Positions 1 to 46,610 of a DNA stretch of 46,610 nucleotides are shown here, one piece after another. This stretch comes from a virus: positions 1-46,610 of the IMG/VR virus record IMGVR_UViG_3300041955_001939; one strand, 5' to 3'. The notes under the pieces are model-generated. The model ran no database searches, was not told the origin of the DNA, and worked only from the letters and a program-made list of their open reading frames with translations. The translations under genes were made by a program, and so were the position numbers. Numbering within the stretch: position 1 is the first letter of the stretch; each line of letters begins with the position of its first letter.

Positions 1-102
1 CGCATCGATATCGCCTCCCTCCACCAGTTGGTGCAGGGCTTCCACTACCATCGGCGTGATCGCCGCCGCCTTGCCGTTCAGATGATTCAGTTGCAGGTTC
101 AT
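1..102 (-). CDS. Partial hypothetical protein running off the left edge
   Basis: A minus-strand reading frame begins at an ATG (complement of 100-102) and continues to the window edge with no stop. The 34 visible residues begin MNLQLNHLNGKAAAITPMVV and are rich in Leu and Ala. No convincing Shine-Dalgarno sequence precedes the ATG. The frame stays open upstream to a stop at 187-189, but it offers no better start there. It lies on the outer side of the tRNA-like fragment at 160-186, so it is probably host chromosome rather than phage. I do not recognise the family and cannot exclude that it is a chance frame. Confidence 0.35.
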   Translation of the reverse strand, partial: MNLQLNHLNGKAAAITPMVVEALHQLVEGGDIDA

Positions 103-159
103 CAGCTTGATTGCTTGACTTTGAAAGTCGATGTCAGCGTCGGCAACTGATTGAAAGTT

Positions 160-186
160 TGGTAGCGCTAACGGGAATCGAACCAG
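160..186 (-). other. tRNA 3'-end fragment, probable left attachment site
   Basis: Read on the minus strand this stretch ends TTCGATTCCCGTTAGCGCTACCA-3': an encoded CCA, discriminator A, seven acceptor bases (TAGCGCT), a T-stem 3' strand (CCCGT) and a canonical T-loop (TTCGATT). Only the two innermost bases of the 5' T-stem strand (GG) follow; beyond that the sequence stops pairing and no D-arm, anticodon arm or acceptor 5' strand is present. It is therefore a 3' tRNA fragment, not a working gene. Tyrosine recombinases commonly use tRNA 3' ends as attachment sites, and one is encoded at 9261. I infer that this is the displaced 3' end at the left junction and that the restored tRNA gene lies beyond the right edge. 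Confidence 0.6.
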
Positions 187-614
187 CTAACCGCCAGTTC
201 AGTTCAGTACACCTGGGTCTAAGTGTATACAAACACGTCCAATTGGTATCGACCGGATGCTCCAGAACGCGCTACGAAACGCCGACGTCACAGCGCAGTC
301 ACAGCGCGGCGGCGCGGGCCAGCGGGGGCAGCCGGCTTCTATTCTGTTTCAAGGGCAACGGGATCGACGCGTAAAATAGGGTTTTTCGGACCGCGAGCGC
401 GGGGAAGTCTGAAACACATCCCGGCTTCGGAGCAAGGGGCCGTTTTGCGTTAGGATGGCACAATGCCAACGGATCGCGATTACTTGGTAGGTAAACGTAT
501 TACAACTTCTGCCGGATTCATCAGACCTTGCGGGTGACGCCTGCGATGGAAGCCGGGATTACGGACCATCAATGGCGGATTGAGGAACTTCTGACTGCTT
601 GATAGACTGCCGGG
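187..614. other. Stretch without a convincing gene
   Basis: About 430 bases between the tRNA fragment and the first plausible coding region. Open frames here have arginine- and serine-rich compositions typical of non-coding GC-rich DNA, and no good ribosome binding site was seen. The part around 290-340 is very GC-rich. I recognise no promoter or terminator with confidence. Confidence 0.4.
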
Positions 615-857
615 ATGACAGATCCAGCAGTTACTGCAATAGTGAAGTTTTTGGTTCAGTTGAAAGCGGAGAATCTTGCTTTACTGAAACATCTCGAGAA
701 GGAGGGATCTGTTCCCCACAATCTGCTGCATTCTGAGATCGCAATGCAACGTCAGAAGTTGGAATCTCTACCTGGCGTTGCCCATCTCCTGCTAATGCAC
801 GATCCGAATAATCTTGAATCTGTGTTAGACACTCTATCAACAGTTCGTCCGGGGTGA
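615..857 (+). CDS. Hypothetical 80-aa protein
   Basis: An ATG-started frame of 80 codons giving a mainly helical, Leu- and Glu-rich protein with mixed charge (a VKFLVQLKAENLALLKHLEKE-like start). There is no signal peptide, TM segment or cysteine motif. The upstream sequence has only a weak GGG as ribosome binding site. It is the first plausible gene inside the element and points the same way as the accessory genes that follow. I do not recognise a family. The composition is protein-like, but a chance frame is possible. Confidence 0.42.
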   Translation: MTDPAVTAIVKFLVQLKAENLALLKHLEKEGSVPHNLLHSEIAMQRQKLESLPGVAHLLLMHDPNNLESVLDTLSTVRPG

Positions 858-916
858 GACTGAAGTAGTCCATTGCTGCAATTTCTCCTATACTGAAGTT
901 GCGCAGTGGTTTTAAG

Positions 917-934
917 CGAACGCGGGCGCGTTCG
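917..934. promoter_or_regulatory. Perfect 18-bp inverted repeat
   Basis: CGAACGCG-GG-CGCGTTCG is an exact inverted repeat with a 2-base centre in the gap between the 80-aa gene and the zinc-ribbon gene. So short a loop fits a dimeric protein-binding site better than an RNA hairpin. No partner protein can be assigned. Confidence 0.35.
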
Positions 935-1112
935 ATGAAGACAGGAAAATCCGCCCAGCTTTGGCTATCCGCAGGTGGTGACGCACCGCAAAAGGCCGTT
1001 CAAGCTGAGTTTACGCCGTAGGTGTATCGTGCGTCAATTCAAGCATGAAAGGTCAGTATGCACACAGAAACCACTGGCTTAAATCGCGCCAGAGATGCGA
1101 TACGATTTCAGG

Positions 1113-1466
1113 ATGCCGTTCACGCCGGAACAATCGGACAAGATTGTTCGCGCCCTGAATCCGAAGATTGTGAATCCTTGCCCGGTTTGTGCCCAAGCCG
1201 GAACCCGTCAACTACAACCCGATCTGGCTTTGCTGACTCTTGGTGGAGCGGCGCAATCGCCGCCACCACCGCCTACAAGCGTAATGGGTTTAGTAAAAAG
1301 AATGCCGCCGCCAGGCACTCCGACGCTACCGCTCCCGTATCCGATAGCCCTGCCGTGTGCTGTTCTGGTTTGCAAGAATTGCGGCCACACAGAGCTTTTC
1401 AATATCCACGTTTTGAATTTAGCCAAGGAACTGGGTATTCCTGTTCAGGGGGCACCAATTGGCTGA
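1113..1466 (+). CDS. Zinc-ribbon hypothetical protein
   Basis: About 117 residues from ATG 1113 (MPFTPEQSDKIV...); an in-frame ATG at 1095 would add six. Two cysteine pairs, CPVC near the N-terminus and CKNCGHTE near residue 90, flank a proline-rich, low-complexity linker and suggest a split zinc ribbon. The residues after the second pair (LFNIHVLNLAKELGI) form a short helical C-terminus. Its stop (1464-1466) overlaps the start of the following membrane-protein gene at 1459, so the two are probably translationally coupled. The arrangement resembles small bacterial zinc-ribbon proteins of unknown role. The function is not known. Confidence 0.65.
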   Translation: MPFTPEQSDKIVRALNPKIVNPCPVCAQAGTRQLQPDLALLTLGGAAQSPPPPPTSVMGLVKRMPPPGTPTLPLPYPIALPCAVLVCKNCGHTELFNIHVLNLAKELGIPVQGAPIG

Positions 1467-1857
1467 CGCGCCCGTTCCCCCAATTCCGTCTCATCAGGTT
1501 ATCTCTGTCGCTCAGGGAGGTGGCTTGACCGTGGCACTCGCTCAAACAACCGTTACAGCGTATATCCTTACGGAAGATAAGGTGGACGGGCTCTCATACC
1601 TGAACACGGCCAACGCAGTCTATTTAGGGTTGGGGGGAATGTTTTCAGGCGTATTTGCTACCTTGCTCACGACGCTCTACGCTACGACCTTGGCGGACCC
1701 CACAGTACACGCAGCCTTCATTATTGGGTCTTTTGCGTTCGGCGTGTTATTCGCGGCGTTTAGCTTGTTGTTCGGGATTGGGACCTACCAAACGGCGCAG
1801 AAAATGAAAAAGATAAAACTGTCGAAGGTAACCGGATTAATTACGCCAGTGGCTTAA
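1459..1857 (+). CDS. Two-TM membrane protein coupled to the zinc-ribbon gene
   Basis: A 132-residue protein starting at TTG 1459, eight bases inside the upstream zinc-ribbon gene; an AGGGGGC stretch lies a suitable distance upstream. It has a hydrophilic N-terminus of ~50 residues, then two hydrophobic segments (around AVYLGLGGMFSGVFATLLTTL and AAFIIGSFAFGVLFAAFSLLFGIG) separated by a short polar loop, and a basic C-terminal tail (KMKKIKLSKV). The topology resembles small inner-membrane proteins. With the overlapping zinc-ribbon partner it could be a sensor/effector or toxin-like pair, but no catalytic motif supports that. The 3' end is convergent with the decayed minus-strand gene. Confidence 0.6.
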   Translation: MADAPVPPIPSHQVISVAQGGGLTVALAQTTVTAYILTEDKVDGLSYLNTANAVYLGLGGMFSGVFATLLTTLYATTLADPTVHAAFIIGSFAFGVLFAAFSLLFGIGTYQTAQKMKKIKLSKVTGLITPVA

Positions 1858-2233
1858 GCCTCCTTCCCCCACCGCTCGCCGCAGCCTTAGCTGCGATCTG
1901 GGACCGTTTCTTTGGCCCGAAGCGAGTCCACCGAGGCGGCCCAGGGCGACAGCGCGTGAGGGTTCTTGGCCGGATCTACCGGAGCATCTTCCCGTGGGTC
2001 GGACTTCTCTACTTGCCCCGTGGCTTCCTGGATGATTCGGATTCCGAGTTGGTTCGGGTCGCGGGGGCGTAACAGTCGAGTAAAACCTTGAAATGACACT
2101 GTCGGGCGGAACGAGGATCGTGATCTTGCCGTTCACGCCTGGTACCTCGATTTCGGAAATTGAGAACGTGATCTACAGCCACTTTTTCCATGGAACGCAC
2201 CTTTACGACACTACCTGCATCTTCCAGGAACAT
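1854..2233 (-). pseudogene. Frame-broken relic of one or two small genes, one Lys/Ala-rich
   Basis: No single frame is open, but stitched frames read sensibly. From an ATG at 2233 comes MFLEDAGSVVKVRSMEK..., shifting near 2150 to a frame encoding EIEVPGVNGKITILVPPDS. A further stretch gives RPRDPNQLGIRIIQEATGQV and DPAKNPHA, then in another frame VALGRLGGL, then in the third GPKKRSQIAAKAAAS, and after one more shift RWGKEA and a stop at 1854-1856. The second half matches a family I know as small proteins with a DPNQLA start and a GGLKGGKARA...IAKKAAEARW tail. Several single-base shifts indicate a decayed gene, or alternatively assembly indels. Confidence 0.5.
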
Positions 2234-2338
2234 CTTTAGCTAAAATTGTCATCAGGCCGCCTGGCTCGACGGGGCGAACGCCGGTTTTCCCTGACCGGTT
2301 GGCGGCTACACTACTTCAGGGGATTCGCTGAGGGAGCG

Positions 2339-3373
2339 ATGGACCAAGACGACGACCGCGCCCGTGAGCGTATCTATGCGGTGTTTCCAAGTTGGATTCT
2401 CGATGACGATCTCGGCGAACTGAAGAGCGTCCTTGAAGAAGGCGAAACTGAAATCCGGAGCATCGTAATTCAGCTTCTCAGAGACCCCGACGACGGAGCG
2501 GGCGGTTCCAATCCAGCGGCGCTGTTGTTCGATGCAGCGGCGAAGATGGGGGAAGCGTTACTTGGCGCAGCCTTGGCGGCGATCAGATACCCATGGGACG
2601 AATCCGCTGATGCCATTGACGATGCAGCGGACTCGCTCTGTCAGAATGCAGTCGAATTCACTCTTCGCAAATATCAGTCCCTGGCGTCCGAAGTCTTGCA
2701 GTGTGAACCGGCTGTTGACCCTGCGGCGATAGGGAAGATGAGGAAGAGGTACGTTGTTTTGCGCGAGGAATGCAAACAAGAATACCGCGCAAATCGATTA
2801 GTCACGTGCCGGGTTTGCCACCGTCATTACAGACCTGCGGAATACAGTGCATGTCCTTCCTGCGAAATTCGCGCCCGTGAGGCTTCGCGTCCAGACAGCC
2901 AGACCACGAGTGGCGAGCCATGCATAGACGGAAAACGCATCGGGCCGGGAACCGGGGAATCGAGCGCGATTCTACGCCCTGAACCGGATGAGGCTTTGGA
3001 GCGTGAACGGGAGGGTGGACCATCATCCGCGGCAGTTGTCAGCCGCGCGAGGAAATCGGCTGAAGGAGCGAAGCGCGGTCCACAACGCGATTCCGCAAAG
3101 GCTGCGCGGGTGGCTGAGATTGTCGCGCAGGTGGGAGCGGGCCAGCGGAAAGCTGTATCGGCTTTCGCTGAGCGAGCGGCATGGCTGCGGGAGCGGCTTG
3201 CTGAGCGGGCATGGAACAGAAACGATCCCCTTAAGCACCGAGGACCCGACCCGAAGACGATAGATAAGATTCTGCGAGGTGAAACGGTGAGGGAGGACGT
3301 ACTGGAGAAGTTGGCGACGTCTCTCTCTCAAAAGGGCAAGGCGGTGGACCTATTGAACATCCCACGCAACTAG
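2339..3373 (+). CDS. Shared-HTH protein 1, with zinc-binding middle domain
   Basis: About 344 residues from ATG 2339, which has GAGGG just upstream; a TTG at 2246 would add 31 less convincing residues. Residues ~1-140 are acidic and helical. CRVC and CPSC near residues 157-175 form a likely zinc ribbon, and a low-complexity charged linker follows. The last ~70 residues (from AAWLRERLAERAW to LLNIPRN) form a helix-turn-helix-like module with the XRE-type features GPDPKTIDKILRGE and DVLEKLATSLS. The same module ends the next two genes, although the N-terminal parts do not resemble one another. It lies upstream of the replication operon, so I infer a DNA-binding regulator, possibly a prophage repressor variant. 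Confidence 0.72.
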   Translation: MDQDDDRARERIYAVFPSWILDDDLGELKSVLEEGETEIRSIVIQLLRDPDDGAGGSNPAALLFDAAAKMGEALLGAALAAIRYPWDESADAIDDAADSLCQNAVEFTLRKYQSLASEVLQCEPAVDPAAIGKMRKRYVVLREECKQEYRANRLVTCRVCHRHYRPAEYSACPSCEIRAREASRPDSQTTSGEPCIDGKRIGPGTGESSAILRPEPDEALEREREGGPSSAAVVSRARKSAEGAKRGPQRDSAKAARVAEIVAQVGAGQRKAVSAFAERAAWLRERLAERAWNRNDPLKHRGPDPKTIDKILRGETVREDVLEKLATSLSQKGKAVDLLNIPRN

Positions 3374-3381
3374 TTCTTTGG

Positions 3382-3411
3382 GGCAATCTGGTAGTTGTGG
3401 CAATCTGGTAG
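3382..3411. repeat. Two 13-bp direct repeats
   Basis: GGCAATCTGGTAG occurs at 3382-3394 and again at 3399-3411, just downstream of the first shared-HTH gene and upstream of the second. A start-to-start distance of 17 bases and the position between two putative regulator genes suggest an operator. This is inferred from position and repetition only. Confidence 0.4.
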
Positions 3412-3468
3412 CGGCTGAAACGTGCGTTGTGCGAATTTATCTTTCAGATTTTCAACCTGGGTACAATT

Positions 3469-3520
3469 GGTCCTTAAAAACGAAAAGCCCGGCTTGCGCC
3501 GGGGCAGTTCGATTAGGACC
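3469..3520 (+). promoter_or_regulatory. Two-tier hairpin in the leader of shared-HTH gene 2
   Basis: An inner stem CCCGGC-TTGC-GCCGGG (3488-3503) lies inside an outer pairing GGTCCT (3469-3474) with AGGACC (3515-3520). A TACAAT hexamer at 3462-3467 would place a transcription start close to the 5' base of this structure, but no good -35 is visible. Read on the minus strand, the inner stem is followed by CTTTTCGTTTTT and could instead act as a minus-strand terminator. A leader structure or a terminator are both possible. Confidence 0.4.
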
Positions 3521-3569
3521 TGAACACCCCCATCGTATCGCCCCCGTTGCGCCGGATGCAATTGGGAAA

Positions 3570-4241
3570 ATGTCGGAACCGGAAGAGCAAAAACTTGGCG
3601 CAATACGGGTAAACCCAAAGGTGCGCAACTTCATCGATGAGGATGCATCGGCGGCGCATGGCCGGTTCGCCAAGTCCGTACGTCAAAATCCACTCCAGAT
3701 TTATTCTGCAACGCTCAACTATCTGACTGTGCTCTTCGGCATTCATGCGCACCATCATGTCAGCCTTCTATCCACTCCAGATCAGGTTAGGGACCTTTAC
3801 TTTCCGTACCTTGCTGGTCTTACGGAGGACGTTTTTTCAGTCGGCAAGTACATGACTGAGAATTGGGTTACACCGCTGGATCAAAGTCGTTTGTTGCGCG
3901 ATTTACGTGGCGCTCTCAGCGGCGCCGCGTCTGATTGGAAGGCGGCCGCCTTCAAGTTTGTGCGCGAAGCGGAGAGCGCTCAGGAAGCCGGTAGTCAAAC
4001 AGACGGGCGTGTGCCTGACGTAGAACCACACTTCTCCGCGCGTGCGTCGTGGCTGAAGGACCGGCTTCGTGAACGCGCTTGGAATGCATCCGATCCACAC
4101 CGCCAGCGAGGGCCGGACCGGAAGACCATTCAAAAGATTCTTCGAGGCGAATCCGTACGTGTCGACGTTTTGGAGAAGTTAGCAAACGCCCTGTCGATGA
4201 AGTTTGCGAAAGTGGACCTTCTCGACATCCCTCAAAACTAA
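3570..4241 (+). CDS. Shared-HTH protein 2
   Basis: About 223 residues from ATG 3570; the frame is open further upstream, but that part covers repeats and a hairpin and is probably untranslated. Residues 1-~140 are helical, with an aromatic and His-rich patch (IHAHHHV) and no recognised domain. Residues ~155-223 hold the shared module: ASWLKDRLRERAW, DPHRQRGPDRKTIQKILRGE, VDVLEKLANALS and the terminal LLDIPQN. It is much closer to its two neighbours in this C-terminal part than in the N-terminal part, which points to module shuffling or tandem duplication with N-terminal replacement. The likely role is a sequence-specific DNA-binding regulator with a private sensor domain. Confidence 0.7.
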   Translation: MSEPEEQKLGAIRVNPKVRNFIDEDASAAHGRFAKSVRQNPLQIYSATLNYLTVLFGIHAHHHVSLLSTPDQVRDLYFPYLAGLTEDVFSVGKYMTENWVTPLDQSRLLRDLRGALSGAASDWKAAAFKFVREAESAQEAGSQTDGRVPDVEPHFSARASWLKDRLRERAWNASDPHRQRGPDRKTIQKILRGESVRVDVLEKLANALSMKFAKVDLLDIPQN

Positions 4242-4440
4242 AGGCGCATTTGTCCGTTTCTGTTACAACCGGGTCTGCTAATCTGAACGCAGCGTCCGCC
4301 CGTCTTCCGCCGTTTATGAAACCGCACGAAAACCGGGAACCACCCGGTGGACGAGGCATTCTTCCCGGTAAATTTGGAACACCACAGCCTGACCAGGAGC
4401 GGACGCTTCAATTAACGGAACTTCACAGGACGCGAAGCTG

Positions 4441-5268
4441 ATGCAGACGGTGCTCCAACTACTGGATCACATCCCCAGTGACAACCTGCCATACCCCCAT
4501 TCCGCTTTCGTTGCCGAGATGGAAGCAATTCGTGCCAGGCATATCGTCAAGATGCGCGAAGCCATACCGGCGCATGAATTACCGCCTCTGGGCTATCCGT
4601 CAACCCGCTCGTTCGTGATTGCGCATGACGGGGTAATCCAGATGGCAGAGGAGTTGCTTGCTCGGATTTTGCAGAGCCTCCGACCACACAATGCTGGTAT
4701 CTACGAGAAACTGGCCGCTCAGACCGCGAAGCGGGTGCGGGAGTTCGCCCATGATGTCCTGAGCACGTTCGTTCCGTTTCTTAGGGCGGAAGACGACGAT
4801 TGGGACTGCTTTCGTCAGGAGTTGGATGCAACTCTGCATAACCTCGTACAGAAGGCGATCACCGTCGCGTGGATTGCGCACGAAGCCTCTTATTCGGAGT
4901 CTGCTCGTGAGAAGGCTCGGTCGGAAGCACTTCCGGGACCGACCGGCATTGTCGGTACTGCGGATGGGGGACCTGATATTACTGGACATCTCGATCCAAC
5001 CGACGAGGTGAACTGCGGTGATGCCCCAGACGGACGTGCGGCTGACGTTGGCCCACCCTTCCCCGCACGTGCCTCGTGGCTGCGGGATCGGCTACTTGAA
5101 CGTGGGTGGGGCAATTCCGACCCGTCAGAGTACGAAGGGCCGGACCGGAAGACGGTTCAGAAACTTCTTCGGGGCGAGGCCGTCAGAAACGATGTTCTCC
5201 AGAAGCTGGCGGATGCGCTATCGCAAAGGCATGCGAAAGTGAACGTGCTCGACATCCCTCAAAACTGA
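4441..5268 (+). CDS. Shared-HTH protein 3
   Basis: 275 residues from ATG 4441. The N-terminal ~165 residues are helical (a MEAIRARHIVKMREAIP stretch, and RVREFAHDVLSTFVPFL) and unrelated by eye to the other two proteins. A charged and glycine-rich linker leads to the conserved end, residues ~206-275: ASWLRDRLLERGW, GPDRKTVQKLLRGE, DVLQKLADALS and VLDIPQN. Protein 3 and protein 2 also share an acidic DGR-x-x-DV-x-P stretch just before the module. It is the last gene before the TTTCCCA repeat cluster and the replication operon, so it is a candidate regulator of that promoter. Confidence 0.72.
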   Translation: MQTVLQLLDHIPSDNLPYPHSAFVAEMEAIRARHIVKMREAIPAHELPPLGYPSTRSFVIAHDGVIQMAEELLARILQSLRPHNAGIYEKLAAQTAKRVREFAHDVLSTFVPFLRAEDDDWDCFRQELDATLHNLVQKAITVAWIAHEASYSESAREKARSEALPGPTGIVGTADGGPDITGHLDPTDEVNCGDAPDGRAADVGPPFPARASWLRDRLLERGWGNSDPSEYEGPDRKTVQKLLRGEAVRNDVLQKLADALSQRHAKVNVLDIPQN

Positions 5269-5278
5269 CCCCGCCGAG

Positions 5279-5328
5279 TTTTCCCAAAGTTTCCCAATCA
5301 TTCCCTGGGAAAATCCCGGACTTTCCCA
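5279..5328. promoter_or_regulatory. TTTCCCA repeat cluster upstream of the replication operon
   Basis: TTTCCCA or TTTTCCCA occurs at 5279-5286, 5290-5296 and 5322-5328, with the inverted form TGGGAAAA at 5306-5313. The inverted copy overlaps the palindrome TTCCCTGGGAA (5301-5311). Four copies in 50 bases, between the third shared-HTH gene and the first gene of the primase-helicase-integrase operon, look like an operator array or origin iterons. Which protein binds is not visible from sequence; candidates are the three shared-HTH proteins and the HTH protein encoded at 5383. Confidence 0.55.
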
Positions 5329-5382
5329 GCCTTCGTAAACAAGACTGAGTATGTCTCATCCAGGGACAACACAGGACAACAA

Positions 5383-5619
5383 ATGGGAGCACTTCACAAC
5401 GCACTCGAAGACCTGCTCGATGAGCATGATCTTGCCCGGATCACCAAGCGAAGCCTGGCGTCGATCCGACGTGACAGGCTCTTGAGGAAGAACTGCCCCT
5501 TCATCAAAATCGGGACTTCCGTCAGGTATATGAGAACAGACGTTGAAGACTGGTTGCGGTCTTTGCCGAGGCGCGGCGGGCACCCGGAGGTGACCGCCTC
5601 CAAAAGTTTGAGCGCATGA
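5383..5619 (+). CDS. Small HTH protein, AlpA/excisionase-like
   Basis: 78 residues from ATG 5383. The pattern LARITKRSLASIRRDRLLRKNCPFIKIGTSVRYMRTDVEDWL is typical of the MerR-like winged helix found in AlpA and excisionase-type proteins: helix-turn-helix, then the R/K-x-G-x-x-VRY wing, then a D-V-x-x-W-L helix. Its stop overlaps the primase start in an ATGA (5616-5619), so it is the first gene of the coupled operon. A second protein of this fold lies next to the integrase at 9058. This one may regulate the operon or direct excision. Confidence 0.82.
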   Translation: MGALHNALEDLLDEHDLARITKRSLASIRRDRLLRKNCPFIKIGTSVRYMRTDVEDWLRSLPRRGGHPEVTASKSLSA

Positions 5620-7364
5620 CGCCGTTCGACTTTCTCAATCTCCTCTGGCAGTTCAAGCCGGAGGAGTTGTACGTCCTGATCTGGACGCTGCCCGATAAGC
5701 GCTCTTACTGGTACCGCGACGTCGCCGTTGCTGCGGAGTTCGTGCTCAAGGTGCGCGGACTGGACGTGTACGTTGGGGTGGGTCTGTCGAACGCCGACCG
5801 GGGGGCCGGGCACCGCTGCACGTCGGACGAGGTCGTCGGCCTCATTGGATTTTGGGCTGACTTTGATATTCATTCGGACGCGCACAACCAGAAGGCGCTC
5901 CCGACGACGATCACGGACGCGCTCTCCGTGATCCCGGAACATATGCCGCCCACCTTAGTGATCGCGACCGGCAACGGTGCGCACGCCTGGTGGCTTTTCA
6001 AAGAGCCGTACATCTTCGACGATGCCGAGGACCGGAAGGATACCGCGACGCTCGGGTCCCGGTGGCAGACTCTGCTCCGCCTGCGCGCGTCGCAGCGCGG
6101 CTGGGTCTTCGAACGGTTATCGGATTTGGCGCGCGTGTTGCGGATTCCCGGCACGGTGAACCTCAAGGACCCGAGCAATCCGAAGGAGGTCACCCTCCAC
6201 ACCGCGACAGACCGCCGATACAACCTTTCCGATTTCGAGGAATATCTGGACGACGCCGCGATCCCCGATCCGGAAGCGGAGGAGCAGGCGACGCGTGAAT
6301 GGGCCGAACGATTCGCGGACAAGCCGCTGGTCATCAACCTCGACGCGCGCATCCCGCAGGAGGTGCTCGACGGCTGGATGGCCGCAGACCTGCGGTTCAG
6401 GAACACCTGGCTGCGCCAGCGACACGACCTGAAGGACCAGAGCCAGAGCGGGTATGATATGGCGCTCGCGGCTTTTGGTGCCAAGGCTGGTCTGACCGAG
6501 CAGCAGATTGTTGACCTGATCGTCCACCACCGCAGCCTGTACGCCAGGTCACAACGCACACGCATCGACTACTTCCAAAGGACCATCGCCAAGGCCTTCC
6601 GGCCCAGTTTGGGCAAGGACGTACCCCTGGTGCTGCCCGGCGCGCCGCTGTTTGCCACCGCCACCGGTTCTGCTGCGCCGGAAGGCCTGCCTGTTGCGCC
6701 GGGGGCAGGAGGGTCGACCGACAAGGCCATCCTCGATCCGACCGTCGCCAAGGCGCTCCTGTGCGAACGGATCTCAGCCGTTCTGGGCGTCCGGATCTGT
6801 CGCCTCGTGAAGTTCGCCGGGAAGGAGCCCACCTACCACATGGAATTGGAAGAGAGCAAAGCTGAGTTTCTCAGTGTGGGGAAGCTCATGTTGCAGAGTG
6901 CCGTGCGGGAGCAGATAGCCGGATTGACGGGAAAGATCATCAGGAAGTTCAAGGGCAAGGATTGGGACCAACTGGCGCAGGCCATGCTCGACGCCTGCGT
7001 CATCGAAGAGGGCGGAGAGGAGAACGAGTGGGAAGGCGCGGCGAGTATGTACGTGGCCCACTACTTGTCGGAAACCGGCTTCATCGACACGCTCGAAGGA
7101 CAGCAGGTCCAGAACCAGCGCAAGCCGATTGTGTTGGACGGCAAGGTCGCCATCTGCGCCAGCGATTTGCAGATGTATGTCAACAAAACTATGCTCCAGA
7201 TCCTCTCGGTCAAGGCGGTCGCGTCGATGCTCGGGGCACTCGGCGGCAAGAGCATTCGCGTTCGCGGCCAGAAGTTCAAAGAACAGGGCCGGTGGGTGCT
7301 GCCGCTGGATAAGTTCGATCCCGCTGAATACTCGCAGCGCACGACGGAGGAGCACACCGGGTGA
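5616..7364 (+). CDS. AEP-superfamily DNA primase/replication protein
   Basis: 582 residues. The N-terminal half has the archaeo-eukaryotic primase signatures: ADFDIH at 81-86 (paired catalytic acidic residues), IATGNGAHAWWLF at 116-128 (the TGNG-x-H strand) and RVLRIPGTVNLKD near 172-185 (conserved R..R-PGT-N-K). The C-terminal ~200 residues are less characteristic and may form a DNA- or helicase-binding region. The gene overlaps its neighbours by four bases on each side and immediately precedes a superfamily 1 helicase, so it probably starts phage DNA replication. I do not see an SF3 or DnaB helicase domain in the same chain. The assignment to a primase-polymerase fold is strong; the exact family is not settled. 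Confidence 0.82.
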   Translation: MTPFDFLNLLWQFKPEELYVLIWTLPDKRSYWYRDVAVAAEFVLKVRGLDVYVGVGLSNADRGAGHRCTSDEVVGLIGFWADFDIHSDAHNQKALPTTITDALSVIPEHMPPTLVIATGNGAHAWWLFKEPYIFDDAEDRKDTATLGSRWQTLLRLRASQRGWVFERLSDLARVLRIPGTVNLKDPSNPKEVTLHTATDRRYNLSDFEEYLDDAAIPDPEAEEQATREWAERFADKPLVINLDARIPQEVLDGWMAADLRFRNTWLRQRHDLKDQSQSGYDMALAAFGAKAGLTEQQIVDLIVHHRSLYARSQRTRIDYFQRTIAKAFRPSLGKDVPLVLPGAPLFATATGSAAPEGLPVAPGAGGSTDKAILDPTVAKALLCERISAVLGVRICRLVKFAGKEPTYHMELEESKAEFLSVGKLMLQSAVREQIAGLTGKIIRKFKGKDWDQLAQAMLDACVIEEGGEENEWEGAASMYVAHYLSETGFIDTLEGQQVQNQRKPIVLDGKVAICASDLQMYVNKTMLQILSVKAVASMLGALGGKSIRVRGQKFKEQGRWVLPLDKFDPAEYSQRTTEEHTG

Positions 7365-9061
7365 CGCCATCTGAGGAGCAGGCCACAGGAACGCTTGAGG
7401 AGATCGGGCAGCGCGATCACAGTGTTACAGCGGAGTACCGCATCTTCGGTGCTCCGGGGTGCGGCAAGACCACGAACATCACTCGCCAGATTAAGCGCGC
7501 AGTGGAGAAGCACGGTGCCGATGCGGTGCTGGTGACGAGCTACTCGCGCGCAGCGGCGACGGAACTGGCTGGCCGTGGCCTTCCCATCTCCGAGGACCGG
7601 ATCGGAACGCTGCACTCGCACTGCTACCACGTGCTCGGCAGACCGGTAATCGCGGAGGCGTGCGTAGATGAGTGGAACCGAGGCAACCCGCACCTGGCGA
7701 TCACGCCCGCCAAGAGGCAGGTCGGGCTCGACGGCGAGGGTGCCGGAGCCGAAGACGACACCGAACTGGCAAAGGGCGGCGATAAGATGCTCCGGGAGTT
7801 CAGCCGCATGCGTGGCCTGATGATCCCGCAGAACCGTTGGCCTATCGTGCTGAGCCAGTTCAAAGAGAAGTGGACGGAGTACAAACGGGCACTTGGTCTG
7901 CTCGACTTCACCGACCTGATCGAGACGTGCTACCGGGACGTCTATGCCGCGCCCAGGCATCCGGCGGTTATCTTCGCGGACGAGGCACAGGACCTCAACC
8001 GGATGCAGTTGACGCTCATCCGAAAATGGGGCGAGTGCGCGAACTACTTCATACTTGCGGGTGACGACGACCAGACCATCTTTTCGTTCACGGGCGCCTC
8101 TCCGGACGCCATCCTCGACCCGGACATTCCAGAGGACCACAAGATCATCCTCAAACAGTCCCATCGGGTTCCGCGCGCCGTCCACCAACTCGCCAACGAT
8201 CTGATCCATCGGGTCACCAGACGCCAGGAGAAGGTCTACCTGCCGCGACCGGAGGACGGTATGGTGCAGAGGCTATCGCGTGGTACCCACAAGTCGCCGG
8301 AGTATTTCATTCTCAAGAGCGCCATAAAGCATCTGGAGCAGGGTAAGACGGTAATGTTCCTCGCGTCCTGCTCATATATGCTCCACCCGCTGGTCGCGAT
8401 TCTACGCAAGAACGGCATCCCCTTCCACAACCCGTACCGCAAGACGAATGGCTTCTGGAACCCGCTGCGGATCGGCAAGAAGAGTTCGAGCGCCAACCGC
8501 ATCCTCTCTCTGCTGGTGGCACACCCGGAGTTTGGTGATGGCCATCGGGCGTGGACGAAGCGCGACTTGGCGCTGTGGGTCGAATGGCTGGGTTCGAAGG
8601 GCATCCTGAAGGACGGCGCGAAAGAGATAATCCAGACGCGGGACGGCTCCGACCCGGTGAGCGCGGAGCATCTGCACGCGATCTTCGAAACGGGGGCATT
8701 CGAATCCCTGATGGCGGCACGGGATGGCGGCAACCGCGCGCTGCTCGACTGGTGGCGAACCCGCGTCAGCGCTGACGTTCGCAAGCGCGTCCAGTTTGCG
8801 GCTGAAATTGCCGACAGTCGCGGGCCGCAGGCGCTGCTGGACACGCCCAAGGTAGTGGTCGGGACCATCCACTCTGTTAAGGGTGGCCAGGCCGATGTGG
8901 TCTACCTCTTCCCTGATCTCAGCCGGGCCGGGGACGCTCAATACAACCGGGGTGGGGCGGCGCGCGATTCCGTCATCAGAGTCTTCTATGTCGGGCTAAC
9001 CAGAGCACGCGAGACGCTTTACATCTGCCAGCGAGAGACCGGCATGGCGGTGACGATATGA
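7361..9061 (+). CDS. UvrD/PcrA-like superfamily 1 DNA helicase
   Basis: 566 residues from GTG 7361, overlapping the primase stop. Motifs appear in order: Walker A GAPGCGKTT (30-38), motif Ia region VLVTSYSRAAATEL (57-69), Walker B VIFADEAQD (203-211), motif III LAGDDDQTIFSFTGA (232-246), motif V GTIHSVKGGQADVVYL and motif VI FYVGLTRARETLYI close to the C-terminus. It is shorter than full UvrD (~720), mainly through small 1B/2B insertions. A 3'-5' ATP-driven DNA unwinding activity follows from the family. Coupling with the primase suggests that it serves element replication rather than host repair. Confidence 0.9.
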   Translation: MTPSEEQATGTLEEIGQRDHSVTAEYRIFGAPGCGKTTNITRQIKRAVEKHGADAVLVTSYSRAAATELAGRGLPISEDRIGTLHSHCYHVLGRPVIAEACVDEWNRGNPHLAITPAKRQVGLDGEGAGAEDDTELAKGGDKMLREFSRMRGLMIPQNRWPIVLSQFKEKWTEYKRALGLLDFTDLIETCYRDVYAAPRHPAVIFADEAQDLNRMQLTLIRKWGECANYFILAGDDDQTIFSFTGASPDAILDPDIPEDHKIILKQSHRVPRAVHQLANDLIHRVTRRQEKVYLPRPEDGMVQRLSRGTHKSPEYFILKSAIKHLEQGKTVMFLASCSYMLHPLVAILRKNGIPFHNPYRKTNGFWNPLRIGKKSSSANRILSLLVAHPEFGDGHRAWTKRDLALWVEWLGSKGILKDGAKEIIQTRDGSDPVSAEHLHAIFETGAFESLMAARDGGNRALLDWWRTRVSADVRKRVQFAAEIADSRGPQALLDTPKVVVGTIHSVKGGQADVVYLFPDLSRAGDAQYNRGGAARDSVIRVFYVGLTRARETLYICQRETGMAVTI

Positions 9062-9264
9062 GCAGTAGAATGTCGATCCCCGAAATCGCTAACCGGCTCT
9101 CCGTCGGCCGGCTCGCGGTCTACACGATGCTGGAGCGGGGCATCATTCCTGCCATCCGCCTCGGCCGAAGGTGGATCGTCACCCGGCACGCCTTCGAAAA
9201 CTGGGAGCGCACCTGCGGGGTGCCGACTGGACTTCCACGGAGAACCGAGCATAAGGTGACGTGA
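9058..9264 (+). CDS. Excisionase-like HTH protein
   Basis: 68 residues, with a start overlapping the helicase stop in ATGA and a stop overlapping the integrase GTG. SIPEIANRLSVGRLAVYTMLERGIIPAIRLGRRWIVTRHAFENW is the HTH_17/MerR-like fold: a helix-turn-helix followed by a short wing (RLGRRW-IV) and a W-containing helix. Its position directly upstream of the tyrosine integrase makes a recombination directionality factor the most likely role. Family members also act as transcription regulators, so the excision role is inferred from context. Confidence 0.85.
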   Translation: MSSRMSIPEIANRLSVGRLAVYTMLERGIIPAIRLGRRWIVTRHAFENWERTCGVPTGLPRRTEHKVT

Positions 9265-10484
9265 CGTCTATGCCCGTCTACAAACGCAAGTACCGGTCGG
9301 GGAAGCTGGTGTGGTATTACCAATTCGCCCCATCGGGATCGACACGTCGGGATCAGAACCTGATCACCGAATCTGGATTCGCAACCAAACAGGCTGCGAC
9401 CGCCGCCGAGGCGGTGCGCCGCACCGAGGAGCAGAAGAAGTTTGAGATGGCGAAGGCCGGTGCCGCCGGTGTCGCTGCGGTGCTGCCGACGACCCTGGCG
9501 ATGCTCCTCGAAGAATTCCTCCGGCAACACGCCGAGGAGAAGCTGGCACCCAAGACCGTCGAGCGCTATCGCGAGGAGGCTGCGTGCCTTGCACCTGAAC
9601 TGCGCGCGATGTCATTGGCCGAGATCCGGCCGATGCACCTCAACCGCGAGTGGACGCGGTTGCTGACGTGCGGCGGCCACATGCGCAAGACCAAGACGCC
9701 GCGCCCGATGAAGGCAAAAACTGTCAGGAACATCGCCGGCCTGGTCTCCTCTGCTTTCGGGCGCGCGATCAAGTGGGGGCTGGTCACCGCGAATCCGGTG
9801 ACCAACAGCGAACCCCCAGTGCCGAAGAAGCACCGAGGGATCGCGCTCACTCCGGCACAGCAAACCTTGGTTCTGGGAACGGCGTCCGGCCCATGGTGCC
9901 TTCCGGTGTTCCTGGAGATGGCGGCTGCCACTGGCTGCCGCCGAGGCGAGTTGCTGGCCCTCCGATGGACGGACATCCGGGACGGTCGCGCCACCATCGA
10001 GCGTTCGCTCACCCAGACCAAGGACGTGCTGGAGTTCAAATCGACGAAGACCGAAGACCCCCGCGTGGTCGCCCTTCCGGCGTCCGCGATGGTCGCGCTC
10101 GAAAAGCACCGCGTGCGCCAGGATGAATTCCGGGCGCAGTTCGGCGTTGATTACCAAGCCGACGACTTGATCTTCGCCAATCCGGATGGATCACCACTGA
10201 AGCCGGATTCGATTTCGGCGACAGTATCGCTGCTATTCCGAAAGCTGAAGCTGCCGAAAGGTGCATCCCTCCACTCGCTGCGCCACACGCACACGTCGCA
10301 CCTCCTGGCCGATGGAGTCCCACTGGTGGTCGTCTCCGCGCGCCTGGGCCATTCCTCGATCCGCACCACGGCGGAAATCTACGCACACATGATCCACGGA
10401 CAGGACGACGAAGCGGCGCGGCGGTGGGATGAGTTCCAGACGCGGAACGCACCGACGATCACGCCTGGAAAACAGGTACAGTGA
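9261..10484 (+). CDS. int: Tyrosine recombinase, phage integrase
   Basis: 407 residues from GTG 9261, or 404 from the ATG at 9270. An N-terminal Arm-type region (KYRSGKLVWYYQFAP) and a core-binding SAM-like domain around 75-185 lead into the catalytic domain. The active-site residues are R227 (TGCRRGE), beta-hairpin K263 (STKTED), H338 and R341 (HSLRH), H364 (RLGHSS) and the nucleophile Y374 (AEIYAH). All are present, so the enzyme should be active. It probably integrates the element at the tRNA 3' end represented at 160-186. Unusually it ends the replication operon, ~9 kb inside that junction. Confidence 0.93.
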   Translation: MTSMPVYKRKYRSGKLVWYYQFAPSGSTRRDQNLITESGFATKQAATAAEAVRRTEEQKKFEMAKAGAAGVAAVLPTTLAMLLEEFLRQHAEEKLAPKTVERYREEAACLAPELRAMSLAEIRPMHLNREWTRLLTCGGHMRKTKTPRPMKAKTVRNIAGLVSSAFGRAIKWGLVTANPVTNSEPPVPKKHRGIALTPAQQTLVLGTASGPWCLPVFLEMAAATGCRRGELLALRWTDIRDGRATIERSLTQTKDVLEFKSTKTEDPRVVALPASAMVALEKHRVRQDEFRAQFGVDYQADDLIFANPDGSPLKPDSISATVSLLFRKLKLPKGASLHSLRHTHTSHLLADGVPLVVVSARLGHSSIRTTAEIYAHMIHGQDDEAARRWDEFQTRNAPTITPGKQVQ

Positions 10485-10657
10485 TTTCCAAGGTCGAACT
10501 GATCGGCGCACTCCCGGATGAGGCCGTCGCATACGGGGCGGAAGGGCGGCAACGTCAACTAAAAGCGGCAAATCCGGCCCGCGATCCGATTACTTACAAG
10601 AACATCGCGGCGATGCAGAAGAACGTAAGCGCGGAAGGCCAAAGGAAAGCCCGGTAA
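10481..10657 (+). CDS. 58-aa hypothetical protein coupled to integrase
   Basis: A GTG at 10481 overlaps the integrase stop (10482-10484) in the same GTGA arrangement used by the helicase and integrase starts. The frame runs 58 codons to TAA 10655-10657. The product begins MISKVELIGALPDEAVAYG and is basic at the C-terminus. There is no recognised motif. The identical overlap style and the lack of any other frame argue that it is a real last gene of the operon; its function is unknown. Confidence 0.55.
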   Translation: MISKVELIGALPDEAVAYGAEGRQRQLKAANPARDPITYKNIAAMQKNVSAEGQRKAR

Positions 10658-10730
10658 TAATCTTTCCTACCCAACTTATCACGTGTCCTAGTTGACGCTT
10701 TGGATGGAATTATGAGATGATTCGGGTTAA

Positions 10731-11465
10731 ATGGTTGACCGGAGCAGGATTGATGCTGAGCGCGCAGCCACAAAGAGCCTGATGGAGCTATATGACCAAG
10801 CGGAAAAGTGCCAGCAATTGCATGAAGCCGCTGGCATGTCAGTTCCAGAACCAGTTAAAAGGTTTCTTGGAGTGAGCGAACAAAGTACGAAACCAGGTGC
10901 ATCCAGCGATGTGGCATCAGTAGCACCTCCCGTATATAATCCTCCTCCAGAGGCAGCTAGAGACTGGATCTCGATTGAGGCAGGCGAAGCAAGCGTTTCC
11001 TCAGTGGCGCTCGCGATCCTAAGACGATCTGGAATAATGAGGCCCCGTGATTTAAATGAATCCGTGTTAAACATCCTGCCTAACGCCACAGCTGGCAGTG
11101 TGGCCAATATGGGAACGCGACTACAGGGTACGGCTATCGACAGAACGGGGGAAGGATGGAAGCTTCTGGATAAAGGGGTAGCTGGAGTTATCACTGATGA
11201 TCGCCTATGGGGGCCTGTTTCGGCATTCAGCATACAAGACCTCGCGGCCCACCGTAGAGAATCTATACTGCACATTCTAAAGGGATATCCAACGGGGCTT
11301 CAAACGGTTCAAATCGTCGAGCAACTAAAAAAATGCTCATGGGTCCAAGCTCCCGTTAACAAAGATCTATTAAAAGCGGACATGGAGGTTCTTCAGGAAA
11401 AGGGAAAAGTGAGACATCGCGGCAATTCCAAAAAGTGGGAGGTAGTGAGAGAAGAAAAAACCTAA
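10731..11465 (+). CDS. Hypothetical protein with winged-helix-like regions
   Basis: 244 residues from ATG 10731, with lower GC and more Lys/Ile codons than the phage genes. Residues ~1-45 are helical and may be a coiled coil. Two similar helical stretches suggest tandem winged-helix domains: one near 80-140 (SSVALAILRRSGIMRPRDLNESV, then a GTRLQGTAIDRTGEGWKLL wing) and one near 165-240 (ESILHILKGYPTGLQTVQIVEQL, then DMEVLQEKGKVRHRGNSKKW). The protein fits a DNA-binding regulator. It stands between the integrase operon and the small-gene region and looks like an independent accessory gene. No family name can be given. Confidence 0.65.
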   Translation: MVDRSRIDAERAATKSLMELYDQAEKCQQLHEAAGMSVPEPVKRFLGVSEQSTKPGASSDVASVAPPVYNPPPEAARDWISIEAGEASVSSVALAILRRSGIMRPRDLNESVLNILPNATAGSVANMGTRLQGTAIDRTGEGWKLLDKGVAGVITDDRLWGPVSAFSIQDLAAHRRESILHILKGYPTGLQTVQIVEQLKKCSWVQAPVNKDLLKADMEVLQEKGKVRHRGNSKKWEVVREEKT

Positions 11466-11481
11466 GTCACAGAAAGCAAAA

Positions 11482-11499
11482 GGGCCGTCTCACCGGCCC
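11482..11499. terminator. Possible terminator hairpin
   Basis: GGGCCG-TCTCAC-CGGCCC lies 17 bases after the stop of the winged-helix-like gene. On the plus strand no clear T tract follows. On the minus strand the stem is followed by TTTTGCTTTC, so it may end leftward late transcription coming from the tail genes. Confidence 0.4.
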
Positions 11500-11594
11500 C
11501 ACGCTTCACTTCTCAATTCGAGCGCCGACTATGAATCAAACGCTACATCTGTATCTTAACCCAACTCGCGGTCCGCCATCAATTCAAAAAGTTC

Positions 11595-11698
11595 GAATCC
11601 TCCAGGATTCAGGAACAGGAGCGTGCCCCTTAGCGGGAGGCGCGCTCCTGTATGGCCCCGTGGTGGGGACCAGTGTTCCAGACCCAGGTTACACCACG
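11595..11698 (+). promoter_or_regulatory. Three consecutive hairpins upstream of a 46-aa gene
   Basis: Three inverted repeats follow one another: GAATCCT-CC-AGGATTC (11595-11610); ACAGGAGCG (11615-11623) pairing with CGCTCCTGT (11643-11651), with a smaller CCC/GGG stem inside; and CGTGGTG (11659-11665) pairing with CACCACG (11692-11698). The block ends ~37 bases before the ideal ribosome binding site of the 46-aa gene. It could be a structured leader or a small RNA. No known riboswitch class is recognised. Confidence 0.4.
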
Positions 11699-11748
11699 CG
11701 GGCTTCCTCGGCAAGTCACCCCAGATAAACCCTTGAAGGAGGTGCTCT

Positions 11749-11889
11749 ATGAGCAAACCGATAAAGCCTGCGCCGCCGGGCTGGAGGTGGGTTTTCGTGA
11801 CCCGCTTCTGGCACGCCCGCGCCAAGAAGTATCTCTTCGCTGCCGATTACGGTCACGAATGCTGGTGCTTCCTGGTGCGCGCCCGGTAG
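11749..11889 (+). CDS. 46-aa basic, aromatic-rich small protein
   Basis: ATG 11749 is preceded by a near-perfect Shine-Dalgarno sequence, AAGGAGGTG, at 11736-11744, with good spacing. The product has 46 residues, starting MSKPIKPAPPGWRWVFVTRF, and is rich in Trp, Phe, Arg and Lys. It has no signal peptide and is not hydrophobic enough for a TM segment. The composition suggests a small folded or nucleic-acid-binding protein, but I cannot name it. The ribosome binding site is the best in this part of the window. Confidence 0.65.
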   Translation: MSKPIKPAPPGWRWVFVTRFWHARAKKYLFAADYGHECWCFLVRAR

Positions 11890-11925
11890 CGACATACCAA
11901 CAAGTAAAGCGGAGTAGTTAAACCC

Positions 11926-11950
11926 GAGGCCCATTCTGGAAATGGGCCTC
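11926..11950. terminator. 10-bp perfect hairpin after the 46-aa gene
   Basis: GAGGCCCATT-CTGGA-AATGGGCCTC forms a perfect 10-bp stem with a five-base loop, 36 bases after the stop of the 46-aa gene. No T tract follows on either strand, so it may be a factor-assisted terminator, a pause site or an mRNA-stabilising end. Confidence 0.45.
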
Positions 11951-12197
11951 ATTGGGAACGCAGGCAGCGGTTGCGCTGACTCACGCCGGGACTGTCCTGG
12001 ATGCTGGCGATTCCACGTGTCGGGTTGCACCGGGTTGAAATCTCGTGTTTTGCGACGATGTAGTGGGCGTGCCCGACAGGCATCTCGCCCCTTCCCCCAC
12101 TCAGCAATTCGTCGAAACGATCATCCCGGCCGGAAGTTGAACCGCGCGGGCGCGTAGCCCGGCGTCTATTATGACCAAGGTGCCGTCCGACTGGCCT
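11951..12197. other. Intergenic gap between convergent regions
   Basis: This gap separates the plus-strand small-gene region from the end of the leftward late operon at 12198. No open frame with protein-like composition or a ribosome binding site was found. GC-rich partial inverted repeats near 12145-12165 are imperfect. Confidence 0.4.
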
Positions 12198-15100
12198 TTA
12201 TAGAAACGTCGCGCGGCCAACCTGCTTCGGGAGCGGCAACGGCCAACTGAACAGGCAGAGGTGGTCGAAGGCCCAGAAGCAAACGAGGGGAGTGGACTGG
12301 TTCAACGCTTGAAGGAACTCGCTCGTCCACGGGCAGCCGCCGTTGAACCACGGCACCAGGTATGCGGTCGCGGAGACCGGCCAACTGCCGGGCGTGGTGA
12401 CCGGGAACGCAATCGCCGCCTGCGCGTTCGTGAAGTTGCGGTACGTCGCTCCCCACGACAGCGCCTCCATCTTCAGACGGTCGAGACCCGAGCCTGTCTG
12501 CGCCAGATACTGCGACGGCAGATTGACGGCGCGGTTGAGCCGCCCACCCTGCGGGTAGGGGACATCCGGCGTGTAGTAGCAGGTCGAGAAGTTTACGTCG
12601 AACGGCCAGAGCAGTTCGAACTTCGCGCCGGAGTAAGCCGCCAGGACCGTCGTCCGGATTGCATCGATGTGGCTCTTGATCAGACCGGCGAGGAAGTTCG
12701 TATCCGCCGATCCGTTGACGGTCGGATCGTCATCCTGCGTGTAGAACGCGGCGAGCGATCGGCCCAGCGCGGTTTGCGCCGCCTGCGCGGTATATGCGTC
12801 ATAGTAGGCCATCCCGCCGCCGCTGCACGTTCCTGTGCCGCCGACGTAATTTCCGTTCCCGCTTGTGCCATTGAGCGTAAAGTGGGTGGTGTCGGTGACA
12901 GCAATCGTCTGGTCTCCGTTCGCCGCAGTGTTGCCTTTGACACCGGCGAGGATCGCGCGCTGGCCGGTGGACAAGTTGTGCGGGGCAACCGTGCCAATCG
13001 AAATCGGCGAGGTCCAACTCGCGTATCCCACCGCGAGGTTCTGGACCACGCTGAAATACCACCACAGCACCTCACCGAACTGAAGCCACGCCGTGAGGCC
13101 GGCGGCGATCATGACTCCCGCCGCCTGCTTGTAACAAGCCGCGAGGTAGGGCGTCACGGTGGACGGATTGAACGTGCATTGCGTGGTCTGAAGATCGATG
13201 AACGTCGCGTCGCCCACGCTCGGCGTGTAGCCGCCCGAAACCAGTGTCGTGAGTTGATAGTGGTTCGCATCGGTGATGGTGATCGCCCAGACGCCAGATT
13301 GCGTTGAGCCAGCAACGTGGACGGTGTTCCCGGTGATGTAGCCGTGCCCGGTTTGCTGGATCGTGATCGGGCTGGACCCGCTGACTGCCTCGACGAAACC
13401 CGCGCCCCAACTTCCGAAGCCGGTATCGGTCAGGACCTGGTTGCCGTTGGCGAATCGCTGCGCCCACGCGCCCGCCGCAGTGTTGGCATCCGGCGGCGCG
13501 AGCAACTCCTGCGAGAACGAAACGGTCATCGTCTGGCCCGCCGCATGCACCTGCGCGCAGAAGTCGGTCAGATAGTCCGTGAACGCCCGATTGAGCGGCT
13601 GGGTCTGCGATGCGTCCACCTGCCAGACGCCCTCGTTGCCCGCTGCGATGTCGCCGCTGGCGGTGATCGAGCCGGTGGATGGATTCGCGCCCGCCGCGCC
13701 CGTGCCCGCCGCATAGCTCGAAGAGAACGTGAAGCCGCTGACCGGACTCAGGCAGGTAACAGTGAACTGGCCAGCAGTACCAGTTGGCGCTGCACAAACG
13801 CCGATGAACAGCGTGTTGATCGCGTTGATGAAGCGTTGCGCGAGAGTGGACACGGTGTCGTTCGGATATACTGCCGCCCCGAAGGACGTGCCGCCTACCG
13901 TCAAAAAGATCGCGTCGCCATCGCCAAACAGAGACCCGAGGTTGAATCCGCTCGACCCCGCCGAGATCGTGACGGTGGCCTGATGGAAACTGCCGCCCGA
14001 ACGAACCCGCTTCAACGCGAAGAAGACGCCGGAGTAGAAGTCGATGTCGCCCGCGAATCCGGCCTTGCTCAGAATCCAGAAGGCGCGCGCGGGCGCGATG
14101 GCGTAGGTCTGTGCGGTGTCGAAATCGCAGGCGCAGTTCACGTTCGAATAGGTCGTAGCGGGCGACTGCACGTCCGACAGGACCGCAGCCTGCAAATAGT
14201 CGAAGATGCAAGTTGTGCCGGTGGAGAGCGGGTTGTGAGTGCTCGATACCGCGAGGACCACTACGTGCGTACCGGGCGCGACACTCGACGCTATGAGGCG
14301 GCGGGTTTGAATCGGTGAGCCGGTGTCAGCGTAGGTTTCCACCGTCGGCTGCGCCCCGCCGTCAAGCGTAGCGGTCAGTTCGCCGCCCGCGGAAGTGAGC
14401 GACGTGCCGACGTAGAGGTTGTGCGTGTACTGGCACGAGTAGGTGACCGTCACGTGGTCGGTCGGGTTGGCGGATTGCCGAGCGAAGCCCCCGAGGTAGA
14501 AGCCTGCCTGCTGGCTCCAGCCCGTGCCTGTGAAGCTCGCCCAGAAGTCGCGGCTGCCGACCGTCACACTTCCCGGCCCCGCAATCTTCAATGGCAGGAC
14601 ACTGCTGGGATCGGACAGGGTCCAGTTGGTGAAGACCGCGCTCCACGTACCCGGCTGATAGGCGACCAGCGTGGGATTGACGGACCCGGAATCGTAGTTC
14701 AACGCGGGCGCGAAGGTGAGCCATGCCTGGCGCACCGAGTCGATTCCGTTTACCGTGAAATCGATGTGGAAATGGACGGAGGACGGGTCAGCGCCGCCGG
14801 TGAGCTTGGATGCCCCGGCTGGCGTCAGATACGTGGTGGACGTCTTGTGCATTTCCAGCAACTCGATGGAGTTGCCGTCGCGTCCGCCGCCGGGCGCGAG
14901 GTAATTGACGCCGGTTTGCGTGCCAGCCGACGTGGTCAGGGTAAGCGATGTTGGCGACACCACCGAGGCGATGACATATGGTGCCCCGTTGATGATGATC
15001 GGGTCGCCGGGCTGCGATCCCAGGTAGTTCTGACCGGAGGCGAACGATACCGACGTGCCCGAGGTGTTAACGGTCCCGTACCGCGCGGCGTACACGGTGA

Positions 15101-15983
15101 AGCTTGCGCCGCTCACTGTCGCCATGAGCGCGGTCGTCGGCCCTATCGAGTTCCAGTTCGTCCCGTTGATGTACGAGGCCATCACCCCTGCGATGTATTG
15201 CGGAGGATTGGTTGCCAGCCACATTTGCGCGGAGCCGTTGCCATCGGACGCTCCGACAGTGACGAGCGCGCCTGTGTTCGCTCTTACGGTCAGCGTCACG
15301 CTGTTGCTCGACGCCGAAGCGTAGCAGTTGGGATTTGCGGACGCGGCGGCAGCCAGGCCGGAAGCGATGGCTGCCCCGGACGATCCACCGGACGTGGCTT
15401 CCGTGAAGCTGTATGCGCTCGATCCGATGGTGAGTGTGTGGGTTCCCGCCGGATGCCCGCCGTAGAACGAAAAGGTAACCGGGTTCGGGTTGCCCGGCAC
15501 GATGAAGTCGTAAACCACGTTGCTCAGATAGACGAGCTCGATCCGGTCGTATCCCACTGGCGAACCATTAACTGTGAACGTCGCGGAGGCGGACGCCATA
15601 CCGGTCGCTGATGTCGCCATGGGCTGCAACGAGATGGTACCCGGCGATTCGGCTTTCGTGATGTAACTGATCGCGCCCCACGGAACCGACTGGTACTTGC
15701 GGCTGACGGGATTCTGCGCGCTGGTGATCGCGAGATCGAAATCGAGCGTGACGCCGGTGAGCGAGAAGTCGGGAAGATACCTCGTGGTGAACAGGTGTCC
15801 GAACTGATCGTCGGCATCGAACAGCACGAGGACGGCGAAGTCAGCCTGATCGCTGAAGACACCGCTCACCGTGAAGCCCGAGGCCGAGGCGTTGTTGAGC
15901 GACGCGGCGCATCCGCGGCGGTCGAAGCCACGCAGGTAAAGCGTCCGGTGAGGCTCCAGTTTGTGGATGGCTTCCGTGGGCAC
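12198..15983 (-). CDS. Very long tail-tip/receptor-binding protein with TIM-barrel-like C-terminus
   Basis: About 1261 residues if it starts at GTG 15983, six bases after the stop of the upstream tail gene; the frame beyond that is not protein-like. The first ~550 residues are Ser/Thr/Gly-rich beta domains (e.g. FTVNGSPVGYDRIELVYLSN and a PVTFSFYGGHPAGTHTLTIG stretch), typical of fibres. The C-terminal ~500 residues contain AFTDYLTDFCAQVHAAGQ, TAWLQFGEVLWWYF, GMAYYDAYTAQAAQTALG, KFELLWPFDVN and a Trp-rich end, resembling a glycosidase-type TIM barrel with a candidate catalytic Glu in LQFGEV. It is the last late gene, so a host-receptor or polysaccharide-binding role is likely; catalysis is unproven. 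Confidence 0.75.
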   Translation of the reverse strand: MPTEAIHKLEPHRTLYLRGFDRRGCAASLNNASASGFTVSGVFSDQADFAVLVLFDADDQFGHLFTTRYLPDFSLTGVTLDFDLAITSAQNPVSRKYQSVPWGAISYITKAESPGTISLQPMATSATGMASASATFTVNGSPVGYDRIELVYLSNVVYDFIVPGNPNPVTFSFYGGHPAGTHTLTIGSSAYSFTEATSGGSSGAAIASGLAAAASANPNCYASASSNSVTLTVRANTGALVTVGASDGNGSAQMWLATNPPQYIAGVMASYINGTNWNSIGPTTALMATVSGASFTVYAARYGTVNTSGTSVSFASGQNYLGSQPGDPIIINGAPYVIASVVSPTSLTLTTSAGTQTGVNYLAPGGGRDGNSIELLEMHKTSTTYLTPAGASKLTGGADPSSVHFHIDFTVNGIDSVRQAWLTFAPALNYDSGSVNPTLVAYQPGTWSAVFTNWTLSDPSSVLPLKIAGPGSVTVGSRDFWASFTGTGWSQQAGFYLGGFARQSANPTDHVTVTYSCQYTHNLYVGTSLTSAGGELTATLDGGAQPTVETYADTGSPIQTRRLIASSVAPGTHVVVLAVSSTHNPLSTGTTCIFDYLQAAVLSDVQSPATTYSNVNCACDFDTAQTYAIAPARAFWILSKAGFAGDIDFYSGVFFALKRVRSGGSFHQATVTISAGSSGFNLGSLFGDGDAIFLTVGGTSFGAAVYPNDTVSTLAQRFINAINTLFIGVCAAPTGTAGQFTVTCLSPVSGFTFSSSYAAGTGAAGANPSTGSITASGDIAAGNEGVWQVDASQTQPLNRAFTDYLTDFCAQVHAAGQTMTVSFSQELLAPPDANTAAGAWAQRFANGNQVLTDTGFGSWGAGFVEAVSGSSPITIQQTGHGYITGNTVHVAGSTQSGVWAITITDANHYQLTTLVSGGYTPSVGDATFIDLQTTQCTFNPSTVTPYLAACYKQAAGVMIAAGLTAWLQFGEVLWWYFSVVQNLAVGYASWTSPISIGTVAPHNLSTGQRAILAGVKGNTAANGDQTIAVTDTTHFTLNGTSGNGNYVGGTGTCSGGGMAYYDAYTAQAAQTALGRSLAAFYTQDDDPTVNGSADTNFLAGLIKSHIDAIRTTVLAAYSGAKFELLWPFDVNFSTCYYTPDVPYPQGGRLNRAVNLPSQYLAQTGSGLDRLKMEALSWGATYRNFTNAQAAIAFPVTTPGSWPVSATAYLVPWFNGGCPWTSEFLQALNQSTPLVCFWAFDHLCLFSWPLPLPKQVGRATFL

Positions 15984-15988
15984 GGGTC

Positions 15989-18900
15989 CTATGACAGCGC
16001 GAGAGTGAGGTCCGACCCGGGGAAGGTCGTGCCGACTGCGGTGACATTGATGATGACCGGCGTCTCGGCACCAATCGCTGGCGTGCCGGTAGCGGACCCG
16101 GTCGTGGAGCCTGCCGTGATCGTCACGGTGAACAGCAGTGTGCCTCCCGCATAGACCTGGATGACGAGGTTCGCGCCGACGGGCGCCTGCTTCACCATGC
16201 ACGTAACGCCGTTCTGCAACGAGACGGGGGAAGTGTAGAACGCCGCCGGTCCGAGATTGCTCCCGATGGCGAGGGTGCCCGGAATCGAGATCTTCATCGC
16301 GCCCGACGGTGAGCCGACCACGCCATAGATCCAGTCCTCGCGGAAAGGCTGGTCGCCGTCCGGGGATTCGTTGCCGTTCACATCCACGGTGAACCCGGCA
16401 ATCAACATGGCCTGCTCGATGAAGTTGGCGGTCGGCACCGAGAGGCTAACCGGGGTCAGCGGGTTCGCGTTGTCGATGCTGGACGAATCCGCAGTGAAGG
16501 CCCATGCGGGCGCTTCGACGATCCAGATCGACGTGTCGTCCATAGTCAGTGGCGGCTGGAAGGTTAGCTGAGTCGATGTGTTCGCCGTGATCGTGCTGGG
16601 TGTTTGGCCGCGACCGGTACCGGCGATCACGCGAATGAGATTCCCCACCTCCACGCCGGGCGTCATGCCGCTGTAGCTGTAGGTGACGTTCTGATAACCG
16701 GGGTCGGTGATCTGGGTGACCGAGGCCGGTGTGCCCGAAAGGCCCAACGCTTTGTTGCGAACGACCACGGCGTCGCCCACGTTCACGATCCCGGTCGGGT
16801 CCCGATCCAGCGTGAGCGTTCCGGTTGACGGCACGTGCGCAGTGATGTTGAAGCTGGCGAATGGCGTGCTTCCGTCTGGCCTGCCGATCAGGGAGAGTTT
16901 TCTTCCGGTGAAGTTGTACGGAGTGGACGAAGTATCGATCAGTTCGTCAGAGACGAGCGTGTTGGTCGAGACGGTGGTGACCGCGATGCCCGCCACGCCA
17001 GCGTGAATCAGCAGCTTGGCCTTGATGCGAACCTTCCCGACATAGGGCGATGGCAGCGCCCACGTCGAACGCAGCACCGGGCCGCCGAACGTGATCGACC
17101 CGGGCGTGTAGGTATCGCCCGTACCAGCGGACAATGTGCCGGTTGCCTGAGCGCAGATCAGGTCGGGCTGCGTTCCGACGAACAGCACGTAAGAAGCGAG
17201 GCCCGCGACTGCTGGCCACGTGATGTCGTCGAGCGTAAACGTGCCGCCCGACGCCGTCCCGGTTCCGATGAAAGCGATGTTGGATGGAACGGATGGAACA
17301 CCGTTCGAATCGATTGCGCACAGACCAGCCCAAAGGGTGATGTCGGCCGGCAGCGATCCGCCCGTCGTGCTCTGCGAAATCGATCCGATGCCCGGCGCTC
17401 CGGCTCCCGTGGCGCTGAACTCGTTCACCGGAAGCTTGCCGGTCAGGATCAGGCTGGCAAGCGCGCTGCCGTCGGCGAGGGTGGTGTATTCCTGATCGGA
17501 ATCGAACGTCCACTCGCCGGGGAACAGCGCATCGCTCGAAGACGCCTGCACCTGGTACGGTGCCCAGACCGGCCCGAGCGGAATCTGATAGAAGAGCGCG
17601 GGCATGGGCGCAGGCACCACGTCCATCGGCTTCGGTCCGACATCGAGGTCGTACATGGAAGCCGTGACGGTCTGGGCTTCGATCTGCACCGACCAGTCCT
17701 TCTTCAGGCTCCAGCGCTGGACGCGGAAGCACATCGTGATGACCTGGAAATGTAGACCGCTTCCGCTTGGCGGTGCCGGAGATGTGGTTATTGCGGAGCC
17801 GTCGCTGGCGACGGCGGTGATCGTTACCTGGGAGCCGCCGATCAGGATTACCTTGTTGACCAGTTCAGAGTCTCCGGTCGCGGTTCCTGCATAGGTCCAC
17901 GGATCGCCGCTCACCCATGTGGCCGTGCTGCCTGACACGTTGCAAGTCCCGTGGACGCCGGGAATCTCTGGGTGCGTCATCGACACTACCTGCCCGACCT
18001 CGTTGCCAAGGCCCAGCAAGGTGGTCTGCCACGCCGCCGTTCTCGCGTCGCGCCACTCCGCAGGAGTTACTCCGCCGACCTCTTCGCGCGTGCGTGTGGC
18101 CGCGATACGAAGGGCCTGGCTCAGAGTCGAGCATCCCGCCGAGTGCATCTGGGTCGTGAGCGGAGATCCGGCGCGCCCGTAGTAGGCTGCGTGGCTCTTG
18201 TCGCAGTATTCAGCCGTGTTCGCCTGGTACTGATAAGCGACGTCAGCAAACGAAAGCACGAGGTGCTCGAAGCCAGACTGAATCAGCGTAAGGCGCAGGC
18301 TTTGAAACAGAGAGTTGGCGAGCGTGTAGGCATCCGCCGCGCTGGCGTTGATCCGGCAGCCGAGCTTCAGCTTCCCGAACTCCCAGGTGTAGAAGCCGAG
18401 GCAGCAGTTGAGCACTTCAGTGAGCCAGTCGCGGAACGGTTTCTGGCTGCTGAGGATTCCCTGAAACTGGAACTGCGTCTCGGTTCCGCCTCCGAGGATT
18501 GCCGTCACAGTGTCCGCCGCGATCTCAGCCGCGCCGCTACCGTCGCCGACAATCAACGAGGGCAGTACGAAAGTCGCGAGTTGGGCTGACGAGGCCGGGC
18601 CGGAACCCCCAGCAGGGTTCGAGCCTGTAGACGGGTCGCCATACAAACCCATCGCGCGCAGCAGCATGTTGACCGCAATCCAGAACGGATTGATCAGTCC
18701 TCTGACCGCCGTTCGGTTGCCGCTCTGGTCCCATGTCCATCCCCACATTCCGTAGTCGATGGGGACCGTCATCTGGTGCTGGTCGGGTGTGCTCGGTTGA
18801 ATCGTGGTGGACTTGACGATGCGGATCTCGCACGCCGCCGTGCCCGCTGCGTAGACGTTTGGCTCCCAGACCTGCGGCGATCCTTGCCCGAGCGAAAAGT

Positions 18901-20398
18901 AATCGTTGGTGGAAACCGCCGGGTCGCTGCCGTAGACGTACCGCAGACCGTATCCCGGCTGGTACTTCGTGATGTTCAGATTGCCGTTGACCTGAAGACC
19001 CTGCCAGAGATAGCCATCGACCATCGGAGCCACCACGTACCGGTAGCCGTCGGCATTCGTGACGACCATCGACGCCGTGAATCCGCCGAGAGGCCCGGCT
19101 CCGAGAATGCCAAGCGAGTCTGCATAGCCCGATTCATCGCGGTAGTCCACCATCATCGCGGTAGCCAGGAAAGCGAAGAGCGGATTGCCGCCGCTGTTGC
19201 ACCAGATCTCCGGGAGCGCCAGCCCCCAGACGGTGTCCGAGATGATCGAGGTTGCCGTGACGGTGTTGCGGCCGAAGCCGAGAAAGCCCGTGGAATCGTC
19301 TTTGATGACGACGCCCTGCGGGTCGGCCTGGTGCCCGCCGAAGTATGGCGACATGCCATGCACCTGGCAACCGTTCGCCGATTCGAGGTAATAGTCGCAG
19401 GTTGTGGGATCGCCGCCCGCCGCCGTCACCGCCGCGCTGCTATGGCCTCGTGTGGCCCACGGGCAGTTGACGCCGTCGTTGTAGGTCTTCCAGCACTGGC
19501 GGCTCACCTGCCGCTCGGGGTACTGATTCATGATCTGGAAGAAGCCATCGGAGCACGTCACCGGAAAGACAGGCGTACCGTCGCTCGTGAAGTTCTGGAT
19601 GACGCCCTTCCACAGTTGCAGCAGAATCCCGGAGTTGACGTGGTACAGGCAGAGGTCGATCTCGGCGTACTTCAGGTCCGTGTCGTTGGCGAGTTGCGTC
19701 ATCACGCGGTCGCCGTTGCCGAACGTGAGGCGGACGTTGTCGGAGGTGCCCTTGATGTCCTGCGAGATCAGGACATCGGAACCGGACTCGCCGATTGCGA
19801 TCAGGCGCGGCAGGTAGAGTTGGCCGCCCACCGTGACGCGCCGGTCCGAAAGACAAATGTCCGGCACCGCGGATTCGCGCACGCGGATATGGAGCAGCGG
19901 TACGATCTGCTGGACTTCCGAAAGCAGCGCCGTCGAGAGGCTACTCGACGGGAACCGCGTGCAAGTGGAACTGATCGTATAGGTGGGTGCTGCTGTCGGA
20001 TCGACGACCTCGATGAAGTTCAGCCCGACCTGCACTGCGTTGCGCAAGTACTCGAACGAGATCGGCACCTGCTCGAACGTCACGAGCACGCTGCTGGTCG
20101 TTCCATCGGGGTTGGGGACGGTGTAGGTGAAGGCCTGCCACGGTCCCTGCATCGACTCCCAGAACGCTTTAAGCTGGTTCGCTTCCGTCCAGCCGAGGTT
20201 CGGGCGTTTGAGCTGAAACTTGCGCGGGCCGATCCCGACGTAATACCGCTGCTCCTGCTTGGCGTCGAGGCTGCCGAAGCGATGCACGATCACCGGGCGC
20301 TCGACGGAGAAGCCGAATGGGTACTGTGTCGTGAGAGGAAATGTCTGGCCCGAGTTGATCACCGTGGGGACGGTGATGCGACCGATGGTGTCGGACAT
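15989..20398 (-). CDS. Baseplate/tail hub fusion protein
   Basis: 1469 residues from ATG 20398. The N-terminal ~110 residues (RPVIVHRFGSLDAKQEQRYYVG...LKAFWESMQGPWQAFTY) resemble distal tail proteins. Residues ~140-330, with AEIDLCLYHV and the cysteine-bearing QCWKTYNDGVNCPWATRG, recall DUF2163-type hub assembly proteins. The middle ~500 residues resemble gpJ/GTA-type hub segments, and the last third is beta-rich with Gly/Thr repeats like tail-tip domains. In many phages these are separate genes, so this is a multi-domain fusion. It lies between the minor tail gene and the receptor-binding gene, as expected for a lambda J equivalent. Confidence 0.78.
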   Translation of the reverse strand: MSDTIGRITVPTVINSGQTFPLTTQYPFGFSVERPVIVHRFGSLDAKQEQRYYVGIGPRKFQLKRPNLGWTEANQLKAFWESMQGPWQAFTYTVPNPDGTTSSVLVTFEQVPISFEYLRNAVQVGLNFIEVVDPTAAPTYTISSTCTRFPSSSLSTALLSEVQQIVPLLHIRVRESAVPDICLSDRRVTVGGQLYLPRLIAIGESGSDVLISQDIKGTSDNVRLTFGNGDRVMTQLANDTDLKYAEIDLCLYHVNSGILLQLWKGVIQNFTSDGTPVFPVTCSDGFFQIMNQYPERQVSRQCWKTYNDGVNCPWATRGHSSAAVTAAGGDPTTCDYYLESANGCQVHGMSPYFGGHQADPQGVVIKDDSTGFLGFGRNTVTATSIISDTVWGLALPEIWCNSGGNPLFAFLATAMMVDYRDESGYADSLGILGAGPLGGFTASMVVTNADGYRYVVAPMVDGYLWQGLQVNGNLNITKYQPGYGLRYVYGSDPAVSTNDYFSLGQGSPQVWEPNVYAAGTAACEIRIVKSTTIQPSTPDQHQMTVPIDYGMWGWTWDQSGNRTAVRGLINPFWIAVNMLLRAMGLYGDPSTGSNPAGGSGPASSAQLATFVLPSLIVGDGSGAAEIAADTVTAILGGGTETQFQFQGILSSQKPFRDWLTEVLNCCLGFYTWEFGKLKLGCRINASAADAYTLANSLFQSLRLTLIQSGFEHLVLSFADVAYQYQANTAEYCDKSHAAYYGRAGSPLTTQMHSAGCSTLSQALRIAATRTREEVGGVTPAEWRDARTAAWQTTLLGLGNEVGQVVSMTHPEIPGVHGTCNVSGSTATWVSGDPWTYAGTATGDSELVNKVILIGGSQVTITAVASDGSAITTSPAPPSGSGLHFQVITMCFRVQRWSLKKDWSVQIEAQTVTASMYDLDVGPKPMDVVPAPMPALFYQIPLGPVWAPYQVQASSSDALFPGEWTFDSDQEYTTLADGSALASLILTGKLPVNEFSATGAGAPGIGSISQSTTGGSLPADITLWAGLCAIDSNGVPSVPSNIAFIGTGTASGGTFTLDDITWPAVAGLASYVLFVGTQPDLICAQATGTLSAGTGDTYTPGSITFGGPVLRSTWALPSPYVGKVRIKAKLLIHAGVAGIAVTTVSTNTLVSDELIDTSSTPYNFTGRKLSLIGRPDGSTPFASFNITAHVPSTGTLTLDRDPTGIVNVGDAVVVRNKALGLSGTPASVTQITDPGYQNVTYSYSGMTPGVEVGNLIRVIAGTGRGQTPSTITANTSTQLTFQPPLTMDDTSIWIVEAPAWAFTADSSSIDNANPLTPVSLSVPTANFIEQAMLIAGFTVDVNGNESPDGDQPFREDWIYGVVGSPSGAMKISIPGTLAIGSNLGPAAFYTSPVSLQNGVTCMVKQAPVGANLVIQVYAGGTLLFTVTITAGSTTGSATGTPAIGAETPVIINVTAVGTTFPGSDLTLALS

Positions 20399-20527
20399 GC
20401 TGTTGGGTTAAAGAGACAACTTCTCGCGGCGGTTTGGCGAGCGGCTTCCAAACAGAGAACTGCTTAAGGGATAGAATTCAATTGCGCCGCCCCTGCTGCA
20501 CAGGAGTTGGCGAAGGAACGGTCACTT

Positions 20528-21187
20528 ATGAGGCGGAGTTGCTCTTGTGGCGGCAGCAATGAGAATTGCATGTTTTGTTACGGCTCTGGCGTGATTGACG
20601 GTGCACGGGAAGTCCCATCGCTCGTTCCCCGGTCAGGCGTCCTCGGGTCTTCGGGAAGGAAGTCACGACCGCTAAAAGCCTGCCCTGTTTGTGGTGCTCG
20701 CGTCAGGCGTCTGGAGCGCCATTTGAACAAAGCCCACAACGGCCAAAACAAGGTGACGCCTTCACCGGAGGCATCAGCAACGACCGTCAGCACGGCGGTA
20801 ACGGGCACATCGACGCGGCCAGTTTTGTCATCACCCAGTGTCCCCGCGCGCACGGCGGTTGCAGTACGCCATTCCGACAATCACCCGCAAGGCTTCACGG
20901 TCTGCTCACAATGCGGCGCACGGTTGCTTGAGAAGCACCTCCAGCGTCACTTCGACAAGGTGCATAGGGCCATGAAACAGCAGACGCTCAGGTCCCGCCT
21001 TCACGGTTCAGGCCGTGCCGAACCCAACAAGACTGCCGCGCCACCTGATCAACTGAAAAACGAGCTACTCCAGGAGAAGCTCAATCGCTCCATGGATGCC
21101 ACGAGGGGCTACGCTCAAAGTTTCCGCGAGCACGGTCGCTACGGAAGCCATCCGTCTCATGACGATTACGATGAAGGTGCCCCATAG
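20528..21187 (+). CDS. Zinc-finger cargo protein
   Basis: About 219 residues from ATG 20528; AAGGA lies roughly ten bases upstream, and a TTG at 20507 is less likely. It is on the strand opposite to the tail genes around it. CSCGGSNENCMFCYGSG near the N-terminus is a DnaJ-like cysteine cluster. Two C2H2-type units follow, CPVCGARVRRLERHLNKAH and CSQCGARLLEKHLQRHFDKVH, separated by a Ser/Thr/Pro-rich linker. The C-terminus is charged and helical. Bacterial zinc fingers of this style usually bind nucleic acid. It is an independently oriented moron-type gene between two tail genes; its function is unknown. Confidence 0.7.
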   Translation: MRRSCSCGGSNENCMFCYGSGVIDGAREVPSLVPRSGVLGSSGRKSRPLKACPVCGARVRRLERHLNKAHNGQNKVTPSPEASATTVSTAVTGTSTRPVLSSPSVPARTAVAVRHSDNHPQGFTVCSQCGARLLEKHLQRHFDKVHRAMKQQTLRSRLHGSGRAEPNKTAAPPDQLKNELLQEKLNRSMDATRGYAQSFREHGRYGSHPSHDDYDEGAP

Positions 21188-21196
21188 AGCCTTCAA

Positions 21197-21616
21197 CTAC
21201 GCCACCTCAACGAGTTCCAATCCCTGCACGTTCGTGCGCGCGATGTCCGTCGCCTGCGCCCAGTTGCCACGGAACGCCACCGTGACGCGCCCCTGCGTAT
21301 TGCTGCCCGTCGGATCGTAGTTGCTCCCAATCTGCTGGCCGGACGTGACGTCGAACGGGTTGTAAAACACGAAGGGCGTCAGCCCGCCGTTCTGAGAGAC
21401 CCAGAAGCTGTACAGCGCGGAGAGCAGCGATGAACTCAGTCGCTTGTTGAGCCGGAACGTCCGCCGCGAGGTTTGCGCGAGTTGCGAACGCTGGATGGTG
21501 CCATCGTGAAACTGGTTCTGGAGTTGAGCGTACTCGCACAGCTCCGAGAACGCTGTGCAGAGCGAAGCTGGCATCACCCCGTTTGGCGTGGACCCGATGA
21601 GATTGCCCGGCATCAC
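21197..21616 (-). CDS. Minor tail protein
   Basis: 139 residues from an ATG at 21616; its start overlaps the tape-measure stop by four bases. The N-terminus (NLIGSTPNGVMPASLC) is followed by a helical part and a beta part with FYNPFD and YDPTGSNTQGRVTVAFRGNW, which I have seen in small minor tail proteins next to tape measures. By gene order it corresponds to the lambda M/L region, at the tail tip. The exact family is uncertain. Confidence 0.68.
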   Translation of the reverse strand: MMPGNLIGSTPNGVMPASLCTAFSELCEYAQLQNQFHDGTIQRSQLAQTSRRTFRLNKRLSSSLLSALYSFWVSQNGGLTPFVFYNPFDVTSGQQIGSNYDPTGSNTQGRVTVAFRGNWAQATDIARTNVQGLELVEVA

Positions 21617-24600
21617 GCCACCGTCAGTCCGGGCACCTGCATGTTGGCCGACTGCTGCGTGCGTCCGTAACTCGAATACTGCGCGGCCATCGCCTGATCC
21701 GTCACGAACTGCGGCGTCACGAACTGGCCGGTCATAAAGTTCGCGGCGTCACTGCCGCTGACGTTCATCGACAGGTATGTCGCGCCGGTGCCGCCCGACG
21801 TGTTCGGGCCTCCAGGCGTCGGGTAGGTTCCCGATGCGATCCCGCCGAGCGTCGGGATGTTCGAGGCGTATGTGTGAGCCTGTCCGTCCTGATAGCTGGC
21901 CTGCTGATAGAGGTTGCCTCCCTGCTCCACCAGGCTCCCGGCGTAGGGCGTTGTGGCCGACAGCGGCATCTTCTGCCCCGTGGCTTCCGAGTACAGCATC
22001 ACAAGTTGGCGCACGCTCGGCGAACGCACAGCGACCGCGATATCGCCGCCGAACTGCGACTGCGCGATCTGGACGACCTGCTTGATCGTGCCGCTGTTCT
22101 GTGGAATGTCCACGCCGTAAATGCTCTTGATATCGTCGTGGGCCTTCCTCGGCGGCGACTCTATGCCCAGAAGTTTTTCAGTCATCCCGGCGGTGAACCC
22201 CGCAGCCGCTCCAATCGCGGCACCCCACGGCCCGCCGATCTGCTCGCCGATCAAGGCGCCTCCGGCTGTATCTTCAAGCGAGCCGGTCCACGTGCCACGT
22301 TGCGATCCGAACAGGCCGCTGGTCGCGAGCATCATCCCGGCGGCACCGGCTGCGGGAGACTTCGCAACGCCCTGCACGCCGCCCCAGAAGTTGCTGTCGG
22401 AAGCGTTCCACGCGTCCTGGTTCCAGACCGTGCCCTTCAGGTTAGAGAGCGCTTTCGTGACGCCGCCCTTGCCGAAGAGGCTGTAAAGACCCGACGTGCC
22501 GCCCTTGGAGTTCGAACCCAGAATCGTTGCGAGCGGGTTCATGCCGCCACTGGCATGCGCGCCCATCGGAAGGCTCATCATGTCGCCAACACTCGGGGTT
22601 GAAGTTGGAGCCGACCCGCCTGTGACGATTGACGGAAGCGACACTTCGCTATGGCCAGATAGGACTGGGACGCTCACTCCAGTGGACCCGGATACGGACA
22701 CGGGTGCCGAGATCGACGGAACGGAGACGCCCGGTAGCCCGGCGGTTCCCCCGGCTAAGGACGGAGCCGCGATCCCCATACCTGCGGCGAGGATCGCCGT
22801 CAAACTAGCCATCACCGCGCTGTTCTGCATGGTCGCTGCCGTGTTCATGTCCGTGGACGCGCGCACCGGGTCTTTCGAGTCCTTCGATGCCCCGCGCAGC
22901 AAGCCGTTGATGCCACTCTTTCCGTCCGCCCCGTAGATGATCGGATGCAGCACATTCGCCGCCGCGCCGCTCAGCGTTTCGGTTATGGGCTTCAGCACCG
23001 CGGAATGGATCGTGTTCAGCAGGTCCTTGCCGAATTTCGCAGGCTTGGTGAAGAGAACGTCGATCAGCTTTTCAGCCTGTTTCTGCAAACCGTCGAATTG
23101 GGCCTGTAGCTCCTGCTCGCGCTTTTGCTGCATCTGCGCCTGCTTTTCGTCGAACTGATCCTGTGCCTGAGCCAGCGCAGTGAACAGATCCTTCTGCGCC
23201 TGCGCCGCCATTACCGTTCGCTTCGCCGCGTTCTCTTCTTTGGAAATCCGGGCCGCCTCAATCTCGGCTAACTGGACGGCCAGATCGATCTTGGTCTCAT
23301 ACGCCTGCCGCGCTGCTGCCTCTTCCTTTCGAGCCAACTCCTGTTGTCGTTGCGCCTGGGACATCGCTGCCGGGGTATCCGTGCCGGAAGTCAGTTCGGC
23401 CATGCGCGTCGCTCCAGCAGCGCGCCGCTTCAGTTCTTCGCGTTGCGCATCGACGCCGATGTCTTCGATCCGTTCCTGCGCCGCGAAGCCCTCTTCCCAC
23501 TCCTTCATCTGCTCTTTCGAAGGCATCATGAGCGCGATCATCTTTTGCCGCTGTTCGGCTTCGTGCTTCGCGGCGTACTTCTCAAACTCCTCGTCGTTCT
23601 TCTTGTACAGGACATCCGCCTGCTGGTCCGCGGACTTCCGAATCGCGGCCACTTGAGACTCCGAGGCCTTCACCTTCTCGGCCTGCTTCAGAAGCTGGTC
23701 GCGCTGATAGTAGATTTTCTCGATGGCGGTTAGCTCGGCTTCATCGCCCTTCTTCTCGAATTCGGTCGCCTGCCGCTGCCACTCGTTGAGCTCCTTCGCG
23801 GCTTCCGTGCGGGCCTTGATATTCGCAATGGTCTGGCGTTCCTCGCCAATCTGTTTCAGAACCGGCGCGTTCACCGATGGCATGACGCCGGTCTTCAGTT
23901 GGGATTCAAGCTCGGCCAGCTTCTTCTCCGCTGTCTCCAACTGCTTACCGTTTTCGGTCGCCGCCTTCGCCGCCGCTACCATTTGATCGTTGCGCGCGAT
24001 GGCTGCTTGTTCGTCAGAGTGCGCCTTGCGGGACATCGACGCGCCATATCCATAGCCTTCCGTTTCCCCCATCTCGATGTCGTCAGCCGTCGGTTTTCCG
24101 CCGAACAGCTTCTGCCCGAGGATCTTCCCAGGAAGCGTCATCATGTCCGAGGCAATGCCCAGCCATTTGAACGTGACGGAAACCGTAGCAGCCAGCGGCT
24201 CCTTGATGCTGCGGGTGAACCGTTCCCACGCCATTTCCACCTCGGTTACTTCGCGCTGGTATTCCGTGAAACGCTTTACATCGCCCTCGCTCGGGCCGTA
24301 TCCCTTTTGGCGGGCGATGTCGAGATTTTCGGTAAGTTCCGCGATGACCGGGACAGCCTCTACGCCCGCGCGTTTGAAAAGCGCAAGTGCGGCCGCGTCG
24401 CGCTCAAAACCAGCGGGCAGCCGATTCAGACCCTCCGCGATCTCCTCCAGTACTTGCGCTGTCGGCTTCAGCGCGCCCGTGTGCGCGTCCACCATGGTGA
24501 CGCCGATCCGTTGCAAGGTAGTGCGGGCTTTCTCGCCTTCCTTCGACGTATCGTCGGCGGCCTCCGACAGCCCGCGCATCATCCGCTCGAAGATCGTGGT

Positions 24601-25221
24601 GTCCTGGCCCGCCGCGCGCGCCGCAAAGCCAAACTGACCGACTTCCTTCGCGGTCAGGCCCGTCCGCAGTTCCACGTCCCGGATTCGCACTCCGTATTCG
24701 CCGAGGCTCTTAGCCGCCTCGAACCCGGCAAGAGCGATGCCGGTGAGGACGGTGACGCCGGCCGCAATCGCGCCGCCGAAGGGTCCCATGGCGGTCAAGA
24801 GGCTGGTGACCGCGCTCTTCGCTCCCGCGAGCGGGCTTTCGATGAACTGCTTGATCTTCTCGCCGAACCCTTCGAACTTCGCCTCCGACTCCATCTTCTT
24901 CTGCTCGGCGACCATCCTTTCGTAGGATTTGGTGATCGCGTCGATGGCCTGCGGCTCGCGGCTGTATCGCTGGAGAAGCTGGTCACGCTGACTGATCAGC
25001 TTCTCGACGCCGCTTTTGCCGTAGGTCTCGGCCTGCTTTTCGAGGGAGGCGATCAGTCGCTGGACACTTGTCCGGGTCTGATCTGAAATGCGGATCACCT
25101 TGCCGTGGGAAGACTCGGACTTCTTCTCGAAACTGTCGAGCGCGGTGTTGGCGCGTCCGACCGATTCGAGGACCGGCGTCTCTTCGGCTTCGAGAATTAC
25201 GCGCTCTGCCTGATCTGCCAT
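21613..25221 (-). CDS. Tail tape measure protein
   Basis: 1202 residues from ATG 25221. A long helical, Lys/Glu/Gln-rich chain has a hydrophobic block near 133-172 (SAVTSLLTAMGPFGGAIAAGVTVL and on). Extended coiled-coil segments lie at ~420-720 (repeated EKKLAELESQLK and QMQQKREQELQAQFDG stretches), and a Gly/Ser/Pro-rich section with alanine-rich TM-like parts follows toward the C-terminus. By family these proteins set tail length and enter the membrane at DNA ejection. At the usual ~0.15 nm per residue it predicts a tail near 180 nm, i.e. a siphovirus. Its position between tail completion and minor tail genes agrees. Confidence 0.88.
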   Translation of the reverse strand: MADQAERVILEAEETPVLESVGRANTALDSFEKKSESSHGKVIRISDQTRTSVQRLIASLEKQAETYGKSGVEKLISQRDQLLQRYSREPQAIDAITKSYERMVAEQKKMESEAKFEGFGEKIKQFIESPLAGAKSAVTSLLTAMGPFGGAIAAGVTVLTGIALAGFEAAKSLGEYGVRIRDVELRTGLTAKEVGQFGFAARAAGQDTTIFERMMRGLSEAADDTSKEGEKARTTLQRIGVTMVDAHTGALKPTAQVLEEIAEGLNRLPAGFERDAAALALFKRAGVEAVPVIAELTENLDIARQKGYGPSEGDVKRFTEYQREVTEVEMAWERFTRSIKEPLAATVSVTFKWLGIASDMMTLPGKILGQKLFGGKPTADDIEMGETEGYGYGASMSRKAHSDEQAAIARNDQMVAAAKAATENGKQLETAEKKLAELESQLKTGVMPSVNAPVLKQIGEERQTIANIKARTEAAKELNEWQRQATEFEKKGDEAELTAIEKIYYQRDQLLKQAEKVKASESQVAAIRKSADQQADVLYKKNDEEFEKYAAKHEAEQRQKMIALMMPSKEQMKEWEEGFAAQERIEDIGVDAQREELKRRAAGATRMAELTSGTDTPAAMSQAQRQQELARKEEAAARQAYETKIDLAVQLAEIEAARISKEENAAKRTVMAAQAQKDLFTALAQAQDQFDEKQAQMQQKREQELQAQFDGLQKQAEKLIDVLFTKPAKFGKDLLNTIHSAVLKPITETLSGAAANVLHPIIYGADGKSGINGLLRGASKDSKDPVRASTDMNTAATMQNSAVMASLTAILAAGMGIAAPSLAGGTAGLPGVSVPSISAPVSVSGSTGVSVPVLSGHSEVSLPSIVTGGSAPTSTPSVGDMMSLPMGAHASGGMNPLATILGSNSKGGTSGLYSLFGKGGVTKALSNLKGTVWNQDAWNASDSNFWGGVQGVAKSPAAGAAGMMLATSGLFGSQRGTWTGSLEDTAGGALIGEQIGGPWGAAIGAAAGFTAGMTEKLLGIESPPRKAHDDIKSIYGVDIPQNSGTIKQVVQIAQSQFGGDIAVAVRSPSVRQLVMLYSEATGQKMPLSATTPYAGSLVEQGGNLYQQASYQDGQAHTYASNIPTLGGIASGTYPTPGGPNTSGGTGATYLSMNVSGSDAANFMTGQFVTPQFVTDQAMAAQYSSYGRTQQSANMQVPGLTVA

Positions 25222-25222
25222 T

Positions 25223-25681
25223 TCACGCTGCCTTGAGCATCACGATGGGACGAGCCTGGAACGCCGCGAGGACGGCCTCGCGGTCATGCGGCGATACGCC
25301 CCACTGGCGCTCGCGGCGATTGTTGTAGAAGGCAATCTGCGAAGCCGTTTGGCTCCGGCCCGGAAGAGCTTCGTCGAGAAACCCGATTGCCGCGCGATTC
25401 TCGTTCGCAGTCAGGACCTTGAGGCACCGCAGAGTGTGTCCGCTCCACGTCCAGTCGCGGACGGGCCGGAGACCGCGCGCCGCCTTGTAATCCGGGTAGC
25501 CGCGTCGGCCCGACTGTCCCGGCTTCAGCGGTGCCGCCGCCTCGTCATAGATATTCTGGCCGCTCTGGATACGCGCCCGGATCGAGTCCGCCAGCACCTG
25601 CCCGAAGCCCTGCATCTCGGTGGCAGTGTACGGCGAATAAACGAAGCGAGCGCTCTTGATAACGGTTTGGAATCTGGCCAT
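25223..25681 (-). CDS. Tail completion protein, gp10/virion-morphogenesis-like
   Basis: About 152 residues from ATG 25681 (MARFQTVIKSARF...); the longer frame to 25768 runs into the neighbouring ATPase gene and is unlikely to be used. LADSIRARIQSGQNIYDEAAAPLKP and WTWSGHTLRCLKVL, followed by FYNNRRERQWGVSPHDREAVLAAF, match the pattern of head-tail/virion morphogenesis proteins in which a tail-end 'R-x-F-G-S/R' region precedes the C-terminus. It sits directly upstream of the tape measure. The HD-GHKL ATPase gene separates it from the other tail genes, which implies that the ATPase was inserted. Confidence 0.66.
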   Translation of the reverse strand: MARFQTVIKSARFVYSPYTATEMQGFGQVLADSIRARIQSGQNIYDEAAAPLKPGQSGRRGYPDYKAARGLRPVRDWTWSGHTLRCLKVLTANENRAAIGFLDEALPGRSQTASQIAFYNNRRERQWGVSPHDREAVLAAFQARPIVMLKAA

Positions 25682-25764
25682 CGCGGGTGTGGTGACCCAA
25701 AGTTGGAATCCGCGGGAACCCTCCCCGCAACTCGGCCCATAATCAGGCACACGTTCATGCTGGT

Positions 25765-28425
25765 TCAAGCGTTTTGCGGCTTCGGTCTGACGACACGAAT
25801 GACCTTAGATCGGATCTCTCGATCTCCTTCTCTGCCGATAACCACGCCATCTTCCCAATCAAAACTGTTGGCCGCCAGAACTTTTTCAATCGGGGTTTCC
25901 CAAGCGACAGAAAGGGCTTCGACGACTGCGAACGCAAGTGATTGAGGCGAAAGCTCAGGGTTCCTTATGGACATTAGCCTCTTGTTGGATGGCGGCCATT
26001 GTTCCACCGTCCCGGACTCTTCGTCCTTCATCCTCAATACAACGAGTGTGTTGCTGACGAAAACTGTATCTTCAAGAGTGTACGATTCGAGCCTGTTTGG
26101 TTCGGCGCCCAATAGCAGTCCGTCGACGATTACGGCTGCGTCAGGGAAGGAGTGCATGAGCGCAATCTCGGCTGCTGAAACCCATTTGCCACGATGGAGT
26201 GCAATGGGCAGGCCCTTCGTCGATCCCCCGCAATACCGTATGTTCTCCGCGCAGGCCAACTGCAACTCAGGACTGTTCCACAAGCTGGGCACGATCTCCG
26301 CCTGTTCGTCAGCCCACTGCTTCAAAACCGACTCTGACACAAGCGGCATTGCCGAGTCACGGGACGCTCGGAGGGGTCTTCCAGTGAGAATTCCGACGAT
26401 CCCAGATAACCCATGCGCTCGCAATCCTCCGATGGTGACTACGCCAAGAAGATCCGTTAGCCGCCAGAAGCCCGCACGCATTCCAACGCTGATGCACGCA
26501 CGGCCAACAACCTCACCGCCATCGCCGCGAAGCAAGCGCAAATTTGATGCTGCGCGCCCCAAAAGCTCCTGCACTTCGCTAGACTTAGCAGCGGGACTCA
26601 GCGGTGCCATTCTGGACAGCAGGCCTATGCCATCCATTACCTTCCAATCGTCTGCGGAGACTACTCTCTTGACACTGCCACAGTCGCAAATTGTTAGATC
26701 TACATCAATTGCAGGACACATTCCGCTGCAGAGTCCTTCTAGGGAGCGCGAGGTCCCAGTCCTTGCCCACAGAAGACCACCTTCCTCTTTAGGATCATTC
26801 ACCAATCGAAGCTTGACGCTCGTGCCACCATCAATGAGTTGTTCGTCCTTGGTTGCTGGCCGAAGGATTGGGCGGCCGTCCAGACCGGCGCCGAATTCAA
26901 GAACGAGGGTGTCTTTGGCACCGAAATCGCAACGCCGCGTAGTCACCTGGACGTGGCTTGCGACCATGAAGACAGAAAAGAACCCAATGCCGTATTTTCC
27001 TGTGGCGTGCATCCCTGATGAAAGCAGCCCCGGCCACTCCTCCTGCATCACGGATGACCCCCAGAATGAGCCTCCGAAGTCAAGAAGAAAGTCTGTTATC
27101 ACGCGCTGGGACATCCCTATTCCGTCGTCGGAAACCTCAAGCCACCAGTCGCCTGCGACGGATTTGGTAAGTGAAACGTTGATGCGACCAAATGCGGGAT
27201 CGCGGCGTTCATAGATCCGGCGAGCCCGGACGGCGTCACAGGCGTTCTGGATCAACTCGCGAAGGGCTACTTCCGGTTTCTTGCCGTAAAGCTCCTCTCC
27301 ACCAATACTCTTAATTAGATTTGGAAGATCGCCGACTCGCACACTGGCGTTGATCGGAAGCCAGCCGTCCGTCTGTACATAGGTGGCGAGTCGTTCTGGC
27401 AAGTCCACACCCGCCACACTTCTGGCCGCGAAACGCGGATAACGCGCGTCGGAAAAAAGTGCATCAATACTGCGCAGTTCCCGGTCGAGCGTGCGGAGAG
27501 CCTCAAGGCAATGCCACCATGAATCAGCTTCTGGCAAATGGAACACGCTTCCGCTGGTGAAGACCAGCGCATCCTCTCGAAGATACGGTTTGTTCAGCTT
27601 CTCTTGAAAGCGCCAGTGAGTTTCCGAAATTGACGAGAGGTCGCTGAACGACTTGAGAAACGCCGGCGCGCGCCGGCCGTCCAAGTGGGCGGCATCTGCG
27701 GATCGGAGGGCGCAGGCGATCTTCAGAGGATCGATAGTCCACGAGGGCGGGCACCAATGAGGTGCACCAATCGCACGGTTGAAAGTGCGGTCGACTTCCG
27801 CCAGCGACCACCAGTGGCTGTGCGCTATTCTACCAATAAGTCGCCCGAACGTCTGCCGGATTTCCGTGTCTTCGATGAGGAAAAGCGGAGCACCATCGCT
27901 CGCGGGATATGACAAAAATGCGAGTCGCTCAGCATTTTCAGCGTGAACCTGCCGAAGCAGGGAGAACAGTGCACGGTGCTGAATCCTTGGCTCTGGGTTA
28001 TCTAGTTCCTGGTCTGTCGGGTCGCGATAATAGATTGCCTGATATTCAGAAAAGAGCAGGTCGGTCCAACGCGGATCTCTGTAGATTGCGACCAAGCCCC
28101 CCTCTGTTGCGGCAACTGACATCGCAAGGTCGTGCAGGAGGAACGCGCCTCCCATCACGAAGGCCTCGGCCGGAGTAAACGCAGAATTTGCCCCGGTAAT
28201 CATGGAGGCAATCTCCCAGAGAGCGTCCATATGGCTCACATCATGAACTGTCAAGTCTGGAAGATCTCGCCGCACCTCGCCTGCTAAGTGTGCCGCTCGT
28301 TCTCGTAGGGCAAGAAAGCAGGTTCGGAGCCGCTCGCGCTCACTCGTGAACTGATCTCCGTCTTGGTGCTCCAGTGTAGTTTGCCAGATTCGGGATTTCG
28401 TGACTGTCGTTGGAAGAACGCCCAT
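25765..28425 (-). CDS. HD-GHKL (Hsp90-like) ATPase, probable defence cargo
   Basis: 886 residues from ATG 28425. The N-terminal ~330 residues look like an HD-superfamily domain: H61 and H65 (HDVSH), H98-D99 (LLHDLAM), later conserved D244/H247 (ADAAHLD). A Bergerat-fold ATPase follows, with N-box RELIQNACDA (389-398), G1 DDGIGM (433-438) and G2 GKYGIGFFS (476-484), close to HtpG. The C-terminal ~300 residues are unassigned. Base composition is lower in GC than the phage structural genes. HD domains fused to Hsp90-like ATPases are known from comparative work on prokaryotic conflict systems (HD-CE-type). It lies between tail genes with which it shares no function, so it is inferred to be a moron, possibly anti-phage. 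Confidence 0.85.
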   Translation of the reverse strand: MGVLPTTVTKSRIWQTTLEHQDGDQFTSERERLRTCFLALRERAAHLAGEVRRDLPDLTVHDVSHMDALWEIASMITGANSAFTPAEAFVMGGAFLLHDLAMSVAATEGGLVAIYRDPRWTDLLFSEYQAIYYRDPTDQELDNPEPRIQHRALFSLLRQVHAENAERLAFLSYPASDGAPLFLIEDTEIRQTFGRLIGRIAHSHWWSLAEVDRTFNRAIGAPHWCPPSWTIDPLKIACALRSADAAHLDGRRAPAFLKSFSDLSSISETHWRFQEKLNKPYLREDALVFTSGSVFHLPEADSWWHCLEALRTLDRELRSIDALFSDARYPRFAARSVAGVDLPERLATYVQTDGWLPINASVRVGDLPNLIKSIGGEELYGKKPEVALRELIQNACDAVRARRIYERRDPAFGRINVSLTKSVAGDWWLEVSDDGIGMSQRVITDFLLDFGGSFWGSSVMQEEWPGLLSSGMHATGKYGIGFFSVFMVASHVQVTTRRCDFGAKDTLVLEFGAGLDGRPILRPATKDEQLIDGGTSVKLRLVNDPKEEGGLLWARTGTSRSLEGLCSGMCPAIDVDLTICDCGSVKRVVSADDWKVMDGIGLLSRMAPLSPAAKSSEVQELLGRAASNLRLLRGDGGEVVGRACISVGMRAGFWRLTDLLGVVTIGGLRAHGLSGIVGILTGRPLRASRDSAMPLVSESVLKQWADEQAEIVPSLWNSPELQLACAENIRYCGGSTKGLPIALHRGKWVSAAEIALMHSFPDAAVIVDGLLLGAEPNRLESYTLEDTVFVSNTLVVLRMKDEESGTVEQWPPSNKRLMSIRNPELSPQSLAFAVVEALSVAWETPIEKVLAANSFDWEDGVVIGREGDREIRSKVIRVVRPKPQNA

Positions 28426-28623
28426 GGTTATTTCATACCTAGAAGATGTTCTGTCTTCTGAACATCACACCACCGTACCGCAACTGCAAAGTGTCCAGCG
28501 GGATTGCACCTCCGGTGAAGGACCGAAGGCACTGCGCTTTCTTCCTCCGGGGAAGTGCAGCGAAGGGTCCGCACGTTGGGTGGTGGACGATTTGGACCGA
28601 GGCGTCAGCAGTCCTTCGAGTAT
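28426..28623. other. Gap upstream of the HD-GHKL gene
   Basis: About 200 bases between the HD-GHKL start and the end of the zinc-ribbon tail-region gene. It contains no convincing frame on either strand and probably holds the cargo gene's own promoter; no clear -35/-10 pair was recognised. Confidence 0.35.
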
Positions 28624-29016
28624 TCATTGGTTTCGGGGCGTCCTGTTCTCGCCGTCGCCGGCCGTGATATGTTCCTGCCGTTCGCCTTCGATCAGTTCCA
28701 GAACGCGGAATTCCTCCTCCGTGATGTCCGCCAGGGTAATCGTCAGGCCGATGTTCTTCGCGCTCAGGATGCGGAAGCATCGCCGCACGAGGCCACCGTT
28801 CGGTGTGTCCATCGCCTCTTCGAGCAGGTTCTTCGGGCACCCCGGCCCGTGGCCGACGTCGATGGCCTTCCAATCCGCACCGCAGGCGGGACAGCCGTCC
28901 AACTCCGTCTGCGCCGAGTAGCTGCATCGGCGGCAGCGGAAGACGCGGTCGGGACACTCTTCGTCAGGCCCACACAGCGCACCCTGGTGCAACACCGACC
29001 GAATCAGGAATCGCAC
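28624..29016 (-). CDS. Zinc-ribbon protein following the putative tail chaperone
   Basis: 130 residues from GTG 29016, with GGAAG about ten bases upstream. CRRC and CPAC (DRVFRCRRCSYSAQTELDGCPACGADW) form a zinc ribbon around residues 25-50, and the C-terminal half is helical and acidic. The gene starts 32 bases after the stop of the upstream gene, in another frame. It takes the position that lambda gpT has relative to gpG. That raises the possibility of a frameshift product, but no slippery sequence was identified and an independent start is sufficient. Function unknown. Confidence 0.6.
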   Translation of the reverse strand: MRFLIRSVLHQGALCGPDEECPDRVFRCRRCSYSAQTELDGCPACGADWKAIDVGHGPGCPKNLLEEAMDTPNGGLVRRCFRILSAKNIGLTITLADITEEEFRVLELIEGERQEHITAGDGENRTPRNQ

Positions 29017-29048
29017 GCCCGGGTCTTCCGGCCAGTCGCCGGGCGCGC

Positions 29049-29657
29049 CTATTCCGGGTCTTCATCAGCCTCGATAGCGAGTTGCGCGATCACCTCGGAA
29101 ACCGCCGCCGACTTGTGAACAATCGGCACCGCACCGGTATAGCCGTCGTGCGAGATATGCAGCTTGTCGTAGAGCGCACCGCTCGGCTCCAGAAACGCCC
29201 GCGTCTCAATCGACCGCCGCGCAGCCACGACGCTGGTGGAAGCCCGCTCGTGGTCCTGCATCTCTTTCGCTGTCGGCATTCGCAGCACGTGAACCACGCG
29301 CGCGCCAGGGACCTTCATCTCGATCCTGTAATTGATCCCTTCGCGCTCGACGTTCGCCACGGCGCACCGCTCAACGCGGCCGATCACCATTCCCGCCTCG
29401 GCATCATCGAACTCCGGGCCGTCTTTGTCGGTGCGAATCTTCGCGAACAGTTCCGCGTTGATCTTCGGCAGGCCAAGGTCCTCGCTCTGCGACTTTCCGC
29501 GCCCGAGAAAATGCCGCACCGTGCGCTGCGCGCGCGCCCAATCACACCATTCCTGGTCAGATGGGAACCTGACCTCGCAGCGTTTCTCTCCGCCCGAGAG
29601 TATCGGCACCACCAGCGTTTTCGTTCCGTCAAAAAAGGGCTTCGTCGTCTCTTCCAT
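29049..29657 (-). CDS. Putative tail assembly chaperone
   Basis: 202 residues from ATG 29657, with AGAGGAC just upstream. The product (METTKPFFDGTK-like start, PSDQEWCDWARAQRTV near residue 35, an acidic C-terminus ending EADEDPE) is soluble and helical. It lies directly downstream of the tail tube gene, where tail chaperones are normally encoded between tube and tape measure. The role is inferred from gene order, not from a recognised motif. Confidence 0.55.
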   Translation of the reverse strand: MEETTKPFFDGTKTLVVPILSGGEKRCEVRFPSDQEWCDWARAQRTVRHFLGRGKSQSEDLGLPKINAELFAKIRTDKDGPEFDDAEAGMVIGRVERCAVANVEREGINYRIEMKVPGARVVHVLRMPTAKEMQDHERASTSVVAARRSIETRAFLEPSGALYDKLHISHDGYTGAVPIVHKSAAVSEVIAQLAIEADEDPE

Positions 29658-29668
29658 CTCGTCCTCTC

Positions 29669-30688
29669 TTACTGGCAGATATGGCCAGTGGTGCTCAGAA
29701 TCACGGCACTGAAGATGCCGTTCGTGTTGTTGTACATCGGCTCGCCGGTCACCGAGACCGTCACGATGCCATCCACATCGCCCAGTTCCACTACCTTGAA
29801 CGCCATCTGCTGCCACGTCCCGGTGAAGGTGTCGTTCGATCCGTACGTTAGCCCCACAACGGCGGTGCCCGTGGTCAGCGCGAGCAACGTTGCGAGTTCC
29901 GTCGAACCGTGCTGGTAACGCGCCACGTAGGTAAACGTGGCCATGCGGTCGCCGACCTCGAAGCGGCCCTGCGTCGCATAGCCGTCCTGTAGCGTGACGC
30001 CGGGGAAGAAGCCGGGCCGGAAGTTGTTGTCCCAGCCCATATCGAGCGAAACGAAGTTCTTGCTCGCCACGTAATCGACACCGTTGATCGTCAGCGTGAG
30101 GCCGGGCGACTGCATTTCGTGCCAGGTCATCGGTGCGGGCATGGTGACGGCGCTCGGCGTCGTGTAAAGCCCGCTGTGCACCAGGTCCTCGGTGACGACC
30201 GCGCTCAGGCGTCCCGGACCCTGCTTGATGGCTAGCTTCCAGCCCTTCACGGCGCAGCCGGTGAAGAGTTGATCGAGAACCGCCGAGCCGCCGGGTCGGA
30301 TCTGCTGCACGAACTGGAAGTAGGGAAGCTCCAGCCCTGTGGAGTTCGTCGCCGGATTGATGGGCGTGATGGTGTAGGTGTATGGCGCGGCCGAGCCGGT
30401 CACGACGACGCTGCCGAGACCGAAGCCCAGCGCATGCGCGAGGATCTCGCTCGAAGCGGGACGCTCGACCGTGTACGTACCGTTGTCGTAATGCGACTTC
30501 CACTGCTGGGTCGGGAACTCGTGGCCCTTGCCGATTTCCGTCCGGTCATCGTCGTTGACGACCTTCTGCGACCACGGCTTCTTGTTGAGGTTCGGCAGCC
30601 GCCAGTACGCGGGTGTGGTCGGAGCGGTCGAAATGCTCGCCTGGACCGCAAAGCCGAGACCAATGAGTAGTTCGTTCAGATTTGCCAT
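29669..30688 (-). CDS. Major tail tube protein
   Basis: 339 residues from ATG 30688. ANLNELLIGLGFAVQASISTAPTTP and a mainly beta chain with paired sequences (YTITPINPAT, LTLTINGVDYVASKNF, GRFEVGDRMATFTYVARY, KVVELGDVDGIVTVSVTGEP) fit the two-sheet fold of phage tail tube subunits. The size and place between the tail terminator and the chaperone agree. The C-terminal section could be an added immunoglobulin-like domain. Tail tube proteins assemble as stacked hexamers around the tape measure. Confidence 0.75.
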   Translation of the reverse strand: MANLNELLIGLGFAVQASISTAPTTPAYWRLPNLNKKPWSQKVVNDDDRTEIGKGHEFPTQQWKSHYDNGTYTVERPASSEILAHALGFGLGSVVVTGSAAPYTYTITPINPATNSTGLELPYFQFVQQIRPGGSAVLDQLFTGCAVKGWKLAIKQGPGRLSAVVTEDLVHSGLYTTPSAVTMPAPMTWHEMQSPGLTLTINGVDYVASKNFVSLDMGWDNNFRPGFFPGVTLQDGYATQGRFEVGDRMATFTYVARYQHGSTELATLLALTTGTAVVGLTYGSNDTFTGTWQQMAFKVVELGDVDGIVTVSVTGEPMYNNTNGIFSAVILSTTGHICQ

Positions 30689-30689
30689 T

Positions 30690-30878
30690 TCACTTTTCCT
30701 CTTCCGCCTGCTCGTGCTGGTGGGGTGCCTGTGCCACCGGTTGCTGAGTGACCGGTTCCTGAATCTGGACCTGGTGCCAACCGGCGACCATCAGCGGGAC
30801 GAGATCCTTGTTCGGATCGGTCACCACAACTTCTTTCACATCGCCCGCGGGCGACTCCATGAAGATCTTGATCTGCAT
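30690..30878 (-). CDS. 62-aa small tail-region protein
   Basis: 62 residues from ATG 30878, with AAGAGGT as ribosome binding site. The N-terminal half, MQIKIFMESPAGDVKEVVVTD, is beta-like and the C-terminal half is rich in Gln, His and Glu (QQPVAQAPHQHEQAEEEK). It lies one base before the tail tube gene, so it is part of the tail cluster. Function unknown. Confidence 0.6.
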   Translation of the reverse strand: MQIKIFMESPAGDVKEVVVTDPNKDLVPLMVAGWHQVQIQEPVTQQPVAQAPHQHEQAEEEK

Positions 30879-30887
30879 TGCGACCTC

Positions 30888-31382
30888 TTACGGGTTTTGA
30901 GATTCGATCAGGTTCGCCCGGACCTCGAAGTACTCAAACGTGGCTCCGTCCGCGCTGATCACGACCGTGTTGCGCTGCGCCGAGGGCAGGTAGAAATCCA
31001 TCGGCTCGCAGTTGGCGTCAATCGGCGTGTGCAGCATGCTGAGACTTCCGCTCGACGGAACATCGTTGACGAGCCAGTTGAAGATGTCCTCGTAGCCGAC
31101 GCTCGCGCTCTCGGGCGCGCGCAGGTACAACGAGAACTCGTGAACGAATACGAGAGCGCTGCCGAGCCTGCCGGGCCGCGTACCCTGCCACGCGATCAGG
31201 ATCGAACCGGGCGGCATCGACAGGATCGCCAGCCGGATATTGTTCTCGGTCTGCTGCCCGAAGACACTGGCGTTCTCTGAGTAGTACTGGATGCGGCTGC
31301 CGTCACCGATCGCCGCGACCAGATTCGGCAGAGCTTGAAGCGCGGTCACCCATTCGCCGAGGATTGTTTTCGGATTGATCAC
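30888..31382 (-). CDS. Tail terminator-like protein
   Basis: About 164 residues if started at GTG 31382 (INPKTILGEWVTALQALPNLVAAIG). The frame extends to 31511, but the extra residues look like non-phage sequence next to the inserted ATPase gene. Size, a helix-then-beta arrangement, FSLYLRAPE and the position directly before the tail genes fit the lambda U / tail terminator class, which caps the tube. The upstream 43 codons are probably remnant sequence left by the cargo insertion. Confidence 0.6.
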   Translation of the reverse strand: MINPKTILGEWVTALQALPNLVAAIGDGSRIQYYSENASVFGQQTENNIRLAILSMPPGSILIAWQGTRPGRLGSALVFVHEFSLYLRAPESASVGYEDIFNWLVNDVPSSGSLSMLHTPIDANCEPMDFYLPSAQRNTVVISADGATFEYFEVRANLIESQNP

Positions 31383-31623
31383 GGAAGTGCGCAGTGGGTT
31401 GGTGGCCCCCCGTGCAGAGGGCATTTCGACGGGTCGCCGACTTACACGGCTAGGATTGGTAATCAGATCGCCGGTTAGATTCCGGAGGATGACTTCATCA
31501 CAATCGCTCAATTATGGGCGGAATCTTTGTCTTCCAGATCGTCCCGCCCGATTCCACCCACTTCCATCCCAACCTGATACAGGGGAAGATAGCGCGACAA
31601 GATTCGGACCAAGCCAGCAGCGA
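31383..31623. other. Gap between cargo nuclease gene and tail terminator
   Basis: About 240 bases without a clear gene. The late reading frame continues partway into it without phage-like composition. It may be the border of the DNA that brought in the GHKL-nuclease gene. Confidence 0.35.
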
Positions 31624-33561
31624 TCAGCGCTGAAATAGGTCCATCGTGTCCTGGGTGGAGAGCACATCTCTCAATTCAGGATCGGTATCCTGCGGCGGAC
31701 GGACAGCTTCTATCTGACGATGTAAGTGGAATGTGCGGGCGTGAGCTCGTGTCAGCAAGTTGTCGTAGATCATCGGATGCAGCGTGGTCGCTGATCCAAT
31801 TGTCGAGGGTTCCAGGCCGTCTTCCATTTTTGATCCGAGGATGTACGCTTCGACTTGGGTATGCCTATCGACGCAACCCGCAGCGCGAATCTCCTTGATG
31901 TAGTCTCGGGCTTGATCCATTTCCCCTTGGGTGAGATTGAATCCTCCGCGCTTCAACTCTACAATCAATACCTTTCGGTAGCCAAACGCCTCCCCATTCT
32001 CAGCGTAATGGTCAGCCGCGTAGGCACCGATTGATGATTCGGTCAGAGCGACAAAATCCGGTCTGTTCCTGGTCGCATCAGCGTCGGCTTTGCCGAAGAA
32101 CTTCCGAATGACCTCAGCCATCCCCCGGTTGGATCGGAAATCGACAGCTTCGTATTCCGGCCCAAACATCCAGAGGCCCCTTTCAAAAAGCGGCTGAAGT
32201 TCGTGAACTTCGTCGGTCTTCCTATCATTGATGAGACCCTGCAATCTTGCGATTAGCGTTAGTCTTTCGCCCAGTTCGTTCAGGACCAAGGTGGCGCTGC
32301 TCGCTGTCCATCGCTGCATGATCGCATTCCACTCATCGAGATCGTCAGGCGAGCACAACGCGAGTTGCTTCAGAAGGTCGTACCCGGATCGGGTTTGTTC
32401 CAGCTTCGCGTAAATCGAAACGGTGCGAGATAGGTCCTGATCCGACAGGCGCGGGCACTGCTCCTGCACCTGTTCCACAAACTGCGCGACAATTTGCTTT
32501 GATTGCTCAGGCAATTCTCTCAGTAGCTGCCGATGCTCGTCCAGTGCGGCCTTTTTTCGTGCCTTCCGATCATCCGCCAAGGCTTCATAGAGTTTCTTTG
32601 TGATGTAGCTCCGAACGCTCTTGCTGACCACGTTAGATCGAGCTGTGGCATGAAAGCCGCTCCAATCTGCCTTCACCTCGTCACGAAGAATGTCGGCCCG
32701 GATGATGAAGCTAAACCTCTTAGCTTCGGACTTGCGCCCATCGAGAATACTGCCCTCACCATCAAGCCCTTCCCACGACGGCTCGCCTACCATTCGATCA
32801 TTCACCCACCAAGTCAGACCTTTCAGCTTAGATGAACGATCTGCACTGGCAGAATCAAGGATGTAGACATCAACCTTGCCGTGGGGGCCCACCGTTATGC
32901 TGTCGGTTACAAGTTTTTGGAGATCGAACAATTGAACCGACCGACCATTCAAGAGGATCGAGAAGGACGGATCAACGATGAATCGCGTACCGATTACTTC
33001 CAAGATTTCAGCCTCGCTGAGAAGCCCCCTTATGAGCTCAGCAGAAACAATAGTGCCGGGCGCGTATTCCGGCGCATCTTCGTCCGCTGTAACGGAGCAA
33101 CGAAAGGGGCTTTCGCCACCTTCAGTCAGGGAGACCTCTGCTATCAGGCGTCGCCCTTCTTTTCGAGTCTCTACCGCATATCGATCAGAGAAACAGAAGG
33201 CGGCATGGCGACCTTTCCCGTTGCGTCCAAAGGCAGTTCGCTGGCGTTTGGGGACACCCGGTGGAAACTCAACACTCGCGCCTTGCTCCTTCAATCGGTC
33301 GTAGGACAAAGTTCTCCAACGCCGGTTAAATTCGTCGTCCGTCATACCGGTTCCGTTGTCAGCTATTGCGAACGGACCGACCTTGTCATCCGGCCAAGTG
33401 ATGTCTACCGCCGTTGCGCCCGCATCATACGCATTCGCGATGAGTTCAGTGATCGCTGTCTTGGGATCGGTAATGATGTGGCCGGCATGGTCCCGAAGGA
33501 AGTTCGGGCTGAACGAAAACGGCAACTCTAGGTTTTGGTCGATGTACCTTTTGCGGTCCAT
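31624..33561 (-). CDS. GHKL ATPase fused to PD-(D/E)xK-like nuclease
   Basis: 645 residues from ATG 33561; an ATG 13 codons upstream (33600) is also possible. The N-terminal Bergerat fold has N-box TELIANAYDA (38-47 in this numbering), G1 IADNGTGM (66-73) and G2 GRNGKGRHA (112-120). The middle is helical. The C-terminal ~150 residues begin with ELQPLFERGLWMFGPEYE and carry RPDFVAL and VLIVELKR, i.e. D502 ... E535-x-K537 of a PD-(D/E)xK nuclease, then QARDY. GHKL-nuclease fusions of the MutL/MORC type occur in restriction-like systems. Codon use is less GC-rich than the flanking head and tail genes. It separates the head joining gene from the tail terminator, so it is likely anti-phage or superinfection-exclusion cargo. 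Confidence 0.87.
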   Translation of the reverse strand: MDRKRYIDQNLELPFSFSPNFLRDHAGHIITDPKTAITELIANAYDAGATAVDITWPDDKVGPFAIADNGTGMTDDEFNRRWRTLSYDRLKEQGASVEFPPGVPKRQRTAFGRNGKGRHAAFCFSDRYAVETRKEGRRLIAEVSLTEGGESPFRCSVTADEDAPEYAPGTIVSAELIRGLLSEAEILEVIGTRFIVDPSFSILLNGRSVQLFDLQKLVTDSITVGPHGKVDVYILDSASADRSSKLKGLTWWVNDRMVGEPSWEGLDGEGSILDGRKSEAKRFSFIIRADILRDEVKADWSGFHATARSNVVSKSVRSYITKKLYEALADDRKARKKAALDEHRQLLRELPEQSKQIVAQFVEQVQEQCPRLSDQDLSRTVSIYAKLEQTRSGYDLLKQLALCSPDDLDEWNAIMQRWTASSATLVLNELGERLTLIARLQGLINDRKTDEVHELQPLFERGLWMFGPEYEAVDFRSNRGMAEVIRKFFGKADADATRNRPDFVALTESSIGAYAADHYAENGEAFGYRKVLIVELKRGGFNLTQGEMDQARDYIKEIRAAGCVDRHTQVEAYILGSKMEDGLEPSTIGSATTLHPMIYDNLLTRAHARTFHLHRQIEAVRPPQDTDPELRDVLSTQDTMDLFQR

Positions 33562-33757
33562 TTCTGATGTTCCGACGCACTTTTTTCCACGCTCCAGCAT
33601 ACGACAAACGCGTTGGTAATTGTTTAGGCGGCCGGGGCGTGCTCTGATATCTCGGGAGGCCCCACGAGAGGCTTCGTATTCATCGAGGCAAAATCGAGCG
33701 CTCCGGTGAACTTGCTACTTGGCCGTATCACGACCAAAAAACCGTCGACCCGACGTG

Positions 33758-34084
33758 TCAACCCGCGCGCTGCAACAGCGCGAGGGCGATCATCCCGTAG
33801 GCATCGGGCTGGCGCACGGTAGTCACTGTGTACTGCGCGCCCCACGCGGTTACCCAGTCGCCCTTTACCGGGGGATTCGAGAAGTCGGCGGGGTTCACCG
33901 AGATCTCCTCGAAGTTCGCCAGCGCGCCCGACTCCTCGCGTACGCGGGCGTGCCGGACTGCGGTGATAGTCAGTGGATCGCCCACCGCAGTTCCGGCCTG
34001 CACCGGCTGATACACGACTGGCTCGCCGAACGTCTGCTGCATGACGACGTTCGCCGCCGCGTCTATTGCGGACCAACTGGACAT
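33758..34084 (-). CDS. Head-tail joining protein
   Basis: 108 residues from ATG 34084. The beta-rich sequence VRHARVREESGALANFEEISVNPADFSNPPVKGDWVTAWGAQYTVTTVRQPDAYG, with a central GDWV and a final beta hairpin, resembles lambda FII and related head completion proteins that prepare the filled head for tail docking. It follows the decoration gene and starts seven bases after it, which is the lambda order. Gene size is normal for the class. Confidence 0.68.
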   Translation of the reverse strand: MSSWSAIDAAANVVMQQTFGEPVVYQPVQAGTAVGDPLTITAVRHARVREESGALANFEEISVNPADFSNPPVKGDWVTAWGAQYTVTTVRQPDAYGMIALALLQRAG

Positions 34085-34090
34085 CAGGGG

Positions 34091-34891
34091 TTACCCGAGC
34101 GTGATGATGCTGTAGTATGCGGTCACGACCAGCGAACCGTTGCCCGTGGCGAACGCAGCCGTCCCATTGGTGATATCGATGCCGGTCGCTGCGGGCGGCT
34201 GGTAAGCAGCCGAAGGAGGAGCCAGCACGTTGACGCTTGCGGTACCGCTGTTCACGGTCGCCGCGGCGAGGTTGCCCGCATGCGGATTGATGCTGGTTCC
34301 GTGATACTGGAACGTCACCGCGCCGCCTCCAGTGAAGTTCGTTCCGCCCGGCTTAGTCTGAATCACGAACTGATCGGGCACCACGACCTGGCCCGCAAGC
34401 GGCGCGGGAATGATATTCACCGGCGTGCCGTTCATGGCCTCGATCTGCGCGGCGGTCAATAAGACCGTGATCTTCTGCAATAGGCCGGGGTCCATGTCGG
34501 ACGAAGACACCAGACCGATGGAGCAGACATTCAATCGGACACGGACGGTCGGATCGCCCGTCAGTCCGCCCAGCGCATTGACTCCGCTGGCCTGAACGAG
34601 GTCGGCGACTCCGATCTCGCGGTTTCCGAAAGTCGTGGATGGCGATGCGGGTGGAGCGGACGTAGCCACGTAGTTGACGTTGTCCCAGTAAACCTTGTCG
34701 CCGGGATTGAACGTGCTGCCGTCCTTCGCAAGGTCGTAAACGCCCCACGTGACGATCTCCAGAGATGCGCCGGAAGCCGCGTTGAATACAGCGACGCCGA
34801 AGATGTTTCCAGCGACAACGCCCTGGCCGGTAACGACGGTGTAGGGCGCGGTGACGGTGAGGGTTTCCCCCCGATGTACGTAATTCTGCAT
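34091..34891 (-). CDS. Capsid decoration protein, DUF2190-like with extra domain
   Basis: 266 residues from ATG 34891. The first ~110 residues (HRGETLTVTAPYTVVTGQGVVAGNIFGVAVFNAASG) have the repeated-strand pattern of DUF2190, known as a capsid decoration fold. The C-terminal ~130 residues form another beta-rich Gly/Thr/Asn part with PDQFVIQTKPGGTNFTGGG. The family is normally ~110 residues, so the protein is more than twice that and probably carries a surface-exposed additional domain. It directly follows the protease-capsid gene, matching lambda D. Confidence 0.72.
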   Translation of the reverse strand: MQNYVHRGETLTVTAPYTVVTGQGVVAGNIFGVAVFNAASGASLEIVTWGVYDLAKDGSTFNPGDKVYWDNVNYVATSAPPASPSTTFGNREIGVADLVQASGVNALGGLTGDPTVRVRLNVCSIGLVSSSDMDPGLLQKITVLLTAAQIEAMNGTPVNIIPAPLAGQVVVPDQFVIQTKPGGTNFTGGGAVTFQYHGTSINPHAGNLAAATVNSGTASVNVLAPPSAAYQPPAATGIDITNGTAAFATGNGSLVVTAYYSIITLG

Positions 34892-34921
34892 GGTATGTTC
34901 TCCTTTTTCCTGTTGAGGTCT

Positions 34922-36424
34922 CTACACGCCCGCGCTCTTTTGCAGGCCGCGATAATCGATTGCCGCCGCGCCAAAGTCCATGCGCGCCTTGATCTCGACG
35001 CCGTCCACTTCGAAGCCTTGCCGGGTCTCGATGTACACGCCCTGCTGGCCTTCGAGGTAGCAGTATTCCAGCGTGTCGATCAGCGCGGGATCGGTGAACA
35101 GGAACCAGTTGGTCGCGGTGCCGGTTGAGTTATCGAGACGCGGCTCCACAACCGGGACCAGCGAACGGACCCACTCCGGCACGACCTTTGTCTGGTCCGA
35201 CGAGGCAATGTTGATCGGGAAGATCAACTGAAGGGCGTAAGTTTCAAGCGACGGAGGCACCGCCATGAAGCGCGGGATCAGGTCGAGCGGGGTCCCCTGC
35301 GGAGCCTTCTGGAGCCGCATCTGCACGCGGGCCTTCGCCAGCGCGGTCAGCGGAGCAGAACTACCCACGGTGGGATCGATGCTGCTGGCCACGCCGCTGA
35401 GCAGGTTGCTGTGCGCGGTGTGGAAGATCGCTTTGCCGTCGAGCGTCATCACGGGGTTGCTGGTGATCAGGCCCCACACCGTGTTCGATTCGAGTTGCGC
35501 GGCCGCCACGCCCAGAATCGCGGGGATGCGTGTCATGGCCTGGAGATCGTCGTTGATGATTACTTTGCGCGTGATGGCCACGACCTCGCCGAAAGTCTGG
35601 AGCGAGTAGTTCGTGTTCATGTCGGTCAGGTTCGCCCGGTGAAATTCGCCCTTTTCATTCAGCTGCTGAAGGGCCGGGGCGTCGCTCAACTGAACGCGAT
35701 TGATCGGCTTGAAGTCGGGCGCGGTCACCTGGCGGCAGAAGGGCTGGAAGGTGCGCGGATACGCCTCGTAAGCCTGTCGCAGCGTCTTGTTGGCGACGTT
35801 CGCCAGAATCGCGGGGAAGTCCGAAGTCGATTCGGCGCCTCCGCCGAAGAACTCCGCTCCACGGCTCGGAGCCTGCAACGCCAGTTCGGCGATCCGGTTC
35901 TTGTTCATCCCCCGGTGGTTGATGCCGCGAAGTTCGAGGGACTCGCGGGCCATCTCCATGAGCGACAAGCCGACATACTCGCGCCCCAACTCCTCGGCGC
36001 GGCGCTGATGATCCAGGCCGCATCCGGCCAGCAGTTCTCCGGTCTTCGGATGCTTTGCCAGGAAGAACTTCGGGTCGTGGCGCAGCAGCATGGCGCTCTG
36101 CATCGCGGCCAGCCGGGTTTCCCCGCCATCGCGGGTGACGCTCAGCTCGCTGCGAATGGGCCGGTCTTCGCCGCCGGTGGTTTGCTGTCCCTTCGCGCTC
36201 AGCGCCGCGAATGCTTCGACGCTGAACTGGTCCGCCGTCTTGCCGTCGGAGATTGCTTTGCGGACAAAGTCGTCTCCGAGAATCGATTTGAAGCGAGTGG
36301 CGCGGTGTTCGATTTCAACGATGCGCTCTCGCTCCAGCTTCACTGCCTCGCCGCGCGCTGCGACGAGTGCCTGTTCGTTCACACGGGCTTCGGTGCCCGC
36401 CGTCTGTGTGGTGCTTTCTGCCAT
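34922..36424 (-). CDS. Internal-start scaffold-capsid product of the fusion gene
   Basis: Within the fusion gene an ATG at 36424 (MAESTTQTAGTEARVNEQAL) is preceded nine bases upstream by AAGGAG, a strong Shine-Dalgarno sequence, in the linker after the protease domain. Translation here would give a 500-residue protein with the helical scaffold-like stretch and the whole capsid domain. This recalls lambda, where Nu3 is made from an internal start in gene C. It would provide more capsid than protease copies. Usage is inferred from the ribosome binding site only. Confidence 0.45.
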   Translation of the reverse strand: MAESTTQTAGTEARVNEQALVAARGEAVKLERERIVEIEHRATRFKSILGDDFVRKAISDGKTADQFSVEAFAALSAKGQQTTGGEDRPIRSELSVTRDGGETRLAAMQSAMLLRHDPKFFLAKHPKTGELLAGCGLDHQRRAEELGREYVGLSLMEMARESLELRGINHRGMNKNRIAELALQAPSRGAEFFGGGAESTSDFPAILANVANKTLRQAYEAYPRTFQPFCRQVTAPDFKPINRVQLSDAPALQQLNEKGEFHRANLTDMNTNYSLQTFGEVVAITRKVIINDDLQAMTRIPAILGVAAAQLESNTVWGLITSNPVMTLDGKAIFHTAHSNLLSGVASSIDPTVGSSAPLTALAKARVQMRLQKAPQGTPLDLIPRFMAVPPSLETYALQLIFPINIASSDQTKVVPEWVRSLVPVVEPRLDNSTGTATNWFLFTDPALIDTLEYCYLEGQQGVYIETRQGFEVDGVEIKARMDFGAAAIDYRGLQKSAGV

Positions 36425-37078
36425 GGCAGGTTTCTCCTTTTGTGGGCTTGAGGCCCGTGCTGCTTGCCCGTCGGTGGTCTTTGTGGACAAAGCCTCGGCG
36501 GACAAAAACGTTGTGTTGAAATCGGCGGGGACCGGGACGACGGATATCTCGAACGGTTCCCAATCGGTCGCCGTGAACATGCCGATCTCGTTCGGGTTGC
36601 TGTAGGGCGGCTTGCCTTCCGTCTGAGCCTGGACCGTCGTTTTCTCGCGGCTGTAAATCCACGCTCCGAAGCTTAGGTTCTGGACGATCCCGCTCGACAC
36701 CTTGCGGAACAACTCAGCGCCGTCTTCGTCGCCGAGATCGAACTTCAGGGTGGCCATCCCGTTCGCGCCGTCGGCCCACGCCTTATTTACGACGCCGACC
36801 TGCGCCTTGGTGCCTGCCTTCCCGGCGATCACGGACTTGTAATCGTCGCCGGTGAAGTGGGTGTCGAATATGGGCGCGCCCGCATTCAGGCGGTCGAGGC
36901 GCGCCCCGCCCATGTCGAGCGTGAGCATGTACGGATCGCCGGTGTCGGGATCTTTCCTCGGAACCTGCGCGCCGGTGTACCAGACGACATCAATCGTGCC
37001 GTCCTTCTCGTTCGCCGTACTGGCGACGGGCTTTGCATCGGACGCGGCGAAAAACTCAAGCGCCTGATCTGCTTTCAT
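34922..37078 (-). CDS. Prohead protease-major capsid protein fusion
   Basis: 718 residues from ATG 37078 (MKADQALEFFAASD), with AGAGG seven bases upstream. Residues ~1-190 form a prohead serine protease with a probable catalytic H74 (IFDTHF) and S136 (VQNLSFGA). Residues ~195-330 are a Gln/Ala/Lys/Glu-rich helical stretch suited to scaffolding. The remaining ~390 residues form the major capsid protein (QAYEAYPRTFQPFCRQV, DMNTNYSLQTFGEVVAITRK, AHSNLLSG, ETRQGFEVDGVEIKARMDFGAAAIDYRG), resembling the Mu gpT-like class. Protease-capsid fusions are known in temperate phages. An internal start at 36424 would make the scaffold-capsid part separately. Confidence 0.86.
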   Translation of the reverse strand: MKADQALEFFAASDAKPVASTANEKDGTIDVVWYTGAQVPRKDPDTGDPYMLTLDMGGARLDRLNAGAPIFDTHFTGDDYKSVIAGKAGTKAQVGVVNKAWADGANGMATLKFDLGDEDGAELFRKVSSGIVQNLSFGAWIYSREKTTVQAQTEGKPPYSNPNEIGMFTATDWEPFEISVVPVPADFNTTFLSAEALSTKTTDGQAARASSPQKEKPAMAESTTQTAGTEARVNEQALVAARGEAVKLERERIVEIEHRATRFKSILGDDFVRKAISDGKTADQFSVEAFAALSAKGQQTTGGEDRPIRSELSVTRDGGETRLAAMQSAMLLRHDPKFFLAKHPKTGELLAGCGLDHQRRAEELGREYVGLSLMEMARESLELRGINHRGMNKNRIAELALQAPSRGAEFFGGGAESTSDFPAILANVANKTLRQAYEAYPRTFQPFCRQVTAPDFKPINRVQLSDAPALQQLNEKGEFHRANLTDMNTNYSLQTFGEVVAITRKVIINDDLQAMTRIPAILGVAAAQLESNTVWGLITSNPVMTLDGKAIFHTAHSNLLSGVASSIDPTVGSSAPLTALAKARVQMRLQKAPQGTPLDLIPRFMAVPPSLETYALQLIFPINIASSDQTKVVPEWVRSLVPVVEPRLDNSTGTATNWFLFTDPALIDTLEYCYLEGQQGVYIETRQGFEVDGVEIKARMDFGAAAIDYRGLQKSAGV

Positions 37079-37103
37079 GTCAACCTCTTTTCTGCGGGCG
37101 TTT

Positions 37104-38777
37104 CTACGAACGATAAATTCGGGAAGGCGAATCCCAGGACCGCGAAGCAGGCGTCCCCGAGAACAACTCCGCGATAACCTCGGCATCCGCGTTCGAAACG
37201 CCGGGGACCTTCGAACCGGGCATAGTGGGCTTCGAACTCGGAGTGCGCTCGTCGGTTGCGGCGGGCTGCTCCTGGCCGCGATCCGTCACGTTGCGCGGGT
37301 CGCAATCCAGAATGATTTCGAGCTTGTCGAGAATCTTGTTGATGCGCGCGATCTTCTGTAACCGCTCTTCCGGGTCGTATCCGTTGCGCGAGATCGCCTC
37401 GAACAGATCGAGCGTCCCGGTCCTGATCATCTTCAGTTCCGCGGCCGCGTCCTTCACCGGATCGACGCTCTCGAACTTCGGCGCGGTCCACTGCACCGCA
37501 TGGACGGCGATCTTCGGATCATCGAGCGCCTTCTGCGGGATCTTCCCCTGAAGGATCAACGTATCCACGAAGCGACGCCACACGGGCATGCAGAACAGCG
37601 GGATCAGAGTGAGCCAGCGGTACGCCTCCACCGTGTTGCGGAACCCCAGCATGCCGCCGCGCCACGAGGAGTAATTCACCTGCGACATATCGCCGGTGCC
37701 GAGCTCGTACGGCAGGCCGATGCCAGCCATGATTCCCTGCAACTCGGTCATCTTGTACTCGCGGTAACCGCCTGCCGCCGGAGGATTGTTGAACTTGATC
37801 TCCTGTCCCGGCTTCAGGTACTCGACCATCCCCGGCTGAAACGTTTCGACGGGCGCTTTCGTGACCGGGTCGGTGCCGGAAATGCCGAGCGGATCGCCCT
37901 CGATGCCTTCCGGTTGCTGCACGAACGCGGTGACGCAGGCCTCCACTTTCTTGCGCACCCGTTCCGCGTCGCAGTAATCGTCGAGGTCCCGGAGCGCCAT
38001 CATCACGGGCGAAAGCCACGGAACGCCTCGCACCTGGCCGGGCCGGAGCACGCGATAGACGTGCATGATCTGATCGGCCGGCACGGGCTGGCTGATGATT
38101 CCGCCGCGCGGATTCAGGATCAGAACACCGCCCGGGTGATAACTGAACAGCCAGTAGGCTGCGCGTCTGCCTAATTCGTCGAACTGAACGCCCTCCATGA
38201 CGTGGCCGTTGATCAGCCCCATGGTTCGGGACTGGTCCAGGAAATCTGCCTCCAGCATTTGAAGCTGAAGAGGAACGCGAAGATTAGAGGAGGTAAGACG
38301 CGGGCGGAACCGCACCAGCGCTTCGCCGCTTTCCGCCATCGTTCGGACCGCCAGCGTCTGCATCCCAAAGAAATCCAGGCGCTGTGGCGTGTCGCAGGCA
38401 TCCGCGAAGAAAGGCCACTCGGCGTCGATGATCTTGTCGATTGCAACACTGCCGGTCTTCGCCTTCGGAACGATCCCGGTCCCGACTACATTCCCGGCCA
38501 ACTCTTCAATCGCCCGCGCCGCGTACGGGTTGTTGCGGATCAGATCGCGGCTCCGGTTTCGAAGCCAGATGAGCGATCCCATCAACTCGACGTTGGCGTC
38601 CGTCGAGGCGGCGTACCAGCCATGCGCGCGTCGCCCTGCGGTTGCTCCGTCGTAGCTGAACCGTTGCGCGTGCCGATCCAGATAGTCCTGGGTCAGTTCC
38701 AGCGCCACGCGGCTCCGCACTCGTTGCAACGCGCGCCGTGGCGCAACAAGGCCGATGGCTTTGTCGAGAAAATTCAT
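37104..38777 (-). CDS. Lambda-type portal protein
   Basis: 557 residues from ATG 38777. Diagnostic features of the lambda portal family are the N-terminal NPYAARAIEELAGNVVGTGI, LVRFRP, LQLQMLEADFLD, GVQFDELGRRAAYWLF, HVYRVLRPGQVRGVPWLSPVM and, near 380-400, the NYSSWRGGMLGFRNTVEAYRW stretch. The C-terminal ~100 residues are polar and low in complexity. It forms the twelve-fold portal ring through which DNA enters and leaves the head. It lies between the gpW-like gene (with a cargo gene inserted) and the capsid gene. Confidence 0.9.
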   Translation of the reverse strand: MNFLDKAIGLVAPRRALQRVRSRVALELTQDYLDRHAQRFSYDGATAGRRAHGWYAASTDANVELMGSLIWLRNRSRDLIRNNPYAARAIEELAGNVVGTGIVPKAKTGSVAIDKIIDAEWPFFADACDTPQRLDFFGMQTLAVRTMAESGEALVRFRPRLTSSNLRVPLQLQMLEADFLDQSRTMGLINGHVMEGVQFDELGRRAAYWLFSYHPGGVLILNPRGGIISQPVPADQIMHVYRVLRPGQVRGVPWLSPVMMALRDLDDYCDAERVRKKVEACVTAFVQQPEGIEGDPLGISGTDPVTKAPVETFQPGMVEYLKPGQEIKFNNPPAAGGYREYKMTELQGIMAGIGLPYELGTGDMSQVNYSSWRGGMLGFRNTVEAYRWLTLIPLFCMPVWRRFVDTLILQGKIPQKALDDPKIAVHAVQWTAPKFESVDPVKDAAAELKMIRTGTLDLFEAISRNGYDPEERLQKIARINKILDKLEIILDCDPRNVTDRGQEQPAATDERTPSSKPTMPGSKVPGVSNADAEVIAELFSGTPASRSWDSPSRIYRS

Positions 38778-38825
38778 CGCTCTGAAGGCCGAGCACTCGG
38801 ACTCGCTGGTACTTTGGAAATTGGC

Positions 38826-39473
38826 ATGGCCCTAGATCTTGACCTTTTTGTTGAGCGACGCCCTTATGCCTACCACCTCACTGGCGAGGAGAACTTCCGG
38901 CTAATGAGAACTTCCCGCGCTATTCGCAGCGCCGCAGAAATGATTGAAAGCGCTGGGTGCAGCGGTTCATTGAGAGTGCGTCGGCGTAAGCATGCTCCGA
39001 TTCAAATTACGGGCACAAAGGCGTTCTTAAGAGACCAAGACCCGCTTCACGAAGGAGAAATCAGGTTCGAGGGTGGATGGAAGATGGCTGACTTGGTCGA
39101 AGAGTTGAACCGACACGTATTCTTTTGGCCGGGAACCGTTGAAAAGCCCAACGGCTATGGCATTCGCCACTTCGGGCTGTATTCAAAATCTGAGAAACCC
39201 GTAATCCTTAGGGTGCCCACGGCATCACTTCTAAGCTGCAACCCGCGTCTGAAACCTCATTTCTGTCGATTCAACTCAGGCTCGCCCCGCTGCGTTGGTG
39301 GCAAGAAATCGCCTCGTGGTCCCGATACATTCCTGCCTGCGGATCGGTTTCCCGGAACGTCATCCGACGTCGCGGAATTAACATTCAGGGGAGCAGTTCA
39401 ATTGCCTGCTCTGACGGAATATGCATCTACGCCCTATGGCCCGTGGACGCGATTCATCGAGACCCAACGCTGA
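38826..39473 (+). CDS. DUF7002-like cargo protein
   Basis: 215 residues from ATG 38826, the first ATG after a long open upstream stretch that lies antisense to the portal. Conserved-looking blocks are YAYHLTGEENFRLMRTSRAIRSA, NRHVFFWPGT, PVILRVPTASLLS and FCRFNSGSPRCVGGKKSPRGP. These are the features I associate with DUF7002, and the H-x-T...I-x-x-x opening resembles ADP-ribosyltransferase-type domains. It is on the strand opposite to its neighbours, between gpW and portal genes, and has lower GC. An effector or toxin-like role is a guess from this pattern. No antitoxin partner is visible beside it. Confidence 0.7.
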   Translation: MALDLDLFVERRPYAYHLTGEENFRLMRTSRAIRSAAEMIESAGCSGSLRVRRRKHAPIQITGTKAFLRDQDPLHEGEIRFEGGWKMADLVEELNRHVFFWPGTVEKPNGYGIRHFGLYSKSEKPVILRVPTASLLSCNPRLKPHFCRFNSGSPRCVGGKKSPRGPDTFLPADRFPGTSSDVAELTFRGAVQLPALTEYASTPYGPWTRFIETQR

Positions 39474-39485
39474 CCAAGTAAGCCA

Positions 39486-39740
39486 TCACCAACGGTCGTA
39501 AAGCGATGGACCACCCGGACCGTCTCCGCGTTTGTGCTGCGCGAGTGTCGTGCGGCTCCCGCTCTTGCCGCTGGCCTGGCGGATGTCCTCTTCGATCTCG
39601 GCTTTCGCCTTTCGGAGTTCGTCAACGGATCGGTACGTCACCTCGCGCCCGTCCGGGAACCTTACCTTCAACGTGGGATTCCCGAGGGCCTGGTTGATCG
39701 CGTCCAGATTCGACTGCAACTGTGGAACTGTCAAAGCCAT
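39486..39740 (-). CDS. gpW-like head-tail connector
   Basis: 84 residues from ATG 39740, two bases after the terminase stop. TVPQLQSNLDAINQALGNP forms an N-terminal helix, LKVRFPDGREVTYRSVDEL a beta hairpin, and KAKAEIEEDIRQ a second helix, the gpW fold; lambda W is 68 residues, so the size fits. It sits between large terminase and portal, the lambda order. By homology it joins the portal and the tail connector after packaging. Confidence 0.8.
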   Translation of the reverse strand: MALTVPQLQSNLDAINQALGNPTLKVRFPDGREVTYRSVDELRKAKAEIEEDIRQASGKSGSRTTLAQHKRGDGPGGPSLYDRW

Positions 39741-39741
39741 G

Positions 39742-41664
39742 TCATCTGCCTCCAAACCAATTGCGGCGCGGTATCCATTGCTCCGCGCGCTCGAACGGCG
39801 CAGGGATGCGCACTTCGTTTTCCTGCGGTTCCGCTGGCTCCGGGGGCGGAACATTCGCCGCGACCACCGTCGGCGGAATCGTCTTCGCCCCCTTGCGCCG
39901 CGAGCCAGCCATCTTCGCGAAGCGGTCGCAGTGGACGCCCAGCTTCAAACCGCTGGCGTAGAGCGCCTGCAACGCGGCATAGGCATACACGCGGCAATCG
40001 AGGGCTTCGTTCCGCGCGGCGGGAGGCTTCCGCCATTCCTGCTTCGGATAGCCGTTGTGATAGCGCGTGAACTTCCGCTCGGCGGTGAGTTGATCGAAGT
40101 ACTCCTGATCGCGGCCAATCGGGAAGTGGCAGTATCCCGGCCCGACTTCCCCGATCTTCAGCCGGTCATAAAGCGCGGTCTTCGCGGCGTCCACGCCGAC
40201 CATGAAGAAAGGCGTCTGGTTCTTCCGGCTCGGCTTGCGAGGCCAGATCGGAGACTCGCCCGCGCGTCCCTTCACTGCGTATACCCGGCGCGCATAACGG
40301 TCGCGCGTGAACCGCAGCACCGTCCCATCCTTGAACCCGCAATCGATGCACGCGGCCACGATCCGCAGCGTCTGACCGGAGTCGTGCAGATGCTCGGCAA
40401 GGAGCAAGCCTTCGAGGTGATCCCACACCTCGTTGCGCATCACGTCGCCGGGGATCACGTGGTGTGCAATCGACCAGGACTCCTCGTCGCGGCCCCAGCC
40501 GACGATCTCGACTTCGAGGCGGTCGGCCTGAACATCGACACCCGCCGTGATCAACGCCACGCCGTCAGGCGCCTCCGCTTCAAATGGCTCGCAGCGATTC
40601 CACAATGCCCGCGCGTCGGTCGGCACTTCGTGGTTCTCTTCCCACAGTTCCGCGAGGACCGTGTTCATGAACGCCTTGAGCGTCTCGGGCGACTTCTTTG
40701 CCGCGACGAACTCGGTCGCAATCGAACCCCACGGGCGCTTCAGCGAGATCAACTGCGAGATGCGGAAGCCCGGAATCTTTGAGCAAGGGTTCTGCGCGCG
40801 GTACTCACCGCGCTCGACCATCCACGCTTTCTGGTGAGGAGGAATCAACTCGCGGCAACCGGCGCACCGGTACATCGCCTCCTCGGGCAGGTCCTCGGGC
40901 CACACCAGACCCGGCCCGGTTCCGTCGCCCAGCACCAGCACCTGATAGTGACCGCACTTCGGGCACGGCACGAAGAAGTCGCGCTGGTCGCTTTCCTTCC
41001 ACGCCTGCTCGATCCGGCTGATGCCTTTGATCGTCGGCGTCGAAGCCATGACGATCTTCGTGTTGTGCTGGAACTCAGCCGTGCGCTGGATGGCGAGGGA
41101 AACCGGATCTCCTTCGGTGCCTGCGCTGGCCGGGTACCGGTCCACCTCATCGAGCAGCGCATAACGGATCGGCCGCATCGCCAAACCCGACGGCGAGATC
41201 GCCCCGGTGAAGGTGATGTGCCCAGCGCCATTGACGAACACCTTGTGCAGCGTCGTGTTGTTGGAGTCGCGCGACTTGACGGGCGCGATCTTCCCGCGCA
41301 GCACAGGCGTGCTCCGAAACATGGGGGCCACGCGATCCTTCGAGAGCGCCTTGGCATCCTCGGTGCGCGGCTCGACCACCAGTACCGGGCCCGGATCTAC
41401 ATCGGCGATGAAACCGAGGAAGTTCAGCAGGACCTCGGTCTTCATCATCTGAGCCGCCGACAGCAACACTACCTGGCGGCACGGATGGCCGGGGCTGAGC
41501 ACATCCATCGGCTCGCGCTGATAGGAGCGAGTGCGCCACTGACCCCGCTCGGCGGACGCACCGCCCGTGAGCACGCGGTTCTCGTCGGCCCACTGCGAAA
41601 CCAGGATGTCTCGCGGCGGCAGCATCGCCGCTGCTCCGACTTCGTGAATAGAGAGTGGCGTCAT
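39742..41664 (-). CDS. Terminase large subunit, GpA family
   Basis: 640 residues from ATG 41664. Walker A-like SAAQMMKTE (69-77; the usual Gly before Lys is Met), Walker B YALLDEVD (168-175) and VMASTPT, the coupling motif, lie in the ATPase half. A zinc-binding CPKC/CAGC (C234, C237, C267, C270) and the nuclease segment GVDVQADRLEVE (375-386) follow. The size and order match lambda gpA, the DNA-packaging ATPase and cos-cutting nuclease. The C-terminus ends in a basic, proline-rich tail. The Met at the Walker A Gly position also occurs in this family, so it is not evidence of inactivity. Confidence 0.93.
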   Translation of the reverse strand: MTPLSIHEVGAAAMLPPRDILVSQWADENRVLTGGASAERGQWRTRSYQREPMDVLSPGHPCRQVVLLSAAQMMKTEVLLNFLGFIADVDPGPVLVVEPRTEDAKALSKDRVAPMFRSTPVLRGKIAPVKSRDSNNTTLHKVFVNGAGHITFTGAISPSGLAMRPIRYALLDEVDRYPASAGTEGDPVSLAIQRTAEFQHNTKIVMASTPTIKGISRIEQAWKESDQRDFFVPCPKCGHYQVLVLGDGTGPGLVWPEDLPEEAMYRCAGCRELIPPHQKAWMVERGEYRAQNPCSKIPGFRISQLISLKRPWGSIATEFVAAKKSPETLKAFMNTVLAELWEENHEVPTDARALWNRCEPFEAEAPDGVALITAGVDVQADRLEVEIVGWGRDEESWSIAHHVIPGDVMRNEVWDHLEGLLLAEHLHDSGQTLRIVAACIDCGFKDGTVLRFTRDRYARRVYAVKGRAGESPIWPRKPSRKNQTPFFMVGVDAAKTALYDRLKIGEVGPGYCHFPIGRDQEYFDQLTAERKFTRYHNGYPKQEWRKPPAARNEALDCRVYAYAALQALYASGLKLGVHCDRFAKMAGSRRKGAKTIPPTVVAANVPPPEPAEPQENEVRIPAPFERAEQWIPRRNWFGGR

Positions 41665-41666
41665 CT

Positions 41667-42191
41667 TTAAAGACCCGCGTCCGCGACTGACTTACTCACC
41701 TTCCGCAGCACTGCTGCGACCTCGGCGGCCAGCATCCGATGAATCGCTTTCTCGTCATCGACGGCGGCGAGCATCGGCGACACACGATCCGGCATGGCCA
41801 TCAGCCCGTCCTTGACGATGGACGAAAAGGTCGCGGCGTACTCGGAGGCGCGCACTGCCGGGATCAGTTTGCCCGCGCGCTCCTCGTATTCCAGTTGGGC
41901 GGTTCGTGCAGCGAAGCTCTCTTTGACTGCGCGCGCCCGCAGGTACGCGGTAACCGGATCTCCCGATCCAACCGTTGCCTCATGCACCGACGGGAGGCGA
42001 TCAGACGATGCGGCGTTCGCCTTATGGATCGTCTGGCCCGCGAACGTGTTCTTCGCCCAGTCCTGATTGGCGCGTTCGGGGTCGATGGTCCCGTCCGCGA
42101 GCGTCGTGATCCGCTTGCTGGAGATCGCCTTCTGGACGGCGGTCAGGCTGCATCCGCGCATCCGTGCGTAAGCCCTGAGAGAGACGCCCAT
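41667..42191 (-). CDS. Terminase small subunit
   Basis: About 174 residues from ATG 42191, with AGGA eight bases upstream; an open frame further upstream lacks a good start. MGVSLRAYARMRGCSLTAVQKAISSKRITTLADGTIDPERANQDW is the winged-helix DNA-binding pattern of Nu1-type small terminases. A helical region (ARAVKESFAARTAQLEYEERAGKLIPA) for oligomerisation and terminase binding follows. It is immediately upstream of the large subunit, separated by two bases. It recognises the packaging site (cos or pac) in this family. Confidence 0.88.
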   Translation of the reverse strand: MGVSLRAYARMRGCSLTAVQKAISSKRITTLADGTIDPERANQDWAKNTFAGQTIHKANAASSDRLPSVHEATVGSGDPVTAYLRARAVKESFAARTAQLEYEERAGKLIPAVRASEYAATFSSIVKDGLMAMPDRVSPMLAAVDDEKAIHRMLAAEVAAVLRKVSKSVADAGL

Positions 42192-42291
42192 TTTTTCCTG
42201 AAGAATTGACTTGCCTTCCGGGCGCACCGGAGTGATGAATCGTGGTGCGGAGACACCGCACAAGCTACTGAGCGAAAAGGACTAAAGCCAA

Positions 42292-42762
42292 ATGAAGACC
42301 AACGAAGCCATCGAAACCACAGAGACCGCCGCCGTTGCGGAACAGGGCGCGCACGTCGCGCCGGAGAAGGCCCCCTCGAAGAAGGGTGCCAGCCAGAAGA
42401 AGGACGCGCCCAAGGGCCAGAAGACCGCCAAGGGTGCCAAAGCCAAGGCAGCAGCCCCGAAGAAGGCGGCAGTCCCGAAGAAAGTCGCTGCGCCGAAGAA
42501 GGAAGCCAAAGCCACGAAGAAGGCTGCCAAGCCCGCCCGCGCGAAAGAAGCCAGCGCACCGCGCGCCGAGAGTAAGGGCGCGATGATTATGGCCCTGATC
42601 GGACGAGCCAAGGGCGCAACCCTCGCCGAGATCATGACCGCAACAGGCTGGCAGAAGCATAGCGTGCGCGGGTTCATTTCCATCGCCGGTAAGAAGCAGG
42701 ACATCAAGATCGAGTCCTCGAAGAACGAGGCTGGCGACCGGCTCTACAAGATCGTCAAGTAG
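42292..42762 (+). CDS. Histone-H1-like DUF3489 protein
   Basis: 156 residues from ATG 42292. Residues ~26-90 are made almost wholly of Lys, Ala and Pro, as in eukaryotic histone H1 tails. The C-terminal ~60 residues (MIMALIGRAKGATLAEIMTATGWQKHSVRGFIS) match DUF3489, a small winged-helix-like domain in bacterial and phage proteins. A nucleic-acid-compacting role is plausible from composition. The gene is plus-strand among minus-strand late genes and has its own terminator, so it is an independent moron-type insertion. Confidence 0.82.
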   Translation: MKTNEAIETTETAAVAEQGAHVAPEKAPSKKGASQKKDAPKGQKTAKGAKAKAAAPKKAAVPKKVAAPKKEAKATKKAAKPARAKEASAPRAESKGAMIMALIGRAKGATLAEIMTATGWQKHSVRGFISIAGKKQDIKIESSKNEAGDRLYKIVK

Positions 42763-42785
42763 AAACTGCCCACCTGCCTCACCCC

Positions 42786-42816
42786 AAGCCGCCTCGAAAG
42801 GGGCGGCTTTTCTTTA
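42786..42816 (+). terminator. Intrinsic terminator of the DUF3489 gene
   Basis: AAGCCGCC-TCGAAAGG-GGCGGCTT is an 8-bp stem followed by TTCTTT, about 24 bases after the stop codon at 42762. It is the clearest intrinsic terminator in the window and confirms autonomous rightward transcription of the cargo gene. Confidence 0.8.
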
Positions 42817-42949
42817 TGGGCTGAGCCTCGAAATCATCCGCAACTCCGCCGACCAGTTCCGCGAGGGCCAGGCAGAGTCCCCGAAGGTCCGGGTTCCCCG
42901 CGCGGATCTCTGCCTCGATTGCCGCAAGCTCCTTGTGGCACCGTTCGAT
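42814..42949 (-). pseudogene. Relic of a small phage gene after the methyltransferase
   Basis: Directly after the methyltransferase stop, the minus-strand frame continues as IERCHKELAAIEAEIRAGNPDL and RGLCLALA. A +1 shift then gives NWSAELRMISRLSP and a stop at 42814. Joined, this looks like a small helical protein family I remember ending DWSAELR-x-I in phage clusters. It has no good start codon, and the frameshift near 42860 suggests a decayed gene. The reading relies on my memory of the family, so confidence is moderate. Confidence 0.4.
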
Positions 42950-44203
42950 TCATGCGGCATTCTTCAGCCGCCCCGCCGCTACATCGTCGAAGGTTCCGCC
43001 GCCATCGAGAAGCGCTTTCTCACCCGTGTACTCTTGCCAGCGCCGGATAATCACATCGCAGTACCTCGGCTCCGACTCAATCAGCCGCGCCTGCCGCCGC
43101 GATTTCTCGCACGCGATCAGCGTAGTGCCGGACCCGCCGAAGACATCGAGAATCGTGTCGCAAGTCTTGCTGCTGTTGCGCAGCGCCCGCTCGACCAGTT
43201 CGACCGGCTTCATCGTCGGGTGTTCGAGGTTCGCCATGGGCCGCTTGATGAACCACACGTCGCCCTGGTCCCGCGCGCCGCACCAGAAGTGATCGGTCCC
43301 GTTGCGCCAGCCGTAAAGGATCGGCTCGTACATGCGCTGGTAGTCCGAGCGGCCCAAGGTGAAGTGGTGCTTTGCCCAGATTACGAACGTCGACCAGTGG
43401 CCTCCGGCGTCCGTGAACGCCCGGAAGAGCGTGTGCAGTTCCGACGAGGACATGCAGATGTAGATCGCTCCCTTGGTAACCGCCAGCACGTTCGTGCACG
43501 CTTCGCGAAGGAAGTCATAGAACTTCCCGCCCAGCGCGTCGTTGCCAATCTTGAGCTTCTTCGCGGTCTTGCCAACGTAATCGACGTTGTAGGGCGGGTC
43601 CGTGAAGACCATGTCCGCGAGGCCGCCCGCCAGAACCGTTTGAATCGCATCCATGCTGGTCGCGTCGCCGCACAGCAAACGATGGTCGCCCAGCACCCAC
43701 ACATCACCCGGAACGGTGATGGCCGTCTCCTGCTCGTCGGGAACGGCGTCCTCGTCCGTCACTCCATCGCGCGTCTCTTCCGGATCGCGCAGCAGGTCTT
43801 CGAGTTCCTCGTCGGTGAATCCGACGATGTCGAGGTCGAAACCGTCTTCCTGAAGCGACGCCAGTTCGACCCGAAGCATCTCTTCATCCCAACCGGCATC
43901 CAGCGCGAGCCTGTTGTCCGCGAGCACCAGCGCGCGACGTTGCGCCTCGGTCAGGTGATCGAGAACGATGACCGGGACCTCGGTCATCTTCAGCCTCCGG
44001 GCTGCCGCAAGCCGTGCGTGGCCGGCGATGATTGTACCGTCCGCAGCGACAAGGATCGGGTTCGTCCATCCAAATTCGCGGATCGACGCGGCGACCTGCG
44101 CCACCTGTTGGTCGGTATGGGTGCGCGCGTTTCGGATGTAGGGCAGCAGCCTGTCGATGGACCAGACCTGAACCTGCAACCGGGAGAGATCGATCATCAT
44201 CAC
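42950..44203 (-). CDS. ParB-like domain fused to DNA methyltransferase (DPPY type)
   Basis: 417 residues from ATG 44203. Residues ~10-90 are ParB/Srx-like (DRLLPYIRNARTHTDQQVAQVAASIREFGWTNPILV, then GHARLAAARRL at 61-71). The methyltransferase half has TDPPYN at 201-206 (motif IV; DPPY usual for adenine-N6) and DVFGGSGT at 353-360 (motif I), a circularly permuted beta-class order. Its start overlaps the stop of the paralogue at 44200 by four bases. In phages such fusions are common next to terminase and may modify DNA against restriction. The ParB-like part probably supplies DNA binding; the target sequence cannot be read. Confidence 0.88.
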   Translation of the reverse strand: MMMIDLSRLQVQVWSIDRLLPYIRNARTHTDQQVAQVAASIREFGWTNPILVAADGTIIAGHARLAAARRLKMTEVPVIVLDHLTEAQRRALVLADNRLALDAGWDEEMLRVELASLQEDGFDLDIVGFTDEELEDLLRDPEETRDGVTDEDAVPDEQETAITVPGDVWVLGDHRLLCGDATSMDAIQTVLAGGLADMVFTDPPYNVDYVGKTAKKLKIGNDALGGKFYDFLREACTNVLAVTKGAIYICMSSSELHTLFRAFTDAGGHWSTFVIWAKHHFTLGRSDYQRMYEPILYGWRNGTDHFWCGARDQGDVWFIKRPMANLEHPTMKPVELVERALRNSSKTCDTILDVFGGSGTTLIACEKSRRQARLIESEPRYCDVIIRRWQEYTGEKALLDGGGTFDDVAAGRLKNAA

Positions 44204-45594
44204 GCTGCCTTCCGCTCCTCGATCACGCCGCGATCTTCCGCAACCTCGCGGAGCGTCTGTCCCGTCGCGGCCAGCACCGGCTCGTCGCCGGTGAGTTCCT
44301 GCATCCGGCGCAGGATCACGTCGCAGTAGGCAGGGGAGAGTTCAACCCCGAAGCCAATCCGCCCGAGCACGTGCGCTGCGGCCATCGTCGTTCCGCTTCC
44401 CATGAACCCGTCGAAAATGGAATCGCCTTCGTCCGAGAACGCCTTCACGAAGAACTCGACCAGCGCGCGCGGGAACGGAGCGGAGTGCGATCCCTGACTG
44501 CCTTCAGCCTTGGCCTCGATCACATTGCTCGGCCATGCGATGCCCGTGGTCTTCTCGGCACCGCAACCGAGAAGGCCCGAGCCGCTCGGCGCAGAGGGAT
44601 TGCCCGGCGCGTACACCACGACGTTTTCGGACTCGTGGCCAGCGCCCTTCGGCCGGAACTTGATCTCCTTGTTGCGGCAGAAGTGAAACACCGGCTCCCA
44701 GGCGTTCTTCAGTCGGTTGGGCCACTTGCCCGGCACGCCGTTCGCGGTGTTCCTCCAGCAGAACTCATCGACGAAACGCCAGCCCCACTCCCGCTTGTGG
44801 GCCAGCACCAGATCCTTCACGTAGAGGCTGCGTTCGCCGTCCTCCGAATGCTCTTTGATGTTCAGGAAGTACGAGCCGTCGGGAGCCAGCACCGACTCGA
44901 TGTTACGTGCGACCTCGCCGAACCACGCCACGTACTCATCGGGAGGGATGGGCTGGAAGCCGCTTGAGGGATCGTAAGTGCGCTGCGAGGCATAGGGCGG
45001 TGAGGTGATCGCTACGTTCACTCGCGCGCCATCGAGCAGCCGCGACAACGTGGCAGCATCCCGGCAGTCTCCGCAGATCAGACGGTGCCGTCCGATCACC
45101 CACACGTCGCCGGGACGCGACACCGGGTTGACGGGCGTTTCTGGAATCTCATCCTCGCCCGCGTCTCCTTCACCGGCAAGGGCGTGGTCCGCCAGCAGGA
45201 TGCGAAGTTCCTCGTCGGAGAACCCGACCAAGTCCAGATCGAAGCCGTCCTCCTGGAGCGCAGCGACTTCCGAGCGCAGCATTTCTTCGTCCCAGCCCGC
45301 GTTTAGCGCCAGCTTGTTGTCGGCAATGACCAGTGCGCGCTTCTGCGCTGGCGTCAGGTGGGCCAGCACGATGACCGGGACTTCCTCCATCCCCAGCTTC
45401 CGGGCAGCGAGAAGTCGTGCATGCCCGGCGATGACGACGCCGTCGCCGTCCACCAGAATGGGATTCGTCCAGCCGAACTCCCGGATACTGGCGGCTACTT
45501 GGGCGACCTGCTCGTCCGAATGCGTCCGCGAGTTGCGGGCGTGGGGCAGGAGCGCGCGGACTGACCGGAGCTCGATCTTGGTGGGGAGATGCAT
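44200..45594 (-). CDS. ParB-like domain fused to DNA methyltransferase (TSPPY type)
   Basis: 464 residues from ATG 45594; a TTG at 45642 would add 16 poorly supported residues. The first ~140 residues repeat the ParB-like pattern of the neighbour almost block for block (LLPHARNSRTHSDEQVAQVAAS, GHARLLAARKL, LVIADNKLALNAGWDEEMLRSE). The catalytic half has TSPPY (197-201), typical of N4-cytosine or some N6-adenine enzymes, and DGFMGSGTT as motif I near residue 405. The two genes are tandem paralogues with one N-terminal origin but different motif IV, so they probably methylate different sites. Confidence 0.87.
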   Translation of the reverse strand: MHLPTKIELRSVRALLPHARNSRTHSDEQVAQVAASIREFGWTNPILVDGDGVVIAGHARLLAARKLGMEEVPVIVLAHLTPAQKRALVIADNKLALNAGWDEEMLRSEVAALQEDGFDLDLVGFSDEELRILLADHALAGEGDAGEDEIPETPVNPVSRPGDVWVIGRHRLICGDCRDAATLSRLLDGARVNVAITSPPYASQRTYDPSSGFQPIPPDEYVAWFGEVARNIESVLAPDGSYFLNIKEHSEDGERSLYVKDLVLAHKREWGWRFVDEFCWRNTANGVPGKWPNRLKNAWEPVFHFCRNKEIKFRPKGAGHESENVVVYAPGNPSAPSGSGLLGCGAEKTTGIAWPSNVIEAKAEGSQGSHSAPFPRALVEFFVKAFSDEGDSIFDGFMGSGTTMAAAHVLGRIGFGVELSPAYCDVILRRMQELTGDEPVLAATGQTLREVAEDRGVIEERKAA

Positions 45595-45687
45595 TCGATT
45601 TCGAGGGGTGACAACCCGGCCTGACAACCTGCCTAAGCCCAACTAACTACGCAAGCTGCGCTATATTTCTACCCGCGGCCCGCACCT
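45595..45687. other. Upstream region of the methyltransferase pair
   Basis: Non-coding by composition, with an AT-rich patch near 45660-45672. It may hold a late promoter for the methyltransferase-terminase genes; no clear hexamer pair was recognised. Confidence 0.3.
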
Positions 45688-45804
45688 TCAAAAACAGGTC
45701 CCTGAAATCGTGGCAGCGGCGACCGGTGGTAGCAGGGGAAACTCCTTTCGCACCCGTAGCGCCCACGAGGCCCGTGTTGCGCCGTCAGGCTCCGGGTTGG
45801 CCAT
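45688..45804 (-). CDS. Possible 38-aa protein
   Basis: An ATG at 45804 is preceded by AAGGTGG six bases upstream on the minus strand. It opens a 38-codon frame (MANPEPDGATRASWALRVRK...) that ends before the methyltransferase leader. Composition is protein-like but the product is too short to recognise. The ribosome binding site is the main support. Confidence 0.38.
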   Translation of the reverse strand: MANPEPDGATRASWALRVRKEFPLLPPVAAATISGTCF

Positions 45805-45947
45805 GGGCACCACCTTCCGGCGCGGTCGCACGTCGGGGCGACTGAACGCACCCCTTGCCCTCGCGAGATACCGTCCACCGACCTGCCGTCGCTCGCTCTT
45901 CATGATCTTGTGCAGTCCATCGCCACCTGGGAGGAAGGCGGCGCGCG

Positions 45948-46610
45948 TTATGCAGGAGAACGGTCGTCCGGTTTGAGCGGCAGGTCGTCCGCCATCTTCA
46001 GCCCGATGCTCGCGATCTTTCTGTTGACCGTGTTCGCTTCGGTGTACGCCGCCTTCGCCGACTCCTGCACTTCAGCGATCTTTGCCAACTCGGTGACGCG
46101 ATGCTGCGCCGTCGTCAGTTCCGTCTTATGCGTGGACTCGACCAGCCAGCGGTGATCCCTGTTGTCGGTGAACGCTTTCCACGCGAAGCTCGCCAGCAGA
46201 GACAGAAAGCCGAACACCGATGTAATCAGCGTGGCGTAGATGGCATGGGTGGCTAAGTCGTTCTGCGAACTCACCCGCGCCAGCGCGTCCTCCTGAAGCC
46301 TCGCGGCAATGACCGCGTTGATAACAGCGTCCTGCGCAGCGACGGCATTGACCGCAGCAGTCTCCCTGGCGGACTGGACATCACTCTGCCGCTGCACCGC
46401 CGCGCCCGCCTGCTGCTTGCCCGAAGCACTGGCGGCGGCACTTAGCTTTGCGATGGAAGCGGAAAGTGCAACCCGGTCCTTTTGTGCAGCCGCGAGCGCA
46501 GCCTGAGTTTGATTCAACTGCTCGCGCAGATCGGTTTCGACCTTCGTCGGTCCTGCTCCCCGGAGGATCGTCGTTCCGAGAACTGCGATCAACAGCCATC
46601 GAACTTTCAT
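45948..46610 (-). CDS. Membrane-anchored coiled-coil protein of unknown role
   Basis: 220 residues; the ATG is at the very window edge (46608-46610), so upstream signals are not visible. The first ~20 residues (MKVRWLLIAVLGTTILRG) look like a signal peptide or N-terminal anchor. A Lys/Ala/Gln-rich coiled coil (~residues 25-95) leads to one TM segment around 125-147 (IYATLITSVFGFLSLLASFAW) and a second helical part to the C-terminus. It lies upstream of the late cluster, where lysis or superinfection genes can occur, but it lacks the compact shape of a holin or spanin. Function unknown. Confidence 0.62.
   Translation of the reverse strand: MKVRWLLIAVLGTTILRGAGPTKVETDLREQLNQTQAALAAAQKDRVALSASIAKLSAAASASGKQQAGAAVQRQSDVQSARETAAVNAVAAQDAVINAVIAARLQEDALARVSSQNDLATHAIYATLITSVFGFLSLLASFAWKAFTDNRDHRWLVESTHKTELTTAQHRVTELAKIAEVQESAKAAYTEANTVNRKIASIGLKMADDLPLKPDDRSPA

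Follow-up and report, generated by a model that had tools for sequence, protein, structure and literature searches.

Standalone proteins with an N-terminal GHKL domain, an S5-type domain and a C-terminal restriction-fold nuclease bearing an E-D-ExK pattern were described by Iyer, Abhiman and Aravind in 2008 as a subset of paraMORC3, with no conserved gene neighbours and a patchy spread across phyla (PMC2292703). VcSduA, a GHKL-Shedu protein of Shedu type I-D, is encoded by a single gene on a genomic island; substitutions in its ATPase (E27A) and in its nuclease (K557A) abolish defence, and it gives protection at every multiplicity of infection tested, with no abortive signature (PMC12137116). 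Related nuclease domains are found in Shedu SduA (PF14082/DUF4263; PDB 8ti8 and 8ti9), and related GHKL ATPase halves in the HgiDII/BbrUII restriction enzymes (NF050001) and in PHROG 6203.

The cargo gene studied here encodes a 658-residue GHKL ATPase-nuclease of the standalone paraMORC3 or GHKL-Shedu type, P0001, and is located at 31624–33600 on the minus strand of a stretch of viral DNA of 46,610 nucleotides (IMG/VR record IMGVR_UViG_3300041955_001939), the whole of which is referred to as the window. The window is a soil phage, and a temperate one, since genes for terminase, portal, fused capsid-protease, decoration and head-closure proteins are present together with an integrase gene. The initial annotation had placed the open reading frame at 31624–33561; the frame and its minus-strand orientation proved real, and the start was displaced upstream to the first ATG at 33600. 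The ATG at 33561 is internal, 13 codons downstream of the first, and gives a product of 645 instead of 658 amino acid residues. Residue numbers refer throughout to the 658-residue form, in which D502, E535 and K537 of the initial annotation correspond to D515, E548 and K550. The gene runs in the same direction as the head and tail genes, on the strand of the late operon; its GC3 is 0.595, as compared with 0.746–0.838 in the neighbouring structural genes. A terminator-like hairpin at 33743–33755 was not above shuffled expectation. Elsewhere in the window, the gene at 44200–45642 (minus strand) encodes a ParB-like protein fused to a DNA methyltransferase, with 61–96% identity across the phage lineage.

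The GHKL (Bergerat) ATPase domain comprises approximately residues 46–190 (33031–33465, minus strand), and was delimited by a match to Pfam HATPase_c_3 (residues 46–159, E = 1.4e-16), by invariant columns and by Foldseek. Its motifs are E52xxxN56xxD59, D81NG83TG85, G125RNG128KG130 and G182T183, and residues E52, N56, D59, D81, G83, G85, G125, G128, G130 and G182 are invariant in 67 aligned sequences drawn from many phyla. Foldseek matched the N-terminal two thirds of the protein to Hsp90/TRAP1, MORC3 and MutL (E about 1e-10 to 1e-13), and the alignments to MORC3, Hsp90 and MutL spanned 360–399 columns, extending past the GHKL domain. This span, together with the helices and strands of residues 196–316 in the AlphaFold model, showed that an S5-fold domain follows the GHKL domain; it was placed at approximately residues 214–316 (32653–32961, minus strand; model mb559082bcfeb, pLDDT 82; Foldseek to MORC3 and MutL). 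Residues 261–271, GLTWWVNDRMV (32788–32820, minus strand), agree with the MORC S5 motif GhXhhpXXRhl at 10 of 11 positions, the mismatch being a V at the polar position, and this near-match is conserved in the P0001 family. A helical middle region, recognised from the AlphaFold secondary structure, occupies approximately residues 320–456 (32233–32643, minus strand).

The remainder of the chain, approximately residues 460–631 (31708–32223, minus strand), was assigned as a Shedu-like PD-(D/E)xK nuclease domain from conserved columns, hhalign and AlphaFold. Its signature reads E464, RPD513–515, E548-x-K550 and Q563xxxY567. Across the 67 aligned sequences E464, N491, R513, D515, K550, Q563, Y567 and G589 do not vary, and at least 90% of the sequences retain P514 and E548. 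Since the columns are invariant or conserved to this degree, the ATPase and nuclease motifs represent more than chance. The HATPase_c_3 match and the 67-sequence conservation thus bear out the initial annotation of one chain with a Bergerat ATPase and a C-terminal D...E-x-K nuclease-like pattern including RPD.

Alignment by hhalign of the C-terminal profile with one built from 14 Shedu nuclease domains gave a match of 96.7% (E = 3.2e-10, 160 columns), in which the RPD and ExK regions and that of the Q after them were aligned to their Shedu counterparts. The reversed Shedu profile gave 0.4%, 30 column-shuffled profiles gave at most 0.9%, and the match was still 92.5% when the most Shedu-like clade was left out. 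Within the P0001 family, direct matches were obtained to Pfam SduA_C for 3 of 67 members and to PADLOC SduA for 11 of 67, and HMM matches led transitively to Shedu through homologues L008, L082, L084 and L085. P0001 itself had no match to Pfam SduA_C (PF14082) at E ≤ 1 and reached only E = 0.05 against a purpose-built Shedu HMM; direct sequence searches of Pfam, PADLOC and PDB with its nuclease domain returned nothing. Because P0001 itself, unlike some of its relatives, does not match directly, it is placed in the Shedu nuclease superfamily by profile and not by the Pfam model.

When modelled alone by AlphaFold, the C-terminal domain gave a confident model, with a pLDDT of 85 and a pTM of 0.81; in model mb559082bcfeb the pLDDT is low around residues 504–514, adjoining RPD. 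Foldseek with the model of the isolated domain retrieved nothing at E ≤ 0.001, and the 50 matches listed included no Shedu protein. This comparison may be disturbed by an insertion between D515 and E548, drawn as long strands in the model. The sequence evidence for nuclease identity is stronger than the structural evidence, and the missing Foldseek match is a real weakness. Regarding the nuclease fold proposed in the initial annotation, motif and profile-profile comparison thus favour a Shedu-type PD-(D/E)xK domain, whereas the structural search did not add a significant match.

The gene lies between two virion genes, as had been noticed from the sequence alone. The upstream border is an Hc1-like head-closure gene (33758–34084, minus strand; PHROG 82, E = 8e-4), 86–96% identical in the related loci L104–L107, and the downstream border is a structural gene with a GTG start at the tail-terminator position (30888–31382, minus strand), 93–98% identical in the same loci. 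The latter always adjoins head closure or cargo; it had no match in PHROGs or NCBIfam, and "tail terminator" is a positional name only. With this gene 80 related phage loci were fetched (60–98% identical), in 77 of which it lies less than 40 bp from the head-closure gene. The P0001 gene is absent from all 80 loci and from 12 whole records of relatives, so that it is dispensable, and the possibility, raised with the initial annotation, of its universal presence in this lineage was refuted. In the empty-site relative L105 the spacer is about 10 bp, and the surrounding structural genes are mostly 95–98% identical to those of the window.

The whole acquired segment measures 2375 bp (31383–33757, minus strand) and consists of the open reading frame with flanks of 157 bp on its upstream side and 241 bp on its downstream side. 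Neither flank had a convincing match in any relative, in agreement with the non-phage-like sequence previously noted at the downstream border, and the borders of the insertion showed no target-site duplication or direct repeat longer than 6 bp. At the same junction L104 carries a DUF4062 protein (8383–9294), L106 an FRG-domain protein (9198–9968) and L107 a protein of no recognised family, all in the opposite orientation. The P0001 gene is a recent cargo gene.

The second GHKL protein, whose presence in the same phage had been regarded as unusual, is also real and is likewise cargo, in a separate variable site. It is an 886-residue HD-CE and HSP90-like ATPase protein (25765–28425, minus strand; PF24391, E = 5e-46; HATPase_c_3, E = 9e-9) with a GC3 of 0.587, and a pattern-based viral scan with it found no relative. 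This second site, the interval from the second chaperone-like gene to a conserved gene for 157 residues, exceeds 350 bp in 55 of the 58 measurable loci, the window included; it holds a TIR protein in L104, an AIPR protein in L105 (4702–6447), and elsewhere KAP, pentapeptide, ParA-like, DUF4365, PDDEXK_4 and other families. L104 has a further TIR protein at a third site, which lies between the genes for decoration and head closure; its two TIR genes are at 7370–7999 and 12239–13870. All three sites are in the structural module.

In many of the loci L109–L172 the portal-capsid interval contains an extra gene for about 160 residues (MKGNPQVIAGLQEA...), which the window lacks. One protein of cargo set A6 (which includes L114 1832–2638) has a DUF3738 domain; this domain is typical of Acidobacteriota and is a possible hint at the host. 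A host search with the portal protein against 396 genomes from the phylum of G295 (a Vicinamibacteria MAG, Acidobacteriota) gave a best match of only 38% identity.

Full-length homologues of P0001 are widespread in Pseudomonadota, Bacteroidota, Bacillota, Verrucomicrobiota, Planctomycetota, Acidobacteriota and others, and nearly all of those found belong to bacterial genomes and plasmids. In a quick tree, P0001 grouped with sequences from Verrucomicrobiota, Planctomycetota and one other phage (SH-aLRT 99). A viral scan with P0001 as single query found nothing, and an alignment-based viral scan found four full-length homologues. One homologue, in L091 (49% identity; 7977–10115), belongs to another phage, where it follows tape-measure-like and tail genes of the same strand and occupies the extreme end of the contig. 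Another, in the Verrucomicrobia MAG L012 (50%), has a DNA-methylase-like gene (3313–4359) 92 bp upstream. No conserved operon partner was found, the largest neighbour family occurring in 9 of 91 homologous loci; recurrent neighbour families include restriction, methylase and helicase genes, and homologues on plasmids are near Shedu, AbiEii, HepT, UvrD, MmeI or Cas9 genes.

On these data we consider it likely that P0001 is a self-contained ATP-gated DNA nuclease, a GHKL-Shedu protein (standalone paraMORC3, Shedu type I-D-like), and that its gene is a moron of this temperate soil phage and protects the lysogen by direct restriction and not by suicide. The evidence counted for this reading comprises the conserved motifs, the fold similarity to Hsp90, MORC3 and MutL, the Shedu profile link, the rotating defence-type neighbours, the cargo status, the low GC3, the defence-like genes at the corresponding sites of relatives and the precedent of VcSduA. 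By analogy with Hsp90, MutL and MORC, P0001 would dimerise through ATP binding; the dimer would act as a clamp on DNA, and ATP turnover would license the pair of C-terminal nucleases, which would then cut the DNA of the invading phage. If P0001 is expressed in the lysogen, as we infer, the latter would be protected against superinfecting phages by restriction rather than suicide, and the dormant phage with P0001 probably protects its host from rival phages. Counting against expression in the lysogen are the position of the gene on the late-operon strand and a promoter scan upstream of it, which recognised none and was not above shuffled expectation.

It is unlikely that P0001 represents the restriction half of a restriction-modification-like system dependent on a separate DNA methyltransferase, like the GHKL enzymes of the HgiDII/BbrUII type. 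Its ATPase half does match the NCBIfam BbrUII/HgiDII (E = 7e-24) and PADLOC REase_II models, the methylase-like gene adjoins the L012 homologue, and the phage has its own ParB-methyltransferase gene; but the BbrUII/HgiDII match is confined to the ATPase half (84 bits against a cutoff of 550), and beyond the mixed cluster of 9 no methyltransferase partner recurs in the 91 homologous loci. The ParB-methyltransferase was rejected as a partner, being a core gene, 93–96% identical in relatives that do not have the GHKL gene. The initial annotation had left open whether this was a restriction-type or an abortive single-gene system, and by analogy with VcSduA (PMC12137116) the restriction type is the better supported and the abortive type the less so. 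An abortive-infection effector, whose nuclease would destroy host DNA upon sensing of a phage, seems quite improbable: a nuclease fused to an ATP-driven switch would suit that role, and relatives hold TIR and AIPR genes at the P0001 site and at neighbouring sites, but the nearest tested architecture, VcSduA, protected irrespective of multiplicity of infection (PMC12137116). TIR and AIPR proteins appear in the argument for that role as members of families often linked to abortive infection.

The orientation of the gene, shared with the head and tail genes, and the same-strand position of the L091 homologue in the tail module of another phage would also suit a late lytic function, such as degradation of host DNA, cleavage of competitor genomes or DNA processing in packaging, in place of defence of the lysogen. 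We hold this to be very unlikely, since the gene is dispensable, as judged from the 80 relatives without it, the cargo of L104, L106 and L107 at the same site points the other way, and the homologues are nearly all bacterial or plasmid-borne. Finally, were the C-terminal domain inactive as a nuclease, P0001 could act as a DNA clamp of the MORC/MutL type and block the replication or transcription of phages. The Foldseek result for the isolated domain and the low pLDDT next to RPD could be read in this way, but distant relatives keep the E, D, ExK, Q and Y residues with little or no variation and the domain is linked by profile to Shedu nucleases, and we consider an inactive domain very improbable.

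A broader proposal, which we regard as a whole as evenly poised, has two parts. The head-closure/tail junction and at least two other junctions of the structural module would serve this lineage as sites at which standalone immunity genes (GHKL-Shedu, DUF4062, FRG, TIR, AIPR and HD-CE-GHKL) are exchanged, so that near-identical virion modules carry different defence repertoires. P0001, for its part, would be a member of a GHKL-Shedu subfamily that is separate from VcSduA and includes sequences from Verrucomicrobiota, Planctomycetota and another phage. The window and L104–L107 constitute a natural experiment, in which near-isogenic phages carry a different defence-like gene between the same two virion genes; with this set one could test both how the lysogen benefits from such cargo and how well a late operon tolerates inserts.

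Compared with the systems described previously, the direct-restriction nuclease proposed here is a standalone paraMORC3, i.e., a GHKL-Shedu protein, and a further member of an already known, though little-studied, kind of bacterial anti-phage protein. Like standalone paraMORC3 (PMC2292703), it combines GHKL, S5-type and putative nuclease domains, with the E-D-ExK motif at E464, D515 and E548xK550 (the motif, the fold being without a Foldseek match), and its family shows the same lack of conserved neighbours and patchy distribution. It differs in that its gene lies inside a phage structural module and in that its family keeps the near-match to the MORC S5 motif, which paraMORCs lack according to the same source. 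From Shedu SduA, with which its D...ExK...Q residues are in register in the profile match, P0001 is distinguished by a GHKL sensor, by having no direct Pfam match and by the D515–E548 insertion. With HgiDII/BbrUII and PHROG 6203 it has the GHKL ATPase half in common, in contrast to which its score is below the NCBIfam equivalog cutoff (84.3 against 550 bits, residues 50–229 only) and it has no dedicated methyltransferase. VcSduA (PMC12137116) resembles it in being a single-gene GHKL ATPase with a C-terminal Shedu-type nuclease, and the equivalents of E27 and K557 in P0001, E52 and K550, are both invariant in the 67 rows. The spacing between these residues is 498 in P0001 and 530 in VcSduA, the latter taken from published residue numbers, and since it differs, this comparison, made by residue numbers, suggests that the P0001 family is a sister subfamily to VcSduA. 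With P0001 the GHKL-Shedu nucleases gain a member carried by a phage; among them VcSduA, from a genomic island, has been tested (PMC12137116). The more unusual aspect is the location in a phage, within a compact head-tail operon in which short spacers are docking sites for defence-like genes that are interchanged among very closely related phages.
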